A stretch of DNA of 64,000 bases from Nitrospirota bacterium (GCA_016194305.1 JACQBW010000033.1:1-64000); one strand, 5' to 3'. Shown: positions 1 through 64,000, counted from the first letter of the stretch. Program-made: numbers and translations. Notes: generated by a model from the sequence alone, not told the origin.

Positions 1-74
1 CCGTCGGGTGAGTTTTCAACAAGGATGCGGTACTTTTGTTCCAGATCTGAAAGATGGAGATCTTTTTTCGACAT
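1..74 (-). CDS. PAS-domain protein, N-terminal fragment (runs off window)
   Basis: Only the first 24 codons are inside the window. The ATG is at position 74, and the peptide begins MSKKDLHLSDLEQKYRIL and continues VENSPDG. The Leu-Glu-x-Lys-Tyr-Arg-x-Leu-Val-Glu-x-Ser-Pro-Asp-Gly pattern is the usual opening of a PAS sensory domain in histidine kinases and diguanylate cyclases. It is not possible to say what output domain follows. No strong ribosome binding site is visible upstream; the nearest purine stretch is weak. A hairpin that looks like a terminator separates it from the genes upstream on the same strand, so it probably has its own promoter. Confidence 0.5.
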   Translation of the reverse strand, partial: MSKKDLHLSDLEQKYRILVENSPD

Positions 75-103
75 CGTTTGCTTACCGTCTCTAGAGGTAG
101 TCC

Positions 104-142
104 AAACAATAAATAAGCCTTGAAGGAATTTTCCTCCAAGGC
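104..142 (-). terminator. Rho-independent terminator, minus strand
   Basis: The inverted repeat 117-126 / 133-142 forms a 10-bp stem (one G-U pair) with a 6-nt A/T loop. On the minus strand it is followed by a T-rich tail read toward position 104. It lies downstream of the small ORF at 172-348 and before the PAS-protein start, so it probably ends the smc-side transcript. Confidence 0.6.
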
Positions 143-171
143 TCTACCAACCTGACCTCGTTCAAATCTCT

Positions 172-348
172 TTATTTATTTTTTGATGATTTCAGGATGA
201 CACCCTTCAGACGCTTGGTTCCATGATAGAAGTGATCCTTGATATATTCTCTTCTTGTCCTTTCTTCGTAGTTCTTTTCAAATAACTGCTCACGATCCAG
301 GATCGCGTCCATTCCACGATCTCCAACGCGCCCGATTGACACTTTCAT
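172..348 (-). CDS. small basic hypothetical protein
   Basis: This is a 58-residue, highly charged, basic protein with no membrane segment or motif I recognise. I chose the ATG at 348 because a GGGGG stretch lies 8 nt upstream; an in-frame ATG at 384 would add 12 residues but has no ribosome binding site. It lies on the same strand as smc, about 160 nt downstream, and ahead of a terminator hairpin, which supports it being transcribed. The product ends in a Lys/Ser-rich tail. It could be a real small gene or a chance ORF; position and ribosome binding site are the only support. Confidence 0.35.
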   Translation of the reverse strand: MKVSIGRVGDRGMDAILDREQLFEKNYEERTRREYIKDHFYHGTKRLKGVILKSSKNK

Positions 349-512
349 ACGAGACACCCCCATATCATTTTGCCGTTTCAACATTCAAGGAAGAACCACT
401 GAAAAAGATTCCTTCTTCCAAAAATGATTCAACCGGCAACGTTTCTATTAGGATCCGACGACGCATCTCAGGGTACCAGAGTTTTTGAAATTCTGTCAAG
501 ACTTCTCGCGTT

Positions 513-3500
513 TCAGGAAATGACCGGCTGCAGTTCGCCACTTTGTTCCGCCTGATTCATCCTGACCGATATCAGCTTCGATATGCCAGGATCTTCCTGA
601 GTTACTCCGTACAGGATATCTGCAATTTCCATCGTCCTTTTATTATGGGTAATCACAATGAATTGTGAATGGCCTGTCATTTTTCGTAAAACAGTCGTGA
701 AACGGCGAATATTCTCTTCGTCGAGAGGAGCATCAATCTCATCAAGAATGCAGAATGGGCTTGGGTGGATGAGAAATGAGGCGAAAAGAAGTGCAATAGC
801 AGTCAGCGCCTTCTCCCCTCCGGATAACATGGATACATTTCTCACTTTTTTCCCCGGCGGCTGAACGATGATATCGACTCCGGATTCAAACGGATTCCCA
901 TCGTCAAGCAGAATCATCTCTGCTTTTCCACCTTCAAAAAAGGAAACAAAGACCTCCATGAATTTCTGGTTGAGCGTTACAAAAGTTTCGTTAAAAAGAG
1001 TTCGGGTCGTCTTATTGATCTTTTGAATCGCCTCCTGAAGAGAATCCACGGATTGGGTCAGGTCCGCCTCCTGGGATGAGAGAAATTTGAATCGTTCCTC
1101 GAGTTCCTTGAACTCATCAATCGCAGTGATATTCACCGGCCCGATCTGGTCGATCTTCTGTTTCAATTCAGACAAATTGGTCCTGGAAAGCTCCCAATCC
1201 AGTTCCTCATATTCACCCTCCAGCGCTTCGGCAAGACTTTTCTGATAATGGAGTTGAATGAACTCATCCAGGTGTTCTTTTTTCAGGCGGATTTCCGTCC
1301 ATTTCAAATCGAGTTCATTCTTCCTTTTCGACACTTCATCGATCTCTTTTCGGTTTAGTCGAAAACCTTCTTCCTCGCTTCTTAACATTCCGGCCAATTC
1401 TCCATGTTCTTCCACGAGACGGCTTTTGCCGCTCTTGAGGGCATCAAGAGAAACAAGTTCTTCAGAAATCGCCAAAAGGATCAGCTCCTTCTCCTGATGC
1501 GCTGTCTTCTCCTTATTCGCCAGATTAACGCAGATCTCTTCTTTCATGGCAATTTTGGCACGGGTATCAGTCTGGCTGGTCTCCAATCCTTTCAGATTGA
1601 AGCCGAGATGAATGGCCTGGTTTTTCAAGGTATTTATTTCTATTTTGATTTCAGTTAACCGGCTTCCTGCCTGTTCCTTTTCTTCCATGCTTAACTGAAG
1701 CGCCTCCTTCAATCCGGTAATACTCTCGTCCAAACGAGACCTCGACTGTTCCTTGACCACCCTTTCTTCAAGCAACAGCTGGTATTCCCGATCAATCTGA
1801 GTAAGAATTTCTTCCCCCTGCTCAAGTTCCTGCCGGTATTGTAACTCACGCTGGGATAACCTCTCACAATCATGTTTATGTTTTTCGATCTGTTTGAGCT
1901 GGGTCGCTTTCTCAATATCCAGTTGATGGAGAGAGCTATCCAGCTCCTTTCTTTCTTCTGAAGATTTGGCTGACACAGCCTGAAACCGCCCGCATTTCTC
2001 CTCCAGCAGGAGAATCTCCGCTTTGAGGTCATTGACTTCAATCTGGCGCTCTCTCATTTCTCTCTGGCGTTGAAGAAGTCCTTCTCCCCCGTTATCCTTC
2101 GAACCGCCTCGTATCGTACCTGATGCGCCAAATACCTCCCCTTCCAGCGTCACAAACGTAAAAAGGCCCCTCTTTTCTCCCCAAAGCCTGCTCGCGACTT
2201 CCATGTCAGTCACGATGACAACCTGTCTTAACAATCCTTCGACCACTTTCTCAAAACCAGGGCGAACAGTGACCATACTCATGGCGCTTCCTAAAATCTG
2301 GTCATTTATTTCATCCCATTCCGGGACCGACTGCTTGGCATGATCTCTTATTAAAAAAAGTCCCTTTCCCAGCGTTCTATCTTTCAAAAACTGAATTAAC
2401 CGGATTGCCTCCTCGGGTGAATCGATCAGAATCCCCTGCAGCCGTTCGTTTAATACCGATTCGATGGCCTTTTCAAATTCAGGTTTGACCTCGATACAAT
2501 CTGCAAGCGTGCCCAGAAGGGGTGACGCAAGCTCGCCCCCTTCTTCTGCCTTCAATAAGGCCCTGATTCCCTGAAGATAGCCCGCCCTTTTCTTCTGAAG
2601 ATCCACCAGGGATTCGAAACGGGCCCGGGTAGAATGAAGGGCCTCTTTCCTCTCGGAGAGGACTTGCTGGGCCAGCTGTATTTCGGACTGAAGCTGACGG
2701 ATCTCTTCATCGAGTTTGGACAGTGCCAGATTTTTTTCATCACACGATTCGGTAACCTGCGCCGATCTTTTGAATTCCTCTTCCTCCAGCTGTTTAGACT
2801 GCAAGTAAAGCTGATGGACTTCTTCGCACTCTTCCTTCGCTTTCTCAAGCCTTTTATGGACCTCTTCTCTTCGAGAACTTTGTGTCGCCATGCGAGCCGA
2901 AATGGCTCCCAGATCCGTAATTAATTGGTTAAGGTTTGAATGAGTCGTTTCGTATTCGATCCGGTGGCGATTGACCTTTTCAACAAGAGCGTAATCCCGT
3001 TCCTCCTGTTCCTTGAGAAGTTGAGCCCTTTCATTCAATAGGCCGTGCAAGGCAGCTTCTTCCTTTAACAATACGAGCTTTTTCAGTTCAAGCTCTTCAA
3101 AATGGGATTGATCTCTCCCCTTTTCAATCACCGCCTGACAGGCTTGCTCTCTCCACTCGGTCGTCTGCGAATCAAGAAGGGCAAGTCGCCCCTCTTTTTT
3201 CTGGAGCTCTCCCTCTTTTTCATTGACGGTTTGATTCAATCGGTTCAGCTCGCCTTCTTTCCCGGCAATTTGAAGCCGAAGCTGTTCGATTTTCAGATCC
3301 GTCTGGGTGAGCCGGGTCTGAATGGATATGAGTCGATTTTCGTATTCCGTCAGCTCCTTTTTAAGAGTCGTGGCAGAGGATTCCAGAGTTTTCCCTTCGA
3401 AAACAGATAAGGCAAGTTCCAGGTGTCGCATCTCTTTGTAAACAACCTGGTATCTTTCCGCTTTTCGGGCCTGGCGGTCCAGGGAGTTCATCTGTTTCTT

Positions 3501-4106
3501 AACTTCTGCCATGATATCCCGCACTCGTAACAAATTCTGCTGGGTTGAATCGAGCTTGCGGAGCGCTTCATTTCTCCGGATTTTGTATTTCGCGATCCCT
3601 GCAGTCTCTTCAATAATTTCTCTTCTTCTCCCGGGAGATGAATTCAGGATTTCATCCACTTTCCCCTGTTCTATAATGGTATGTCCTTTAGCCCCCGCAC
3701 CCGTATCGATCAGAAGATCCCGGATATCTTTCAATCGACAGGGAATCTTGTTGATCAAATAGTCACTCTCCCCCGATCGGTACAATCGACGGGTAATCGT
3801 AATCTCCTGGTATTCGCTGAAATCGCCCGATAACTGTCCTGTTGAAATATCTCCCAGTGTTAAGTTCACTTCTGAAAGACCGAGGCTTTTTTTGTTTTCG
3901 GTGCCATTAAAAATGACATCTTCCATTTTTTCACCTCTGAGGGTCTTGGCGCTCTGTTCTCCCAGAACCCACAAAATCGCATCCGCAATATTACTCTTGC
4001 CACATCCATTGGGACCGACTACGGCCGTCACCCCTGGCTGAAACTGAATGGTAGTCTTGTCACAAAAAGATTTAAAACCAAGGAGTTCCAATTTTTTTAA
4101 AAGCAT
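513..4106 (-). CDS. smc: chromosome segregation protein SMC
   Basis: This is a full-length, 1197-residue SMC ATPase, which acts with ScpA/ScpB to compact and segregate the chromosome. The N-terminal head has the Walker A motif GPNGCGKS at residues 31-38. Long coiled-coil arms rich in Glu, Lys, Leu and Gln flank a hinge near residues 520-660 that includes the typical Gly-rich patch FGASGTIRGGS. The C-terminal head carries the ABC signature LSGGEKALTAIALLFA and Walker B CILDEIDAPLD. The start is the ATG at 4106, preceded by GGGAGAG; it gives the canonical opening MLLKKLELLGFKSF. An upstream in-frame ATG at 4214 would add a non-conserved Cys/Phe-rich tail and was rejected. The gene appears to have its own promoter in the gap after rnr. 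Confidence 0.97.
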   Translation of the reverse strand: MLLKKLELLGFKSFCDKTTIQFQPGVTAVVGPNGCGKSNIADAILWVLGEQSAKTLRGEKMEDVIFNGTENKKSLGLSEVNLTLGDISTGQLSGDFSEYQEITITRRLYRSGESDYLINKIPCRLKDIRDLLIDTGAGAKGHTIIEQGKVDEILNSSPGRRREIIEETAGIAKYKIRRNEALRKLDSTQQNLLRVRDIMAEVKKQMNSLDRQARKAERYQVVYKEMRHLELALSVFEGKTLESSATTLKKELTEYENRLISIQTRLTQTDLKIEQLRLQIAGKEGELNRLNQTVNEKEGELQKKEGRLALLDSQTTEWREQACQAVIEKGRDQSHFEELELKKLVLLKEEAALHGLLNERAQLLKEQEERDYALVEKVNRHRIEYETTHSNLNQLITDLGAISARMATQSSRREEVHKRLEKAKEECEEVHQLYLQSKQLEEEEFKRSAQVTESCDEKNLALSKLDEEIRQLQSEIQLAQQVLSERKEALHSTRARFESLVDLQKKRAGYLQGIRALLKAEEGGELASPLLGTLADCIEVKPEFEKAIESVLNERLQGILIDSPEEAIRLIQFLKDRTLGKGLFLIRDHAKQSVPEWDEINDQILGSAMSMVTVRPGFEKVVEGLLRQVVIVTDMEVASRLWGEKRGLFTFVTLEGEVFGASGTIRGGSKDNGGEGLLQRQREMRERQIEVNDLKAEILLLEEKCGRFQAVSAKSSEERKELDSSLHQLDIEKATQLKQIEKHKHDCERLSQRELQYRQELEQGEEILTQIDREYQLLLEERVVKEQSRSRLDESITGLKEALQLSMEEKEQAGSRLTEIKIEINTLKNQAIHLGFNLKGLETSQTDTRAKIAMKEEICVNLANKEKTAHQEKELILLAISEELVSLDALKSGKSRLVEEHGELAGMLRSEEEGFRLNRKEIDEVSKRKNELDLKWTEIRLKKEHLDEFIQLHYQKSLAEALEGEYEELDWELSRTNLSELKQKIDQIGPVNITAIDEFKELEERFKFLSSQEADLTQSVDSLQEAIQKINKTTRTLFNETFVTLNQKFMEVFVSFFEGGKAEMILLDDGNPFESGVDIIVQPPGKKVRNVSMLSGGEKALTAIALLFASFLIHPSPFCILDEIDAPLDEENIRRFTTVLRKMTGHSQFIVITHNKRTMEIADILYGVTQEDPGISKLISVRMNQAEQSGELQPVIS

Positions 4107-4143
4107 CTCATTTCTCTCCCAAGAGGTTAATTTGGCTTGACAT

Positions 4144-4172
4144 TTTTTAACATGATTAGATTTAAAAAACAA
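4144..4172 (-). promoter_or_regulatory. probable sigma-70 promoter of smc
   Basis: On the minus strand TTGTTT (4172-4167) is followed after 17 nt by TAAAAA (4149-4144), with an extended TGT just upstream of the -10. It lies 38 nt before the smc ATG. The -10 is only a 4/6 match, so the call rests on the spacing and the TG element. Confidence 0.4.
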
Positions 4173-4242
4173 GAAAAAAACACAACAGGAAGGGGGCGAC
4201 TGGCACCAAAACACTACATATAGAAATAAGATGCGATCAGAC

Positions 4243-6270
4243 CTATCTTTTTGATTCTTTGGTCCTTTTTCGGTTTTCAGGCCTCACTTTATCAGATTTT
4301 CCTTTTTCAGGAATTTCATCCAGCAGGAGGAAGCGAATCTCTCTTTTTTCCAAACTGACCCCTTCGACTTTTATTCTGATAATATCTCCCAGACGATAGA
4401 CATTCCGAAATCGTGCGCCGATTAAGGAGTGTTTCTTGGCGTCGTAAATATAGTGGTCCGTGAGAGACGAGATGTGAACAAGTCCTTCCACAAAAATATG
4501 ATTCAATTCGACAAAGAGTCCGAAGGATGTGACACCGGTAATGTGTCCTTCAAATTCCTGGTCAATTTTATTGTCCATAAACCTGACTTTCTTTAATGAA
4601 ACCACTTCACGCTCCGCATTCACGGAAACCCGCTCGCATGCCGAGCAGTGCGCTGCAACCTCAGGCAATCGTTTCTTGTAATATGAGATCCGCCTGGGCG
4701 TAAATTCCCTTTTTTGGGCCTCCTTGATCAAACGATGGACCATCAAGTCGGGATAACGACGGATGGGAGACGTAAAGTGCGTATAGAATTCTGCCGCAAG
4801 ACCGAAATGTCCCGGATTCTCAGTCGAATAGACGGCCTGTTTCATCGATCGGAGCATCAGATGATTGATCAGTCTCTCTTCCACTTTTCCTTTCGCCTGA
4901 TCTAAAATTTCTTGAAAGGATTCAGGAGTCACTTTTTTGGGAAATCCCTTTAACGAAAATCCCAGGTTCAGTATGAAGAACTGGAAATCATTGATTTTTT
5001 CAGCCGAAGGCTTTTCATGGATTCTGTAAATAAATGGAAGGCCGAGATCGGCCATATGTTTGGCAACTGTTTCGTTTGCGGCAAGCATGCATTCTTCAAT
5101 GATCCGATGGGCCAGATTCCGTTCCTCTTTCAGAATTGAACTAATTTCCCCCGAAATATCGATCAGGATCTGAGGTTCCGGAAGATCAAAATCAATACTT
5201 CCTCTCTCTGATCTTCTGTTTTTTAATAGCAGTGCAAGCTCTTTCAACAAGAACAGCGTATCAAGTATTTCTTTTTTCCTCAATGATGAGCGGCCCGAAC
5301 TGTTAATGATTTCCCAAACCTCGGTATAGGTCATGCGAGCCTGACTATGAATGACACTTTCAAAAATCTGATAGCTTGTTCGATGTCCCTCTCGATCGAA
5401 TGTCATTTCAACCGAGAAGGTTAATCGGTCGACTTGAGGATTCAGACTGCAGATCCCGTTTGAAAGCGTCTCCGGGAACATGGGCACCACTTTGTCGGGG
5501 AAATAGACCGACGTTCCCCGTTCATAGGCCTCTTTGTCAAGCGGACTACCAACCGAAACATAAGTGCTCACATCGGCGATATGGACGCCAAGCTTATAAC
5601 CGCCATCGGCAAGGCGATTTATGGAAACGGCATCATCAAAATCTTTTGCATGTTCGCCATCTATCGTCAAAATGACCTCCTGACGAAGATCGCGTCTCCC
5701 ATCCATCATGTCGGGCGTGGTCTCTGTGGGAATGTGACCCGTATCAGATAGAACTTCCTGCGAAAAATGAGACGGAAGATGAAACTCCTCCATGACCATC
5801 GAAGTATCCAGCAGTGGTACATATGCCTCGCCCAGAATTTTTATAATCTTCCCTTCCGGACCTTTTTCAAATGTCGGATAGGACGTGACTTCTGCGACGA
5901 CCATCTCTCCTGTACGGGGTTTCAGGTTGTCCAAGTGGGGAATGAAAAGGTCATGGACCATCTTCCGGTCGTTTGGAACAACCCATCCCTTTCCGGATTT
6001 CTCCGTATATTTTCCCACGACATGGGCATGGGCTCTCGCCAAAACCCGGATTATTTTGCCTTCAGGCTTTCCTCTCCTGTTTTTTCCTTCAATTCGGACC
6101 GATACACGGTCGCCATGCATGGCATCAAGCATCTTGTGACGGGAGATAAAAATATCGGACTGACCGGCATTTTCGGAAAGGACGAAACCGTATCCATCGG
6201 AATGGGTCTGCAATTTCCCATCAACTTCTCGGCTGGTCTCTTTATTTTTCCTTCTTATCTTTCTCACCAT
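4243..6270 (-). CDS. rnr: ribonuclease R (RNB-family 3'-5' exoribonuclease)
   Basis: This is a 675-residue RNase II/R family exoribonuclease that degrades structured RNA processively. N-terminal cold-shock/OB domains cover about residues 15-150. The RNB catalytic domain starts near 190 and holds the metal-binding cluster DGEHAKDFDDAV (residues 204-215). A C-terminal S1 domain (GHITGVTSFGLFVELN) is followed by a Lys/Arg-rich tail typical of RNase R. It is shorter than the 813-residue E. coli enzyme because the N-terminal helix-turn-helix extension is absent. The ATG overlaps the end of the fabH-like gene by 7 nt, so translation is probably coupled. Confidence 0.93.
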   Translation of the reverse strand: MVRKIRRKNKETSREVDGKLQTHSDGYGFVLSENAGQSDIFISRHKMLDAMHGDRVSVRIEGKNRRGKPEGKIIRVLARAHAHVVGKYTEKSGKGWVVPNDRKMVHDLFIPHLDNLKPRTGEMVVAEVTSYPTFEKGPEGKIIKILGEAYVPLLDTSMVMEEFHLPSHFSQEVLSDTGHIPTETTPDMMDGRRDLRQEVILTIDGEHAKDFDDAVSINRLADGGYKLGVHIADVSTYVSVGSPLDKEAYERGTSVYFPDKVVPMFPETLSNGICSLNPQVDRLTFSVEMTFDREGHRTSYQIFESVIHSQARMTYTEVWEIINSSGRSSLRKKEILDTLFLLKELALLLKNRRSERGSIDFDLPEPQILIDISGEISSILKEERNLAHRIIEECMLAANETVAKHMADLGLPFIYRIHEKPSAEKINDFQFFILNLGFSLKGFPKKVTPESFQEILDQAKGKVEERLINHLMLRSMKQAVYSTENPGHFGLAAEFYTHFTSPIRRYPDLMVHRLIKEAQKREFTPRRISYYKKRLPEVAAHCSACERVSVNAEREVVSLKKVRFMDNKIDQEFEGHITGVTSFGLFVELNHIFVEGLVHISSLTDHYIYDAKKHSLIGARFRNVYRLGDIIRIKVEGVSLEKREIRFLLLDEIPEKGKSDKVRPENRKRTKESKR

Positions 6271-7247
6271 CGATACAACGCGGAAGCCCAGGTCACTCCT
6301 CCCCCAAACGAAGCGAATAGGAGGAGATCTCCGTTTTTTAATTTTTTCTTTGAAACCGCCTGATCCAACGTAATCGGCAGGGAAGCCGATGACGTATTCC
6401 CGTATTTTTGAATCGTCATTTCCACTTTTTCTCCCGGAATACGATATTTTTCGATTATTTTTTCAAGTAACCGAAGATTGGCCTGATGAAAGATAAAACA
6501 GGCGATCTGTTCCATTTCAATTGCCTGGGATGCAAGCGCCTCATGAATCGCCTTTCCAAAACAGAGAACCGCGCTTCGATAAACCAGGGTCCCCTTCATT
6601 TCAAGATAATGAAGGCCCTTTCGAAGCGTTTCGACCGAAGGCGGTGTTCTCGATCCTCCGGCACGAAGCTGGATATAGTCATGTTTTGTTCCGTCGGAAT
6701 GAAGATTAATCGAAAGTATTCCTTCTTTTCTTTTTGATTTGGACAATACCACGGCTCCCGCACCGTCTCCAAACAAAATTGAAGTGCCGGAATCGCGGAG
6801 ATTCAACATGCGGGACTTCACTTCGCTGGCAACAACGAGTGCATTTTTGGACCGGGTCTGTTTCAAAAAATTTTCGGCGATCGACAATCCAAAGAGAAAG
6901 CCGGAACAGGAGGCTTGAATGTCAAAGGCCGGAATCATCTTTGCCTTCAAATTCGCCTGGAGGATGCAGGCTGTAGAAGGAAACATCATATCGGGAGAGG
7001 TCGATGAAAGGACAATCAGATCAAGTTCCTTTGCGTCCAACCCAGCGTTATTCAGGGCGATTCTGGAAGCGCGCGTCGCAAGATCCGAGGAGGCCTCTTT
7101 CTCCTGGGCCCATCGCCGTTCATGGATACCGGTCTTTCTGACGATATCCCTTTCCCGGATACCGAAATGACACGCCAGATATTGGTTTGAAATTACCCTT
7201 TCAGGAAGGGAAGAGCCGGTTCCCCGGATCTCGATACCACTCTTCAT
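6264..7247 (-). CDS. fabH: 3-oxoacyl-ACP synthase III family protein (FabH-like)
   Basis: This 327-residue thiolase-fold ketosynthase would condense acetyl-CoA (or another acyl-CoA) with malonyl-ACP. The catalytic triad is present: Cys in QASCSGFLFG, His in FIFHQANLRLLEKI, and Asn in YGNTSSASLP. I chose the ATG at 7247 because it gives the canonical start MKSGIEIRGTGSSLPERV; an upstream in-frame ATG at 7331 adds a non-conserved tail and has no ribosome binding site. The chosen ATG also has none, but an extended -10 box ends exactly 6 nt upstream (see separate entry), suggesting a leaderless message. It is separate from any fab cluster and couples to rnr, so a role in specialised lipid or secondary metabolite synthesis is equally possible. 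Confidence 0.85.
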   Translation of the reverse strand: MKSGIEIRGTGSSLPERVISNQYLACHFGIRERDIVRKTGIHERRWAQEKEASSDLATRASRIALNNAGLDAKELDLIVLSSTSPDMMFPSTACILQANLKAKMIPAFDIQASCSGFLFGLSIAENFLKQTRSKNALVVASEVKSRMLNLRDSGTSILFGDGAGAVVLSKSKRKEGILSINLHSDGTKHDYIQLRAGGSRTPPSVETLRKGLHYLEMKGTLVYRSAVLCFGKAIHEALASQAIEMEQIACFIFHQANLRLLEKIIEKYRIPGEKVEMTIQKYGNTSSASLPITLDQAVSKKKLKNGDLLLFASFGGGVTWASALYRW

Positions 7248-7253
7248 TCGCGC

Positions 7254-7262
7254 ATTATAACA
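7254..7262 (-). promoter_or_regulatory. extended -10 promoter of fabH, leaderless layout
   Basis: TGTTATAAT is read on the minus strand from 7262 to 7254: TG-n plus a perfect TATAAT. Six bases separate it from the fabH ATG at 7247, so the expected transcription start is the A of the start codon. No convincing -35 is present at 16-18 nt, as is common for extended -10 promoters. Confidence 0.55.
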
Positions 7263-7345
7263 TAATTTTTCTCTAGAAATACGGGTCTCCCAAATTGAAG
7301 TGAAAGTCCATGCAAAGGATGAATCCTGCATGGGGAAAAATTAAA

Positions 7346-7374
7346 TTGAAGTTTTGCAGTGGATTTGTTATTTT
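7346..7374 (+). promoter_or_regulatory. promoter of bamD-like gene, leaderless layout
   Basis: TTGAAG (7346-7351), 17 nt, then TATTTT (7369-7374) with an extended TGT at 7366-7368. Six bases (ttttag) separate the -10 from the ATG at 7381. No Shine-Dalgarno sequence is present. The promoter is divergent from the fabH promoter. Confidence 0.55.
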
Positions 7375-7380
7375 TTTTAG

Positions 7381-8139
7381 ATGAAACAAGATTATCCTAA
7401 AATCTTCTCTTTCCGGGTCGCAAATCGCTTTCTCCGCTTCGTCATCATGACGTCAGCACTATTCTTGGTGATCGCATGCGCTTCAACTCAAAAGGACGAA
7501 TTGGGGCCGGAACTGAGAAACCTCCTGGGAATCGATGAATCGCCTTCGGAACCGCCTAAAGAAGATCTTGAAAGAACTTTTGACGCAAACACGCTGATCC
7601 GTCAGGCGGAAAATCACTATGCAAAGGAAGAATATGAGACGGCACTGGTCGAATACCAGCGATATCTCGACCTGCATCCGATCGACAGACTTGCTAATTT
7701 GGCGCGGTTCCGTATTGGATTATGCTATTATCATCAAATCAGGACGATCGACCGGGACGTCGAACCGATGCTCAAGGCACTCACGGCATTTCAAAACCTC
7801 GTTAAAGAGTCTCCGCAAAGTCTTTACGCCCAAAAGACAGAACCCTACATTGCAGAACTGAAATCCCGACTTTCTGAGAGGGAGTATTATATTGGCTATT
7901 TCTACTATAAAAAGGGCTCCTATCCCGCCGCCATCGCCCGCTTGGAGTCATTATTGAAAGAGTACCCGGATTCAGGCAAAGCGGAAGACGCACTCTTTTA
8001 CCTTGGAGCGTCTTACCAGAAGTCGGGCAATAGCGAGAAATACAAGTCCTTATTCGGGGAATTGATCCAAAAAAATCCCAAGACCCGATATCGGGAACAG
8101 ATTAATCGCATTCTCGCCGACTCTTCTCCCCTCTCCTGA
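7381..8139 (+). CDS. bamD: outer membrane assembly lipoprotein, BamD/YfiO-like
   Basis: This 252-residue lipoprotein has an N-terminal signal with a lipobox (LVIAC, Cys33), followed by TPR-type helical repeats. These include NHYAKEEYETALVEYQRYLD and YYKKGSYPAAIARLESLLKE, and a terminal FGELIQKNPKTRYREQINRIL. Length and TPR layout match BamD, the essential lipoprotein partner of BamA in outer-membrane protein assembly. Other periplasmic TPR lipoproteins (YbgF-like) are an alternative. The ATG at 7381 directly follows a promoter -10 box by 6 nt and lacks a ribosome binding site. Its TGA overlaps the ATG of the next gene by 1 nt, so it heads an operon with siroheme and DUF692 genes. Confidence 0.75.
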   Translation: MKQDYPKIFSFRVANRFLRFVIMTSALFLVIACASTQKDELGPELRNLLGIDESPSEPPKEDLERTFDANTLIRQAENHYAKEEYETALVEYQRYLDLHPIDRLANLARFRIGLCYYHQIRTIDRDVEPMLKALTAFQNLVKESPQSLYAQKTEPYIAELKSRLSEREYYIGYFYYKKGSYPAAIARLESLLKEYPDSGKAEDALFYLGASYQKSGNSEKYKSLFGELIQKNPKTRYREQINRILADSSPLS

Positions 8140-8804
8140 TGCGTTATTATCCCATTTTTGTGAATCTTGAAAATAGGATCGTGGTCGTTGTCGGGGGAGG
8201 CACCGTCGCAGAAAGGAAGGTCGTATCTCTGATCGAAGCGGGCGCAAATGTGGTTGTCATTAGCCCTGAATTGACGCCCACCCTGTCTGAAATGGTTAAG
8301 TACCGCCAGATTCATCAATTCCAACGGAATTATCAGACTGGCGACCTCAAAGGAGCTGCGCTGGTCATCGCGGCAACCAACTCATTCGACATCAATCAGA
8401 GTGTCGCAGAGGAGGCAAAGACACTTTCTCTTTTTGTGAATCATGTCAATTCTCCGGACCATTCCACATTTATCGTTCCTTCCGTCATTTCAAAAAAAGA
8501 TCTTCAAATCGCAATTTCAACGAGCGGCCAGAGTCCTGCGCTGACCCGGCAAATCCGGATCAAACTGGAAAATGAGTTTGGGTCGGAGTATGACGTTTTT
8601 ATCGACCTGCTCAGCCAGGTCAGACGTCAGCTGCATAAAATAGCGGTACCGGAGGAAAATCGGTCTGCCATTTTGAATAATCTGGTTGAGTCTGATATAT
8701 TGGATTTGCTAAAAAATCAGCAAAGGGAACGTGTCTTACAAAGGGTAAAGGAGATATCTCCACAGACTCCGATCAAATTTAAGGTAGTTGAAGATGTTAT
8801 ATAG
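8139..8804 (+). CDS. precorrin-2 dehydrogenase / sirohydrochlorin ferrochelatase (CysG N-terminal type)
   Basis: This 221-residue protein matches the N-terminal half of CysG and yeast Met8p. These enzymes oxidise precorrin-2 with NAD+ and insert Fe2+ to make siroheme, or feed the alternative heme or d1-heme branch. The Rossmann motif VVVVGGGTVAERKV lies at residues 15-28. The family signatures AATNSFDINQSVAEEA, VNSPDHSTFIVPSV and ISTSGQSPALTRQIR are all present. There is no fused uroporphyrinogen methyltransferase domain. The start overlaps the bamD-like stop by 1 nt and its end overlaps the next small gene by 11 nt, indicating one transcript. Confidence 0.92.
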   Translation: MRYYPIFVNLENRIVVVVGGGTVAERKVVSLIEAGANVVVISPELTPTLSEMVKYRQIHQFQRNYQTGDLKGAALVIAATNSFDINQSVAEEAKTLSLFVNHVNSPDHSTFIVPSVISKKDLQIAISTSGQSPALTRQIRIKLENEFGSEYDVFIDLLSQVRRQLHKIAVPEENRSAILNNLVESDILDLLKNQQRERVLQRVKEISPQTPIKFKVVEDVI

Positions 8805-8955
8805 CCTGGCACGCGCTCTCCAACTCATTGGTCTCGCGATAACCCTGGTCGTGATCATCCTTTTTTTTGACTCCAGCTATAAAATGGGGTTTCTGATGTC
8901 CGGTGCTGTCACTGGAATTGTGACCTTTTATGCGGGCTGGTTTCTTCAACAGTAA
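8794..8955 (+). CDS. 53-residue membrane peptide
   Basis: A short ORF with ATG at 8794, overlapping the end of the siroheme gene, and TAA at 8953-8955. It encodes 53 residues forming two hydrophobic helices (about 8-25 and 33-51) joined by a short polar turn, DSSYKMG. It contains no Cys. AAGG lies 9 nt before the ATG. The overlap, ribosome binding site and uniform hydrophobicity make it likely to be real. I recognise no family. It sits immediately before a DUF692-type enzyme, whose relatives modify small peptides, so a substrate or membrane-anchor role is worth considering, but nothing in the peptide resembles known MNIO precursors. Confidence 0.6.
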   Translation: MLYSLARALQLIGLAITLVVIILFFDSSYKMGFLMSGAVTGIVTFYAGWFLQQ

Positions 8956-8974
8956 TCATTCTCCGGCTTCTTAA

Positions 8975-9919
8975 ATGAAAACTCAATCTGAAAAGTATAT
9001 TCAATTGATTCAATCGATACCCTTTCATGGAATCGGACTTTCGGTCGATCTGCACGTACCCGATCTTTTTGAATTGATCTCCCGACTTAACCACGCCGGC
9101 CTTGCATTCGATTACCTGGAAGTTTTCAGAGGTCCGGTCTCCCTATTGGCACCGGTCCGAAAGGTTATCCAGAAGATTCATCCTCTCGAATATCACGCCG
9201 ACTCCCTTTGGTTTACGCAACCTGAGTTTTTTCAAACTCCCTGGGAGAAGGAGTGTCGTAAGATTATCCAGGACACCTCAATCCTCAAATCTCACTGGGT
9301 GACACATGAATGCGCGACCAAAGAAATTTTCGGAAATTTCTTCGGAACCTATCTTCCTCCGCTGTTGACCCGGATGAGCGGTGAATTAATTGGCCGGCAG
9401 AGTGCATTTATTCAAGACTATTTATTTTCCCACTGGGAGGATCAGGACGTCCTTCCTCCGCTTCTCCTGATCGAAATTCCTCCCTTTTATTCATTTGCTG
9501 TGGGTGATCTGACTCTTTCGCATTTTTTCAGGATTATCTCAGAGCATTCCCCGTGTGGATTTCTACTGGATATCGGGCACCTTTACACCTACTTTCTTAG
9601 CTCTGGTTTGAAACATCGAATCTTGTTTGAAAGCTTTATCGAAACTTTTCTCGACGAATTTCCACTCGAAAGAGTCGTTCAAATTCACCTGGGAGGCTTA
9701 AAAGTATATCATCAGGGCTATCAGGATCATCATGGTTCACCTGTGCCAGAGCTCTTATTTGAGTTCCTCCCTCTCCTGTTGGGCGATTCCAGACTGGCTT
9801 ATTTAAAGGGAATTGCGCTGGAGGTGGATACCAAAGAGATTGATCTGATTCTCACTGAATATGCCCGCTTTCAATCCCTCGGAGCCAAATGGTTAGATCT
9901 CAGGAAAGTCCCCGATTGA
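8975..9919 (+). CDS. divergent DUF692 (MNIO / UPF0276) family protein
   Basis: A 314-residue TIM-barrel-type protein with the ordered landmarks of DUF692. These are LEVFRG, then YHADSLWF (His74), HECATKEIFG (His111, Glu112), LLLIEIPPF (Glu167), GFLLDIGHLYTY (Asp199, His202), VVQIHLGGL (His238), DHHGSPVPELLFEFL (Asp251, His253) and ALEVDTKE (Glu283). DUF692 enzymes bind two or three irons and oxidatively modify peptides (MbnB, TglH, ChrH, BufB). Here several usual Asn/His positions differ, notably LLDIGH in place of the common LLDVNN, so it is a divergent branch whose chemistry is uncertain. No ribosome binding site is obvious at the ATG. The next gene starts in its stop codon. Confidence 0.7.
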   Translation: MKTQSEKYIQLIQSIPFHGIGLSVDLHVPDLFELISRLNHAGLAFDYLEVFRGPVSLLAPVRKVIQKIHPLEYHADSLWFTQPEFFQTPWEKECRKIIQDTSILKSHWVTHECATKEIFGNFFGTYLPPLLTRMSGELIGRQSAFIQDYLFSHWEDQDVLPPLLLIEIPPFYSFAVGDLTLSHFFRIISEHSPCGFLLDIGHLYTYFLSSGLKHRILFESFIETFLDEFPLERVVQIHLGGLKVYHQGYQDHHGSPVPELLFEFLPLLLGDSRLAYLKGIALEVDTKEIDLILTEYARFQSLGAKWLDLRKVPD

Positions 9920-10359
9920 ATAACGAAGAATCTCTCCAAAAACAATATTTCGATTATTTTGAATTAATTATCGGGCGGACCGAATATCATAAGAGCTCCC
10001 TTGCCTCAATGGTTCGGCTCGAAAATCAGGACGCGCTTCATAACTTTCAGCGTGACTATTTGAAGGATCAAATTCTGAACTGGAGCGGAATCATCGAAGA
10101 AATTTTCAGCAATACGGTCACGGAATTGAAAAAAGAGGGGATCGACCTAAACAAGTTTGTCTCTTTCTTTCACCAGGAACCTCTTTCTCTGAAAACAGAA
10201 TACGACTTCTTCAAGATAAAACTCGATCGGTTCAGAGTCTTTGTCACCCAATGCGCGGAATGGACTGAACCGGCCACCCGGACAAGACTCCTGGACATCG
10301 TCGATCAGGAATATCACTCCTGCCGGAAAGCATACCTCGCATTTAATCCACCTGATTAA
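9916..10359 (+). CDS. hypothetical helical protein linked to the DUF692 gene
   Basis: A soluble, mostly helical protein of 147 residues, acidic and aromatic, with a single Cys pair far apart in the C-terminal half. I do not recognise a family. I chose a TTG start at 9916 because it overlaps the DUF692 stop as TTGA and has AGGAAAG 8 nt upstream. An in-frame ATG at 9889 with GGAG close by would add 9 residues and overlap the DUF692 gene by 31 nt. MNIO enzymes usually need a partner protein that presents the substrate. Position suggests this could be one, but the sequence does not show a known partner fold. Confidence 0.6.
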   Translation: MNNEESLQKQYFDYFELIIGRTEYHKSSLASMVRLENQDALHNFQRDYLKDQILNWSGIIEEIFSNTVTELKKEGIDLNKFVSFFHQEPLSLKTEYDFFKIKLDRFRVFVTQCAEWTEPATRTRLLDIVDQEYHSCRKAYLAFNPPD

Positions 10360-10470
10360 ATGGGTAATCCACTCTCAATATCTTTCCAATCCGGCAGAAT
10401 ATTGAGAACGGATGGCAGGCTTTCTCTGTTAGAGAAAGTGATTGAAAAAAGGTTGAAAGAAAGAATTTAA
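10360..10470 (+). CDS. possible 36-residue ORF after the DUF692 partner gene
   Basis: An ATG follows the preceding TAA without a gap and opens 36 codons ending at TAA 10468-10470. The product is basic, ends in an amphipathic Lys/Glu/Arg/Leu helix, and has no Cys. No ribosome binding site is present beyond possible termination-reinitiation. A perfect hairpin lies inside. It may be a chance ORF. Confidence 0.2.
   Translation: MGNPLSISFQSGRILRTDGRLSLLEKVIEKRLKERI
10420..10438 (+). other. perfect stem-loop, no U-tract
   Basis: CTTTCTCT-GTT-AGAGAAAG forms an 8-bp perfect stem with a 3-nt loop at the end of the DUF692 operon. It is followed by tgattg rather than a T run, so it is not a classical terminator. 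It could be an mRNA 3' end or processing hairpin. Confidence 0.35.
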
Positions 10471-10482
10471 AAGTAATAAGAT
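10453..10482 (+). promoter_or_regulatory. weak candidate promoter for nfeD-SPFH
   Basis: TTGAAA (10453-10458), 18 nt, TAAGAT (10477-10482; 4/6). It lies about 80 nt before the nfeD start in a gap of 90 nt after the 36-codon ORF. The spacing is acceptable but the boxes are weak. Confidence 0.25.
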
Positions 10483-10560
10483 TTCTCAAACACAAGCTCA
10501 CCGGATATCAGGTGGCGTTTTCACGATTCACGAATCAGAAAAGGAAAGAAGGAGGCAGAT

Positions 10561-11007
10561 TTGAAAATTTCACATCCGGAATTCTGGCTAATTGTGGGTA
10601 TGATCGGTCTGATTCTCGAAGTGGTGTCTGGGGGTTTCTGGATCTGTTTTCTTGGATTGGGCGGGCTACTGACAGCCTTGCTGGCCTGGTATTCGATTTT
10701 ACCCGGGCTGGACGCCGAGATCTTATTTTTTGTCGTCTCGTCGGTCTTCCTGCTGATTACCTTACGAAAAGCGATCGTTTCACGTTTTAATAAAGGTTCG
10801 GCAGGGAAACAAATCGAAGATTCTACCGGGCAGGTACTCCAGGTCACGAGAGAAATTCCGGTCGGCGGTGAGGGGCAGGTTGAATTTCAAGGAAGTCCGT
10901 GGGAAGCGCTTTCCGAAGAAAAAGTGTCGATACCGGCAGGATCCAAGGTGAGGATCGTTCGGCAAAAAGGATTAAAAATATGGGTCAAATCATTCGAAGA
11001 TAAGTGA
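10561..11007 (+). CDS. NfeD-family membrane protein
   Basis: A 148-residue NfeD1b-type protein with N-terminal transmembrane helices (about residues 8-50 and 55-70) and a C-terminal OB-fold. The OB-fold runs from STGQVLQVTREIPVGGEGQV through ALSEEKVSIPAGSKVRIV to LKIWVK. NfeD proteins pair with SPFH/stomatin proteins at membrane microdomains, and an SPFH gene follows 18 nt downstream. The start is a TTG at 10561, supported by GAAGGAGG 6 nt upstream; no ATG fits. There is no protease domain, so this is the short form. Confidence 0.88.
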   Translation: MKISHPEFWLIVGMIGLILEVVSGGFWICFLGLGGLLTALLAWYSILPGLDAEILFFVVSSVFLLITLRKAIVSRFNKGSAGKQIEDSTGQVLQVTREIPVGGEGQVEFQGSPWEALSEEKVSIPAGSKVRIVRQKGLKIWVKSFEDK

Positions 11008-11025
11008 AAAATAGCGGGAGGATAG

Positions 11026-11964
11026 ATGACGATTGGATTAATTTTACTGGTGATTCTTACATTCATTGTTTTCGCAGCCGGCGTCTGCACAGTACCTCAA
11101 CAATCGGCCTGGGTCGTTGAGCGGCTGGGGAAATACCACGCTACTCTCACGGCCGGATTAAATTTTATCATCCCGTTTGTCGATAGTGTCCGGTACAAAC
11201 ACGTGATGAAAGAGATCTCGATGGAGATCCCCGAACAGGTCTGCATCACCAAAGACAATGTCCAAGTGGGAGTGGACGGTGTCCTCTTTCTGCGAATCAT
11301 CGACGCAAAACTCGCTTCCTATGGAATAGGCAATTACATTTTTGCTGTAACGCAGTTAGCCCAGACGACTTTAAGAAGCGAAATTGGTAAAATAACGCTC
11401 GACAAAACTTTTGAAGAGAGACAGAACATTAATATGCTGGTTGTCACGGAACTGGATAAGGCCACGGAGCCCTGGGGAGTCAAGGTCCTCCGCTACGAAA
11501 TCAAAAACATCAATCCGCCAAAAGATGTGCTCGGAGCGATGGAAAAACAAATGAGAGCTGAAAGAGAAAAGCGGAGCCTGATATTAACCAGCGAAGGAGA
11601 GCGGGACGCAAAAATTAACAGGGCCGAAGGGGACAAACAACAAGTCATCAAAAATAGTGAAGCGACTAAGCAGCTTCAGATCAATGAAGCCGAAGGACGG
11701 GCCGAAGCCATTCTTTCGGTTGCCAGGGCAACGGCAGAGGCGATCAGACAAGTGGGTCAGGCCATTTCAGGTCAGGGAGGAATGGAAGCAATCAATCTCC
11801 GGGTGGCGGAACAGTGGGTCGGGCAATTCGGGAACATTGCAAAAGAAAGCACGACATTGATTCTTCCTGCGAACCTGGGCGAGGTAGGCTCCATGGTGGC
11901 TACGGCGTTGACCACCATTAAAAAAGTGTCAGGGCTACCGGCTCAGGAAATACCTAAATCCTGA
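11026..11964 (+). CDS. SPFH/Band-7 (slipin/QmcA-type) membrane protein
   Basis: A 312-residue stomatin-like protein. One N-terminal membrane helix (residues 3-20) is followed by the Band-7 domain, opening VPQQSAWVVERLGKY and including PFVDSVRYKHVMKEISMEIP. A charged coiled coil follows (EGERDAKINRAEGDKQQVI) and then a Gly-rich C-terminus. SPFH proteins oligomerise at the membrane and organise or protect protein complexes. GGGAGGATAG precedes the ATG. It is cotranscribed with nfeD, the standard partner. Confidence 0.92.
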   Translation: MTIGLILLVILTFIVFAAGVCTVPQQSAWVVERLGKYHATLTAGLNFIIPFVDSVRYKHVMKEISMEIPEQVCITKDNVQVGVDGVLFLRIIDAKLASYGIGNYIFAVTQLAQTTLRSEIGKITLDKTFEERQNINMLVVTELDKATEPWGVKVLRYEIKNINPPKDVLGAMEKQMRAEREKRSLILTSEGERDAKINRAEGDKQQVIKNSEATKQLQINEAEGRAEAILSVARATAEAIRQVGQAISGQGGMEAINLRVAEQWVGQFGNIAKESTTLILPANLGEVGSMVATALTTIKKVSGLPAQEIPKS

Positions 11965-12034
11965 AAACAGTGAAGAAGTCTCGTGTTGGAAATTATTTCT
12001 GAAATTCCAGGGACCAGGCTGGAGCTCATCTCAT

Positions 12035-13090
12035 TTATTCTTTCGAGGTATGTTTTTCAGTCACGGGGTCTCGTCCGAGGAATGTCGCGATCCATTGTGT
12101 GTCTTTGCCACCCTGGCAGGCATACTTTAGCGTGATGGTAAAAGGGATGCAGAGTACCATTCCGATCGGGCCCAATAAACTTCCCCATAATACCAATGAG
12201 AGAAATACAACCAAAGTAGACAATCCCAGTTTCTGTCCCATAAACCTGGTTTCAAACACATTGAACAGGATGAAATTAATCACGATATAGCCAGCTGCTG
12301 CAAGGGCCGCGTATCCTACCCCGAGCTGGATAAGAGCCAGGAGTACTGCAGGAACCGCAGCGATCGTTGAGCCGATATTCGGGACATACGTCAACAAAAA
12401 GGCCAGGAATCCCCAGAGAACAGGAAAATCGACACCGAGGATTGCCAACCAGATCGCAATCAGAATTCCCGTGACCAGACTAATAAGCGACTTGATCACC
12501 ATATACCGTTTAATATCATCGAAGTATTTTGTGAATCCAGGAAAACTCTGTTGGGAATGGCCTAGAACTGTTCGTAACTTGACAGGAAAACTTGACGCTT
12601 CAAGCAAGATGAATGTCACAGTGAGCAAAATGAGAACGATGTTTTTAAACGCCATACCTAAATCCGTAATCATGCGAGCGGTAAAATTCATCACGGTTCC
12701 GGGATTGACAGTTCCAAGGAGCATTTTATCAATTCCTCGAATGCCTGCTTTATCCAAAAATGCCTGGATCTTCAATACCTGTTCCTGCAAATGAGCCTGG
12801 TAAGCAGGAAGCTTGCTGTAAAAGCTATTCAAGGACACCCCAACCACGCTACCCATCATCAGAAGGATCAAAATCATGCATGAAATGACCAGTAAAACTG
12901 CAACGACTGAGGGAATACGTTTCCGCTCGAGCCAGAGCACCGGCGATGTCGCGATCACGGCAAGGAAAACCGCGACAAGTATGGAGACCAGAACCGACTG
13001 TGCCTGATTGATACCTGCGACAATAATGACGAGCGCTGCCGCATTAATAAGGATTCGCGTTCCTCCATCCAAAGCGACCTTATCCATCAT
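12035..13090 (-). CDS. AI-2E family transporter (PerM-like permease)
   Basis: A 351-residue polytopic membrane protein with about eight helices. It has the family's central soluble loop (FYSKLPAYQAHLQEQVLKIQ) and the conserved C-terminal half (FPVLWGFLAFLLTYVPNIGS, ETRFMGQKLGLSTLVVFLSL, LGPIGMVLCIP). Members export autoinducer-2 or act as Na+/H+ antiporters, so the substrate cannot be assigned. I chose the ATG at 13090 because AGAGG lies 9 nt upstream and a good promoter precedes it. An in-frame ATG at 13162 would lie inside that promoter. Confidence 0.88.
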   Translation of the reverse strand: MMDKVALDGGTRILINAAALVIIVAGINQAQSVLVSILVAVFLAVIATSPVLWLERKRIPSVVAVLLVISCMILILLMMGSVVGVSLNSFYSKLPAYQAHLQEQVLKIQAFLDKAGIRGIDKMLLGTVNPGTVMNFTARMITDLGMAFKNIVLILLTVTFILLEASSFPVKLRTVLGHSQQSFPGFTKYFDDIKRYMVIKSLISLVTGILIAIWLAILGVDFPVLWGFLAFLLTYVPNIGSTIAAVPAVLLALIQLGVGYAALAAAGYIVINFILFNVFETRFMGQKLGLSTLVVFLSLVLWGSLLGPIGMVLCIPFTITLKYACQGGKDTQWIATFLGRDPVTEKHTSKE

Positions 13091-13157
13091 AGGGAAACAC
13101 CTCTTGATTAGAATTTGAAATGAATGGTTCGATTCGACAAGTACTGGAATACGAGGG

Positions 13158-13186
13158 ATCATATTCCATCTCTCTCATTCGTGCAA
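13158..13186 (-). promoter_or_regulatory. sigma-70 promoter of the AI-2E family permease
   Basis: On the minus strand TTGCAC (13186-13181), 17 nt, TATGAT (13163-13158). The expected start near 13151 gives a leader of about 60 nt before the ATG at 13090. Confidence 0.6.
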
Positions 13187-13285
13187 GAATTTTGGGATAG
13201 CGTGGATACACCTGCAGGCTTCGGGGAAAGGGATCTTTGAAATAAACCGTGGCAAAAAAAAACGGAAGACAGCTGCCCATTGACT

Positions 13286-13888
13286 TTAAAGTTCAGATGA
13301 CCGGAGTTTTGCACGAATCGCTTCCAAATCCTTTTTATAGCGACTGCCATCTCCGTAATCCAGAAAATCCCGATACCGTGAATGGGCTCCTGCTACCGGA
13401 CGGGCATGTTTGATGGGACAGAAATATTGTTCTGTTCTGGACGCAATCTCGCGCGCATAAGCGACCAATCCATTGGCATAACCACAGTAATTGCAGTTAA
13501 GCCTCTCAATGCCGTTGAGGTAACCCAGTTTTCCCCGGTCCAGCACCACGTACCGCTTACGATCCACTTTTGCAATACGATACACGGGGAAACAGATCGT
13601 CTGGTAAACCCAAATCCAGAAGTCCAGCAGAATCAGGGGAATAAAGAGGGAATAGAGAACCGGGGCGATCAGAAGACTGGCCAGAGAAGACTCCCACAAG
13701 AAAGCGATGACACCCTGTCGAAACTTTTTATGGAGGGTCCTCGCCTCTTGTTCGAAAGCGATCTTCCCTGTTTCAATTCGGTATTGGAACCTGAGATGTT
13801 GTTCTTTGATTCCCCTTTCAATTTCCCTTTCAAGCTCTTCTTCCAACAGGACAATCCTGGACACTATTTCTGAAATTTTGTTTTTCAA
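13286..13888 (-). CDS. conserved-looking membrane protein with CNYC and FCPIKHA motifs
   Basis: A 200-residue protein of unknown function. The first 60 residues are a charged coiled coil. Residues about 62-105 are strongly hydrophobic and form two membrane segments. The C-terminal part carries Cys-x2-Cys (LNCNYCGYANGL) and then AYAREIASRTEQYFCPIKHA, a spaced third Cys plus His that could bind a metal. I recall such motifs only from uncharacterised proteins and give no function. The start is TTG at 13888 with AAAGG 6 nt before it. It is separated from the permease gene by 195 nt containing that gene's promoter. Confidence 0.65.
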   Translation of the reverse strand: MKNKISEIVSRIVLLEEELEREIERGIKEQHLRFQYRIETGKIAFEQEARTLHKKFRQGVIAFLWESSLASLLIAPVLYSLFIPLILLDFWIWVYQTICFPVYRIAKVDRKRYVVLDRGKLGYLNGIERLNCNYCGYANGLVAYAREIASRTEQYFCPIKHARPVAGAHSRYRDFLDYGDGSRYKKDLEAIRAKLRSSEL

Positions 13889-14196
13889 AAGGGCCTTTCT
13901 TTTGCGAGTTCATTGAGGCGGTCGGGATAAACTGGCAAAGGACTAAAGTTTGTAGGTTTTTCGATCATTTCTTCATTTTAGGCCTTTAATTAGGAGAATA
14001 ACACTCAATTTGAGAAACACCATCATCCAGCGCGTTCCTTCAGTGCGGGAACCATGCCGCCCGGCTTTCTGGAAAGCTCAGTCAATCAGGTATTCAGACT
14101 TTCAATACCTTTGAACGAATCGTCCACCTTCAATCAGGTTTACCTTGTGAACTTTCCCGAAGTCTGGTAAAAGAAAGTCTTACCCGATCAACCGCG
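13889..14196. other. long intergenic region before pyruvate kinase
   Basis: About 320 nt separate the divergent TTG-started membrane protein and pyk. I see no gene of normal size. A TAGGAGA purine stretch near 13990 precedes a TTG-started 34-codon frame that I do not consider coding. The only clear signal is the pyk extended -10 at the right end. Confidence 0.5.
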
Positions 14197-14205
14197 TGAT
14201 ATCAT
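14197..14205 (+). promoter_or_regulatory. extended -10 promoter of pyk, leaderless layout
   Basis: TGATATCAT is TG-n plus TATCAT (5/6). Six bases (aaaaga) separate it from the pyk ATG at 14212. No Shine-Dalgarno sequence and no clear -35 are present, matching the arrangement seen at fabH and bamD. Confidence 0.5.
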
Positions 14206-14211
14206 AAAAGA

Positions 14212-15636
14212 ATGAGGAATACCAAAATTGTCTGCACAATTGGTCCGGCGATATCCAGTCAAAAGATGCTGAGAGGTATGATTTCCGCCGGAATGGACGT
14301 TGCCCGGTTGAATTTTTCTCATGGAGATCCACGCCAGTTTGAAAAATGGATACAGATTATTCGAGAAGAAGCCGCTTCTCTGGAAAAGACGGTTGCGATC
14401 CTTCAGGATTTACCTGGACCTAAAATACGGATTGGAACCGTCAAGGCGGGGGAAGTTCTTCTCAAATCCGGATCCAGGTTTATTCTGAGAACCGAAGCCG
14501 ACGAAGGATCAGAAAGATCTGTCCGGATCAATTACGCCAGACTTCCCGGGGAAGTTGCAGTGGGCGATCCGATCTTTATAGATGATGGTCATATCCGGTT
14601 GAAAGTAATCCGAGTCTCTTCCAGCGAAATTGAAACCGAAGTGATCGCGGGCGGAAAACTCAGAAGCGAACAGGGTATCAATGTTCCCGAAACAAATCTT
14701 TCAATGCCAGCAATTTCACAACACGATTTAAGTCAACTCGATTTCGGCCTGGCACAGGATGTGGACTGGGTAGCACTTTCATTTGTCCGAAAAGGTGAAG
14801 ATGTCGAGGAGGTAAGATCGTATTGTCAGGCCAGAGGAAAATATCCTAAACTGATGGCCAAAATTGAGAGGCGCGAAGCCATGCTTCATCTGGAAGAGAT
14901 TCTTCGCAGCAGCGATGGGGTCATGGTGGCGCGGGGTGACCTGGGGGTAGAAATTCCAGTGGAGCAGGTCCCTCTGGCCCAGAAAAAGATCATAGAATTA
15001 GCCAATCGCATGGGAAAACCTGTCGTAACGGCCACTCAAATGCTGGAATCGATGGTCGAGCAGCCCTGGCCGACACGCGCGGAGGTTGCAGATGTAGCCA
15101 ATGCAGTGTTAGACGGAACAGATGCGGTCATGTTGTCCCAGGAGACCGCTATCGGGAAATATCCTTTACAGGCTATTGGCATTATGGATCGTGTCATTTT
15201 GGAACTGGAAAATCATCGTAAGAAGAATCCCCAGGAAGAAAGACGAAAAGATCAGGTCATGGAAATTTCGGAAGGAGTGACCAACGGGGCCTGTTATATT
15301 GCAAATCAAATTAATGCAGGTGCAATTGTTGCGGTCAGCCATTCCGGCAAGATCGCCCAACGCCTTTCTTCAGCGAGACCTCATGTTCCCATCGTCGCTT
15401 TGACCGATGACAAAAGAGAATGCCGGCAGCTTGTCATCTATCGGGGGATCTTTCCGCTCCTTTTAAAAGACCTGGCAGGGATTGATCAGGATCCCAAATC
15501 CATATTTGACCTGATTCAGAAAAAGGGATTGATCCGTCCCGATGAAGCCATTATCTTCACGGGAGTCCTCTCAGCCAAAAAAACGGAGTCCGCGAATTTC
15601 ATACGGGTATTTCATAATGAAAAATTAGAAGGCTGA
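14212..15636 (+). CDS. pyk: pyruvate kinase
   Basis: A 474-residue enzyme that converts phosphoenolpyruvate and ADP to pyruvate and ATP in the last step of glycolysis. The N-terminal barrel has TKIVCTIGPA, MDVARLNFSHG and LQDLPGPKIRIG. The active-site helix is LMAKIERREAMLHLEEIL, with VMVARGDLGVEIP and KPVVTATQMLESM after it. A C-terminal allosteric domain follows (AIVAVSHSGKIAQRLS). Length matches the family. It stands alone between divergent and convergent neighbours. The ATG lacks a ribosome binding site but lies 6 nt after an extended -10 box. Confidence 0.97.
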   Translation: MRNTKIVCTIGPAISSQKMLRGMISAGMDVARLNFSHGDPRQFEKWIQIIREEAASLEKTVAILQDLPGPKIRIGTVKAGEVLLKSGSRFILRTEADEGSERSVRINYARLPGEVAVGDPIFIDDGHIRLKVIRVSSSEIETEVIAGGKLRSEQGINVPETNLSMPAISQHDLSQLDFGLAQDVDWVALSFVRKGEDVEEVRSYCQARGKYPKLMAKIERREAMLHLEEILRSSDGVMVARGDLGVEIPVEQVPLAQKKIIELANRMGKPVVTATQMLESMVEQPWPTRAEVADVANAVLDGTDAVMLSQETAIGKYPLQAIGIMDRVILELENHRKKNPQEERRKDQVMEISEGVTNGACYIANQINAGAIVAVSHSGKIAQRLSSARPHVPIVALTDDKRECRQLVIYRGIFPLLLKDLAGIDQDPKSIFDLIQKKGLIRPDEAIIFTGVLSAKKTESANFIRVFHNEKLEG

Positions 15637-15650
15637 CTCTGTCCTTCTAA
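15625..15650 (+). other. stem-loop spanning the pyk stop codon
   Basis: TTAGAAGG (15625-15632) pairs perfectly with CCTTCTAA (15643-15650) across a 10-nt loop that contains the pyk stop. No T run follows immediately, so it is at best an imperfect terminator or 3'-end hairpin between the convergent pyk and methyltransferase genes. Confidence 0.35.
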
Positions 15651-15686
15651 CGTGTCTAACCTCTTCGACAGCAGGAATCTTTTTTC

Positions 15687-16625
15687 TTATTGGTTTTTTT
15701 TTCTGAACCGGGCCAGCCATTCCTTGTCTGTCCGCCTGGGATGTGAGGTCGCGCACGGCTCCAGAACATTCAGAAGAAAATGGGATGAAAATCGACTCCG
15801 GATCTCCTGAACAGTGGTGCCAAATGGAGGTCCGTCGATATTTTCGATATCGTAGAATAACGCGAACAATTCTCCTCCCGGCCGTAGAAGCCGATGCGCG
15901 CTCCGGACATAATCGGCTCTTCTAATCGGTTCAATCGCGCAGTAACAGGTCTGTTCCAAAATTGCGTCAAAGGACTCCTCGTACCGGGACGGAAGATCCA
16001 AGAAATCCGCCTGTGCCAAATGAGCGGAGAGCGCCGCTTCGGAAAGTCTTTCTTTGAGAATCTGAATGGCTTCGCCGGTGAAGTCAATCGCAGTGACGTC
16101 AAATCCTTCCCTGGCAAAGTAGAGTACTTCGTGCCCTTTTCCTGCTCCGGGGATCGCCAGGCGACCTTTGTTCATTTCACCCTTTTGAAAGAGACGAACA
16201 AATGGAGGAGAGGGTTCGCCCAGATCCCATGCGGTATTCTTTTCCTGGTAATACTGACTCCAGCTTTGGTCCTGTAAAGGTGCGTTTCCTGTCGTGGGAC
16301 TTCGAAAGGTCTGCACCATTTCTTTTAAGAAAAGGCGGATTTCATCGGTCAATTCGGGCTCCCTTTCACCCGACGGAAGGATCCAGTGGACCTGTCGCAA
16401 GTTGGAAGAAATCGTGCGGGGGGGCTGGTCCGTCTGATCCGAAATGGTCACCAGAAGATCCGGTTTCTCCAATTCGTTCACGGATTCATTTTGAACCTCG
16501 AACGTGAAAAGATCTGATTCCTCTTCAGAAAGACTCTCCCATGCCAGCCGGCTTAAGCGGGTATTTTCAGGCGACGAAAGTTGAATTTTGAATCGACCCG
16601 ATGCAGAACCCTTGCCTATTTTCAC
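15687..16625 (-). CDS. TPMT-type SAM methyltransferase with an extra N-terminal domain
   Basis: A 312-residue protein. Residues about 120-310 match the thiopurine S-methyltransferase superfamily: WSQYYQEKNTAWDLGEPSPP, then the SAM-binding loop AIPGAGKGHEVLYFAREGFD (PGAGKG in place of the usual PGCGKG), AIDFTGEAI, and EQTCYCAI. Such enzymes methylate thiols, selenium/tellurium oxyanions or halides. The first ~110 residues are not part of that fold. They show an alternating strand/helix pattern ending ELTDEIRLFLKEMV that resembles a low-molecular-weight phosphatase or arsenate reductase layout without the catalytic Cys; this is a weak comparison. Its ATG overlaps the upstream stop as ATGA. Confidence 0.75.
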   Translation of the reverse strand: MKIGKGSASGRFKIQLSSPENTRLSRLAWESLSEEESDLFTFEVQNESVNELEKPDLLVTISDQTDQPPRTISSNLRQVHWILPSGEREPELTDEIRLFLKEMVQTFRSPTTGNAPLQDQSWSQYYQEKNTAWDLGEPSPPFVRLFQKGEMNKGRLAIPGAGKGHEVLYFAREGFDVTAIDFTGEAIQILKERLSEAALSAHLAQADFLDLPSRYEESFDAILEQTCYCAIEPIRRADYVRSAHRLLRPGGELFALFYDIENIDGPPFGTTVQEIRSRFSSHFLLNVLEPCATSHPRRTDKEWLARFRKKNQ

Positions 16626-17503
16626 GTTTTCAGCTGGGCCATCTGTTCAACGACTTGCACCAGGGACGCAAAATCGAATTCATCCAGACCCTGGGACCTT
16701 GCGAAATCAAAAAGTCCATCGACGACCAAGGTCACTGGCAGTGGAACTTCAAGCCTTCTTGCTTCGACAACGGCAAGCCGGATATCCTTGGCCATATGTT
16801 TAAGCGAGAAATGCGTTTCAAAATCTCGATTGAGCGCGGCCTCCCCCTTCATCTTCAAAAGGGGAGAGGCCAAGGCGCTCTGATTTAATACTTCAAGGAT
16901 CCTTTCGGGCGAAAGGCCTGCTTTTCGACCAAGTGTAAATCCTTCAAAGAAGGCTTCCATAGCTCCCGCCATTGAAAGGTTATTGACCAGTTTCATCATA
17001 GCTCCCTTTCCAACTTCACCCATATGGACAATCTTCTTGGAAAGCGGTGTTAAAACCGGAAGAAGCGTCTCGAGATCATCTTTTTCCCCGCCCACCATGA
17101 GCACCAGTTCTCCTCTCGCGGCGGCCAATTTACTTCCGGTTACAGGGGCCTCCAGAAAATGAGCTCCCTTCTGGTAAAAAGCATGCCAGAGCCTTTTTGA
17201 TGTATTCGGATCGATTGTCGTCATATCGACATGATAGGCGCCACGACGGATCCCCTCAAGTACACCCCCCTTTTCCAGAATGACCTCTTTGACGGAAGCG
17301 GGATCCCCGAGCATTGTTATACTGACATCGCATTGTGATACCGTCTCGGAAGGCGTTCTTGCCTCTATTGCGCCCAGAGATATCAACTCCCTGGCTTTGC
17401 CGGGGGTCCTGTTATAGACTGTCAGATGATATCCGGCGCCGAGGAGCCTCTTGCACATACCGGTCCCCATGATCCCCAATCCCAAGAATCCTATCTTTCT
17501 CAT
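16622..17503 (-). CDS. beta-hydroxyacid dehydrogenase (3-hydroxyisobutyrate dehydrogenase family)
   Basis: A 293-residue NAD(P)-dependent dehydrogenase. The N-terminal Rossmann motif is IGFLGLGIMGTGM. The substrate-binding signature FLEAPVTGSKLAAARGEL and the catalytic Lys segment GKGAMMKLVNNLSMAGAMEA follow, then the helical dimer domain. Family members reduce small aldehydes such as succinic semialdehyde or glyoxylate, or oxidise 3-hydroxyisobutyrate and tartronate semialdehyde; the sequence resembles the glyoxylate/succinic-semialdehyde reductase branch, which is an inference. The start is ATG 17503, with AGGAGAG 7 nt upstream. It is the fifth gene of a minus-strand operon and overlaps the methyltransferase gene. 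Confidence 0.88.
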   Translation of the reverse strand: MRKIGFLGLGIMGTGMCKRLLGAGYHLTVYNRTPGKARELISLGAIEARTPSETVSQCDVSITMLGDPASVKEVILEKGGVLEGIRRGAYHVDMTTIDPNTSKRLWHAFYQKGAHFLEAPVTGSKLAAARGELVLMVGGEKDDLETLLPVLTPLSKKIVHMGEVGKGAMMKLVNNLSMAGAMEAFFEGFTLGRKAGLSPERILEVLNQSALASPLLKMKGEAALNRDFETHFSLKHMAKDIRLAVVEARRLEVPLPVTLVVDGLFDFARSQGLDEFDFASLVQVVEQMAQLKT

Positions 17504-17522
17504 ACGGAATCTCTCCTCATTT

Positions 17523-18457
17523 TTACTCAATACGCCTCTGATCCAGAATATAGGCCGGGGCCAAAAAATCGGGAAAGTACGATTCCTTGACTTTTCGCAA
17601 GGAATCCAGTCCGGAGTCATCCATCACATTAATCCAATGATAGCGGTCCATTTCCTCACAAAAAGTTCTGAAAATATACTGCGCAAGACCTTTGACTGAA
17701 AGCTCGGTCACTTCGGCAATCACGATCAGTGTGGATGCGTTTAGTTCCGCACCGAAAATATATCCCCTGATTTCCGATTCAATCCAGACGACGCGTCCAA
17801 TCAGGCCGAGCATTTCGAACTCATTCATCATCCGCTGGTGAGCCTTTCGGCTATCCTCCAGCAGGCAGGCTTCATAGTCATCTTCCTCATGGGTTAGGTT
17901 CCTTTTCTTCTTCTCCATCCATTGATCATAGAGCTCAAGACAGCGGGTGAGATCTTTCGTTGAAAAAGGAAGATAGCGGGGTCGATGTTGTTTTGTGAAG
18001 GAATTGAAGGGATTTCTCTTTCCCTTATAACGGTTACCTTTCAACTCGCTCAATTTTAACCTGTCATAAAGGTAATCCCAGCTCTTTAATTTCCTGTTAA
18101 ATCGCCATAAATCGAGATCAGAACAATCCGTCAAGTCCAGATTCTCAATCCGGCCGTTGAGAGGATCGTCATTCAGCCGGTTCAACATTTCAAATGCCGT
18201 TGCCGCCGTTTCTTTTAAAGGGACCTCCCCGAGAGGAGGAATCGGCATATACCAGAATCGGTCATAGCGAGCAAACAGGTAGTAGACCTGATTTTGAACC
18301 GACCAGAAATAGTCAAAAAAGTCTTTCCAGACCCAAATTAACGGAAAGGACTGGGCAGAAAGGAAAGACCTTTTTTTTTTAACAGGTTTTCAAAAAGAGA
18401 TCTTTCTTCGAGCGACAGCGGAATTAGACCTGCTATTTCCTTTCCCTGTTGATCCAT
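17523..18457 (-). CDS. DUF2156 (phosphatidylglycerol lysyltransferase C-terminal-like) protein, frameshift at an A10 run
   Basis: A 241-codon frame (17523-18248) carries the DUF2156 core, including LKSWDYLYDRLKLSELKGNR, and a GNAT-like C-terminal half. It lacks the N-terminus. That N-terminus is present upstream in two pieces. An ATG at 18457 opens LIPLSLEERSLFENLLKKK and then stops at 18338. The other frame continues LIWVWKDFFDYFWSVQNQVY and on into the core. The switch falls at ten consecutive A residues on the coding strand; one extra A restores a 311-residue protein of normal family length. It may be a sequencing error, a new mutation, or RNA polymerase/ribosome slippage. It follows a ykgJ-type gene by 9 nt. 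The function of soluble DUF2156 proteins is unknown. Confidence 0.75.
18371..18380 (-). other. A10 homopolymer at the frame junction (candidate slippage site)
   Basis: Ten T on the plus strand, hence ten A in the mRNA, lie inside the Lys codons of the DUF2156 gene. The upstream frame reads Lys-Lys-Lys-Gly then stops 11 codons later. Adding one A (or removing two) joins the two conserved halves. Confidence 0.7.
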
Positions 18458-18466
18458 ATTCCCCGT

Positions 18467-19000
18467 CTAAATTGCACCCAAAATGATGACATCATCCTGG
18501 AAGGGTCCGATCAGGTCCATATTTTTCTGAAACGTTTCACGATACGGAGGAGTTCCGAGAAGTTTTAGCAACTCCATTCCGTAAGCTTCGACGACGGATT
18601 GATTCAAGGGATCCCTGATAAAGGGGCATTTCGTGTCGATTCCAAGTACAGTCTCCTCGTTAGTGATACTTTTCATGACAGCAAAAGGGTAAAGGCGACA
18701 ATCTAAGGGACGGTCTGGATAAATTGCGCACTCCTGAGTTCTCGGATCAAAGGAAGGACAGATACACCCTTCCTGATGACCCGGGCTCACCACATTCAGA
18801 GGAAATGGGATGAGTTGAACCCGTCCGACGTTGCCCGACTTGAATGCATCGGGAGACAATCCCGCTTTGATCGCCTGTTTCACCTCGTCGGAGGTAAAAT
18901 AGGGAGCCAGGGGAGAATCCGCCTCAGGGAAACGACAGCAGATGTCACACTGTAGACAGAGTTCAGAGGGAACCATGGATTCAAATCGGAAATTTGTCAT
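18467..19000 (-). CDS. YkgJ-family Cys-cluster (zinc/iron-binding) protein
   Basis: A 177-residue protein with the CxxCxxCC-type cluster near the N-terminus (LCLQCDICCRF) and the downstream family motifs CICPSFDPRTQECAIYPDRP and LDCRLYPFAV, for a total of about eight conserved Cys. The family is thought to hold a metal or Fe-S centre; its biochemical role is unsettled. The ATG overlaps the folB stop as ATGA, and a DUF2156 gene follows 9 nt later. These two gene types are often neighbours, so they may act together. Confidence 0.85.
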   Translation of the reverse strand: MTNFRFESMVPSELCLQCDICCRFPEADSPLAPYFTSDEVKQAIKAGLSPDAFKSGNVGRVQLIPFPLNVVSPGHQEGCICPSFDPRTQECAIYPDRPLDCRLYPFAVMKSITNEETVLGIDTKCPFIRDPLNQSVVEAYGMELLKLLGTPPYRETFQKNMDLIGPFQDDVIILGAI

Positions 19001-19368
19001 CCTGACATTCTTAGAATTTCAACTGCAAAAAAGCCTTTAATCGCTTCGACCGGCGGAACGGACTTTTTAAGCAAAATCTTGACGCTCCTGATCTTAAACC
19101 CTTTTAACAATTCCGACGCAATCTCCTCCGCCATCGTTTCAAGTAACACAAAGGATTTTGATTTGCCAACCGAAACAACGAGGTGGGACACCGCTTCATA
19201 GTCCACCGTCTCTTCAAGACGGTCCGAACCGGCCGCGGGTCTCAAGTTCAGCCCAAGCTCGACCGAGACTGAAAATCTCTGGAGGGCACTCCGCTCTGAA
19301 TGAGGAACTCCGCAGTGCCCTAGAAATTCGATGGCATCAATCAGAATCTTATCTTCGGAGGCGGGCAT
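18997..19368 (-). CDS. folB: dihydroneopterin aldolase
   Basis: A 123-residue FolB-type enzyme that cleaves 7,8-dihydroneopterin to 6-hydroxymethyl-dihydropterin in folate synthesis. Recognisable segments are LIDAIEFLGHCGVPHSER, RFSVSVELGLNL, the catalytic/pterin-binding VDYEAVSHLVVSV and FVLLETMAEEIASELL, then VKILLKKSVPPVEAIKGFFA. Length matches the family. It lies in an operon between a ferredoxin-like gene (5 nt upstream) and the ykgJ-type gene (4-nt overlap), with no other folate genes nearby. Confidence 0.9.
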   Translation of the reverse strand: MPASEDKILIDAIEFLGHCGVPHSERSALQRFSVSVELGLNLRPAAGSDRLEETVDYEAVSHLVVSVGKSKSFVLLETMAEEIASELLKGFKIRSVKILLKKSVPPVEAIKGFFAVEILRMSG

Positions 19369-19373
19369 CTTCT

Positions 19374-19700
19374 TCAGGAGATATTCCCTCGTTTCATCGT
19401 CTGTTGCAGCTGAAAATGGAGCAGGTTAGTCACCACTTCACCTTCCACAATATGTTTATCGATTATTTTTTTTACTGATCCGAGTTCCACATTGCAATAC
19501 CAGGTTCCCTCCGGATAGATCACAACATTCACACCATATTTGCATTGATCGAAGCACCCTGACTTATTAACCTTTACATCGCAATTAAAAAGCTTTCTTT
19601 CCATCAATTGTTTTCTGAACTCCGCCCTGATCTCCTCTGATCCCTTTTGAAAACAATCATTTCCCTGGCAGACAAAAATATGCCTTGAATATGCTTCCAT
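19374..19700 (-). CDS. thioredoxin-like [2Fe-2S] ferredoxin
   Basis: A 108-residue protein with the four-Cys pattern of thioredoxin-fold 2Fe-2S ferredoxins: HIFVCQGNDCFQKGS, then VNKSGCFDQCKYGVNVVIYP, followed by GTWYCNVE. Such proteins occur alone or as the NuoE-like module and carry electrons. The start at ATG 19700 has AGGAAA 8 nt upstream; an ATG at 19721 would add 7 residues. It is the first gene of the folB-ykgJ-DUF2156-dehydrogenase-methyltransferase operon and has a strong promoter. Confidence 0.85.
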   Translation of the reverse strand: MEAYSRHIFVCQGNDCFQKGSEEIRAEFRKQLMERKLFNCDVKVNKSGCFDQCKYGVNVVIYPEGTWYCNVELGSVKKIIDKHIVEGEVVTNLLHFQLQQTMKRGNIS

Positions 19701-19741
19701 CCTATTTTTCCTATTCCACATGCTCTTCTTAAGTTTTGCTG

Positions 19742-19770
19742 ATTATACCTGAGCTTGTTTTTCTGTGCAA
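19742..19770 (-). promoter_or_regulatory. sigma-70 promoter of the ferredoxin-folB operon
   Basis: On the minus strand TTGCAC (19770-19765), exactly 17 nt, then a perfect TATAAT (19747-19742). The expected start is near 19735, 14-35 nt before the candidate ATGs. Confidence 0.75.
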
Positions 19771-19790
19771 TGGCTTCATCTGGACCGGAG

Positions 19791-19815
19791 ATCCATCCTC
19801 CGCTGAGGGATGGAT
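19791..19815. other. stem-loop between divergent promoters
   Basis: ATCCATCC (19791-19798) pairs with GGATGGAT (19808-19815), extended by a TC/GA pair with one bulge. It lies between the ferredoxin promoter and the sensor-kinase promoter, outside both expected transcripts. It may therefore be a protein-binding dyad rather than an RNA element. Confidence 0.3.
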
Positions 19816-19834
19816 TTCATTCCACAATGTCGGC

Positions 19835-19863
19835 TTGTTTAATCTCTTTTTTTTAAATACAAT
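19835..19863 (+). promoter_or_regulatory. sigma-70 promoter of the sensor kinase gene
   Basis: TTGTTT (19835-19840), 17 nt, TACAAT (19858-19863). The expected start near 19870 leaves a leader of about 30 nt before the TTG start codon. Confidence 0.6.
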
Positions 19864-19900
19864 ATGGTTAATGGCCTGTTGAATAATATGGAAGATCCCA

Positions 19901-21781
19901 TTGACCCGTTTCTTTAAACAGCTCCCAAAGTTATCTTCCGTCTCCACGATTATCGCCCTGATCATCTTGATCGGAGGCACTTTTTTCGCGCTGATAATCG
20001 CAGGATTCTCGTACCGCATTCAGCATACGGCTGAAACGGAAAGTTTTCTAAGCAGTGCCCATCGGATCACTGATCAGATGGGAAATTTCGCCGCGATGCT
20101 CCTGAAGAAGAAGGACACTCCCGCTCTCCAGAAAATGATTGAACAGTTCGGTCAGGAAGATATTATCTTCTTTTCTGCGATCCTGGACAAAAATCTCAAA
20201 GTGATTGCTTCCAAACAAAATGGAGTGATCGGATTGCCGATTGCAGACCTTTCCAGAAACTATTTTCGGAATGACGAACTTCGACAGGCCTTTCTTGAAA
20301 ATAGAGGAGAAGTGATTTTCAAGCCAAAGGAAAATCTTTTTGAGCTGGTCTCTCCAATACGCCTAAACCAGAATGGACCGGTTGAATTTATCCTGGTTAC
20401 GACTTTCCTGGACAGCGATGTCTTATCTGAACCGAAAGCCCGCTTCTGGTCGTATCTTAAGCTGGCTTCAGCTTTAACCGCCGTTGCCATGATCATTTTT
20501 TACTTTTTACTCCGCAAAATTATTGCCTTGCCGCTGAATCGACTGATCCACGCAACAGAAAGACTGGGGGAGGGAGATTTAGGCATTCAGATTCCCGTCA
20601 AATCAAACTATGAAATTAGAAAATTAACCAAACTCTTTAATCAGGTCTCCCAGTCGCTTGCAAGTCAGCAGAACGCTCTCAAGGCCTCTGAAGAAAGGTA
20701 TCTTAACATTTTCCATTTCTTTCCTCTCCCGCTTGTCCTGATCGATGCCAAAGGGACCATCCTGAATGTCAATTCTGCCTATCTCTCGCAAAGGAAAAGT
20801 CCCATCTATCTTAAGGAATGGAACCAAAAACCCGTCATTGAAATTCCCTTGATTCAACTGGGTCTTTTCAAAAACGAAATTCGGCAACTCCTCGAAAAGG
20901 GAATTCCTTTCAAGCTCTGGAAAGTATCCGTACCGATCAAGGAAAGAACGAACCCGTTAACCTTTAATATCAGTGGTATGCCGCTGTTTGATGCCCAGGG
21001 CCGGTTTGATGGAGCCATTCTCGCGATGGAAGACATCACACTTCAGCACAATCTTGAAAACCAGCTTATCCAGTCCCAAAAACTGGAAAGCCTCGGAGTC
21101 TTGTCAGGAGGCATTGCCCATGATTTCAATAATATCTTAACGGGAATTCTGGGATATGCCCAACTCCTGAGAGAACAACTCCCATCAGATGATTTCAGCC
21201 AGAAAGCATTAAAAGTAATTGAGAAATCGTCATTTCGGGCCAGGGATCTGGTTCAACAAATGATCGGTTTTGCAAGCTGGCATCCCCTTTCCAAGGCAAG
21301 AATGGAGGTGAATGCATTCGTGTTTAATGTCAGTGCTATTTTTCAAAAAAGTCTCGATAAAGAAATTCTGATCCGAACGGAGCTTTCTGACAAACCATTT
21401 TGGATCATGGCAGACGAAAATCAGCTTCATCAAGCACTTTTGAACCTCTGCATCAATGCCAGGGATGCCCTCCTGAATGAGGGGGGCCAAATCAGAATTC
21501 GGACTGAACATAAAAAGCTTCCCCTGGAATCAGACCTGGCCATCTTGAGGGATTATGTAGAAATAACGGTTCAGGACAACGGGGTCGGAATTGAAACGGA
21601 TATTTTGGAACATATTTTTGAACCCTTTTTTACGACAAAAGATGTCGGGAAAGGGACGGGCCTCGGATTGTCCGTGACCTATGGTATTGTCAAAGCCAAT
21701 GACGGGAAAATTACCGTTTCTTCGGAACCCCAAAAAGGAACTTCCTTTACGCTCACTTTCCCCCTGCTGAATGAAGTGTGA
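19901..21781 (+). CDS. membrane sensor histidine kinase (HAMP-PAS-HisKA-HATPase)
   Basis: A 626-residue inner-membrane kinase. TM1 is at about residues 15-36. A periplasmic region of about 150 residues is followed by TM2 at about 187-209, HAMP at 210-262 and a PAS domain at 265-385. The HisKA H-box is [17 protein letters not shown] with His407. The ATPase domain has an N box ([15 protein letters not shown]), G1 (DNGVGIETD), an F box (FEPFFTTK) and G2 (GKGTGLGLS). No receiver domain is fused and no response regulator is adjacent, so it is an orphan. The start is TTG at 19901 with GGAAGA 5 nt upstream; the next upstream in-frame codon set hits a stop. Confidence 0.92.
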
Positions 21782-21783
21782 CG

Positions 21784-21812
21784 TTGTTTTCACTCCTTAA
21801 ATTATATATAAT
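21784..21812 (+). promoter_or_regulatory. sigma-70 promoter of acs
   Basis: TTGTTT (21784-21789), 17 nt, perfect TATAAT (21807-21812). The leader is about 42 nt and holds TAGGAG before the ATG. Confidence 0.7.
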
Positions 21813-21860
21813 CAGGCCGATTAATTCCGTATTTCCTGATAACCTCGTAGGAGTCACTTT

Positions 21861-23810
21861 ATGGCCTCCATGGATATTGAATCGCATCTAAAAGAAAAGC
21901 GCGTCTTTAAACCGTCTTCTCTCTTTTCAAAATCGGCCCATATTAAGAGCTTAAAAAACTACAAAGCACTTTATCAGCAGGCCGAGAAGAATCCGGAAAA
22001 GTTCTGGGGAAACCTGGCCAAGGAGCTTGATTGGTTTACACCCTGGAAGAAAGTACTTCAGTGGAAAGAACCTTTTGCGAAGTGGTTTGTCGGCGGAAAA
22101 TTGAATGTTTCCTATAACTGCCTTGATCGCCATATTAAAACATGGCGAAAAAATAAAGCGGCTATTATCTGGGAAGGAGAGCCCGGTGATACGAGAACGC
22201 TCACCTATCAGGAGCTTTATCGCGAAGTCTGCAAGTTTTCCAATGTCTTGAAAAAACTGGCCGTTAAAAAGGGAGACCGGGTGGCGATTTACATGCCCAT
22301 GATTCCGGAACTGGCTATTGCCATGTTGGGTTGCGCCCGGATTGGAGCAACCCATTCGATTATCTTTGGAGGATTTTCTTCCGAAGCGCTTAAAGACCGT
22401 ATACTGGATGCGGAAGCGAAAATCGTTGTCACAGCAGACGGAGGGTATCGAAAAGGAACCCTCGTCCCTTTGAAGGAGAATGTGGACCAGGCGCTCAAGT
22501 CAGTTCCATTTGCGGTTAAAGTCATTGTATATCAAAGAACACAAACTCCGACTCAGATGCTTCAAGGAAGAGACTATGACTGGAATGTGCTCATGACAGA
22601 GTCGTCCGAACAATGCAAGGCAGAGAAACTCGATTCGGAGCATCCCCTTTTTATACTCTACACCAGCGGTACGACAGGTAAACCGAAGGGCGTCGTTCAT
22701 TCTACGGCCGGTTACCTTCTCGGCGCTGCGATTACCAGCAAATGGGTCTTTGACCTCAAAGATGAAGACACTTACTGGTGTACTGCCGATATCGGCTGGG
22801 TGACCGGTCATAGTTATGTCGTATACGGCCCCCTTGCCAACGGCGCGACCACCCTGATGTTTGAAGGGGCTCCGAACTATCCCAAACCGGACAGGCTTTG
22901 GCAGATTATTGAAAGATACAAAGTCAATGTCTTTTATACGGCTCCAACAGCGATTCGAGCACTGATAAAAAGCGGCGATGAATGGCCCCTGAATCGTGAT
23001 TTAAGCAGTCTGAGACTTCTCGGAACGGTTGGTGAGCCGATCAATCCGGAGGCCTGGATGTGGTACCATACCGTTATCGGCAAGAAACGTTGTCCCATCG
23101 TGGATACCTGGTGGCAGACCGAAACCGGTTCAATTTTGATTACCCCCCTGCCTGGAGCAACGCCAACCAAACCGGGATCAGCCACACTCCCCCTCCCGGG
23201 AATTATGGCTGATGTGGTCAATAAGGCCGGAAATCCTGTTGAACCCAATCAGGGGGGCTATCTGGTCATCAAGAGGCCCTGGCCGAGTATGATGAGAACC
23301 ATCTACAAAGATCCGGAAAGATTTAAACAACAATACTGGTCCCAGTTTAAGGGAATGTATTTCACCGGAGATGGTGCAAGGCGCGATAAAGATGGCTACT
23401 TCTGGGTTATGGGCCGAGTCGATGATGTGATCAATGTTGCAGGGCACCGGTTAGGAACCATGGAAATAGAAAGTGCCCTGGTCAGTCATTCCGCGGTTGC
23501 CGAAGCTTCAGTCGTAGGAAGGCCCGATTCTTTGAAGGGAACCGCGATTGTAGCGTTTGTAACATTAAAAGCCACTTCCAAGCAGAGTGATGACCTTAAG
23601 AATGAATTGCGCCAACATGTCGTAAAAGAAATCGGCGCCATTGCAAGACCCGACGAAATCCGATTCACGGAAAACCTTCCCAAGACAAGGAGCGGAAAAA
23701 TCATGCGCAGGCTCCTGAGAGATATTGCAGCTAATCATCAGACACTGGGAGATACTTCCACGCTGGAGGATATTTCCGTACTGGCGAAACTTCGGGAAGA
23801 TGAAGAATAG
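21861..23810 (+). CDS. acs: acetyl-CoA synthetase
   Basis: A 649-residue AMP-forming acetate:CoA ligase that activates acetate via acetyl-AMP. Motifs: the P-loop-like [17 protein letters not shown], the acetate pocket region [36 protein letters not shown], and the C-terminal [16 protein letters not shown]. The Lys in this last segment is the usual acetylation-controlled catalytic residue. Full length for Acs. It has its own promoter and is followed by an acylphosphatase gene 21 nt downstream, which could hydrolyse acetyl phosphate or acetyl-AMP by-products; that link is inference. Confidence 0.97.
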
Positions 23811-23831
23811 AACCAGGAGTGACTGTAAGGG

Positions 23832-24104
23832 ATGATGAGACAACATATCCTTGTAACAGGTAGAGTGCAGGGCGTCGGATATCGAAAATTTGTTGTCAGC
23901 CATGCTCTTCGACTGAATCTTTCCGGTTATTGCAAAAACCTCCCTTCCGGAGATGTTGAAATCGCTGTTGAGGGACATTCCGACAAGATCCAGGAATTGA
24001 TCAGAGAACTTCATATCGGGCCTCCCCGGGCAGAAGTTGACAAGGTGATCGTGACCTCTCCCCTTGCGCTTCTATACGAAACCTCCTTTGTTATTCGCGA
24101 CTAG
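23832..24104 (+). CDS. acyP: acylphosphatase
   Basis: A 90-residue acylphosphatase, which hydrolyses carboxyl-phosphate bonds. The signature VTGRVQGVGYRKFVVSHA includes the phosphate-binding loop and catalytic Arg. The catalytic Asn is in LSGYCKNLPSGDVEI, followed by VEGHSDKI. Length is typical. Two ATGs in tandem (23832, 23835) are both possible starts; AGGAG lies 12 nt upstream. Probably cotranscribed with acs. Confidence 0.93.
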   Translation: MMRQHILVTGRVQGVGYRKFVVSHALRLNLSGYCKNLPSGDVEIAVEGHSDKIQELIRELHIGPPRAEVDKVIVTSPLALLYETSFVIRD

Positions 24105-24119
24105 AATGATTCAATTGGG

Positions 24120-24149
24120 TTGCGAATACGTTGGAAAACCCGTTATACT
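24120..24149 (+). promoter_or_regulatory. sigma-70 promoter of the SDR gene
   Basis: TTGCGA (24120-24125), 18 nt, TATACT (24144-24149). The start of transcription would be near 24156, 40 nt before the ATG; AAGGA is in the leader. Confidence 0.55.
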
Positions 24150-24195
24150 TTTAAAAACATTTATTAATGCATCGGATGAAATAAGGATTGCTTGA

Positions 24196-24924
24196 ATGAA
24201 GCTAGAGGGAAAGATTGCGCTGATTACCGGAGGAGGAAGAGGAATCGGAAAGGCCCTTGCAAAGACTTTTGCAAGAGAAGGGGCCAAAGTGGTAATCTGC
24301 TCCCGATCGGGTCAGGAATTAAAAGAAACCGAAAAAGAAATCAAAAATGAAGGGAAAGAGGCCTTAATTCACGTTGCTGATATTACTTCAATCCGCGAGG
24401 TGCAGAGACTATTCAAAACCATCAAGTCATATTATGGACTGGTCGATATCCTTATTAACAATGCGTCGATACTGGGTCCAAAGACAGACATTCTTTCCTA
24501 CCCGTATCAGGAATGGCTAAAAGTCATCGATATCAATTTAACGGGTGTCTTTAACGTAACCCAATCGGCATTAAAACAGATGATTTTGAAAAAATCAGGA
24601 TGTATCGTCAATATCTCGTCCGGTGTAGGTAAGAAAGGAAAGGCACAATGGGGAGCCTATGCTGTCTCCAAATTCGGGGTAGAGGGTCTGACACAGGTTC
24701 TAGCCGAGGAGGTCTCTCCGTATCACATCCGGGTCTTCTCATTGAATCCAGGTCCCACGAGAACTCAGATGAGGGCCGAAGCCTGCCCGGACGAAGATCC
24801 CATGTCCCTCCCCCCTCCCGAAAAGATTGCTGAAACCTGTCTCGGTCTCGTCTGCACGGGAACTCAGGCCGACTCCGGAAAATCATTTGACGCAGCGGAT
24901 CTCATGTCCACCCATTCCACTTAG
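24196..24924 (+). CDS. short-chain dehydrogenase/reductase (FabG-like)
   Basis: A 242-residue classical SDR with ITGGGRGIGKALAKTF (NAD(P) binding), ILINNASILGP (NNAG-type motif), Ser in IVNISSGVGKKG, and the catalytic Tyr-x3-Lys in WGAYAVSKFGVEGLTQ. The segment LNPGPTRTQMRAEACPDEDP near the C-terminus is the substrate loop. FabG itself or a 3-hydroxyacyl/secondary-alcohol dehydrogenase are both possible; the substrate is unknown. It has its own promoter and converges on the epimerase gene. Confidence 0.9.
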   Translation: MKLEGKIALITGGGRGIGKALAKTFAREGAKVVICSRSGQELKETEKEIKNEGKEALIHVADITSIREVQRLFKTIKSYYGLVDILINNASILGPKTDILSYPYQEWLKVIDINLTGVFNVTQSALKQMILKKSGCIVNISSGVGKKGKAQWGAYAVSKFGVEGLTQVLAEEVSPYHIRVFSLNPGPTRTQMRAEACPDEDPMSLPPPEKIAETCLGLVCTGTQADSGKSFDAADLMSTHST

Positions 24925-24936
24925 AAAATCAGGGCT

Positions 24937-25926
24937 TTATCTTTTTTGAATCGCAATCTGATTTCGCCAGTAATTCAATAAGTCTTCCAGTGTCTTTTTG
25001 AGCGGAATCGCAGGATTCCAACCGGTCTCCTTTTTGAGTTTTGAGCAATCCCCAATCTGAACCGGCGAGTCAGATCTTCGCATTTTGGTAGGATTGGTCC
25101 TGATTTCAATCGGAACTTTGGCCATTCCGAGCAGCATGCTTAAGATTTTGTGGATGGGTACGGCCTCTTCGGAGGAGACATGGTAAACTTCTCCGGCTCT
25201 TCCTTTTTCAATTAACAGTCCATAGGCACGAACCATATCCCGGACATCCGTAAAATCCCGTTTCGAGTCGAGATTGCCGACTTCGATGAACGGCTCCTGT
25301 AATTTTTCTTCAATTCTGGCAATTTGCCATGCAAAGTCAGAGCAGACGAATTTAGGGCTCTGGCGTGGACCAATGTGATTAAAGGGCCGAACCCTTATGA
25401 TGGGAAGGTTATAAGCATAAAAATAGTGATATCCGATCAGGTCAGCAGTAGCCTTGCTTAATCCGTAAGGATGAATCGGACGCAGAATTCTCTCTTCCGT
25501 CAGCGGCATCTCTTCTTCCCCGGGTATCCCATAAACATCCGCGGACAGAACTGAAAGAATCCATGGATTTAGTCTGCTTCGGACAACGGCTTCGTAAAGA
25601 TTCATCGTACCGAGTGCGTTGACAGAAAAGGCCTCTTTCGGATTCTGCCATGCATCGACCACAAAGGCCATTCCTGCCAGATGATAGATTTCATCGGGAG
25701 AAATCTCCCTGATAATTTGATATATCTCTTCACTTTCCTGAATCAGGCATGGCCGCAAGATCAGTTTTTCTCTTATCCCTTCAAGAAGTCCCAGCGATTC
25801 GTCTTCAAGATAGGTGCCATAAACTTCTTTGCCGGTCGAGAGGAGAAATTCCGCCAAATGACTTCCCACAAAACCCGATATTCCTGTAATAAGCACCTTC
25901 TTCATCCGCTGGTCGTCTCCACTCAT
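24937..25926 (-). CDS. NAD-dependent epimerase/dehydratase (GDP-mannose dehydratase / GDP-6-deoxymannose reductase-like)
   Basis: A 329-residue extended SDR with KKVLITGISGFVGSHLAEFL, EIYHLAGMAFVVDAWQNP, FSVNALGTMNLYEAVVRS, catalytic Ser in SVLSADVYG, and Tyr-x3-Lys in PYGLSKATADLI. The segment VRPFNHIGPRQSPKFVCSDF is typical of GDP-mannose-dependent enzymes such as Rmd/GMD. It probably makes a GDP-deoxysugar for surface polysaccharide. The ATG at 25926 overlaps the glycosyltransferase stop as ATGA; an ATG at 25905 is the alternative start. It is third in a glycosylation operon. Confidence 0.85.
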   Translation of the reverse strand: MSGDDQRMKKVLITGISGFVGSHLAEFLLSTGKEVYGTYLEDESLGLLEGIREKLILRPCLIQESEEIYQIIREISPDEIYHLAGMAFVVDAWQNPKEAFSVNALGTMNLYEAVVRSRLNPWILSVLSADVYGIPGEEEMPLTEERILRPIHPYGLSKATADLIGYHYFYAYNLPIIRVRPFNHIGPRQSPKFVCSDFAWQIARIEEKLQEPFIEVGNLDSKRDFTDVRDMVRAYGLLIEKGRAGEVYHVSSEEAVPIHKILSMLLGMAKVPIEIRTNPTKMRRSDSPVQIGDCSKLKKETGWNPAIPLKKTLEDLLNYWRNQIAIQKR

Positions 25927-27077
25927 GCCCTCTTTTTCAGTAACTCCTGATAAACCACTCTGACTTTTTGAACCAATGGACCCCATCTAAAATGCTCTTC
26001 CACTTTTTTAAATCCATTCAGACCATACTCCTCCCGAAGCTCGGGATGGGACAGGAGAAACTTTATCTTTTCAGCGAGTTCGCCGACATGGCCCGGTTCA
26101 GCCAAAAGGCCATTTTTGTGGTTATCGACTAACACCCTGACTCCAGGCAAGGACGAAGCGACAACCGGCCGTGCGCAAGCCATCGCTTCGAGAAGGACAA
26201 TGCCAAACGCTTCAGAACGATTGACAGAAGGGAGCACTGCTATATCGGCAAGATTATAATAATCTGGAAGTTCATCATCGGAAACCCCTTGGGCAAAAAT
26301 AACCTGATTCGACAATCCTTCATTTTTTGCCGCGTTTCGGTAATGGGGAATCAGGTTTCCATTCCCGACGATTACTAATTTTATTTCTTTCATTTTCAGC
26401 TTTCCGACGGCTGAAATGAGCAGGGAGACGCCTTTAAAGTGATGGGCACGATCCAACCCTCCTACAAAGAGCAGGACTTTGTCATCCGAGGAAAATTTGA
26501 AGCGGGAAACCAGGCTGTCACTTTTTTTTCTCGGATGAAATCGGGAAGCAACCCCGTAAGGAATATGATATACCGGTTTCTCCCTTACGAAAGGAGCGAT
26601 CAGGCTCGATTCTCCATACTCGCGGGTGGCAAAAATAACCCCATCGGCAGTGCTTGCCAGAAGAGGCAATATCGTCTTTCCATATCCCTTGAAAACAAGC
26701 TTCAGGATTCCAGATCCCAGGACATCCATATGATAGCTCAAAACGATTTTGGGCGACCGTACAAGAATCCATTTAAGAAAAAGGAGCCATTCGGCACCGC
26801 CAAAAAATGGATAATGAAGGTGAATCAGATCAAATGAGGAGAGCTTTAACAAGGCCTGTGGAACCAATGCTGCATTACCGTACTTGAACCAAGGGGTCAA
26901 TCGATTAATTTTGAAACCTGCTGTTTGATCCGAAATCGTTCCTTTCCCTTCATAGTCGGGGGTAAAAATTTCATTCTCGTCTCCAAGAAGAGTCAGTCCC
27001 CTGGCATATTCGTTCGCGACATTTCCAATGCCACCTCGATAAGGGGGAAAAGTTGAAACAAGATGGGCTATTCTCAT
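25923..27077 (-). CDS. GT4-family glycosyltransferase
   Basis: A 384-residue GT-B glycosyltransferase. The N-terminal loop HLVSTFPPYRGGIGNVANEY binds the acceptor. The C-terminal domain has LLFVGGLDRAHHFKGVSLLI, VIVGNGNLIPHYR, and the family GT4 EX7E region in VNRSEAFGIVLLEAMACARP followed by VVASSLPGVRVLV. It probably transfers mannose or a related sugar during polysaccharide synthesis. The start is ATG 27077 with AGGAG close upstream, 1 nt after the preceding stop. Confidence 0.9.
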   Translation of the reverse strand: MRIAHLVSTFPPYRGGIGNVANEYARGLTLLGDENEIFTPDYEGKGTISDQTAGFKINRLTPWFKYGNAALVPQALLKLSSFDLIHLHYPFFGGAEWLLFLKWILVRSPKIVLSYHMDVLGSGILKLVFKGYGKTILPLLASTADGVIFATREYGESSLIAPFVREKPVYHIPYGVASRFHPRKKSDSLVSRFKFSSDDKVLLFVGGLDRAHHFKGVSLLISAVGKLKMKEIKLVIVGNGNLIPHYRNAAKNEGLSNQVIFAQGVSDDELPDYYNLADIAVLPSVNRSEAFGIVLLEAMACARPVVASSLPGVRVLVDNHKNGLLAEPGHVGELAEKIKFLLSHPELREEYGLNGFKKVEEHFRWGPLVQKVRVVYQELLKKRA

Positions 27078-27078
27078 C

Positions 27079-28113
27079 CTACTCCTGTTCGCCGAAGGCA
27101 ATGGTTCTGACTCCAACACCAAACCTGTTTAGCAACTGCCCGAATTCTTTTGAAGAGATCTTTCTTTTCACCTGTATTCTGAAACGTTCTTTCCGCATGA
27201 CTGGAAACATCACCCATGCGCAATAAAAGGACCGGATCAGAATCATCCATCCGGAAATCAGGGAATTTCTTTGAGAAAACTGGCTTGCCATTCCCTTTCC
27301 TTTCAAAATGCCATAACCTTGCCACAGATATCGCTTTATCGAATACCACGGAGAAAGAATCAAATAAGGCCAGGGGTAATTCTTCATGATCACCCATCGC
27401 CTGTTTCTTTCCACCTGAAAAGCCTTGAAAGAAGAGGTTTCAGAGGAAGATTTGGAGAAATAATGATGAACAACGGCTCGAGGCGAATAGCGACATTGCC
27501 AGCCTGCAAGTCTCGCCCTAAATCCTAAATCCGTATCTTCACAATAGGCGAAAAAATGTTCGTCAAAATACCCGATTTCGTCTAGCATCTGCTTTTTGTA
27601 AAGGGCCGCGCACCCGCTGGGGAAAATCACCTCTGTTTCCTGATCAAACTGTCCTGTATCTCTTTGCATCCTTCCTCTTCCCCAGCTGATCCCGTCAGGA
27701 TAGACAAGATGTCCCGTGTTGTCGATAATTTCTTCCTGGTCTCCCAGATAAATACGGGAAGCGACCATTCCGGTTTTATCATTAAACGAAGCCGATTCGA
27801 CCAGGTTTCGAACCCAGTCCGGTTCGGCCCATGCGTCATTATTGAGTAGAAGAATGTATTCCCCACGGGAGGCGAGTATCCCGATGTTATTTCCGCGGGC
27901 AAATCCTTCATTTTTTGAATTGCGGATCCATTTTATTTTTTCTCCATAAATCGAACGTGTCGATTCATAGGATCCGTCTTCCGAATGATTGTCGACGACA
28001 ATAATTTCAATCGAAGAATAGGATTGATTAAAAAGTGACTCCAGACATTTTTGAAGGGTTTCCTTGCCGTTCCAATTCACAACAATGACTGAAACAAAAG
28101 GGGGAATTGTCAT
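27079..28113 (-). CDS. GT2-family glycosyltransferase (rhamnosyltransferase-like)
   Basis: A 344-residue GT-A glycosyltransferase with VSVIVVNWNGKETLQKCLES, IIVVDNHSEDGS, NEGFARGNNIGI, and the nucleotide-sugar/metal motif ILLLNNDAW. The family segment HFFAYCEDTDLGFRARLAGW is present, and a hydrophobic C-terminal region follows. It resembles WbbL-type rhamnosyltransferases; the donor is unproven. It heads a three-gene operon. The ATG at 28113 has GGTGA only 2 nt away, too near for normal initiation, and a good -10 box ends 6 nt upstream, so the message may be leaderless. Confidence 0.9.
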   Translation of the reverse strand: MTIPPFVSVIVVNWNGKETLQKCLESLFNQSYSSIEIIVVDNHSEDGSYESTRSIYGEKIKWIRNSKNEGFARGNNIGILASRGEYILLLNNDAWAEPDWVRNLVESASFNDKTGMVASRIYLGDQEEIIDNTGHLVYPDGISWGRGRMQRDTGQFDQETEVIFPSGCAALYKKQMLDEIGYFDEHFFAYCEDTDLGFRARLAGWQCRYSPRAVVHHYFSKSSSETSSFKAFQVERNRRWVIMKNYPWPYLILSPWYSIKRYLWQGYGILKGKGMASQFSQRNSLISGWMILIRSFYCAWVMFPVMRKERFRIQVKRKISSKEFGQLLNRFGVGVRTIAFGEQE

Positions 28114-28119
28114 TTCACC

Positions 28120-28148
28120 AATATATTCAAATTGGAATATTCATTCAA
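28120..28148 (-). promoter_or_regulatory. sigma-70 promoter of the glycosyltransferase operon, leaderless layout
   Basis: On the minus strand TTGAAT (28148-28143), 17 nt, TATATT (28125-28120), then 6 nt before the ATG at 28113. Both boxes and the spacing are good, and the predicted transcription start coincides with the start codon. Confidence 0.6.
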
Positions 28149-28158
28149 TCTAAAGTTA

Positions 28159-28195
28159 AAAAAAAAGCCATGGGTGCAATCCATGGCTTTTATTT
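28159..28195 (-). terminator. intrinsic terminator after atpF
   Basis: GCCATGG (28167-28173) and CCATGGC (28181-28187) form a perfect 7-bp stem with a 7-nt loop. On the minus strand a run of nine T follows, and A-rich flanks extend the stem. On the plus strand it is also followed by TTTTATTT, so it could work in both directions. It ends the ATP synthase F0 operon just before the next promoter. Confidence 0.85.
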
Positions 28196-28222
28196 GAGAA
28201 ACAAGTGAAAAATGATTCAGAT

Positions 28223-28729
28223 CTACGGCTTGAAATTTCGAGAAGAGAGTTCAATGGCCTCTTCAATTAACCGGTAGTGATCCTCTTTATTTAAAGATTT
28301 TTGAATCAATTTCTCGGTCGTGGAAATCACCAGTTCGGCGGTCGCTTGTTTTACTTCTTTCATCAGCTTTATTTTTTCACGTTCCATCTCCTGGCGGGTC
28401 GATACAAGCATTCTTTCAGATTCTTCCCTGGCGCGCTTTTCACTCTCCTCCAGGATCTGCTGGCTCCTGACGCGCGCTTTTTCAAGAATCGCTTCGGCCT
28501 CTTTCTTCGACAGCTTTAACCGATTTTCATAGTCAGCCATCAATGTTTTCGCCTCACTCTGGAGCCTTTCTGCCTGTTCCAGGCTCTCCTTTATTTTCTT
28601 CTCTCGGATCTCAAGCATTTCCAAAATCGGAGGATAGGCATATTTTGAAAGGACATACCATAATATTCCGAAAGAAACGATTGACCAAAAAAGCAACGGC
28701 GTAAAAAAATGGGCATCAAACTGAGGCAT
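28223..28729 (-). CDS. atpF: ATP synthase F0 subunit b
   Basis: A 168-residue b subunit, the peripheral stalk of the F-type ATP synthase. One N-terminal membrane helix (about residues 10-28, LLFWSIVSFGILWYVLSKY) is followed by PPILEMLEIREKKIKESLEQ and a long right-handed coiled coil rich in Glu, Lys and Ala. It is the last gene of the F0 operon, followed by a strong terminator. No second b-type gene is seen here. Confidence 0.95.
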   Translation of the reverse strand: MPQFDAHFFTPLLFWSIVSFGILWYVLSKYAYPPILEMLEIREKKIKESLEQAERLQSEAKTLMADYENRLKLSKKEAEAILEKARVRSQQILEESEKRAREESERMLVSTRQEMEREKIKLMKEVKQATAELVISTTEKLIQKSLNKEDHYRLIEEAIELSSRNFKP

Positions 28730-28768
28730 ATTCTTTTCCTTTTCCTTTAACGACTGTCGAACGGCGCC

Positions 28769-28999
28769 CTATTTTCTCAAACCCATGACAATAAACGCAA
28801 TGACAAGTCCGTAAAGGGCAATGGCTTCGACCAGCGCAAATCCGATCCACATATATTTTCCGATCTTTGCTTCTGCCTGGGGCTGTCTGGCCACAGATTC
28901 AATCATCTTGCCAAAAATATAACCGATGCCAATCCCAGATCCCGCAAACCCTGCCGCTGCTATTCCCATGCCGATCAATGCTGCCGCTGATGAATCCAT
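28769..28999 (-). CDS. atpE: ATP synthase F0 subunit c
   Basis: A 76-residue, two-helix proteolipid that forms the rotor ring. Helix 1 has the tight-packing Gly motif GSGIGIGYIFGKM, the loop is ARQPQAE, and helix 2 carries the ion-binding carboxylate in ALVEAIALYGLV. Helix 1 lacks the Gln/Glu typical of Na+-coupled rings, so proton coupling is expected. It sits between atpB and atpF. Confidence 0.97.
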   Translation of the reverse strand: MDSSAAALIGMGIAAAGFAGSGIGIGYIFGKMIESVARQPQAEAKIGKYMWIGFALVEAIALYGLVIAFIVMGLRK

Positions 29000-29060
29000 T
29001 TTGTTCTCCTTCTCTCTTTGAAATGAAATGTTAACCCCTCTAGACGATGCTATCGATGAC

Positions 29061-29792
29061 TCAATGTTCCATTTTTATGGCGTCTCCTAAATAAACGGTA
29101 GTCAATATCGTAAAGATATAGGCTTGAATAAACGCAATACCCACTTCCAGCAGATTAATCGCAACGGAAAACCCGAAAGGAAGCCATCCGATCAGAAATC
29201 CGAGAGAAATAGCCATCCCTAATAAAACACCCAGGACGGTATGGCCAGCCGTCATATTTGCAAAAAGCCTGACTGCCAGGGAAACAGGCCTGGCAAGTTG
29301 ACTCACGATTTCAATTGGAATCATCAGGGGAAGGAGCCAGCCGGGCGTTCCAGGAGGAATCAAAATATGGAGAAATCCGAATCCATGATACAGAAAACCA
29401 ACCCCGATGCTGATCAAATAAACCAGCGCCGCAAATCCTGCTGTCACAATGAGCTGGCTAGTCACGGTATAGAATCCGGGAATGAGTCCCAGCAAGTTTG
29501 AAAAAAGAATAAAAAAGAAAAGGGTGGCCACAAACGGAACAAACTTCAATCCCTTTTCTCCCATATTTTCAAGCACCATGTTTCTTAGAAATTCCATTGC
29601 GATTTCAGCAAGATTCTGAAATTTTCCTGGAATGAGCCTGACGGATCTACCCGCCGCCATAAAAAAGAGTATCACCGAGGCGCTCACCAGCCACATCATT
29701 AACACCGCCTTATTGATGGAAATATCAAAAATCCCCAGATGAAGACTCAGAATATTATAAAGCTGAAAATGTTCTAATGGATTATGTTCCAT
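29061..29792 (-). CDS. atpB: ATP synthase F0 subunit a
   Basis: A 243-residue polytopic a subunit that forms the proton half-channels next to the c ring. The essential Arg is in ARPVSLAVRLFANMTAGHT, and the C-terminal helix is INLLEVGIAFIQAYIFTILT. Other family segments: FSNLLGLIPGF and the N-terminal PLEHF. Length is normal. It lies 5 nt after the atpI-like gene and 61 nt before atpE. Confidence 0.96.
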   Translation of the reverse strand: MEHNPLEHFQLYNILSLHLGIFDISINKAVLMMWLVSASVILFFMAAGRSVRLIPGKFQNLAEIAMEFLRNMVLENMGEKGLKFVPFVATLFFFILFSNLLGLIPGFYTVTSQLIVTAGFAALVYLISIGVGFLYHGFGFLHILIPPGTPGWLLPLMIPIEIVSQLARPVSLAVRLFANMTAGHTVLGVLLGMAISLGFLIGWLPFGFSVAINLLEVGIAFIQAYIFTILTTVYLGDAIKMEH

Positions 29793-29797
29793 GGCAC

Positions 29798-30046
29798 CTA
29801 TTCTTGTTTTTTTTCGGGATCTGCAGATTCCTCTTTTTGGAGCGCGGTCACAAATCGATATATATTTAAGAACCCTGCGGCCGCGCCCAGCAGGACCCCG
29901 CCTGTCAAAAACCAGGGTGAGGTATTGAAATATCGGTCGGCCGCATACCCCAAACCGGTTCCCAGCAGGGTCGCCGCAACCAATTCGACACCGATTCTGG
30001 CAGCATAAGAAAGGCCTTTATAAAAGGGATCTCCTTCTTTAACCAC
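29798..30046 (-). CDS. AtpI/AtpZ-family F0 accessory protein
   Basis: An 82-residue two-helix membrane protein with KGLSYAARIGVELVAATLLG, then GLGYAADRYFNTSPW and GAAAGFLNIYRFV. This is the layout of the small AtpI/AtpZ proteins encoded at the front of ATP synthase operons, which help c-ring assembly or Mg2+ handling. I chose the GTG at 30046 because GGAGG lies 4 nt upstream and it gives the typical family start. A TTG at 30118, overlapping the MFS stop as TTGA, would add 24 residues with a hydrophobic stretch. Confidence 0.85.
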   Translation of the reverse strand: MVKEGDPFYKGLSYAARIGVELVAATLLGTGLGYAADRYFNTSPWFLTGGVLLGAAAGFLNIYRFVTALQKEESADPEKKQE

Positions 30047-30114
30047 CCTGCCTCCGCCTGGTGAAATGTCCAGAAATAAAATCACGATAGTTAACCAAAA
30101 AATGGAAGGAAATG

Positions 30115-31425
30115 TCAAGAAAAAGAATCGGATTGGGAGGGTATTTTTTGATCAAATCGAACCCCTAACCAGAGAATTGTACCCAGGAAAGCGGCAGCAG
30201 CGGCTACCGTCAGAGCGATGTGCCAGCCATATCGTTCTCCCAGCCAAGGGGTTAGCGTGGGAGAAAGGGTTCCCCCTAAATTCGCCCCCATATTCATCAG
30301 TCCGGATAGCGCTCCGGAATGCTCCTTTGAGAGATCAATCGTACTCGACCAGAAAGCCCCGACGGTCCCGTAAAGGATCCCCGCGCCGAACGAAAGGAGA
30401 ACAATGGCCCAGTACGGATTTGTCGTAATCGCTCCGGAATAAATCAAAAGCGAAGTCATCAACATTCCTCCCGCTCCGATGCCTCTTCTCCCTATATTCG
30501 GTCCATACCGCCTTGTCGCTCTGTCTGTCATCCAGCCTCCGAGAGGACAAAAAATGGCCATTGCCAGAAAGGGCGATGAAGCTAAAAAAGAACCTTTTAA
30601 GACCGTAAAGTGCCTTACATTGACCAGGTAGAGAAAGAACCATGAGAGATAAATATACGCGATATAACCGAGCATCGTGTAGCTGAGCGTCAGATACCAT
30701 ACCGACGGCATCTTAAGGAGAATACGAAACGACTTTTCATCGGATTTTTTGGCAGATTCCGAATCCGGATACGCAGAAGAAACAATCCATGCCAGTTCTT
30801 CATGATTAACGCCCGAATGTTGGCGAGGATCATCCCTTGCCATCAAGTACCACCCGGCTGCTACGATCAGACCGGCAGCCCCGGTCACATAAAAGGCCGC
30901 TTTCCATCCATATTGAGTCATCATCCACGCAACGGCCGGAGGCGTAATGGCCGAACCCAATCCGATTCCTCCAATTGCGACACCCATGCCGATTCCTCTC
31001 TCCGAACCGGGAAACCAGTTTGCCACTGTCCGGTTAAAATTGGGCAGCGCGGCGGCTTCTCCTGTTCCGATTAAAAAACGGATCACCATCAACGTGCCAA
31101 AGAGTCCTAAAAAGGAAACTAAAAAAAGACGGTCAGCCAATGCAGTTAGGATCGTAAAAATTGACCACCAGAGGAGAGCAAGCGTAAGCACAATTCGGGA
31201 TCCCCAAATATCTCCCAGCCATCCCCCCGGGATTTGAAAGAGCGCATAACCCAAAACAAATGCGGAGAAAAGCGCTCCGATCTCGATCGAGGATATTCCC
31301 AATGCGGGCATCATTTCCTGGCCCGCCACAGAAATATTGACCCGGTCCACATAGGTAATAACGCTGATGATAAAAAGCCACGACAATATTTTCCAACGGA
31401 CACCGCTTTTTTTATTTTTTACCAT
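30115..31425 (-). CDS. MFS transporter, anion:cation symporter type
   Basis: A 436-residue, 12-helix major facilitator protein. ITYVDRVNISVAG in TM1 is the signature of the ACS family (hexuronate, galactonate, glucarate and phosphate-type organic anion carriers). The loop motif GWLGDIWGSRIVL after TM2 and GGWMTDRATRRYG between TM8 and TM9 fit. The substrate is unknown. It lies upstream of the F0 genes on the same strand and may be cotranscribed with them, though nothing links the functions. No ribosome binding site is evident at its ATG. Confidence 0.87.
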   Translation of the reverse strand: MVKNKKSGVRWKILSWLFIISVITYVDRVNISVAGQEMMPALGISSIEIGALFSAFVLGYALFQIPGGWLGDIWGSRIVLTLALLWWSIFTILTALADRLFLVSFLGLFGTLMVIRFLIGTGEAAALPNFNRTVANWFPGSERGIGMGVAIGGIGLGSAITPPAVAWMMTQYGWKAAFYVTGAAGLIVAAGWYLMARDDPRQHSGVNHEELAWIVSSAYPDSESAKKSDEKSFRILLKMPSVWYLTLSYTMLGYIAYIYLSWFFLYLVNVRHFTVLKGSFLASSPFLAMAIFCPLGGWMTDRATRRYGPNIGRRGIGAGGMLMTSLLIYSGAITTNPYWAIVLLSFGAGILYGTVGAFWSSTIDLSKEHSGALSGLMNMGANLGGTLSPTLTPWLGERYGWHIALTVAAAAAFLGTILWLGVRFDQKIPSQSDSFS

Positions 31426-31448
31426 AATTCGAAGGAATCTGTTATTTT
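31419..31448 (+). promoter_or_regulatory. promoter of the uup-like gene, leaderless layout
   Basis: TTACCA (31419-31424), 18 nt, TATTTT (31443-31448) with extended TGT at 31440-31442: the same TGTTATTTT as in the bamD and dsrE promoters. Seven nt separate it from the ATG at 31456. The nearest purine stretch, AAGGAA, is 18 nt from the ATG, too far for initiation. Confidence 0.5.
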
Positions 31449-31450
31449 AT

Positions 31451-31478
31451 ATTTTATGACGAACGTCCTGGATGTCCA
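31451..31478 (-). promoter_or_regulatory. candidate promoter of the MFS gene
   Basis: On the minus strand TGGACA (31478-31473), 16 nt, TAAAAT (31456-31451); each box is 5/6. It overlaps the start of the divergent uup-like gene, so the two transcripts would compete. Confidence 0.4.
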
Positions 31479-33357
31479 GAATCTGGATAAGAAATATGCC
31501 TATAAACCGGTTCTTGATCATGCCACCTTTACCATCGGAGAGCAAGAAAAAGTCGGGTTTGTGGGCCAAAATGGAAGCGGAAAGTCGACTCTGTTTAGAA
31601 TTGTGGCCGCACTGGAGTCCAAAGATAGTGGCATCCTCTCCTTTAAAAAGGAGACCTCGTTGGGATATCTGGCCCAGGATCCGGTTCTCAATGCGGATCA
31701 TACGATCGAGCAGGAACTCGAATCTGCACTTCATGCAATTTTAAAAGCGGTTCACCGGTTCGAAGAGATCAATCTCCTCCTCGCGAAGTCTCCCCGGAAA
31801 GCGGATTTGGACTGGCTCATCAGGGAACAAGAGGAAGTTTCACACTGGATTTCCCAGCACGGGGGATGGAATCTGGGACATCGCGTCGACGAGATCCTGC
31901 GCCATCTCAATATCCCTGACAAAAAGGAAAGGATCGGCAATTTATCCGGTGGGTTAAAAAAAAGAGTCGCCCTCGCGCGGCTGGTTCTGGAAGAACCTTC
32001 GCTCCTCCTGTTGGATGAACCGACCAATCACCTCGACGCCGATACGACCCAATGGCTTGAATCCTATCTGATCCGATACCCGGGAGCGGTGATGCTCATC
32101 ACCCATGACCGCTATTTTCTAGACCGCGTCGTGACACGGATCATCGAAGTTGAAAATGGATCCCTGACTCCCTATCCGGGAAGTTACTCCATCTATGTGG
32201 AAAAGAAAGCGGAACGGCTTATTCATGAAGGACGGGCGCAGGGAAGGCTTGTCACCCTTCTAAGAACCGAAACCGCCTGGATTATGCGGGGCGCAAGGGC
32301 AAGAACCACCAAATCCAAATCAAGAATCGAACGGTATGGCGAGCTGCAAAAACAGATCAAAGGACCCCAGTCCGGAGGGTTACAGCTCGATTTTCAGAGC
32401 AATGCCCGTCTCGGCGACATTATTCTGGAATTGCAGTACCTCACCAAATCGTTTGGTTCAAAACTCCTCTTCAAGGATCTCCTTATATCGATCAAGAAAG
32501 GAGACCGGATCGGCATCATCGGGCCCAACGGATCAGGGAAGTCCACGCTTCTAAAGTTAATTCTCAAAGAAGAACTGCCGTCAGGCGGAAACATACTTTT
32601 GGGGAAAAATACCCGAATTTCTTATTTTGACCAGCATCGTGAATCGCTTGATCCGGACGCCAGAGTGGAGCTTGCCCTGGGCGAGGGCGCCTGGATCAAA
32701 TCCGGTGAGGTGACCCAAACCCGAACCGCTTATCTGGAATCATTTCTCTTCTCCTTTTCCGATCAAAAGAAATTGATCCGAACCCTGTCAGGAGGAGAGA
32801 AGGCGCGTCTGATTTTGGCAAAACTGATGCTGGAAAACAGCAACTTCCTACTCCTCGACGAGCCCACCAATGATCTGGATATTCCGACTCTACAGCTTCT
32901 CGATGAAGCGCTGAACTCTTTCAAAGGATGTGTTCTTATGGTGACTCATGACCGCTATTTCCTGGATAAAGTGGCTACGGGGATCTTAAGTTTTGAATCA
33001 GACGGCTCCGTTCACTATATTGAAGGAAACTATGAAATCTATCTGAATTGGAAAACTCGAAAGGAAGTAATCAGGAAAAAGGAACCTAAAAAAGAGGATC
33101 CCCGGACGTCTCCGGCGCCTCTCAAGAAAAAGAAGGGACTGACCTTTAATGAACAGCAGGAGCTCAACGCGATCGAAAAAGAGATTGAAAAGATTGAAAG
33201 TCGAAAAAAGGAAATTATACGGCGGATGACCCAGCCCGCAGGTTCAAAGCACGCAGAACTCAACGAAATCGGAGAAGAATTTCGTAAAATTGAGAAACTC
33301 CTGAGTGAATGTGTTCTCAGGTGGGAGCATCTTGAAACCAAACGTACGGTGGAATAA
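31456..33357 (+). CDS. uup: ABC-F ATPase, Uup-type
   Basis: A 633-residue soluble protein with two ABC domains and no membrane segments. NBD1: Walker A VGQNGSGKST, signature LSGGLKKRVALARL, Walker B LLLDEPTNHLD. NBD2: IGPNGSGKST, LSGGEKARLILAKL, LLLDEPTNDLD. The inter-domain linker is charged. The C-terminal ~90 residues form a Lys/Glu coiled coil (LTFNEQQELNAIEKEIEKIE) typical of Uup. ABC-F proteins act on ribosomes or branched DNA intermediates. I chose the ATG at 31456 for homology (MTNVLDVQNLDKKY); an in-frame ATG far upstream adds 74 residues antisense to the MFS gene and is not credible. Confidence 0.92.
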   Translation: MTNVLDVQNLDKKYAYKPVLDHATFTIGEQEKVGFVGQNGSGKSTLFRIVAALESKDSGILSFKKETSLGYLAQDPVLNADHTIEQELESALHAILKAVHRFEEINLLLAKSPRKADLDWLIREQEEVSHWISQHGGWNLGHRVDEILRHLNIPDKKERIGNLSGGLKKRVALARLVLEEPSLLLLDEPTNHLDADTTQWLESYLIRYPGAVMLITHDRYFLDRVVTRIIEVENGSLTPYPGSYSIYVEKKAERLIHEGRAQGRLVTLLRTETAWIMRGARARTTKSKSRIERYGELQKQIKGPQSGGLQLDFQSNARLGDIILELQYLTKSFGSKLLFKDLLISIKKGDRIGIIGPNGSGKSTLLKLILKEELPSGGNILLGKNTRISYFDQHRESLDPDARVELALGEGAWIKSGEVTQTRTAYLESFLFSFSDQKKLIRTLSGGEKARLILAKLMLENSNFLLLDEPTNDLDIPTLQLLDEALNSFKGCVLMVTHDRYFLDKVATGILSFESDGSVHYIEGNYEIYLNWKTRKEVIRKKEPKKEDPRTSPAPLKKKKGLTFNEQQELNAIEKEIEKIESRKKEIIRRMTQPAGSKHAELNEIGEEFRKIEKLLSECVLRWEHLETKRTVE

Positions 33358-33393
33358 GAGAGAATCAATTCGAAAAGCGGGTTCCTGAAAATA

Positions 33394-33402
33394 TGTTATA
33401 TT
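33394..33402 (+). promoter_or_regulatory. extended -10 element upstream of the MCP gene
   Basis: TGTTATATT (TG-n plus TATATT) lies 72 nt before the MCP ATG. No -35 is recognisable. It matches the extended -10 form seen elsewhere in the window. Confidence 0.35.
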
Positions 33403-33473
33403 TAAATCAAGTATTCGGGATTTTTTAATAGAAAAGGGCTCAAGCTCCCGGAAAAATTCTAGAAAGCATCTGC

Positions 33474-35582
33474 ATGGATCAAAAGATAAAATTTGGCCTC
33501 CGATTAAAATTTATAGCGATATTCTCACTTCTCTTCCTGATCCAGGGCGCCATCCTTGGAATTTTCTTCATGGTCCGGGAAAAGAGCTCACTCAAAGAGG
33601 ATCTCAAAGAGCGGGGCATCTCTCTTTCAAAAAGCCTTGCATTTAACAGCGCTTACGGCGTCACGGTGGGAGATTCGGATGTTCTCATGGGATTTCTTCC
33701 CGGCGTGCTGAAGGAATCCGACGTCTCTTATGTGGCCATCCTGGACAAAGATGGAAAGGTCCTGGCCCACTCGCAAAAAGATCTTGTTGGAAAGACTGTC
33801 ACAGATGATGCGGCAAGGATAAATGGTTCGGTTGAATCATCCGTAAATGAACTTACGAATGAAAGAGGGGAAGATCTCTACGAAATCGTTTCTCCGATCC
33901 GAAACCGAAGCACCGATGCCCTTATGGCTTCGCAAACAGGACAGGTCAATTCCATCGGTACCGTTAGAATTGGTCTTTCCACCCGAAATCTCAGTGAAAA
34001 GATCAGAACCGATCTTCTGCTCACTCTCCTCCTGACGGGTATGATCATTTTAATTGGAAGCTTTCTTGCCTTCATATATGTTAAATCGATTGTTCAGCCG
34101 ATTGAAGAGATGGCGCTCCTGGCAACAAAAATTGCTGACGGGGATTTCACCCACTCGCTAAATGTGACTTCACGGGATGAAATCGGAGTTCTCGGTCAGG
34201 CTTTCATTAAAATGTCCGGAAGCCTGAACGCAATGATCAAAAATATCCGGGAAGTCACCCATAACCTTGCGTCCGCATCCGTACAGATGAAAAAACATTC
34301 TGAAACCGTAATGCAAGGAGCCAAAGCACAGGCCTCGAGTGGCGAAACAAGCTCTTCCTCTGTCGTACAAATGAACACGTCCATCCTGGAAATTACCAGC
34401 AATGTGGAAGGGCTTTCCCACTCCTCTGAGGCAACCTCCTCCTCAATCCTCCAGATGTCTGCGTCATTTGAAGAAGTCGCCAACACAACTATTCATATGG
34501 TTGATCGCGTGGATGAGACCTCCAGTTCCATTACCGAAATGGCCAGCGCTATAAAGGAGGTCGGTCAGAATGTCGAGCAGCTCTCGTTTTCAGCAGAAAA
34601 AACTGCGTCTGCGGTGCAAGAAATCAATCTCTCCGTGAAAGAGGTCGAAAGCCATGCCAAAGAATCGGCTTCCCTCTCTGAAAAAGTGTCACTCGATGCG
34701 GAAAAACTTGGAATGACTGCGGTTGAAAAAACAATTTATGGTATGAATCAGATCAAAGAGAGCGTTCTATCCTCCGTCACGGTGATCAATAAGCTGGGAG
34801 AACGTTCAGAACAGATCGGAAAAGTTCTCACGGTCATTGAACAGGTTACAAAACAGACCAATCTACTGGCCTTAAATGCCGCCATACTCGCGGCGCAGGC
34901 TGGCGAACAAGGAAAAGGGTTCGCGGTTGTTGCCGAAGAAATCAAGAATCTGGCAGATCAGACTTCCGGATCTACCCGGGAAATTTCACAGCTCATCAAG
35001 GACGTACAAAGAGAGGTTCAGGAAGCGATTCAGGCTTCCCAGTCAGGTTTCAGAACGGTTGAAACAGGTCTTCAATTGTCGCTTGCTGCCCGCGACGCGC
35101 TCAAGAAGATTCTGGACAGCTCCAGGCTTTCAAGTTCTATGTCGCAGAATATCGAAAAAGCGACGATCGAACAGACGGGACAGGTCAGTAAAATGAGAGA
35201 GGCCATGGAGCAGATCAATAAGATGATTCAGCAGATTTCCGCTGCGACCACACAGCAGAAGAAAGGAAGCGAACAAATACTGAGCAATACCGAAAAAATG
35301 CGGGATGCGACCCGCACCGTACAGCGATCTATGCAGGAACAGTCAAAAGGAAGCAAACAAATTACCGAAGCGGTGGAAAACGTCAATGAACGGGTGAAAC
35401 AGATTTCAAGAGCCATTAAAGAGCAGAAAAAAGGAACCGAAATATTTATGGGTTCCATGGAAAGCATTCAGTCCACTTCATGGGACACTGTAAGCCTGGT
35501 TGAAGAAATGAACAAATCGATCCACCTCCTTTCCCAGCAGGCCGAAGTGCTAAAATCTGAAATGGAACGTTTTAAAATTTAA
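33474..35582 (+). CDS. methyl-accepting chemotaxis protein with single periplasmic sensor domain
   Basis: A 702-residue chemoreceptor. TM1 is at about residues 14-34. A periplasmic single-cache-like domain follows at about 35-180, containing [22 protein letters not shown]2 is at about 183-205, then HAMP (AGDG-type [15 protein letters not shown]). A very long cytoplasmic helical hairpin has the conserved tip [29 protein letters not shown]. The hairpin is unusually rich in Ser/Thr/Gln/Glu repeats. No C-terminal CheW/CheR pentapeptide is evident, and no che genes are nearby, so it signals to an array encoded elsewhere. Confidence 0.93.
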
Positions 35583-35625
35583 TTATTCCCGTCGTCCCAA
35601 ATCTCTCTTTCCTCTCCCCTTCCAT

Positions 35626-35655
35626 TTGAGTTATGATAGGCTCTTACGATATTTA
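35626..35655 (+). promoter_or_regulatory. weak candidate promoter of gltX
   Basis: TTGAGT (35626-35631), 18 nt, TATTTA (35650-35655). A separate TATGAT at 35632-35637 is an alternative -10 without a good -35. The leader holds AAAGGGA before the ATG. Confidence 0.3.
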
Positions 35656-35684
35656 TTTTTCCCATACCTGCAAAGGGATTTTTC

Positions 35685-37094
35685 ATGTCTGATATTCGCG
35701 TTCGTTTTGCGCCCAGTCCTACCGGCCATTTGCACATCGGGGGTGTCAGAACCGCCCTGTTTAACTGGCTTTTTGCTCGCCACCACCAGGGCAGATTTAT
35801 TTTAAGAATCGAAGATACCGATCAGGAGCGCTCTACAGACCAGTCAATTCAGGCAATCCTGGAAGGGATGAATTGGCTCGGTCTGGACTGGGATGAAGGA
35901 CCTTTCCGCCAGACGGATCGCCTGCCTCTTTACCGTCAACATGCCGACCGTCTCCTTTCTGAAGGGAAAGCTTACCCTTGTTACTGTCTCCCCGAAGAGC
36001 TGGATGAGCGCAGAAAAGAGGCCATGAAAAAAGGAAAACCTCCAAAATACGACGGACGATGCCGGAATCTGAATCAGCCAGTGGAAGGGAGAAGACCGGC
36101 CCTGAGATTTAAGGCTCCTCTGGAAGGACAAACTGTTTTTCAGGATATGGTCAAAGGAAGAGTTAGTTTTGAAAATCAGCAATTGGATGATTTGATTATC
36201 GTGCGTTCAGACGGATGGCCGACCTATAACTTTTGCGTGGTCGTCGATGATGCTTTAATGAAGATTACCCATGTCATACGGGGAGACGACCATTTGAATA
36301 ATACACCTCGACAGATTATTATGTTTCAGGCTTTTGGCTATGCCCTCCCCCGATTCGGACATGTCTCGATGATTCTCGGTTCAGATAAAGCGCGCCTGTC
36401 AAAACGGCACGGGGCGACTTCAATCATGGAATACAAGGCCATGGGATATCTCCCCGAAGCGATGATTAACTATCTCGTCCGTCTCGGGTGGTCCTATCAG
36501 GATCAGGAGATTTTTTCACTGCAGGACCTGATACACCATTTCTCAATGGATTCTGTGGGAAGTTCGGCCTCTATTTTCAATCCGGAAAAACTCCTCTGGC
36601 TCAATGCTCATTATATTAAACATGGTGAGCCCGAACGAATGGTTCGCCTCATGATGGATCAAATCGAAGCGCTCGGACTGATTGACCCGAAAGGAATTGA
36701 TCCGGAACATTTAAAAGATACCTATTTCATCTTGAAGGAAAGATCTCGCGATTTGAATGAACTGGTTCGTACCGCCGTAGATTATTTCGTCGATAAAATC
36801 AAGATTGACCCGGAGGGAATGAAAAAACTGACACCCGACGCCCTTCCTGTTTTGAGAGAGGTCAAGGAAAGGCTTGCATCGATTCCCGTTGATCATGATC
36901 CTCTTGAGAAGATGATCAAAGAGGTGATGGAAACATACGGAAAAAAGATGGGTGAAATCGCTCAACCGCTTCGAATTGCGTTGACGGGAAAAACGGTGAG
37001 TCCGGGTATTTTTGAAGTTTTTCGCCTGCTCGGGAAAGAACGTTCGCTACTACGGATTGACCACGCCATACAGATTCTCTCATCAATGGCCTGA
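35685..37094 (+). CDS. gltX: glutamyl-tRNA synthetase
   Basis: A 469-residue class I aminoacyl-tRNA synthetase. The HIGH motif is in RFAPSPTGHLHIGGVRTALF, and KMSKS is in KARLSKRHGATS. The GluRS Zn-like insert YCLPEELDERRKEAMKKG is followed by FCVVVDDALMKITHVIRGDD. The C-terminal anticodon-binding helices are complete. Whether it is discriminating (Glu only) cannot be told from sequence alone. The ATG has AAAGGGA 8 nt upstream. Its last 12 nt overlap the convergent NifS-like gene. Confidence 0.96.
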   Translation: MSDIRVRFAPSPTGHLHIGGVRTALFNWLFARHHQGRFILRIEDTDQERSTDQSIQAILEGMNWLGLDWDEGPFRQTDRLPLYRQHADRLLSEGKAYPCYCLPEELDERRKEAMKKGKPPKYDGRCRNLNQPVEGRRPALRFKAPLEGQTVFQDMVKGRVSFENQQLDDLIIVRSDGWPTYNFCVVVDDALMKITHVIRGDDHLNNTPRQIIMFQAFGYALPRFGHVSMILGSDKARLSKRHGATSIMEYKAMGYLPEAMINYLVRLGWSYQDQEIFSLQDLIHHFSMDSVGSSASIFNPEKLLWLNAHYIKHGEPERMVRLMMDQIEALGLIDPKGIDPEHLKDTYFILKERSRDLNELVRTAVDYFVDKIKIDPEGMKKLTPDALPVLREVKERLASIPVDHDPLEKMIKEVMETYGKKMGEIAQPLRIALTGKTVSPGIFEVFRLLGKERSLLRIDHAIQILSSMA

Positions 37095-38234
37095 CAATCG
37101 CTTGATCTCTTCGACTCCTTTTTGGATGATGCCAACTGATTCACGGATCTCTTCCAAGGTCGTCTTCCATCCTATTGTCAAAAGAAGAGTCCCCCGCGCC
37201 CGAGCCGCCGGAAATCCCAGAGCGGTTAAAATAGACGGGCTATTCAAATTGCCGGACAGGCAACTCGATCCCGTGGCAGCTGCGACACCGTTGGCCGACA
37301 AAAACAGGACCAAAGCCTCTCCTTCGATTCCTTTTAAGTGAAAACTGGCATGATATGGGAGACGATGAATCGGATCACCGGTTAACCGGGCATCCGGTAT
37401 CCTTTTTTGAATCTCCTGAATAAGAACATCTCTCAATGCCTTGAAACTCTCCTGCCGTTTTTTCAGGTTTTCTCGGGCAATTTTTGCCGCAATGCCAAAC
37501 CCAACGATTCCGGGAACATTTTCTAGCCCTCCTCTCTTCCCTTCTTCCTGATTTCCACCTTCGATCAAACGGTCAATCTTCATTCCTGTTTGAATATAAA
37601 GTGCTCCCACCCCTTTAGGACCATAAACCGACTGTGCAGAGAAGGTGTAATAGTGGACCCCCAATTCTCTCACATCGAGCGGCTGGGTGCCTGCCAGAGA
37701 AACCCCGTCCGAATGGACAAGGACTCCGGAATCCTTGATCCTTTCAACAATTTCTTTTATCGGCTGTATCGTGCCAATTTCACTCTGGGCATGATGAATT
37801 GTAATTAAAACAGTCTGTGGCAGAATCCCTTCCTGAACCTTCTCTGGAGCGACGCGGCCAACCGGATCAACGGGAAGGTAAGTGACTTTTCCTCCGTGTT
37901 TTTCCCAGTTTTTCAGGGGTTTCGTGATTGAAACGTGTTCTGTCGAACTGGTCAGAACATGATGACCCCTTTTCAGATAAGCAGAAGGGACCCCACGAAT
38001 AACCCAGTTATTTCCTTCTGATCCGGATGAAGTAAAAAAGATCTCGTTTGATCTTGCTCCAATGAGTTGAGCGACCTCATTTCTTGCTTCTTCAATCGCC
38101 CTTTTTGCCTTTTTTCCGAGAGTATGGAGACTTTGCGGGTTGCCAAATTCGTTTGCGAGAAACGGAGCCATCCCCTCAAAAACTTCAGGAAGGAGAGGAG
38201 AACCATTCACATAATCAAGATAAATTTCATTCAT
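37083..38234 (-). CDS. NifS/IscS-like class V aminotransferase paralogue lacking the PLP lysine
   Basis: A 383-residue protein that aligns with cysteine desulfurases along its whole length, but the catalytic site is altered. The PLP-lysine motif (AHKIYGPKG in the IscS of this window) reads SAQSVYGPKG, so Ser202 replaces Lys and Gln201 replaces the neighbouring His. The pyridine Asp is kept (HSDGV, Asp176) but the following Gln is Ser179. NNEIG becomes QSEIG. Still present are the His of TEHVSI (His100) and the mobile active-site Cys (GSSCLSG, Cys325). It cannot form the normal internal aldimine, so it is probably not a desulfurase; a persulfide carrier or scaffold is possible. It is divergent from a DsrEFH-like operon and convergent with gltX. 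Confidence 0.85.
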   Translation of the reverse strand: MNEIYLDYVNGSPLLPEVFEGMAPFLANEFGNPQSLHTLGKKAKRAIEEARNEVAQLIGARSNEIFFTSSGSEGNNWVIRGVPSAYLKRGHHVLTSSTEHVSITKPLKNWEKHGGKVTYLPVDPVGRVAPEKVQEGILPQTVLITIHHAQSEIGTIQPIKEIVERIKDSGVLVHSDGVSLAGTQPLDVRELGVHYYTFSAQSVYGPKGVGALYIQTGMKIDRLIEGGNQEEGKRGGLENVPGIVGFGIAAKIARENLKKRQESFKALRDVLIQEIQKRIPDARLTGDPIHRLPYHASFHLKGIEGEALVLFLSANGVAAATGSSCLSGNLNSPSILTALGFPAARARGTLLLTIGWKTTLEEIRESVGIIQKGVEEIKRLSGH

Positions 38235-38281
38235 CGGAACTATCCGTCATATCGGGTCATTATACCCGTCGTTTTGACTCG

Positions 38282-38311
38282 TTGACAACCAGGAAACGGC
38301 AGTGTTATTTT
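38282..38311 (+). promoter_or_regulatory. strong promoter of the dsrEFH-like operon
   Basis: Perfect TTGACA (38282-38287), 18 nt, TATTTT (38306-38311) with extended TGT at 38303-38305. The leader is about 18 nt and contains GGAG before the TTG start codon at 38336. Confidence 0.7.
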
Positions 38312-38335
38312 AAAGGAAGCTCCGGAGATCCTTAA

Positions 38336-38644
38336 TTGAGAAAACTCGCGCTTGCCTTGACCACCCGTCCCGAAGACCCTTCTTCACGGACTACGATCAA
38401 TTTGGCTAAAGCTGCACTGGAAAAAAAGATTGAAGTCTATCTCTATGTCACAGACGAAGGGGTCTACCACTTAACAGGCTCTCCCCTCTTCGATCTCGTT
38501 GCGCAAGGGGCAAAACTCTATGTGTGTGCCTATGGCTGCCAGTCCCGGAATCTTCCCTATGACGACCCCCGTGCCACCTACTGCGGATTGGTCATGCTGG
38601 GGAGCCTGATTGAAGGCACCGACCGGTTTATTTCCCTTAACTAG
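38336..38644 (+). CDS. DsrE/TusD-like sulfur-carrier protein
   Basis: A 102-residue DsrE-fold protein. The N-terminus is KLALALTTRPEDPSSRTTIN followed by LAKAALEKKIEVYLYVTDEG, the usual strand-helix-strand with the VTDEGV loop. Cys residues lie in LYVCAYGCQSRNLP, where the sulfur-accepting Cys of DsrE/TusD sits, and one follows in ATYCGLVML. The start is TTG 38336 with GGAG 8 nt upstream; no better start exists. It is first of three small genes resembling the DsrE-F-H (TusD-C-B) order, which relays persulfide sulfur in oxidisers or in tRNA thiolation. Confidence 0.75.
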   Translation: MRKLALALTTRPEDPSSRTTINLAKAALEKKIEVYLYVTDEGVYHLTGSPLFDLVAQGAKLYVCAYGCQSRNLPYDDPRATYCGLVMLGSLIEGTDRFISLN

Positions 38645-38645
38645 A

Positions 38646-39014
38646 ATGCCCCTCTCGCCCGAAAAACATTCTTTGAAAATCGTGGTCCTGATCAAGACAA
38701 ACCCATTTGAATCGCCCCGGGGCGTCGAAGCAATCCGAATGGCGCTTGGGCTGGGAAGCGGCGTTCACCAGGTGGAAATTATTCTGATGGGCGATGCACC
38801 TTATCTCCTCACGGAGGAACAGGAGAGGATTCTGGATTACGAGACGCTAGAGAAATATATTTCCAGTTTTGAAGATTCCGAAAAACCCTTTTATATTGAA
38901 GAGGCATTTTTAAAAAATCATCCCGATTTTGAAACTGTTTATCCATATGCATCGACCACGACAGAAATCATAGCCGATAAAATTTCAGCGGGAGAAAAAT
39001 TTCTCATCTTCTAA
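38646..39014 (+). CDS. DsrF/TusC-like protein
   Basis: A 122-residue protein with the TusC/DsrF-type opening IVVLIKTNPFESPRGVEAIR, then MALGLG and EIILMGDAPYLLTEEQERIL. The acidic middle section and the C-terminal ISAGEKFLIF strand complete the fold. The ATG lies 1 nt after the dsrE-like stop and has no ribosome binding site of its own, so translation is probably coupled. Cys is absent, as expected for the structural subunit. Confidence 0.65.
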   Translation: MPLSPEKHSLKIVVLIKTNPFESPRGVEAIRMALGLGSGVHQVEIILMGDAPYLLTEEQERILDYETLEKYISSFEDSEKPFYIEEAFLKNHPDFETVYPYASTTTEIIADKISAGEKFLIF

Positions 39015-39281
39015 ATGGAAAATCAGCTACATATTCTTAAAAAAGAAATTGACGAAAAAGCCCAATTGATCATTCAAAACCTTTCAGAGCGATATCCCGA
39101 CAAGATTCGAGTCGTTTTGATTCAAGAAGCGATCAGGGTGAAACCTATCTGGAAATGTCAAACTTTTTGCTTGATCGATGTCGCTTCTAGCTCCGTCCCT
39201 CAAATGGGAGAATGTGAAGAGATTGGTTATAGCCGGCTCGTCGATCTGATTTTTGAAGCGGATTCGGTTGTGACGTGGTAG
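39015..39281 (+). CDS. DsrH/TusB-like small protein
   Basis: An 88-residue protein starting directly after the previous stop. The segment IRVVLIQEAIRVKP and the C-terminal GYSRLVDLIFEADSVVTW match the DsrH/TusB layout, which ends in a helix plus a strand closing on Trp. Two Cys flank the middle (KCQTFCLID) and a third is in MGECEE. Position after DsrE- and DsrF-like genes supports the call, but the similarity is modest. Confidence 0.5.
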   Translation: MENQLHILKKEIDEKAQLIIQNLSERYPDKIRVVLIQEAIRVKPIWKCQTFCLIDVASSSVPQMGECEEIGYSRLVDLIFEADSVVTW

Positions 39282-39310
39282 GGGAATGAGGTAGAAACCG
39301 TTGAGAAGGA

Positions 39311-39517
39311 CTATTTCTTTGCATCCTGGTATTCTTCGTGCCAGGTCATTTGAATCGCTTCCAGAATCTTTTCGTTCGATTTCTTCGGGTCTCCCGTAAA
39401 TCCGTCAAGGGAGACAATCGACCGGTGCATATCGGTAAAACGGACAGTGAGCGGATCAGTGTCGGGATATTTTTCTACCAGACCGAGGGCGATATCTTCG
39501 ATATTGCTCCAATCCAT
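39311..39517 (-). CDS. iscX: IscX (YfhJ) Fe-S assembly regulator
   Basis: A 68-residue acidic protein opening MDWSNIEDIALGLVEKYPDT and containing VRFTDMHRSIVSLDGFTGDP. This is the IscX family, which binds IscS and iron and modulates Fe-S assembly. The ATG at 39517 has GGAGGGAG about 9 nt upstream and gives the family start; an in-frame upstream ATG adds 8 residues. It is the last gene of the isc operon, 5 nt after fdx. Confidence 0.93.
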   Translation of the reverse strand: MDWSNIEDIALGLVEKYPDTDPLTVRFTDMHRSIVSLDGFTGDPKKSNEKILEAIQMTWHEEYQDAKK

Positions 39518-39522
39518 GTTTC

Positions 39523-39876
39523 TTACTCCCTCCGCGTACAATCAGGCAGTTCGACGGTGATGTCACCGTAGATTTTCGCCTGACATCCAAGCCGAGAATC
39601 GAGTGTCAGATTTTCGGCCATATCCAGCCGGTCATCCTCATCTTCGGATTTTGGACTCAGATGCTCCAGACCCGCCTTGATAATCACGTGACAGGTGGAA
39701 CAGGCGCAGACCCCTCCGCAATTGTGCGGAAGGTCAACCCCGTAATTTTCGGCAACATCGAGGATACTTTCTCCTTCCTTGCCCGATGCTTCAATATTCA
39801 TCGGAAGGAAGAGCACCTTGTAGGTTTTTTCTGTCCCCGCCGTTATTTCTTTATTTTTTTCGATTGAAGTTTCCAT
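39523..39876 (-). CDS. fdx: [2Fe-2S] ferredoxin of the isc operon
   Basis: A 117-residue adrenodoxin-type ferredoxin. The cluster Cys are in NCGGVCACSTCHVII (three Cys) and RLGCQAKIYGD (fourth). The segments EGESILDVAENYGVDLPH and SPKSEDEDDRLDMAEN are typical of isc Fdx, which supplies electrons to IscU assembly. It has a short charged N-terminal extension. It lies 16 nt after hscB, where hscA would be expected. Confidence 0.94.
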   Translation of the reverse strand: METSIEKNKEITAGTEKTYKVLFLPMNIEASGKEGESILDVAENYGVDLPHNCGGVCACSTCHVIIKAGLEHLSPKSEDEDDRLDMAENLTLDSRLGCQAKIYGDITVELPDCTRRE

Positions 39877-39892
39877 GATTCCGTCTATCTAT

Positions 39893-40624
39893 TTAGATTG
39901 TTCTTTTGATGTCTTCAATAACATTGGAGAGATAAGTGCGCTGAGAAAGGACATTTCTCAATTCCAGTAGGAGATTTTTTCTTTCGACAGACTTTGCCTG
40001 GTCCTTTGCGGGAATGTGATCCCATTTCACGGAAAGCTCCTGAATCTGATCTTCGATCTTCTGAAACCGTCCCTGAAGTACGATGAGTTCGGCACCCAAA
40101 TAGGTTTTTATCTTTTTCTCTTCGGAAGGATCATCTCCTTTTTTCAAATGATGGATTTCTTCAAGCTTTGAATGAAGGTCGAGAACCTCTTCAAGAAGGT
40201 CAGGCGGAACTTGACAGCGAATGCCCTCCGCGTCTCCCAATTCTAGCTGAAAGAGGTATTCTATTTTTGAAATAGGATCCCGGAGCGTCCGATAGGCCTG
40301 GTTTAGCGCTGAAGCATTTTCAAGACTTAATTCCTGCTCTTTGGGCGATTTGCCTTGATAAAAATCGGGATGAAATTTTCGGCTCAAAGCATGAAACTGA
40401 TTTTCAACCTTTTGAGAATCAAACTGGAGTTTCCTTGCCATCCCAAGCAATGAAAAATAATCCAGCAAAGAAGGAATCGGTTGAATTTTACCGCATCGGG
40501 TGCAAAAAAACTTCTCCACTTTTCCGAGGCAATCCCAGCATCCGGGCGCCGTTGAAAGAAGCGAATCCTCGCTTCTGACCGCTTCGCTGATCACCTCTCC
40601 CCCCCGACTCATCTCTTTTGCCAT
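39893..40624 (-). CDS. hscB: Fe-S co-chaperone HscB with N-terminal Cys4 domain
   Basis: A 243-residue J-protein. Residues about 29-48 hold Cys-x2-Cys ... Cys-x2-Cys (CWDCLGKVEKFFCTRCGKIQ), a zinc-ribbon-like domain known from mitochondrial HSCB rather than from E. coli HscB. The J domain follows (LLDYFSLLGM, HPD in SRKFHPDFYQG), then the C-terminal three-helix IscU-binding domain. HscB delivers IscU to an Hsp70 (HscA). No hscA gene follows, so DnaK or a distant HscA must serve. It is 3 nt after iscU. Confidence 0.92.
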   Translation of the reverse strand: MAKEMSRGGEVISEAVRSEDSLLSTAPGCWDCLGKVEKFFCTRCGKIQPIPSLLDYFSLLGMARKLQFDSQKVENQFHALSRKFHPDFYQGKSPKEQELSLENASALNQAYRTLRDPISKIEYLFQLELGDAEGIRCQVPPDLLEEVLDLHSKLEEIHHLKKGDDPSEEKKIKTYLGAELIVLQGRFQKIEDQIQELSVKWDHIPAKDQAKSVERKNLLLELRNVLSQRTYLSNVIEDIKRTI

Positions 40625-40627
40625 TCC

Positions 40628-41038
40628 TTATTTCGTTTCCGCACCGACCGAATTCTTCTCCTGTGCTTTCTTTTGGTAATCCGCCAGAGCCGCTTTGATG
40701 GCATCTTCAGCCAAGACAGAGCAATGGATCTTGACCGGAGGAAGATTGAGTTCGTTCACAATTTCGGTGTTTTTGATTTTCAAAGCATCTTCGATCGTTT
40801 TTCCTTTAACCCATTCAGTAGCCAGACTGGAGCTCGCAATGGCGCTTCCACAGCCAAATGTCTTAAACCGGGCATCTTCAATGATCCCATCTTCATTAAC
40901 CTTGATCTGGAGTTTCATCACATCGCCGCATTCAGGAGCCCCGACGATTCCGGTGCCGACATTCTTGTCACTCTTGTCAAAACTTCCCAAATTTCTAGGA
41001 TTATTATAATGATCAACGACCTTTTCGCTATATGACAT
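40628..41038 (-). CDS. iscU: Fe-S cluster scaffold IscU
   Basis: A 136-residue scaffold protein. The three ligand Cys are in GAPECGDVMKLQI, FKTFGCGSAIASSS and VKIHCSVLAEDAI. The Hsp70 recognition motif LPPVK is intact just before the third Cys. This is notable because no hscA is in the operon. GGAGT lies upstream of the ATG. It lies 27 nt after iscS. Confidence 0.97.
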   Translation of the reverse strand: MSYSEKVVDHYNNPRNLGSFDKSDKNVGTGIVGAPECGDVMKLQIKVNEDGIIEDARFKTFGCGSAIASSSLATEWVKGKTIEDALKIKNTEIVNELNLPPVKIHCSVLAEDAIKAALADYQKKAQEKNSVGAETK

Positions 41039-41065
41039 TTCTAAACACTCCTTTCCAAAACAGAA

Positions 41066-42286
41066 TTAATGTTGAGTCCATTGAACCTTTGAAAGATCAA
41101 CCCCTTCTAATGCCATTTCATATAACGGGGACATTCCCCTTAACCGCTTTACTGCCTGAACGGTTCTATTAAGCACCTCTTCCACCTCTGCGTCGGTATT
41201 GAACCGGCCGATACCAAATCGAATTGACGAGTGGGCGAGATCGTGCCCCACCCCGAGCGCGCGTAACACATAGGAAGGTTCCAGCGTCGCAGTAGTGCAA
41301 GCTGATCCGGAAGAGAGGGCGATTTTATTCAGACCCATCAGGAGAGATTCGCCTTCGACATAGGCAAAACTGATATTCAGATTGTTCGGGATCCGTTCCG
41401 TGGGATGACCATTTAAACTGACATAGTCCAAAGCACCCATAATGCCATCCTGAAGCTTATCCCGCATTTTTTTAATCCGGACTGATTCTTCGGACATCAC
41501 GTCAGCGCAAATCTGACAGGCTTTCGCAAAACCGACTATGCCCGGAACATTCAGTGTTCCGGACCGCATCCCTCTTTCGTGCCCACCGCCGTCCATTTGG
41601 GGAGCAAGACGGACTCTTGGATTTTTTCTTCTGACATAGAGGGCTCCAATCCCTTTGGGACCGTAAATTTTATGGGCGGTAAAAGACAGCAGATCAATCT
41701 TCATCGCTTCCACGTCGACCGGGATCTTTCCAACCCCCTGGGTCGCATCGCAATGAAACAGGATTCCTTTCTCTTTGGCAATTTTTCCGATCTCGGCCAC
41801 CGGGTTAATAGTCCCAATCTCATTGTTGACCATCATCACTGAAATCAAGATCGTCTTGTCCGTGATCGCCTTACGAATCTCCTCGGGCTGAACCACGCCA
41901 TAGGAATCGACTGGGACATAGGTCACCTTCATTCCTGATTTTTCGAGTTTCCTGGCCGTATCGAGTACCGATCGGTGCTCGGTCATCGAGGTAATGATAT
42001 GATCCCCTTTTTCACGGTACATCTCGACCACCCCTTTCAAAGCCAGGTTGTTCGATTCTGTCGCCCCACTCGTAAAGACGATCTCTTTCGGATCCGCATG
42101 AATGAGGGAGGCGATCTCCGCCCGGGAAACCTCCACCGCTTTTTCAGCCTCCCAACCAAAAACATGGTTTCGGCTCGCCGCATTTCCAAATTTCTGCGTA
42201 AAATAAGGAATCATTGCTTCCAGCACCCTTGGATCAACTGGGGTAGTCGAATGATTATCCATAAATATCGGGTTTTCCAAATCCAT
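41066..42286 (-). CDS. iscS: cysteine desulfurase IscS
   Basis: A 406-residue PLP enzyme that removes sulfur from cysteine for Fe-S clusters and tRNA thiolation. The PLP lysine is Lys206 in TAHKIYGPKGIGALYV. Other motifs are TSGATESNN, TEHRSVLD (His), VNNEIGTI, FHCDATQGVG, and the mobile-loop Cys330 in SSGSACTTATLEPS. All catalytic residues are present, in contrast to the NifS-like paralogue at 37-38 kb. It is second in the isc operon. Confidence 0.97.
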   Translation of the reverse strand: MDLENPIFMDNHSTTPVDPRVLEAMIPYFTQKFGNAASRNHVFGWEAEKAVEVSRAEIASLIHADPKEIVFTSGATESNNLALKGVVEMYREKGDHIITSMTEHRSVLDTARKLEKSGMKVTYVPVDSYGVVQPEEIRKAITDKTILISVMMVNNEIGTINPVAEIGKIAKEKGILFHCDATQGVGKIPVDVEAMKIDLLSFTAHKIYGPKGIGALYVRRKNPRVRLAPQMDGGGHERGMRSGTLNVPGIVGFAKACQICADVMSEESVRIKKMRDKLQDGIMGALDYVSLNGHPTERIPNNLNISFAYVEGESLLMGLNKIALSSGSACTTATLEPSYVLRALGVGHDLAHSSIRFGIGRFNTDAEVEEVLNRTVQAVKRLRGMSPLYEMALEGVDLSKVQWTQH

Positions 42287-42300
42287 GATTCAATACTCCT

Positions 42301-42762
42301 TTATTGAATAAGAATGTTCTGCAGTTGCGCGTGCACGGGTAAATTTTCTCTATTGATAGTTTCCTGGTGCATCTGTTCCAGCGAGATGCCTTTTAATAGA
42401 TCAATTATTTTTATCTGGATGACCCCCATCGGCGTCCTGATATTGCAATGGGCCTTCTGGGAACAAAAATTGTTTTCATCGTGGTAACATTCAGCTATGC
42501 CAATGGGTCCTTCAATTGCTTCAATCACTTCACCGATTGAAATGTCGGCAGGATCTTTAGCTAAAAGATAGCCCCCTTTTGGCCCGTTATGGCTGATCAC
42601 AAGACCTTTTTTGGCCAATTTTTGGAGAATTTTAGCTAAAAGCTCAAGCGGGATATGGTATTTTTCAGCAATCGCCTTGGTATTGACAACCTGGTCATTT
42701 TCCATAGCGATATAATGCATGGCAATCAGGGCGTAATCGGTTTTTTTCGATAGTTTTAACAT
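42301..42762 (-). CDS. iscR: Rrf2-family Fe-S regulator IscR
   Basis: A 153-residue winged-helix regulator. The DNA-binding half is KLSKKTDYALIAMHYIAM through HIPLELLAKILQKLAKKGLV and GPKGGYLLAKD. The cluster-binding Cys are at 92, 100 and 106 in ECYHDENNFCSQKAHC. Spacing of the first two is 7 instead of the usual 5 intervening residues. With a [2Fe-2S] cluster IscR represses its own operon. AGAGGT precedes the ATG. A palindrome resembling a type-1 IscR site lies in the promoter. Confidence 0.94.
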   Translation of the reverse strand: MLKLSKKTDYALIAMHYIAMENDQVVNTKAIAEKYHIPLELLAKILQKLAKKGLVISHNGPKGGYLLAKDPADISIGEVIEAIEGPIGIAECYHDENNFCSQKAHCNIRTPMGVIQIKIIDLLKGISLEQMHQETINRENLPVHAQLQNILIQ

Positions 42763-42815
42763 ATATCGATGACCTCTTGATAGATTTTACGGTGCGTTTA
42801 TATCCGACCACTTTA

Positions 42816-42840
42816 GATTGAGACTAATTCAGTCGTATAT
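42816..42840 (-). promoter_or_regulatory. IscR type-1-like operator
   Basis: The 25-bp element centres on the palindrome GACT-GAATT-AGTC (42822-42834), flanked on one side by ATAtAC. This matches the core of the E. coli type-1 IscR site (GACT-R-WWW-Y-AGTC), while the other flank matches poorly. It spans roughly -6 to +19 relative to the predicted isc transcription start, where a repressor would block the promoter. Confidence 0.65.
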
Positions 42841-42841
42841 A

Positions 42842-42870
42842 AATTTACACCATTGATGAATCGGTGTCAA
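42842..42870 (-). promoter_or_regulatory. sigma-70 promoter of the isc operon
   Basis: On the minus strand a perfect TTGACA (42870-42865), exactly 17 nt, then TAAATT (42847-42842). The predicted start is near 42835, giving a leader of about 73 nt to the iscR ATG. Confidence 0.75.
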
Positions 42871-42899
42871 GAGAAATTCGGGAGGATTTTGTGGACAAA

Positions 42900-44381
42900 T
42901 CAGATAAAATAACGGCTGACATCCACTTTATATTTGTGGGGGTCAATGGTACGGAGAATACTTCTTTTGAAATCTCTCGCTCCGGTCAGGGTCTCGCTGA
43001 GATCAACGACCTCACCATCAATCATCTCCTGGCCCGATTTGGTTACAATAATCTTCACTTTAGGACGGTCCCCTTTATCCGAGTCCGGATGAGTTTGAAC
43101 AACGACGGCGATTTCGCTCGTATCGAGCAGGACGAGTGTTCCGATCGGAAAAGATCCAATACAGTTCACAAACACTTTGATCAACACCGGATCAAACGCG
43201 GTTCCACTCTTCTTAAGCATCAGCTGGAGCGCCCTGTCAGGCGGGATCGGAATCCGGTTATAGACACGGGATGAAGTCATCGCGTCATAACAATCGGCGG
43301 TTGAAATGATTCTTCCAAAGAGCGACAACTTTCTTTTTTCCGCCAATTTAGGATATCCGGAATTATCGTAGTTAAGGTGGTGTTCAAAGGAACCGTACAT
43401 CGTTTTAATGGCCAGTTCATTCAAACCTTTCATTTTCAAGATATTTCTGACTCCGAGAATCGGATGGCGGCGAATGATTTTCCACTCCTCATCATCAAAA
43501 TCTGTCGGCTTATTGAGAAGGTCGACGGGAACATTTGCTTTTCCGATATCATGAAATAAAGAAGCCATTCCGAGATTAGACAATTCAATCTTGTCATACC
43601 CCAATCTTTGACCCATGCCCAGGCTCAGGATACAAACATTGACCGAATGATGGTAGGTATATTCATCGTAACATCTCAAATTCGTCAATCCAAGAAGGAC
43701 CGATTCCTCCTGCAGGATCAGGTCGACCATCGATTGGACCAACCGCTTTGTCCTTTTCATGCTGACCGCCTGATTCAGCTTGGCGCTTTCCATCACCTGA
43801 TTGACCGCCGAGACGGTGTTCATATAGGTTTTTTTGGCAAATTCCTTGCTTCCTTTATGGACATTCGAGGAGAGGTCAATCCCTTTTTTCTCAATATATT
43901 CTTCAATTTTTATCGATTCTAGCGGAAACTTTTCAAGAGAACTCTGAAAGGTTTGAAATGGTTCGGGATCTGACTTAATATCGACGCTGTTAAAAAGAAC
44001 GATAAAATTTCTAAGATCCTGACCGGTAACCGTTTTTAAAAAATTAATCTTACCGATTTTTCTTTGCGCCAGGGCATCCATAAAATTAGAAAAGGATGAA
44101 AACGTTTCAATGTCCATCTTGAGCTTTTCTTCATTCAAAAAAAGAGTGTCCCGTTCCCGGGCGATGGTCATCGAATCGTCGTGAGCAAAACAAAGTTCAA
44201 GAACACTCATCAGATTCGATACAGGACTGTCGAAAGAAGAATTCTGAACCTGATGAATTTGAGCCATCTTCAGCAATATATTCATCTGAATAACAAATCG
44301 TTTACCGAAGTTCAGGAGTTCGACGTCGGCGGTCCTGGGAGGCGCCGGCTCATTTTTATCGATGTCAGTGTTTGAGCTCAT
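42900..44381 (-). CDS. HD-GYP domain protein (putative cyclic-di-GMP phosphodiesterase)
   Basis: A 493-residue cytosolic protein. Residues about 15-215 are helical with no named domain but resemble the N-terminal part of the adjacent HEAT-repeat protein. The HD-GYP domain spans about 230-420: HHSVNVCILSLGMG, SLFHDIGKANVP (HD), then FEHHLNYDNSGYP, a GYP motif preceded by His-His. Then comes IISTADCYDAMTSSRVY. Metal ligands are intact, so c-di-GMP or cGAMP hydrolysis is expected. A C-terminal strand-rich tail (GTLVLLDTSEIAVVVQT) follows. It overlaps the HEAT-repeat gene by 17 nt, so the pair is one unit. Confidence 0.9.
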   Translation of the reverse strand: MSSNTDIDKNEPAPPRTADVELLNFGKRFVIQMNILLKMAQIHQVQNSSFDSPVSNLMSVLELCFAHDDSMTIARERDTLFLNEEKLKMDIETFSSFSNFMDALAQRKIGKINFLKTVTGQDLRNFIVLFNSVDIKSDPEPFQTFQSSLEKFPLESIKIEEYIEKKGIDLSSNVHKGSKEFAKKTYMNTVSAVNQVMESAKLNQAVSMKRTKRLVQSMVDLILQEESVLLGLTNLRCYDEYTYHHSVNVCILSLGMGQRLGYDKIELSNLGMASLFHDIGKANVPVDLLNKPTDFDDEEWKIIRRHPILGVRNILKMKGLNELAIKTMYGSFEHHLNYDNSGYPKLAEKRKLSLFGRIISTADCYDAMTSSRVYNRIPIPPDRALQLMLKKSGTAFDPVLIKVFVNCIGSFPIGTLVLLDTSEIAVVVQTHPDSDKGDRPKVKIIVTKSGQEMIDGEVVDLSETLTGARDFKRSILRTIDPHKYKVDVSRYFI

Positions 44382-46251
44382 GCGTTTCCTTCAACTCCTT
44401 TTTCTCTTTTGATTTTTGAATTTCATAGAGTGCTTTTGTGGCGAAATCCGCGACCATTTTATAAGGGTGCTTTTTGGCTTCGGTTAAAAGTACGATTGCC
44501 TCGGGGCTTTCCATGTGCCGCAGAGCATAAAGCGCACAGATGGCCTGCTCTTCTTTCAGACTCCGTTTGAGAAACGACAAAAAGGTCGGCTTCAATCGCT
44601 CTCTCAACATGGGCAAAAGGTCTTCTTTTCCCAACCTTCCGAGTGCACTGAAGGTCAGGTACCGTTCCTCGGAATCCCGGGCTTCAAATTCATTTCCCGC
44701 AATGATTTTAATCAACAAAGGGAGACCCTTTTCGTGCCGGTTAGTCTGAATGATTTGCAAAACCTGTTTTCGAATGCCCATATCATGATCGTTCAGGAAG
44801 TACAGAATCATGTCGCGGGCTTTTTCGTTTTCTTTTCCAATAAGCATCAGCGAATAAACAATCTCCTTGCGAACTCTTTCATCCGGGTAATTAATCAATT
44901 TTCTCAAGGAATCCACCGCCTGAGAACTTCCAATCTGCCCGATCACCTGAACCAGGTTTCGGACCACATACCAGGGGCTCCCCTGCAATCGATTAAGAAT
45001 CGGGGTAATCTCCTTTTTTCCCATGTCCACCAGAATGTCGGAGATCAATTTCCGGGTTTTTCTGACTTTCGCCTTGCTCAATATATCGATAATGGAATGA
45101 ACTGCGGAAGAATTCAAAATTTTTAAATATTCACCCAGAGCCGAAAGGTTCTTTTCGTCCATGGTATTTAAATGGGGTTCAATTTTACTTAAATAGTCCG
45201 TTTTTCCGAGGGAAACGATCGCATCGTTGAGAATGGCGAGCTTGACGTCGGGCAATGGAGGAATCTGTTCTTTCAATGAATTGAACAACCGCGCTATTTT
45301 TTCGATCTGAACCATATCCCCCGCCTCGATCATTTGTACCGAGTTTTGTACAAGCAATTCGACCACTTCTTTAAACAGGGGCTCTTCTTTTTCAACCTGG
45401 AGAACTGCGTAAACGATTTGAATCAATTCTGAAATCAAATCCTTTTCCGTTTCGAGTTTCATCTCATTCTTAATTGAAAATATCTCATCCTCCGTCAGCC
45501 TGAAAACCTGGTGAAATCGAAATTTACCTGTCTGTTCATCCGCAAGCGAAGCCTCTTTTTTCGCCAATTCCTTCTGTTGAACCAGTTCCGCCTGGACCAT
45601 GCTGTTAAATCCTTCTTTTGCTTCGGGTTCAGAAATCTGGATCACCTGATCTGCATCGCTGAAATAGTCTTCAATAATCTGGAACTTGATATGATGGAAT
45701 TTCTTTTCCCACAGCAGTGTAACCAGATCGTCATCCGGACGTTCCGCGTCATAACTCTTTCCCAAAACATCCAAGAAACTTCCCGATTCTTCCTCGGTAA
45801 TTCCTTCCAGCAGAGTCATTTTCCGGACACCGTCGACAAATAATTTGAATGCCAGACTATCCAGGCGATTGATATTTTCGTAAATAATTTGGTCGTGATA
45901 GATTAATGTATATTGACCGACAGTCAAAACAGATTCCCCATAGGTCTTTAAATGAAGTTCGAGTTTGCTGTAAAATTCTTTTAAAAAGCGTTGATGCAGC
46001 GGATTATTGGCGAGATAAATTTTGAGATTTTTTAATGCCTTGATCAGGACTTTGAAGACCTCATGAAGCGAAGAGATCTCCTGTGCCAGAGAAATGTCGT
46101 CAGTTTCTCCTTTGAGCGTCAATGAAGCTGTTCCAGGCTGTTTTTTTTGATCTTCGTTCACATTAAAAAGTCTACCGCCTGCGATGATTTTTGTCAAAGC
46201 GGCTTCAATCGACAAAGTCTTGATATTGTGAAGGGAAAAATAGATAATCAT
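44365..46251 (-). CDS. HEAT-repeat protein paired with HD-GYP
   Basis: A 628-residue soluble protein. The N-terminal ~200 residues contain FKVLIKALKNLKIYLANNPL and VDGVRKMTLLEGITEEE, a module also found in degenerate form in the downstream HD-GYP protein. Residues about 380-615 are alpha-helical HEAT-type repeats, for example GSPWYVVRNLVQVIGQIGSS and KLINYPDERVRKEIVYSLML. It probably acts as a scaffold or adaptor in a signalling pathway with the HD-GYP enzyme. The ATG at 46251 is immediately preceded by AAGG; a GTG 30 codons downstream is an alternative. Confidence 0.8.
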   Translation of the reverse strand: MIIYFSLHNIKTLSIEAALTKIIAGGRLFNVNEDQKKQPGTASLTLKGETDDISLAQEISSLHEVFKVLIKALKNLKIYLANNPLHQRFLKEFYSKLELHLKTYGESVLTVGQYTLIYHDQIIYENINRLDSLAFKLFVDGVRKMTLLEGITEEESGSFLDVLGKSYDAERPDDDLVTLLWEKKFHHIKFQIIEDYFSDADQVIQISEPEAKEGFNSMVQAELVQQKELAKKEASLADEQTGKFRFHQVFRLTEDEIFSIKNEMKLETEKDLISELIQIVYAVLQVEKEEPLFKEVVELLVQNSVQMIEAGDMVQIEKIARLFNSLKEQIPPLPDVKLAILNDAIVSLGKTDYLSKIEPHLNTMDEKNLSALGEYLKILNSSAVHSIIDILSKAKVRKTRKLISDILVDMGKKEITPILNRLQGSPWYVVRNLVQVIGQIGSSQAVDSLRKLINYPDERVRKEIVYSLMLIGKENEKARDMILYFLNDHDMGIRKQVLQIIQTNRHEKGLPLLIKIIAGNEFEARDSEERYLTFSALGRLGKEDLLPMLRERLKPTFLSFLKRSLKEEQAICALYALRHMESPEAIVLLTEAKKHPYKMVADFATKALYEIQKSKEKKELKETHELKH

Positions 46252-46283
46252 CCTTTAAAATCGAGACTTTCCGAGGTCTTCCC

Positions 46284-48068
46284 TTGTCCGACAGATTGAA
46301 AGTTTTTTCCAAAATGAGACTATTTTACCGCATCGCCCTTTTATTGCTTATCCTGCTGTTCGAGACACCTGTTTCAAGCTTGGGAAAGGCCGGCGTTAAC
46401 ATTCCCACAGAACCAGCCGCTGGCTCCGGCTCTCCAAAGGCAGGGACCAACTGGATTTCGGCAACCCATTCTCTCACCCGTGTCATTTGGTCCGAATTCC
46501 AGTTTATCGCGGTAGGAGACCGGGGGACCATTCGGACATCCCGAGACGGGAAGAACTGGATCACCCAAAAATCAGGTACGACGAAATCACTGGTGGGAAT
46601 TACCCACTTTCAAAATCGAAACATTGCTGTGGGAGGCGGCGGTACGATTCTTTCTTCGCTGGATGGAATAAGTTGGAGGAATCAGGATTCGGGTATATCC
46701 GAAGACCTCATTGCAATCGGAGGCTCGAACGAACTGCTCGTCGTGGCGGGGACTTCGGGCACGATTTTGACCTCTCCCGACGGAACGATCTGGACAAAAA
46801 GGATCTCCCCGGTTTCCAATAGCTATTTTGATATCATCTGGACCGGATCCCGATTTGTGATCGCGGGCAGTTCAGGGTCGGTATTGACCTCTTCTGACGG
46901 CATCAAATGGACATCACAAAATACAGGAACGGTTCGTCATCTCTATCAATTATCCTGGTCGGGTTCCCAACTGATCGCCGTAGGTCAAGGGGGCACAATC
47001 ATCTCCTCCCCGGATGGAACGCTCTGGAAAGAAACCAGTTCCGGGACATTGTTCGAATTGAATGGAATAGTCTGGAACGGTTCTCAATTTATCGCGGTCG
47101 GGTATGGCGGAACGATCTTAACCTCTCCGGATGGTGTGGTCTGGACACAAAGAGCTTCCGGGACCCATTTTTTCCTAATCGGAATTACCTGGTCCGGTGA
47201 AAAATTTGTGTCGGTAGGCCTCTCCGGTGTGATATTGACTTCTCGGGACGGAGTCGACTGGAATAAAGAGCGCGAATGGATGGTCACCTGGCTACATGGC
47301 GCTGTCTGGACAGGAAGCCAATTCATTGTTGTTGGAAACTGGGGTCTGATCTTTACGTCTCCAGACGGCATCACCTGGACGCCCCGTTTTTCAGGAACTT
47401 CGAACTTTCTCCAGAATATCACCGGATCGGGGATTAAACTGGTCGCCGTTGGAATCTCCGGCACACTCCTCTATTCAATGAACGGCATTTCCTGGACTCC
47501 AAGTGCTCCAGAAAATTCCAATACTCTCCTCGGTGCAACCTGGTCCGGAACTCAATTTGTCGCTGTGGGGTATCAGGGAACCATACTTACTTCTCCCGAT
47601 GGCATCACCTGGAAGAAGAGAGCCTCCGGAACAACCAACAACCTTTTTTGCGTAACCTGGCAGGGGCATGAATTCCTCGCGTCGGGATATAACGGTACCA
47701 TTCTCGCTTCCCCAGACGGTATGACCTGGACTTCCAGACTTCCGCCCACTTCTCAGACTCTTCTCGGCCTGGCCTGGTCCGGAAGTCAGTGGGTTGCAGT
47801 GGGTACTTCAGGAACTATTCTGAATTCTATTGACGGAGTTCGCTGGACCATTCAGGAATCTGGCACTCTCAGCAGGCTCAACGCCATCGCCTGGTCCGGA
47901 AATATTTTCACTGCGGTTGGAGAAAGTGGTACGATCTTGACGTCAGACGACGGGAAGCAATGGACAAGACGAATTTCAGGCACGTTGGATCATCTCTCTG
48001 CTGTGATCTGGAACGAAAAATCATTCTTGGTCGTGGGAGACAACGGAGCGATCCTCTCCTCCCCGTAA
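46284..48068 (+). CDS. secreted protein of thirteen and a half 39-residue tandem repeats (beta-propeller, Ycf48/BNR-like)
   Basis: A 594-residue protein. A signal peptide (about residues 11-35, RLFYRIALLLLILLFETPVS) and a short linker precede 13 perfectly phased repeats of 39 residues (68-574) and a 20-residue partial repeat at the end. The consensus is W-S/T-G-S-Q-F-I-A-V-G-x-x-G-T-I-L-T-S-P-D-G, then I-T-W-x-x-R-x-S-G-T. Each unit should form a four-stranded propeller blade with an Asp-box-like SPDG turn. Fourteen units would build two seven-bladed propellers or one very large one. The role is unknown; cell-surface or periplasmic binding is likely. The start is TTG 46284 with GAGG 7 nt upstream; ATG 46314 is possible. 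Confidence 0.9.
   Translation: MSDRLKVFSKMRLFYRIALLLLILLFETPVSSLGKAGVNIPTEPAAGSGSPKAGTNWISATHSLTRVIWSEFQFIAVGDRGTIRTSRDGKNWITQKSGTTKSLVGITHFQNRNIAVGGGGTILSSLDGISWRNQDSGISEDLIAIGGSNELLVVAGTSGTILTSPDGTIWTKRISPVSNSYFDIIWTGSRFVIAGSSGSVLTSSDGIKWTSQNTGTVRHLYQLSWSGSQLIAVGQGGTIISSPDGTLWKETSSGTLFELNGIVWNGSQFIAVGYGGTILTSPDGVVWTQRASGTHFFLIGITWSGEKFVSVGLSGVILTSRDGVDWNKEREWMVTWLHGAVWTGSQFIVVGNWGLIFTSPDGITWTPRFSGTSNFLQNITGSGIKLVAVGISGTLLYSMNGISWTPSAPENSNTLLGATWSGTQFVAVGYQGTILTSPDGITWKKRASGTTNNLFCVTWQGHEFLASGYNGTILASPDGMTWTSRLPPTSQTLLGLAWSGSQWVAVGTSGTILNSIDGVRWTIQESGTLSRLNAIAWSGNIFTAVGESGTILTSDDGKQWTRRISGTLDHLSAVIWNEKSFLVVGDNGAILSSP
46485..48065 (+). repeat. 117-bp coding tandem repeats
   Basis: Thirteen full 117-bp units plus a 60-bp partial unit with no insertions or deletions between them. 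Nucleotide identity between units is partial, so the array has diverged and is not a recent expansion. Confidence 0.9.
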
Positions 48069-48097
48069 AATAAGAAATAGAATAATCACCCTTACCA

Positions 48098-48106
48098 TGT
48101 TATGAT
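48098..48106 (+). promoter_or_regulatory. extended -10 promoter of lysS
   Basis: TGTTATGAT is TG-n plus TATGAT. A TAGAAT 17 nt upstream (48078-48083) is a weak -35. The expected leader is about 43 nt. Confidence 0.5.
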
Positions 48107-48155
48107 TCAGTGTTTTTTATGGAATTTTTTGCGAACAATTTCTTGGACAAAATGA

Positions 48156-49646
48156 ATGGATGAACAAAACGAACTGAGTGACCAGGTTGCCCAGCGTCTA
48201 AATAAAGTTACGAAGTTAAATGAATTGGGCGTTCCCCCTTTTGGAACATCCTTTAAGGTGGGCACTTCGATCAAGAAATTAATTTCGGACTACGACGGAT
48301 ATAGTCGGGATGAACTCCATGAAAAACAACTCCGGACAACCATCGCAGGTCGAATTATGACTTCCAGACGATTTGGAAAAGCGGCGTTTTCCCATATACA
48401 AGATCATTCCGGAAAAATTCAGGTTTATTTCAAAAAAGATGTTCTCGGGGATACCCAGTTTCAGGTATTCGAGCTTATCGATCTTGGAGATATTATCGGA
48501 GTCGAAGGAACTTTGTTTCGCACCAAGACAGATGAACTGACTATTGAGGTTAAAAAGTTATCGTTCCTGACAAAATCCTTGCGTCCTCTGCCTGAGAAAT
48601 GGCATGGTCTTACGGATGTCGAAATTCGTTACCGTCAGCGTTATCTCGATCTGATCGTCAATCCAGAAGTCAAAGAAACCTTCCTGAAACGGGTCAGAGT
48701 GATTGACCTGGTCAGGCAATATTTAAATCAAAGGGGATTTATTGAAGTTGAAACGCCGATGATGCAGGCAAAAGCAGGCGGAGCCGCCGCGAAACCATTC
48801 GTCACACATCATCATGCCCTGAATATTCCCCTTTTTCTCCGTATTGCTCCCGAACTCTATTTGAAGCGGCTGATCGTGGGCGGGTTCGATCGGGTATATG
48901 AGATCAACCGAAATTTCAGGAATGAAGGAATCTCCACGACGCACAATCCAGAATTTACCATGCTGGAATTCTACATGGCTTATGCCGACTATCAGGATTT
49001 GATGCTCCTCACGGAAGATTTGATTTCCAAAATCGCATTGGAGATCCTGGGCACATTGAAATTCCGGTACGACAATACGGAAATTGATTTAACGACACCC
49101 TGGAAAAGAATCTCATACTATGAAGGATTATCCGCCTACACCTCTTTCAAGGCGGATATGGCTGATGACCGAAGTGCAATTATTCGTTTGGCTAAAGAAA
49201 ATCAGGTAAGGCTCGATGAAAATCTTTCTACTCCAAAGATACTCAATGAAATTTTTGAGACCATAGTCGAACCGCATCTTACACAACCGACTTTCATCGT
49301 CGACTTTCCAACCGCGATCTCTCCCCTCGCCAAAAGGAAGGAGGAGGATCCCGCTCTGACTGAACGGTTTGAGCTCTTCGTTGTTTCTCGCGAAATCGCG
49401 AACGCTTTCTCCGAATTAAACGATCCTGTGGATCAACGTAAAAGATTTGAAACACAAATGACTCTCAAAGAAGCCGGTGACGCGGAAGCCCACGACGTCG
49501 ACGAAGATTTCCTGCGCGCACTGGAACATGGCATGCCTCCTACTGCGGGTGAAGGAATTGGGATCGACCGGCTGGTCATGCTCCTGACTCAGTCGGCCTC
49601 GATCCGGGATGTCATTCTCTTCCCCCAGATGAAACCGGAAAAATAG
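48156..49646 (+). CDS. lysS: lysyl-tRNA synthetase (class II)
   Basis: A 496-residue class II synthetase. The N-terminal OB-fold anticodon domain has [20 protein letters not shown]. Catalytic motif 1 is in [20 protein letters not shown], motif 2 in [17 protein letters not shown] followed by [12 protein letters not shown], and motif 3 in [14 protein letters not shown]. Complete and of normal length. The start ATG at 48156 has only a weak GGA upstream. It is followed by lolC 16 nt later, a recurrent lysS-lolC-lolD gene order. Confidence 0.97.
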
Positions 49647-49662
49647 GAGTCTGAGCCCGCAC

Positions 49663-50907
49663 GTGAATCTTCCCTATGAGTTTCAGATTAGTCTCCGTTA
49701 TCTGTTGGCTAAAAAAAAACACAAAACAATCTCTCTCAATACTTTTATATCTATTGCCGGGATCACTCTCGGAACAGCGGCCCTGATTGCCACGCTTGCT
49801 GTAATGACCGGATTTAAAGAAGATCTCCGGGAAAAGATTCTCGGAACCAACTCCCATATCGTCATCACCGATCGATTAAAGGATTCAATACCCGATTATC
49901 CCAGTCTTTTGAACGAGGTCAATCAGACACCGCATGTGATTGCATCGACGCCATTCATCTACAATCAGGTCCTCCTCAGTTCCGACGCCAATGTGCATGG
50001 TGTCGTTTTGCGCGGCATTCATTCCCGGACCGAGGGCGCGATCACGGATATCCACAAAAATTTGATTGAAGGATCACTCGGCGACCTCGATATCGATCAT
50101 CCTGGGGAAAATAAGGTCATGGTCCCGTCCATTATTATCGGCAGGGAACTGGCCCTGAAACTGGGTGTATTCACCGGCAACCGGATCAATGTCATTTCTC
50201 CGGTTGGAGAAGCCGGGCCGTTTGGACTCATCCCCCGGATGAAGAGATTCCAGGTCGTTGGGATATTTGACTCCGGATTCTATGAATATGATTCGTCACT
50301 TGCCTATATCTCAATCAAGAACGCGCAGGAATTCTTTAAAATGGGAGATACGGTCTCCGGCATTGAAGTCAGGGTAGACGATTACTTTCAGGCGGGTAAA
50401 ATCGCAAAGGATATTGAAACTAAAATAGGAATCTCTTATTCCGCCCGGGATTGGATGCGTCTAAACAAGAATCTCTTCTCGGCTCTCCAGCTTGAAAAGG
50501 GTGTCATGTTTATTATCCTGGTGTTGATCATCCTTGTCGCTTCTTTTAATATCATCGGGATATTGACCATGATGGTCGTTGAAAAAAAATCTGAGATTGC
50601 AATTCTAAAAGCAATGGGGGCTACGCGAAGAAGCATTATGGCAATTTTTATGCTGGAAGGGATTACGATCGGTGTCCTTGGAACTCTGATCGGTATTCCA
50701 CTGGGATACGGGATTTGCGAATTGATTCCGATGGTTTATACACTTCCCAGCGATGTCTACTACATCAGTCACATTCCCGTGAAAGTCAAGGCACTGGATA
50801 TTTTTTGGGTCTCTTTTTCGGCAATCTTAATCAGTTTTGGCGCAACGCTTTATCCCTCTCTCCAGGCGGGAAAACTTAAACCGGTCGAAGCGCTTCGGTA
50901 TGAATAG
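49663..50907 (+). CDS. lolC: lipoprotein-releasing system permease LolC/LolE
   Basis: A 414-residue MacB/FtsX-type permease. The N-terminal helix is in SIAGITLGTAALIATLAVMT. A large periplasmic domain (about residues 45-260) follows, then three C-terminal helices, including IILVLIILVASFNIIGILTM and GITIGVLGTLIGIPLGYGIC. With LolD it extracts lipoproteins from the inner membrane for transfer to LolA. A single LolC/E-type gene suggests a homodimeric exporter. The start is GTG 49663, with TAGGAG 12-13 nt upstream. Confidence 0.92.
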   Translation: MNLPYEFQISLRYLLAKKKHKTISLNTFISIAGITLGTAALIATLAVMTGFKEDLREKILGTNSHIVITDRLKDSIPDYPSLLNEVNQTPHVIASTPFIYNQVLLSSDANVHGVVLRGIHSRTEGAITDIHKNLIEGSLGDLDIDHPGENKVMVPSIIIGRELALKLGVFTGNRINVISPVGEAGPFGLIPRMKRFQVVGIFDSGFYEYDSSLAYISIKNAQEFFKMGDTVSGIEVRVDDYFQAGKIAKDIETKIGISYSARDWMRLNKNLFSALQLEKGVMFIILVLIILVASFNIIGILTMMVVEKKSEIAILKAMGATRRSIMAIFMLEGITIGVLGTLIGIPLGYGICELIPMVYTLPSDVYYISHIPVKVKALDIFWVSFSAILISFGATLYPSLQAGKLKPVEALRYE

Positions 50908-51589
50908 TCCCTCACCCGTTCTCCTGGAAATTAAAAACCTGAGCAAATCATTTATTTTGAATCACCGGGAAATCGAAGTTCTCCGGGGAATAAATCTGAA
51001 CGTTGCAAAAGGGGAATTTCTCTCAATTATCGGAGCTTCCGGAGTGGGGAAAAGTACCTTTCTCCATCTATTGGGCGCTCTCGATTCGCCAACCCGCGGA
51101 GAAATTCTCTTTGAAGGAACCAAACTCTCACAATTGGGAGAGTCCTCTCTTGCAGAATTTCGAAATAAACAGGTCGGTTTTGTTTTCCAGTTTCATCATC
51201 TTCTCCCTGAATTTACCGCGCTTGAAAATGCCGCCATGCCGGGCCTCATTCGAGGCATTTCAAAGAAAGAGTCTCTACAAATGGCAAAAAAGATTTTGGA
51301 GGAGGTTGGCTTAGGTCATCGAACCGATCATAAGCCGGGAGAGCTATCGGGAGGCGAGCAGCAAAGGGTCGCCGTAGCCAGAGCACTGTTACTGAGTCCC
51401 TCTCTTGTACTTGCAGATGAACCGACCGGGAATCTCGATTCCCGGACGAGTATGGAAATTTTTAAATTACTTAGAAAATTAAATCAGGATAAGAAGATCA
51501 CCTTTATTCTGGTCACCCATAATGAAAAGATCGCCGTTCAGGGAGATCGGTTACTGGAAATGGTCGATGGCACGATCAAGGTATCCTGA
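50900..51589 (+). CDS. lolD: lipoprotein-releasing system ATPase LolD
   Basis: A 229-residue ABC ATPase with Walker A IGASGVGKST, Q-loop GFVFQFHHLLPEFT, signature LSGGEQQRVAVARAL, Walker B LVLADEPTGNLD, and H-loop ILVTHN. The QFHHLLPEFTALENAAMPGL segment is typical of LolD. The ATG at 50900 overlaps the lolC stop by 8 nt. It ends 6 nt from a convergent gene, with no terminator visible. Confidence 0.95.
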   Translation: MNSPSPVLLEIKNLSKSFILNHREIEVLRGINLNVAKGEFLSIIGASGVGKSTFLHLLGALDSPTRGEILFEGTKLSQLGESSLAEFRNKQVGFVFQFHHLLPEFTALENAAMPGLIRGISKKESLQMAKKILEEVGLGHRTDHKPGELSGGEQQRVAVARALLLSPSLVLADEPTGNLDSRTSMEIFKLLRKLNQDKKITFILVTHNEKIAVQGDRLLEMVDGTIKVS

Positions 51590-51595
51590 CTTCAC

Positions 51596-51928
51596 TTACT
51601 TTGATCCGAGATGTTCGGCCGGTTCTTTTCCCCCGCCCCCGGAGTCCTGCGATTCGGCTCTGCCGGATTCGTGCGACTCCCCATTTACAGATTCGTGATC
51701 TTCGTGAACACTTTCGTGATGACCGGCGTCAGAAAGCAGGTCCCGGTCTGATTCCTTTTCCAATTCACCGATTTCACTTGTTTCTCTGCCAGAAGAAGGA
51801 TCGACCGATTCTTTTACAGTCACGTCTCGATCATTCGAATAATCGCCTTCTAACGCCAAAGCCTGTGAACCAAAGCTGAGTCCGAAAATAACGGTCAGTC
51901 CCCAAAATAGCTGTAAATCCTTACTCAT
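51596..51928 (-). CDS. secreted acidic, Ser/His/Glu/Gly-rich small protein
   Basis: A 110-residue protein with a clear Sec signal peptide (about residues 1-25, cleavage after SQALA). The mature part is low complexity, hydrophilic, acidic and dominated by Asp, Glu, Ser, Gly and His. Short repeats of the type H-E-S-x-x-E-D-H-E-S-V-N-G-E-S-H-E-S lie near residues 70-88. It is probably disordered; His/Glu/Asp clusters could bind divalent metals. I know no family. AAGGAGGAG precedes the ATG, and a good promoter is present, so expression is likely. Confidence 0.7.
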   Translation of the reverse strand: MSKDLQLFWGLTVIFGLSFGSQALALEGDYSNDRDVTVKESVDPSSGRETSEIGELEKESDRDLLSDAGHHESVHEDHESVNGESHESGRAESQDSGGGGKEPAEHLGSK

Positions 51929-51983
51929 TACTCCTCCTTTTAGTAGTAGAGGTTTCTTAATTTGAAAAAGACAAACTCCGTCT

Positions 51984-52011
51984 ATTATATGAACTGCATC
52001 TTTTATGCCAG
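51984..52011 (-). promoter_or_regulatory. sigma-70 promoter of the small secreted protein
   Basis: On the minus strand CTGGCA (52011-52006; 4/6), 16 nt, perfect TATAAT (51989-51984). The expected leader is about 50 nt and carries a strong Shine-Dalgarno sequence. Confidence 0.55.
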
Positions 52012-52092
52012 TTTAAGGAAATGCAACATATTGATTTTTTTGATATTTTAAAAAAATTGTTCTCTCTCACTCGCCGGATTTCAAGCAATTCC

Positions 52093-53013
52093 TCAGGCCA
52101 TTCGACGAAGAAGTTTTCCCTTGCTCCCTTTCCAAACGACAAGGATTGGGCTTGCGACAAATATGGAAGAGTAAGTTCCGATAACAACTCCCATCAGAAG
52201 AGCAAATGAAAAGTCATGAATCACCTCTCCCCCAAAAAAGAATAGAGCCAATAGGACGAGAAAGACCGTCAAGGAGACTACAATCGTACGACTCAATACC
52301 TGATTGATGCCATTGTTAATCACCTGTTCCAGGGTCTCCCGGCTTCTCAGCCTTAAATTCTCCCTGATCCGGTCAAAAACTACCACCGTATCCGTCAAGG
52401 AGTATCCGGCAAGCGTTAAAAGCGCAGTCACAATAAGAAGATTAATCTCCCTATGCAATAAATAAAATATTCCCAAAACAGCCAAAACATCATGAAATGT
52501 CGCAATGGCCGCCGCCACACCAAATCTAAACTCGAAACGAAAGGCTATATAGATGATAATTCCGAGCATGGCGATCCCAACAGCAAGCGTCGCATCTTTT
52601 TGAAGTTTCTGACCGATCGTAGGTCCGATCTCTTCGCTGCTATCAATGACAAAATGATTGTCTGGCAGTTCCTTTGTAAAAATTGAAACGACTTTTTCTG
52701 CAATCTTTTCCTGAATGGTTGTCTGTTTCTTGATTCGTATCAGGAGTTTATTCCCCTCTGAAAACTCCTGGAGTTCTGCTTCCTTCAGATCATTTTTTTC
52801 CAAAATCACCCTGGCATCCTCAATCTTGACAGGGTGTTCGAATTTAAGCTGAACAGCCGTTCCTCCGGCAAAATCAATTCCGAGATTGGCCTTTCCCATA
52901 CTGATCGAGAATAGAGAAATGAGCCCTAACACAATCATCAATCCGGAAAACAGAAATGCATAGTAGCGCTTACCTATAAAATCAATTCGCGTCTTCCCTA
53001 ATAATTCAAACAT
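52093..53013 (-). CDS. secF: protein translocase subunit SecF
   Basis: A 306-residue, six-helix RND-type membrane protein. Segments: LGIDFAGGTAVQLKFEHPVK after TM1, ALLTLAGYSLTDTVVVFDRI with RENLR, and RTIVVSLTVFLVLLALFFFG. With SecD it uses the proton gradient to help complete Sec export. The ATG at 53013 has GAGG 8 nt upstream; an upstream in-frame GTG is the alternative. It is 18 nt after secD and is the last gene of the argS-tgt-yajC-secD-secF run. Confidence 0.96.
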   Translation of the reverse strand: MFELLGKTRIDFIGKRYYAFLFSGLMIVLGLISLFSISMGKANLGIDFAGGTAVQLKFEHPVKIEDARVILEKNDLKEAELQEFSEGNKLLIRIKKQTTIQEKIAEKVVSIFTKELPDNHFVIDSSEEIGPTIGQKLQKDATLAVGIAMLGIIIYIAFRFEFRFGVAAAIATFHDVLAVLGIFYLLHREINLLIVTALLTLAGYSLTDTVVVFDRIRENLRLRSRETLEQVINNGINQVLSRTIVVSLTVFLVLLALFFFGGEVIHDFSFALLMGVVIGTYSSIFVASPILVVWKGSKGKLLRRMA

Positions 53014-53031
53014 GCATCGCACCTCACCTTT

Positions 53032-54672
53032 TTATATACTTAAAGTTTCTATCTTTTTTCTCATGGTTATCATGTCAAATATCACCTTGGTTCCGACCAG
53101 CGACGTGAAAAGATTGATGGTCACGCCCAGACTCAGGGAGACCGCAAACCCCTTGATGGGCCCTGTTCCAAAAATAAACAGGACCAATGCCGTAATCAGT
53201 GTCGTCACATGGGAATCAATGATGGTCAGAAAGGCCTTATCATATCCCGAGTCGATTGCTCCCCGAACCGGTTTCCCCAGCCGAAGCTCTTCGCGGATTC
53301 GTTCAAAAATAAGAACGTTTGAATCGACGGACATCCCGATGGTCAAAATGATGCCGGCGATACCCGGCAAAGTTAATGTGGCATTCAGCGCTGCCAAAGC
53401 GCCAATCAACAAAATCACATTCAGTACCAGAGCGAAATCCGCGATGAGCCCCGCTAACCGGTAATAGAAAATCATGAAAACCACCACAAGTAATGTGCCC
53501 CATTTTGCGGCCCGGAAACCCATCTCGATAGAATCTCTCCCCAAAGAAGGACCGACCGTCACGTTCTGGATTGTTTTAACCGGGGCGGGAAGCGCACCGG
53601 CCCGCAGTACAATGGCCAGGCTGGTTGCTTCTTCCGGGGTAAATCCGCCTGAAATCTGGGCCCGTCCGCCCAAAATTCGGTCTTGAATAACCGGGGCGGA
53701 ATAGACCGTACCGTCCAGTATGATCGCAAGGCGTTTTCTCACATTTTCGGCCGTAATGGTTTCAAACTGTTTTGAACCGGTTCTGTCAAAAACCACTGAG
53801 ACATAGGGCTTATTGTATTCATCGAATGACATCCGCGCATCACTCAATTTGTCGCCTGTCAACAAAGTTCTTTTTTTGATCAGAAAAGGACGTTTAGTAA
53901 CAGCCTGGCTATCCTTGTCCACAATTTTTTCAAAAAGAATTTCATCGCCTTCTGGAATTCTGGGGCCAAATTCAGATTTAAATTTTTCTTCCTGATCCAG
54001 TTTAAGACTGTTGGGAAGTTCTCTGGAAAAACTGTTTTCGTCATCCACCAGTTTAAACTCCAGAAGCGCGGTCGTTTTGATCAGAGAGAGTGCCTGTTGA
54101 GGATTTTTTATGCCGGGAAGCTGAATCAGGATCTGGTTCGTCCCCTGCCTCTGGATCAACGGTTCTGCAACACCAAACTGGTCGATCCGATTTCGAATGG
54201 TCTCCATCGATTGGGAGACCGCGTTCTCCTTGATTCGGCTAGCCTCGTCATTTGACAGCGTCAATAACAGGGCATTGTCTTTCGATTCCTTGCTGATTAA
54301 GAAAGGAAATTGATCATTGATCACTTTTGTCAACGTTTCTTTTGCTTCCTTTCTGGGATACTCAATCAGAATATCGGACATCGCCACTTTTTTAACCGAA
54401 CTGACCTCAATCTTTTTTTCATTTGCGGAATCTTTGATCCCCGCCATCATTTGATCCAGATTATTTGAAACAGCCTCATCTTGTTCCACTTCAAGAACAA
54501 GATGAATTCCACCTTGTAAATCAAGGCCAAGATTGATTCCTTTATTCGGAAAAATATTTCCCCACCAGCTGGGGAAAAGGGAATAGAATCGGGTGGAAGG
54601 TAAAAAAAACACAATCGAACTGAGTATCGTCAAACTAATTAAAATGATTCTTCCCTTGATCCCCTTTTTCAT
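53032..54672 (-). CDS. secD: protein translocase subunit SecD
   Basis: A 546-residue membrane protein. TM1 is followed by GLDLQGGIHLVLEVEQDEAV, a large periplasmic P1 domain with RIDQFGVAEPLIQRQGTNQI and GGFTPEEATSLAIVLRAGAL, and then five C-terminal helices including TLTLPGIAGIILTIGMSVDS with NVLIFERIREEL. All are SecD hallmarks. Its ATG overlaps the yajC stop as ATGA, so the two are translationally coupled. Confidence 0.97.
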   Translation of the reverse strand: MKKGIKGRIILISLTILSSIVFFLPSTRFYSLFPSWWGNIFPNKGINLGLDLQGGIHLVLEVEQDEAVSNNLDQMMAGIKDSANEKKIEVSSVKKVAMSDILIEYPRKEAKETLTKVINDQFPFLISKESKDNALLLTLSNDEASRIKENAVSQSMETIRNRIDQFGVAEPLIQRQGTNQILIQLPGIKNPQQALSLIKTTALLEFKLVDDENSFSRELPNSLKLDQEEKFKSEFGPRIPEGDEILFEKIVDKDSQAVTKRPFLIKKRTLLTGDKLSDARMSFDEYNKPYVSVVFDRTGSKQFETITAENVRKRLAIILDGTVYSAPVIQDRILGGRAQISGGFTPEEATSLAIVLRAGALPAPVKTIQNVTVGPSLGRDSIEMGFRAAKWGTLLVVVFMIFYYRLAGLIADFALVLNVILLIGALAALNATLTLPGIAGIILTIGMSVDSNVLIFERIREELRLGKPVRGAIDSGYDKAFLTIIDSHVTTLITALVLFIFGTGPIKGFAVSLSLGVTINLFTSLVGTKVIFDMITMRKKIETLSI

Positions 54673-55007
54673 GATCCTTTCTCTCCTTCCTCTTCCGCCT
54701 TCCTTAACCCTGTCACCCCTTCACGGATGACCTTGATTTTAACATTGTCCGCGATTTGAAGCGTAACCACGTCCTGATTGATACTGGTCACCGATCCAAT
54801 AACACCGCCTACTGTCACAACGCGATCACCTTTTTTGAGATTTTCGAGCATCTGTTTATGACTCTTTGCTTTCTTCTGCTGGGGAAGGATGAGCAAGAAA
54901 TAAAAGACGATAAAAATCAATCCAAAGGGGATAAGTGTCGCAAGCATACTCCCTTCGGACCCTCCTGCAGCAGGAACGGCCTGAGCATAAGCCACCGAAC
55001 TAAACAT
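54669..55007 (-). CDS. yajC: Sec translocon accessory subunit YajC
   Basis: A 112-residue protein with one membrane helix (ATLIPFGLIFIVFYFLLILP) followed by QQKKAKSHKQMLENLKKGDR and VVTVGGVIGSVTSI, the cytosolic YajC domain. The ATG at 55007 has AGGAGAG 5 nt upstream. An in-frame upstream start would add 8 residues. It precedes secD in the operon. Confidence 0.95.
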   Translation of the reverse strand: MFSSVAYAQAVPAAGGSEGSMLATLIPFGLIFIVFYFLLILPQQKKAKSHKQMLENLKKGDRVVTVGGVIGSVTSINQDVVTLQIADNVKIKVIREGVTGLRKAEEEGEKGS

Positions 55008-55053
55008 AGACTCTCCTTTTATGATAAACAAGCCACAGTTTTTTTCTCTTTGA

Positions 55054-57830
<2,777 letters not shown>

Positions 57831-57868
57831 AGGGTTAGAGGCAGGTTAAAACGACAAATAAATGGTTT

Positions 57869-57896
57869 AGTATAGTGATTTTAACAGAAAAGTCAA
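57869..57896 (-). promoter_or_regulatory. sigma-70 promoter of argS-tgt-yajC-secDF
   Basis: On the minus strand TTGACT (57896-57891), 16 nt, TATACT (57874-57869). Both boxes are 5/6. The expected start near 57862 lies 32 nt before the argS ATG. The rest of the 218-nt gap (57897-58048) is A-rich and shows no gene. Confidence 0.65.
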
Positions 57897-58048
57897 ATCT
57901 GAAATGAAGAAAAAAGAAGAAAAAACAACAAGATCGAATCAATTACGTCATCAAACTATCTACGTTGCAAATCACTTTAAAATTCAAGCGCATTTCCATC
58001 GTTCTATTTACCTGCCAACACTTTAACTGCTATTAAACAATTCATAAG

Positions 58049-58615
58049 TCAAAAATCTTCTTTAAGATCTTTGAAATTGCCTGAATCATTCCACATGGAG
58101 AGGAATTTTTCTTTCGCTTTCTTTGTATTTAGAGAATCCGTAATAATATCAAGTCGTTCGTCATTCAGATGATCGGCCGTCCAGGTTTGATTGAAAGAAC
58201 CTGATGTGTTGGCGTGTTCGTCGATGACCGATTGTTTAATATGCATTAATCCGTCGTGACGGTTTACTTTTACAGGGATCTCTGCTTCGAGGAGCGCTTT
58301 AACTGCACGATGGGTATTTTTGTTTTCAAGCTCGCCGGCATCCGTAATCACTCGGACATCAATCCCCTTCTTCTTAGCCTTAATTAACGTTTTGATAATC
58401 GGCCAGGAGGTCATATTAAAACAAGCGACATAAATGGATTTTTCGGCAGTTTGATAAAGGGAAATCATTTTATCCTGAAGATGTTCTTCAGGACCGTAAT
58501 AGCTTTGAATATCGCCCGCTAGACCAATTTCGGGTAGCAATAGGACAAAGAAGAGGAGCAGACAACTTATTCTAGAAAACTGGGGAAGGAAACGTTTGAA
58601 TTCGATTGAATCCAT
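58049..58615 (-). CDS. secreted phospholipase-D-like nuclease (single HKD)
   Basis: A 188-residue protein with a signal peptide (about residues 14-33, RISCLLLFFVLLLPEIGLAG) and one HKD motif, His-x-Lys-x4-Asp, in GLMHIKQSVIDEHANTSGSF, with Asn-Gln and Asn-Asp-Glu-Arg downstream. Upstream strand ISLYQTAEKSIYVACFNMTS is typical of the family. Single-HKD proteins dimerise, as in the Nuc endonuclease, and would act in the periplasm or outside. The ATG at 58615 overlaps the preceding TGA; a TTG one codon earlier overlaps it as TTGA. It is last in a run behind the M16 peptidase gene. Confidence 0.87.
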   Translation of the reverse strand: MDSIEFKRFLPQFSRISCLLLFFVLLLPEIGLAGDIQSYYGPEEHLQDKMISLYQTAEKSIYVACFNMTSWPIIKTLIKAKKKGIDVRVITDAGELENKNTHRAVKALLEAEIPVKVNRHDGLMHIKQSVIDEHANTSGSFNQTWTADHLNDERLDIITDSLNTKKAKEKFLSMWNDSGNFKDLKEDF

Positions 58616-59874
58616 CAAGAGAATAAGATGTCAGAATCGAGTTCTTTTTTGCCGAGAGGTCCAAGCGTCGTTAATGAAAATCGGGTGGCATCGAAAACCT
58701 GATTCGCGATTTGAAACACCGACTCTTTCGTGACCGTCTCGATATCATTCAAGACCTCTTCCATGCTGAAAAATCTCCCAAAAGAGAGCTCGTCCTTTGC
58801 CAATTGTCCCATTCTGCTGCTGGTGCTCTCCATTCCAAGCATCATGCTCCCTTTCAAATGATCCTTCGCTTTTCGCAATTCTTTTGAACTTAAACCTTCA
58901 TTTCTTAATTTCTTAAGTTCTTTTAGAATAATCTGAATCACTTGACGCGCACTCTTGACGCTCGTTCCGGCATAAACGGTAAAGAGCCCGGTATCCTGAA
59001 AGAACGAAGGATAAGAATAAATTGAGTAAACCAGGCCTCTTTCTTCCCGGACCTCCTGGAACAGACGCGAGCTGACGCTTCCCCCGAGTACCGTATTTAA
59101 GATATGAAGGGGATGCCGGTTCTTATCGGTCTGGGAAACTCCGGGAATTCCGAGACAGAGATGGAGCTGTTCCAGATTTTTTCTTTTACAGAAAACTCCC
59201 GTCTCCATTTGGGGAGCTATCCTCTCGGGAATAAATCGTTTCCGGTTATGATACTTTCCGAATGCCCGGTTCAGACTTTTAAACAGAACGGTGGAATTAA
59301 AATTTCCGGCAATAGAAATGACAATTTGGGTTGGGTGATAATATTTTTGCAAAAAATACAGGATATCTTCCCGTTTTAATGAAGAGACGGTATCAAGGGT
59401 CCCCAGAATCGATCGTCCGAGGGGGTTTTTTTTCCAGACCTGTTCAAGGTAAAAGTCGTTGAGAAGCTCTTCCGGATCATCTTCGACCATTTTAATCTCT
59501 TCAAGGATGACCTTTTTTTCTTTTTTAATTTCTGCGGGATCAAAAACGGAATGATGAAATACATCCGCAAGAATTTCAATTGCTTTGGGAAGGTGATCAT
59601 CCAGAACCTTCGTATAAAAGGTTGTCGATTCCCTCGTGGTGAAGGCGTTCATTTCTCCACCGAGAGAATCCATCACCTGAGCAAGTTCTTTAGCCGACTT
59701 TCTCTGCGTCCCCTTAAAAAACATATGCTCCAGAAAGTGAGAAAGCCCATGTTCGCTCCCTTCTTCGTCTCTGGATCCGACGTTGACCCATATCCCAATG
59801 GACACAGATTTGACCGACGGGATCCTTTCCGTCACAATACGGATCCCGTTATCTAAGATCACCTTTTTAAACAT
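58615..59874 (-). CDS. M16-family zinc metallopeptidase (processing-peptidase-like)
   Basis: A 419-residue pitrilysin-family protease. The inverted zinc motif is HFLEH (His46, Glu49, His50) in EHGLSHFLEHMFFKGTQ, and the distal Glu segment is KKEKKVILEEIKMVEDDPEE. The second, inactive half-domain has GSVSSRLFQEVREERGLVYS. This is the type commonly encoded after pnp in many phyla (YmxG/PqqL-like). Substrate unknown. It lies 35 nt after pnp. Confidence 0.94.
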   Translation of the reverse strand: MFKKVILDNGIRIVTERIPSVKSVSIGIWVNVGSRDEEGSEHGLSHFLEHMFFKGTQRKSAKELAQVMDSLGGEMNAFTTRESTTFYTKVLDDHLPKAIEILADVFHHSVFDPAEIKKEKKVILEEIKMVEDDPEELLNDFYLEQVWKKNPLGRSILGTLDTVSSLKREDILYFLQKYYHPTQIVISIAGNFNSTVLFKSLNRAFGKYHNRKRFIPERIAPQMETGVFCKRKNLEQLHLCLGIPGVSQTDKNRHPLHILNTVLGGSVSSRLFQEVREERGLVYSIYSYPSFFQDTGLFTVYAGTSVKSARQVIQIILKELKKLRNEGLSSKELRKAKDHLKGSMMLGMESTSSRMGQLAKDELSFGRFFSMEEVLNDIETVTKESVFQIANQVFDATRFSLTTLGPLGKKELDSDILFS

Positions 59875-59909
59875 AAAAGCCTTTTATTGGAAAGATGCAG
59901 AAGATCGTA

Positions 59910-62015
59910 TCAGTTTGCTTCTTTGTTTTCAGGCGCGGTCATCGCCTCCTTCCGGCTTAATCGGATTTTTCCCTGCTTGTCAATTTCCAGGACTTTGACC
60001 AGGATCTCTTCCCCTTCTTTGACTTCATCGGAAACATTTTTGACCCGGTGATGTGCGAGCTGGGATACATGTACCAGACCATCGACTGTGGGAAGTATCG
60101 TCACAAACGCTCCGAAATCCATAATCTTGCTCACTTTTCCGAGGTAGATCTTTCCCACTTCCACTTCTTCGGTAATCTTATTGATGATTTCGATTGCCGC
60201 TTTTGCAGAAGCGTCATCGCTTGACGCGATCGCAATCGTCCCGTCGTCCTCGATATCGATCTTTACACCCGTTCGTTCAATAATACTCCGGATCATTTTT
60301 CCGCCAGGACCAATGACCTCGCGAACTTTCTCCGGCTTGATTTTAATTCGAATGATTTTAGGGGCATAGATCGAACACTCTTTTTTCGGTTCCGCAAGGG
60401 TATTTTGCATTTTTTCAAGAATGTGGAGTCTCCCTATGCGGGCCTGTTCGAGCGCCCGGGAAAGGGTGGCACTATCCAGTCCGTCAATTTTAATATCCAT
60501 CTGAATCGCCGTCACGCCATTGCGCGTACCGGCAACTTTAAAATCCATATCGCCGAGATGATCTTCCTGGCCCAGGATGTCTGACAAGATCAAGGTCTGG
60601 TTTCCCTCTTTAATCAATCCCATGGCAATTCCTGCAACCGGCGCTTTAATCGGCACGCCGGCATCCATTAAGGCAAGCGTTCCGCCGCAGACTGTCGCCA
60701 TGGATGACGAACCATTTGATTCCAATATATCCGAAACAATCCGGATCGTGTAAGGAAAGGTTTCTTTAGGAGGAAGGATGGCTCTCAATGCCCTTTCAGC
60801 CAATGCGCCATGTCCGATCTCCCTGCGACCTGGCCCTCTCATCGCCCTGACTTCCCCGACGCTAAATCCTGGAAAATTATAATGAAGCATGAAACTCTTT
60901 GTCGTAGCCCCTTCTAACCCGTCGATTTTCTGTTCATCATCGGAGGTTCCCAGAGTCACAACGGCCAGACTCTGAGTCTCTCCCCGCGTGAAAAGTGCTG
61001 AACCGTGAGTTCTTGGCAATACGGAAACTTCTGAGGTGATGGGCCGGATATCCGCGGTACCTCTTCCGTCTGAACGGATTCCCTTTTCGATCACACCTTT
61101 CCTCACAACCTCTTTCTCAATCTCATGAAAAACGACATTGATATCTCTTTGGCGGTCAGGATCTCCATTTTCGGACTTGAGCTCCTCCTGGATATTCTCC
61201 CGTATGGCATTGAGTGCCTCCTGGCGCTGACTCTTTTCCGCAATCTGAACGGCCTCTTCTATTTTAGTTCTTACGGCTTTGTCGACCTGACTTCTCAGCT
61301 CGGCATGAATTTCTATCGAAATCAGTTTCTGCTTAGGCTTACCTGCTTTGGCCTGTAGTTCCTTTTGTAAAGCAATAATCTTTCTTATTTCCCGATGGGC
61401 CAGGTCGATCGCTTTTAATATCTGTTCCTCGGACAATTCCTGTGCACCCCCTTCCACCATCATCACCGCATCTTCGGTCGCCGCGACAATCATATTCAGA
61501 TCGCTTTTATCCGATTCCGTGGCGTCGAGATTGATGACCAGTTCGCCATTCATCCGGCTGACTCTTACTGCAGCAACCGAACTATAAAAGGGAATATCTG
61601 AAATCATCAACGCGGCGGATGCGCCAATAATACCGAGAAAATCAGTCGATCCGCTCTGGTCAGCTGATAAGACCGACGCGACGACATGGATGTCATTAAA
61701 AAACGAGGAGGGGAATAGCGGTCTCAAAGGACGATCAATCAGCCGGCTATTTAAGATCTCCTTCTCGGACGATTTACCTTCTCGCTTGAAAAAACCACCC
61801 GGAATTTTACCGGCTGCATAAGCCTTTTCCTGGTAGTCTACGGTCAGGGGAAGAAAGTCAATTCCCGGCTTGCTCATTTTAGAGGCTACCGCGGTCACTA
61901 AAATCACCGTGTCTCCATATTGGGCTTTTACCGCTCCATCCGCGAGCCTGGCCCAGACTCCGGTTTCAAGGATTAATTTCTTTCCAGCCAGCATCATTTC
62001 CACTTTATGCAACAT
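59910..62015 (-). CDS. pnp: polyribonucleotide nucleotidyltransferase (PNPase)
   Basis: A 701-residue phosphorolytic 3'-5' exoribonuclease and RNA polymerase. Two RNase PH domains are present, the first with IPGGFFKREGKSSEKEILNS and RLIDRPLRPLFPSSF, the second with LPRTHGSALFTRGETQSLAV and DILGQEDHLGDMDFKVAGT. Then come a KH domain (VREVIGPGGKMIRSIIERTG) and an S1 domain (VGKIYLGKVSKIMDFGAFVT). Complete. It follows rpsO on the same strand. The leader contains stem-loops that may be RNase III targets. Confidence 0.97.
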   Translation of the reverse strand: MLHKVEMMLAGKKLILETGVWARLADGAVKAQYGDTVILVTAVASKMSKPGIDFLPLTVDYQEKAYAAGKIPGGFFKREGKSSEKEILNSRLIDRPLRPLFPSSFFNDIHVVASVLSADQSGSTDFLGIIGASAALMISDIPFYSSVAAVRVSRMNGELVINLDATESDKSDLNMIVAATEDAVMMVEGGAQELSEEQILKAIDLAHREIRKIIALQKELQAKAGKPKQKLISIEIHAELRSQVDKAVRTKIEEAVQIAEKSQRQEALNAIRENIQEELKSENGDPDRQRDINVVFHEIEKEVVRKGVIEKGIRSDGRGTADIRPITSEVSVLPRTHGSALFTRGETQSLAVVTLGTSDDEQKIDGLEGATTKSFMLHYNFPGFSVGEVRAMRGPGRREIGHGALAERALRAILPPKETFPYTIRIVSDILESNGSSSMATVCGGTLALMDAGVPIKAPVAGIAMGLIKEGNQTLILSDILGQEDHLGDMDFKVAGTRNGVTAIQMDIKIDGLDSATLSRALEQARIGRLHILEKMQNTLAEPKKECSIYAPKIIRIKIKPEKVREVIGPGGKMIRSIIERTGVKIDIEDDGTIAIASSDDASAKAAIEIINKITEEVEVGKIYLGKVSKIMDFGAFVTILPTVDGLVHVSQLAHHRVKNVSDEVKEGEEILVKVLEIDKQGKIRLSRKEAMTAPENKEAN

Positions 62016-62081
62016 TATTTTTCTCTCTCTATTTCCTTGTAATTTTAGGAGTCACTTGCAATGACCCTCTCTGCCGCCCAT

Positions 62082-62128
62082 CAGGAACAAGTCCCTTGAC
62101 TGTTCCTGTCTCCTGCCCTGGTTCAGGG
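62082..62128 (-). promoter_or_regulatory. stem-loops in the rpsO-pnp intergenic region
   Basis: CAGGAACA (62082-62089) pairs with TGTTCCTG (62101-62108), extended by GTC/GAC with one bulge. A second, shorter hairpin is CCCTG-GTT-CAGGG (62116-62128). Neither is followed by a T run on the minus strand. In E. coli an RNase III-cut hairpin in the same place controls pnp autoregulation; a similar role is inferred here. Confidence 0.5.
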
Positions 62129-62148
62129 TGACTTTTACAAAATGTAGG

Positions 62149-62415
62149 TTATTTACGGATGCCCAATTTGGCAATGATCTGCTGATATCCACTTAAATTT
62201 TTCTTTTTGAGATAATCGAGCATCTTTCTTCTTTGACTCACAAGTCTGATTAACCCCCGACGCGAATGATGATCCTTCTTGTGGGTTTTAAAATGATCCG
62301 TCAGGTACGTAATTCGATTGCTCAATATAGCAATCTGAACCTCCGCCGACCCTGTATCATTGACATGAGTTTGAAATTGTTGAATCAATTCTTTTTTCTG
62401 CTCCTTAGCTAGCAT
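62149..62415 (-). CDS. rpsO: 30S ribosomal protein S15
   Basis: An 88-residue S15 with [40 protein letters not shown] and [20 protein letters not shown]. It binds 16S rRNA and the central domain of the 30S subunit. It sits between truB and pnp in the classic order and has a good Shine-Dalgarno sequence (GGAGAAGGAAG) upstream. Confidence 0.98.
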
Positions 62416-62434
62416 GAGACTTCCTTCTCCTCTC

Positions 62435-63340
62435 TTATTGAACTAAAACCTTGTCAATTTTTATTTGTTTTGTCCCTTCATTTTCAAACACTCCGAGCGC
62501 GACGAGCGTACCACTCCTGCTTTTCAAACAGACCAAATTCCCTTTCTTGAGAAATTCCCCTTCTCCGTCTTTCAAATGCAATGGCGAACCATGAATGATC
62601 TTTTTTTCACTCCATTCATCTAGAGAAATAGACGGGAAACTTTTCATCACTTCATCCATGCCATATAGTTCCATATCTATCCGCTTCGTTGCAACATATT
62701 CGGAGATTTCTTCCAGAGTAATGGAATCCGCTATTTCAAAGGGACCTGACCGGAGCCTTCTAAGTGAATAGAGATGCGCCCCGGTTCCCAGTGACCGGCC
62801 CATATCGTGGCACAGGGTCCGGATATAAGTCCCTTTTGAACAATGGATCTTCATCAAGATATCGCGCCCTTCTTTTCGAAGGTAGTCCATATGATGAATC
62901 GTCACAACCCGTGCAGGAATTCTGACCTCTTCTCCGTTTCTCGCCCGTTTGTAAGAGGGGACTCCGTCGATCTTGATTGCAGAAAATGCAGGAGGTATCT
63001 GGGTAATTTCTCCCGTCAATTCCATCATGCAACGTTTAAGATCTTCTTCCGAAACGGACTCCCATCGCTTCTCTTCCAATATTTCGCCCGAAGCGTCCTG
63101 AGTGGACGTCGAGACGCCTAAACGCATGACAGCTTGATATTCCTTATCCATTCCCATCAGGTATTCAACCAAGCGGGTTGCTTTTCCGATACAGAGTACC
63201 AGAACGCCTGTTGCATCCGGGTCAAGCGTTCCGGCATGCCCGATCTTTTTTATGTTGAGGAGTCTCCTGGCGCGGACAACAACATCATGGGAAGTCAAAC
63301 CCGCAGGTTTGTCGACATTTAAGACTCCATTTTCAATCAA
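62435..63340 (-). CDS. truB: tRNA pseudouridine-55 synthase
   Basis: A 301-residue TruB. The opening [18 protein letters not shown] leads to the catalytic Asp40 in [18 protein letters not shown], then [20 protein letters not shown]. The C-terminal PUA-like domain covers about 235-300. The start is TTG 63340, overlapping the nrnA stop as TTGA; the nearest ATG is out of frame. The family usually starts a few residues before the NG-x-L-N-V-D-K-P motif, which fits. Confidence 0.96.
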
Positions 63341-64000
63341 GAACGGAACATCCTTGTCTCAATGGCTTTCATGACTTTTTCCCTGACCTCTTTAAGAGAG
63401 CCCTGAACAGTACAACCCGCCGCTTTCTTATGACCTCCGCCGCCAAAACTTTCGGCGATTTCTGAGACATCTAGGGCTTTCTGGGCTCTTAAGCTCACTT
63501 TATACTCAGCCGGATTCACTTCGCGAAACAGGATGGCAACCTCCACTCCCTTGATCGATCTGGGATAATTCACGAAATTCTCCGTGTCTTCGGCGGTCGT
63601 TCCGGTTTGTTTAAACATCGCCCCGGCTACGGACACCGACGCAATTCTTCCGTCCGAACTAACGTCGAGCGATTCAAGGACTTTTCCAAGAAGAGCGAGC
63701 CGACTTTTCGAACTGGTGTCAAAAATCCCTTTCGCAATCTGGTTCACGTCAATCCCTTTTGAAACACATTCCGCTGCAATTTTGAACATTTTTTCCGTGG
63801 TATTTGAATAATGGAATGATCCGGTTTCAGTAATGACTGTGGTATATATCGCAGTCGCAATGGAAGGGGTGAGCGTTCCTTTGAGCGCCACGATGAGATC
63901 ATAGATCATTTCTCCGGTTGCGCTGGCCTCGCCTTCGATCCAGTTCACGGTTCCGAATCCCTTATTGGTCACATGATGGTCGATATTGATCACTTCTTTG
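63337..64000 (-). CDS. nrnA: DHH-family bifunctional oligoribonuclease/PAP phosphatase NrnA, C-terminal part
   Basis: The last ~220 residues of a DHH/DHHA1 phosphoesterase; the start lies beyond the window. The DHH motif is in VINIDHHVTNKGFG. The DHHA1 substrate-binding Gly-rich motif is ESFGGGGHKKAAGC near the C-terminus. NrnA degrades 2-5 nt RNA and dephosphorylates pAp. The order nrnA-truB-rpsO-pnp is widely conserved. The stop overlaps the TTG of truB. Confidence 0.94.
   Translation of the reverse strand, partial: KEVINIDHHVTNKGFGTVNWIEGEASATGEMIYDLIVALKGTLTPSIATAIYTTVITETGSFHYSNTTEKMFKIAAECVSKGIDVNQIAKGIFDTSSKSRLALLGKVLESLDVSSDGRIASVSVAGAMFKQTGTTAEDTENFVNYPRSIKGVEVAILFREVNPAEYKVSLRAQKALDVSEIAESFGGGGHKKAAGCTVQGSLKEVREKVMKAIETRMFRS

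Follow-up and report, generated by a model that had tools for sequence, protein, structure and literature searches.

A DUF692 (MNIO) protein of Nitrospirota with a built-in helical domain proposed as its partner

Does a DUF692 (MNIO) gene that lies between two small ORFs and next to a gene for a helical protein belong to a peptide-modifying system of the kind already described for this class of enzymes? The locus is found in a stretch of 64,000 nucleotides from a Nitrospirota bacterium (GCA_016194305.1 JACQBW010000033.1:1-64000), hereafter the window. A preliminary description had proposed a group of four ORFs: a 53-residue membrane peptide, a divergent MNIO, an unknown helical partner and a 36-codon ORF. 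All four ORFs are present where that description placed them (Table 1). They do not form one unit, since the peptide is not linked to the enzyme in relatives, the 36-codon ORF shows no coding pattern, and the presumed partner is a domain of the enzyme. The locus probably encodes a single-chain MNIO with a built-in partner domain that acts on an unlinked peptide or protein, and that appears in the window as two overlapping ORFs.

Table 1. Features of the MNIO locus, in positions of the window.
Feature	Position	Strand	Basis or remark
53-aa two-helix membrane protein	8794-8955	+ (co-directional with MNIO and partner)	Conserved behind bamD and sirC
MNIO (DUF692, PF05114) TIM-barrel catalytic domain, 314 aa	8975-9919	+	Pfam, hhalign, AlphaFold/Foldseek
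Codons of Asp199-Ile-Gly-His202 (DxxH)	9569-9580	+	His in place of the Asn that binds Fe at site 3 of TglH/HvfB/MbnB (alignment-based)
Overlap with both frames open	9859-9919	+	61 bases; ORFs one base apart in frame; orthologues fused across
Partner domain, 156 aa, all-helical	9889-10359	+	Homology to the C-terminal ~150 aa of the fused proteins; AlphaFold; Foldseek

The product of the barrel ORF matches PF05114 with 44.6 bits against a gathering score of 25 (E=1.4e-11), which confirms its proposed identity, and its orthologues match the same family (MbnB_TglH_ChrH) with 46-60 bits (E 3.8e-12 to 2.6e-16). When the family was aligned to bufferin-type MNIOs with hhalign, an E-value of 7.5e-13 and a probability of 97.8 were obtained. 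In NCBIfam, the best models for the 314-residue protein were ApyH, BufB and HvfB, all far under their cut-offs, and the top one, the ApyH (aminopyruvatide) model NF050151, gave 44.9 bits where 400 are required. Because PF05114 is matched above its cut-off and these three models below theirs, the protein falls within the superfamily and outside all of its named branches. The structure was modelled with AlphaFold for the fused Nitrospira moscoviensis orthologue, with a pLDDT of 92.4 and a pTM of 0.92 across both domains. In a Foldseek search of the PDB, ranks 1-6 are all MbnB chains of methanobactin complexes (E 1.5e-9 to 1.9e-8; target TM 0.75-0.79). The PF05114 match and the MbnB-like model together support the divergent MNIO fold that had been claimed. 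As judged from sequence and model, the fused family described below is a new, uniform branch of the MNIO superfamily.

The first indication of fusion comes from 58 relatives searched with the MNIO protein, in which matches of ~38-44% identity were found in all genomes of family f2, a Nitrospiraceae-type family of mainly nitrite oxidisers that includes Nitrospira defluvii and N. moscoviensis. These matches sit in open frames of ~500 residues, the C-terminal ~150 of which are homologous to the 156-residue protein of the window. A contig search with the single window protein gave no match, and one with an alignment-based query did. Both domains lie in one ORF in 77 of the 80 loci from named Nitrospirota; of the remaining three, two run off their contigs and the third is interrupted within the MNIO part by an in-frame stop codon. 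Every intact Nitrospirota orthologue found is one protein of ~500 residues, and separate ORFs were seen only in the window genome. The expectation that the genes would stay together in relatives thus holds for the partner, which is kept with the orthologues by fusion, and fails for the small ORFs.

Across the phylum, the fused MNIO is present in 141 of 396 genomes: in f2, in part of f12, in one f14 genome, in f24, which is a distant family of another class, and in the window genome. It is near-universal in f2 (112/118 genomes and 90/91 of the near-complete ones), and nearly all of these have one full-length copy. A search for the helical domain gave one match in each of 68 genomes out of 198, always together with the MNIO and never outside this enzyme family. 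Its nearest relatives, genomes G001 and G002 of the same family as the window, do not have the fused MNIO, so that the window genome is the sole carrier there, and in the tree the window copy forms a long branch. Outside Nitrospirota, the search consisted of two exact peptide patterns over all species and of tblastn in plasmids, the latter yielding no place that covers 80% of the query; given this limited search, the fused branch may reach further. Two irregular copies were also recorded. The orthologue with the in-frame stop (L108:3480-4988) continues in frame after it and is either a pseudogene or a sequencing error, and the copy of genome G157 lies in two frames.

How, then, should the split in the window be read? 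One extra base within the overlap would merge both ORFs. The overlap contains a CCCC run at 9910-9913 and, by eye, no canonical slippery heptamer for a programmed -1 frameshift, and the ATG that opens the second ORF has a GGAG four bases 5' of it. Three readings of the split are open: an error of the assembly, a genuine change of one base, or a split gene that works; if real, it would be a recent one-base change with translational coupling via the GGAG-ATG within the overlap. Since the window copy is both split and on a long branch, it could be decaying, and one may go further and take it for a recent pseudogene, the fused enzyme having been disrupted by the loss of one base, with both halves drifting since. 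It is the only split copy seen, with its frames offset by a single base, and two other genomes of its family lost the gene or never had it. Against this, neither the nine ligand positions nor the conserved motifs of the partner domain show any damage, codon-position GC is that of coding sequence in both ORFs, the second has its own start as described above, and an assembly error would look identical. We consider a pseudogene unlikely.

The helical protein had been called an unknown partner. It is indeed a real coding helical protein, matching the family profile with E=5.6e-42 and having a codon-position GC like that of other genes; it is not a separate gene elsewhere and corresponds to the C-terminal domain of the enzyme. 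No Pfam family was matched over its cut-off by the domain from the window or from the orthologues, DUF2063 (PF09836) included, hhalign detected no profile similarity to DUF2063-type partners, and PDB sequence searches with the domain returned nothing relevant. In the AlphaFold model of the domain (pLDDT 84), the two best Foldseek matches among 350,542 PDB chains are both TglI (8hi7_A and 8hci_A), although by score neither is significant (E 0.83 and 1.3, probability 0.54 and 0.41, TM 0.44 and 0.43). Such a score is no proof by itself; it is nevertheless unlikely to be by chance that the two leading matches of this model are both an MNIO partner. Two other assignments were discarded: a phytochelatin synthase-like identity, for which the Pfam match (0.008) was below cut-off and was not repeated in the orthologues, and a DUF2063 identity, for which sequence support is absent and just the weak TglI fold match speaks.

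For the single-chain enzyme, we propose that the N-terminal TIM barrel would hold a cluster of two or three irons for the activation of O2, and that the C-terminal helical domain would take the role played by the separate TglI, HvfC or MbnC, holding the substrate peptide and tuning the cluster. In this mechanism the partner domain would present a peptide or protein segment to the di- or tri-iron site, where it would be oxidised with O2.

Which peptide or protein might this be? Neither in f2, f12 and f14 nor in the window was a conserved precursor found to be linked to the gene, and the lack of a Cys-rich precursor noted earlier was borne out, no Cys-rich ORF lying upstream in the window. Most probably, the gene for the substrate lies at another place in the genome. 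In f2, dus (tRNA-dihydrouridine synthase) lies directly downstream in 76 of 80 loci, its start overlapping the end of the MNIO gene by 4 bp in 46, with maf after dus; a CBS/PilZ gene is divergent. The MNIO adjoins a gltD-like gene in f12, has a lipoprotein gene and a CheW/CheZ gene beside it in f24, and is near nfeD and a slipin-type gene in the window. With no neighbour common to all families, a conserved neighbour was rejected as a clue to function.

The f24 lipoprotein deserves separate consideration. In 14 of 17 loci its short gene comes straight after the fused MNIO gene, whose stop codon it often overlaps (examples are L194:3303-3704 and L141:7500-8261, with 12 further loci), and it is present in 19 f24 genomes, unlinked in three. 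After the lipobox Cys, two cysteines of the protein are invariant, one of them within a Cys-Pro, in a domain that is duplicated in some members (four Cys). Because of these invariant residues and the linkage, it is a fair substrate candidate in f24, and it fits the usual type of MNIO substrate, Sec-exported Cys proteins (PMC12452194). One could suppose that the lipoprotein is the substrate in f24 and that a diverged or different secreted protein is the substrate in Nitrospira. This proposal we regard as doubtful: a search of Nitrospiraceae for homologues of the lipoprotein gave none at E<=1e-3, its Cys residues may do no more than pair as a disulphide within a transthyretin-like fold (CarboxypepD_reg), and the predicted ligand set, which is of PbsC type (see below), argues for a non-Cys target. 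As a universal substrate the lipoprotein was rejected, being absent in the other families, and a weak match to it in the window genome (E 4e-4) proved to be an unrelated carboxypeptidase-regulatory-like protein. The window's contig carries, outside the window at ~78.5 kb, a convergent gene pair (L229:734-2211) whose products are secreted proteins of the carboxypeptidase-regulatory-like kind; these have conserved Cys and His and are mutually related by eye.

Classical MNIO-DUF2063 pairs are separately present in four f2 genomes and in genomes G001 and G007. The fused enzyme is thus not their replacement. In G001, of the window's family, loci L162 and L158 carry a bufferin-type MNIO with a DUF2063 partner and the fused enzyme is lacking.

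We then considered the metal site. The iron ligands of TglH are H71, H107, E151, D184, N187, H216, D229, H231 and E258 (PMC10880893). By alignment, the predicted ligands of the window protein are His74, Glu112, Glu167, Asp199, His202, His238, Asp251, His253 and Glu283, so that a metal-capable residue occupies 9/9 of the TglH positions; that most ligands are kept had been claimed correctly. These columns are invariant in 65 aligned proteins, and the distant f24 family has the same pattern as the other fused MNIOs. Two positions differ from TglH in kind. H107 of site 1 aligns with Glu112, which has His111 next to it; Glu112 is the likelier ligand, because His111 is replaced by Gln in one f12 member. 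N187 of site 3 is replaced by His202. This second replacement is the change from LLDVNN to LLDIGH first noticed in the window, and it is fixed among the 65 proteins. It is not unprecedented, the same Asp/His spacing being predicted in a PbsC-type MNIO (Asp213, His216; PMC12257519), and its uniqueness is further ruled out by DUF692 proteins of Streptomyces and Piscinibacter, which have TED/GED and DIGH/DVSH motifs.

In this characterised PbsC-type MNIO, which belongs to a biphenomycin-like pathway, the predicted ligands are His97-Asp133-Glu178, His216-Asp260-His262 and Asp213-His247-Glu290, and the target is Phe, which is ortho-hydroxylated, not Cys (PMC12257519). The N175A substitution at site 3 of HvfB abolishes activity (PMC13419390), and a fixed His at this site thus marks a different sub-branch. 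The ligand set of the fused family, with an acidic residue at site 1 and His at site 3, would be that of a carbon-hydroxylating MNIO and not of a Cys-rearranging one.

A ligand set of endonuclease IV type could also hold Zn or Mn, and the protein might then be a non-oxidative hydrolase or isomerase of the endonuclease IV/xylose-isomerase-like superfamily that merely resembles MNIOs. DxxH is a typical motif of that superfamily, endonuclease IV is the next-best fold of the model after MbnB, and the window MNIO has a Pfam match to AP_endonuc_2. The latter match is below threshold, whereas that to PF05114 is above its cut-off; MbnB outranks endonuclease IV (TM 0.79 versus 0.61, E 1.5e-9 versus 2.3e-7); a characterised MNIO, that of PbsC type, is predicted to share this pattern of ligands; and a domain resembling an MNIO partner is fused to the barrel. 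A Zn or Mn enzyme is on these grounds distinctly improbable.

Turning to the small ORFs, the 53-residue peptide is Cys-free and hydrophobic, as first described, and real, with an identity of 83% to its counterpart in G001 and of 77% to that in G002, where it lies right after bamD-sirC and where this MNIO is lacking. Several further families of the phylum have more distant homologues, in many cases without this MNIO, and none was found in the flanks, up to 5 kb each side, of 80 orthologues. Since the peptide occurs without the enzyme and is absent near the orthologues, it is not part of the system, contrary to the initial proposal; it tracks bamD-sirC. A RiPP system in which the MNIO modifies this peptide with the helical protein as a separate partner is accordingly hardly tenable, even though the three genes are adjacent and co-directional in the window, in the usual order of MNIO clusters, peptide-MNIO-partner (PMC12452194). 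The peptide itself looks like a small unnamed housekeeping membrane protein. The 36-codon ORF does not stand as a gene: no homologue was found in 30 relatives (best other E=0.04), and its codon-position GC is flat (0.36/0.39/0.39), i.e. without a coding pattern.

How does the single-chain enzyme compare with known systems? The locus is, as had been stated, unlike bufferin, methanobactin or Tgl loci, with neither a Cys-rich or DUF2282 precursor nor a DUF2063 partner. It resembles MbnBC and TglHI in its TIM barrel, in the positions of its predicted ligands and in its proposed helical partner, which those systems require for activity; the barrel has its best PDB match in MbnB, and the partner domain finds TglI first, below significance. 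It differs from them in that the partner is in the same chain, in the predicted changes from His to Glu at site 1 and from Asn to His at site 3, and in that no leader-peptide gene and no Cys-tailed or Cys-pair precursor is nearby. With HvfB-HvfC and BufB-BufC it shares the combination of a PF05114 enzyme and a partner. BufC and HvfC have a DUF2063 signature, whereas PF09836 is matched neither in the window genome nor in the partner domain, and no DUF2282 or other Cys-rich precursor accompanies the gene. Joining HvfB and HvfC artificially in one chain raises activity above that of the two separate proteins (PMC13419390), which makes a natural single-chain enzyme functionally sensible.

PbsC-type MNIOs are similar in the acidic residue at site 1 and the DxxH, their ligands being predicted as well (PMC12257519). 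They have a separate RRE-containing partner and linked precursors, whereas the acidic residue here is Glu and not Asp and no precursor is linked. PME-type 2 proteins are MNIO partners without the DUF2063 signature (PMC12452194), and the partner domain is like them in being helical, short, encoded right after the MNIO and devoid of that signature, with TglI as its best, though not significant, structural match; it differs in being covalently joined and in having no recognisable RRE part. Finally, MovX (an MNIO with a fused RRE) and MNIO-nitroreductase fusions also carry an extra domain (PMC13419390, PMC12452194), but the one described here is all-helical and partner-like, and neither an RRE nor a nitroreductase.

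MNIOs are known from accessory peptide clusters, and here 99% of near-complete Nitrospiraceae-type genomes carry one. This near-universality, in a family where the substrate is not encoded beside the gene, suggests an undescribed core role for the MNIO class. We tentatively put forward, as one possible form of such a role, that this enzyme belongs to the core set of Nitrospiraceae, and also of another, distant family of the phylum, and oxidises a conserved housekeeping protein instead of a dedicated RiPP precursor. The question raised is which core protein or peptide of Nitrospiraceae-type bacteria gets oxidised. The family also offers a stable natural enzyme-partner construct for mechanistic work, for which HvfBC required artificial fusion, and adds a large and uniform predicted ligand set to the few non-Cys sets described for MNIOs. 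We found no paper linking Nitrospira or Leptospirillum with DUF692, or Nitrospira with multinuclear non-heme iron; nor was such a domain arrangement with a core-gene distribution found in the literature covered, which leaves out most subscription journals, so that an earlier mention is possible.

A further observation concerns a plasmid of Streptomyces europaeiscabiei (L240:2277-4081), which encodes a DUF692 protein of 533 residues that has the same DIGH motif and is extended at length beyond the barrel at its C-terminus. A 51-residue ORF lies upstream of the gene and a YcaO gene near it; this seems to be another fused MNIO, separate from the present one, in a cluster not yet described.
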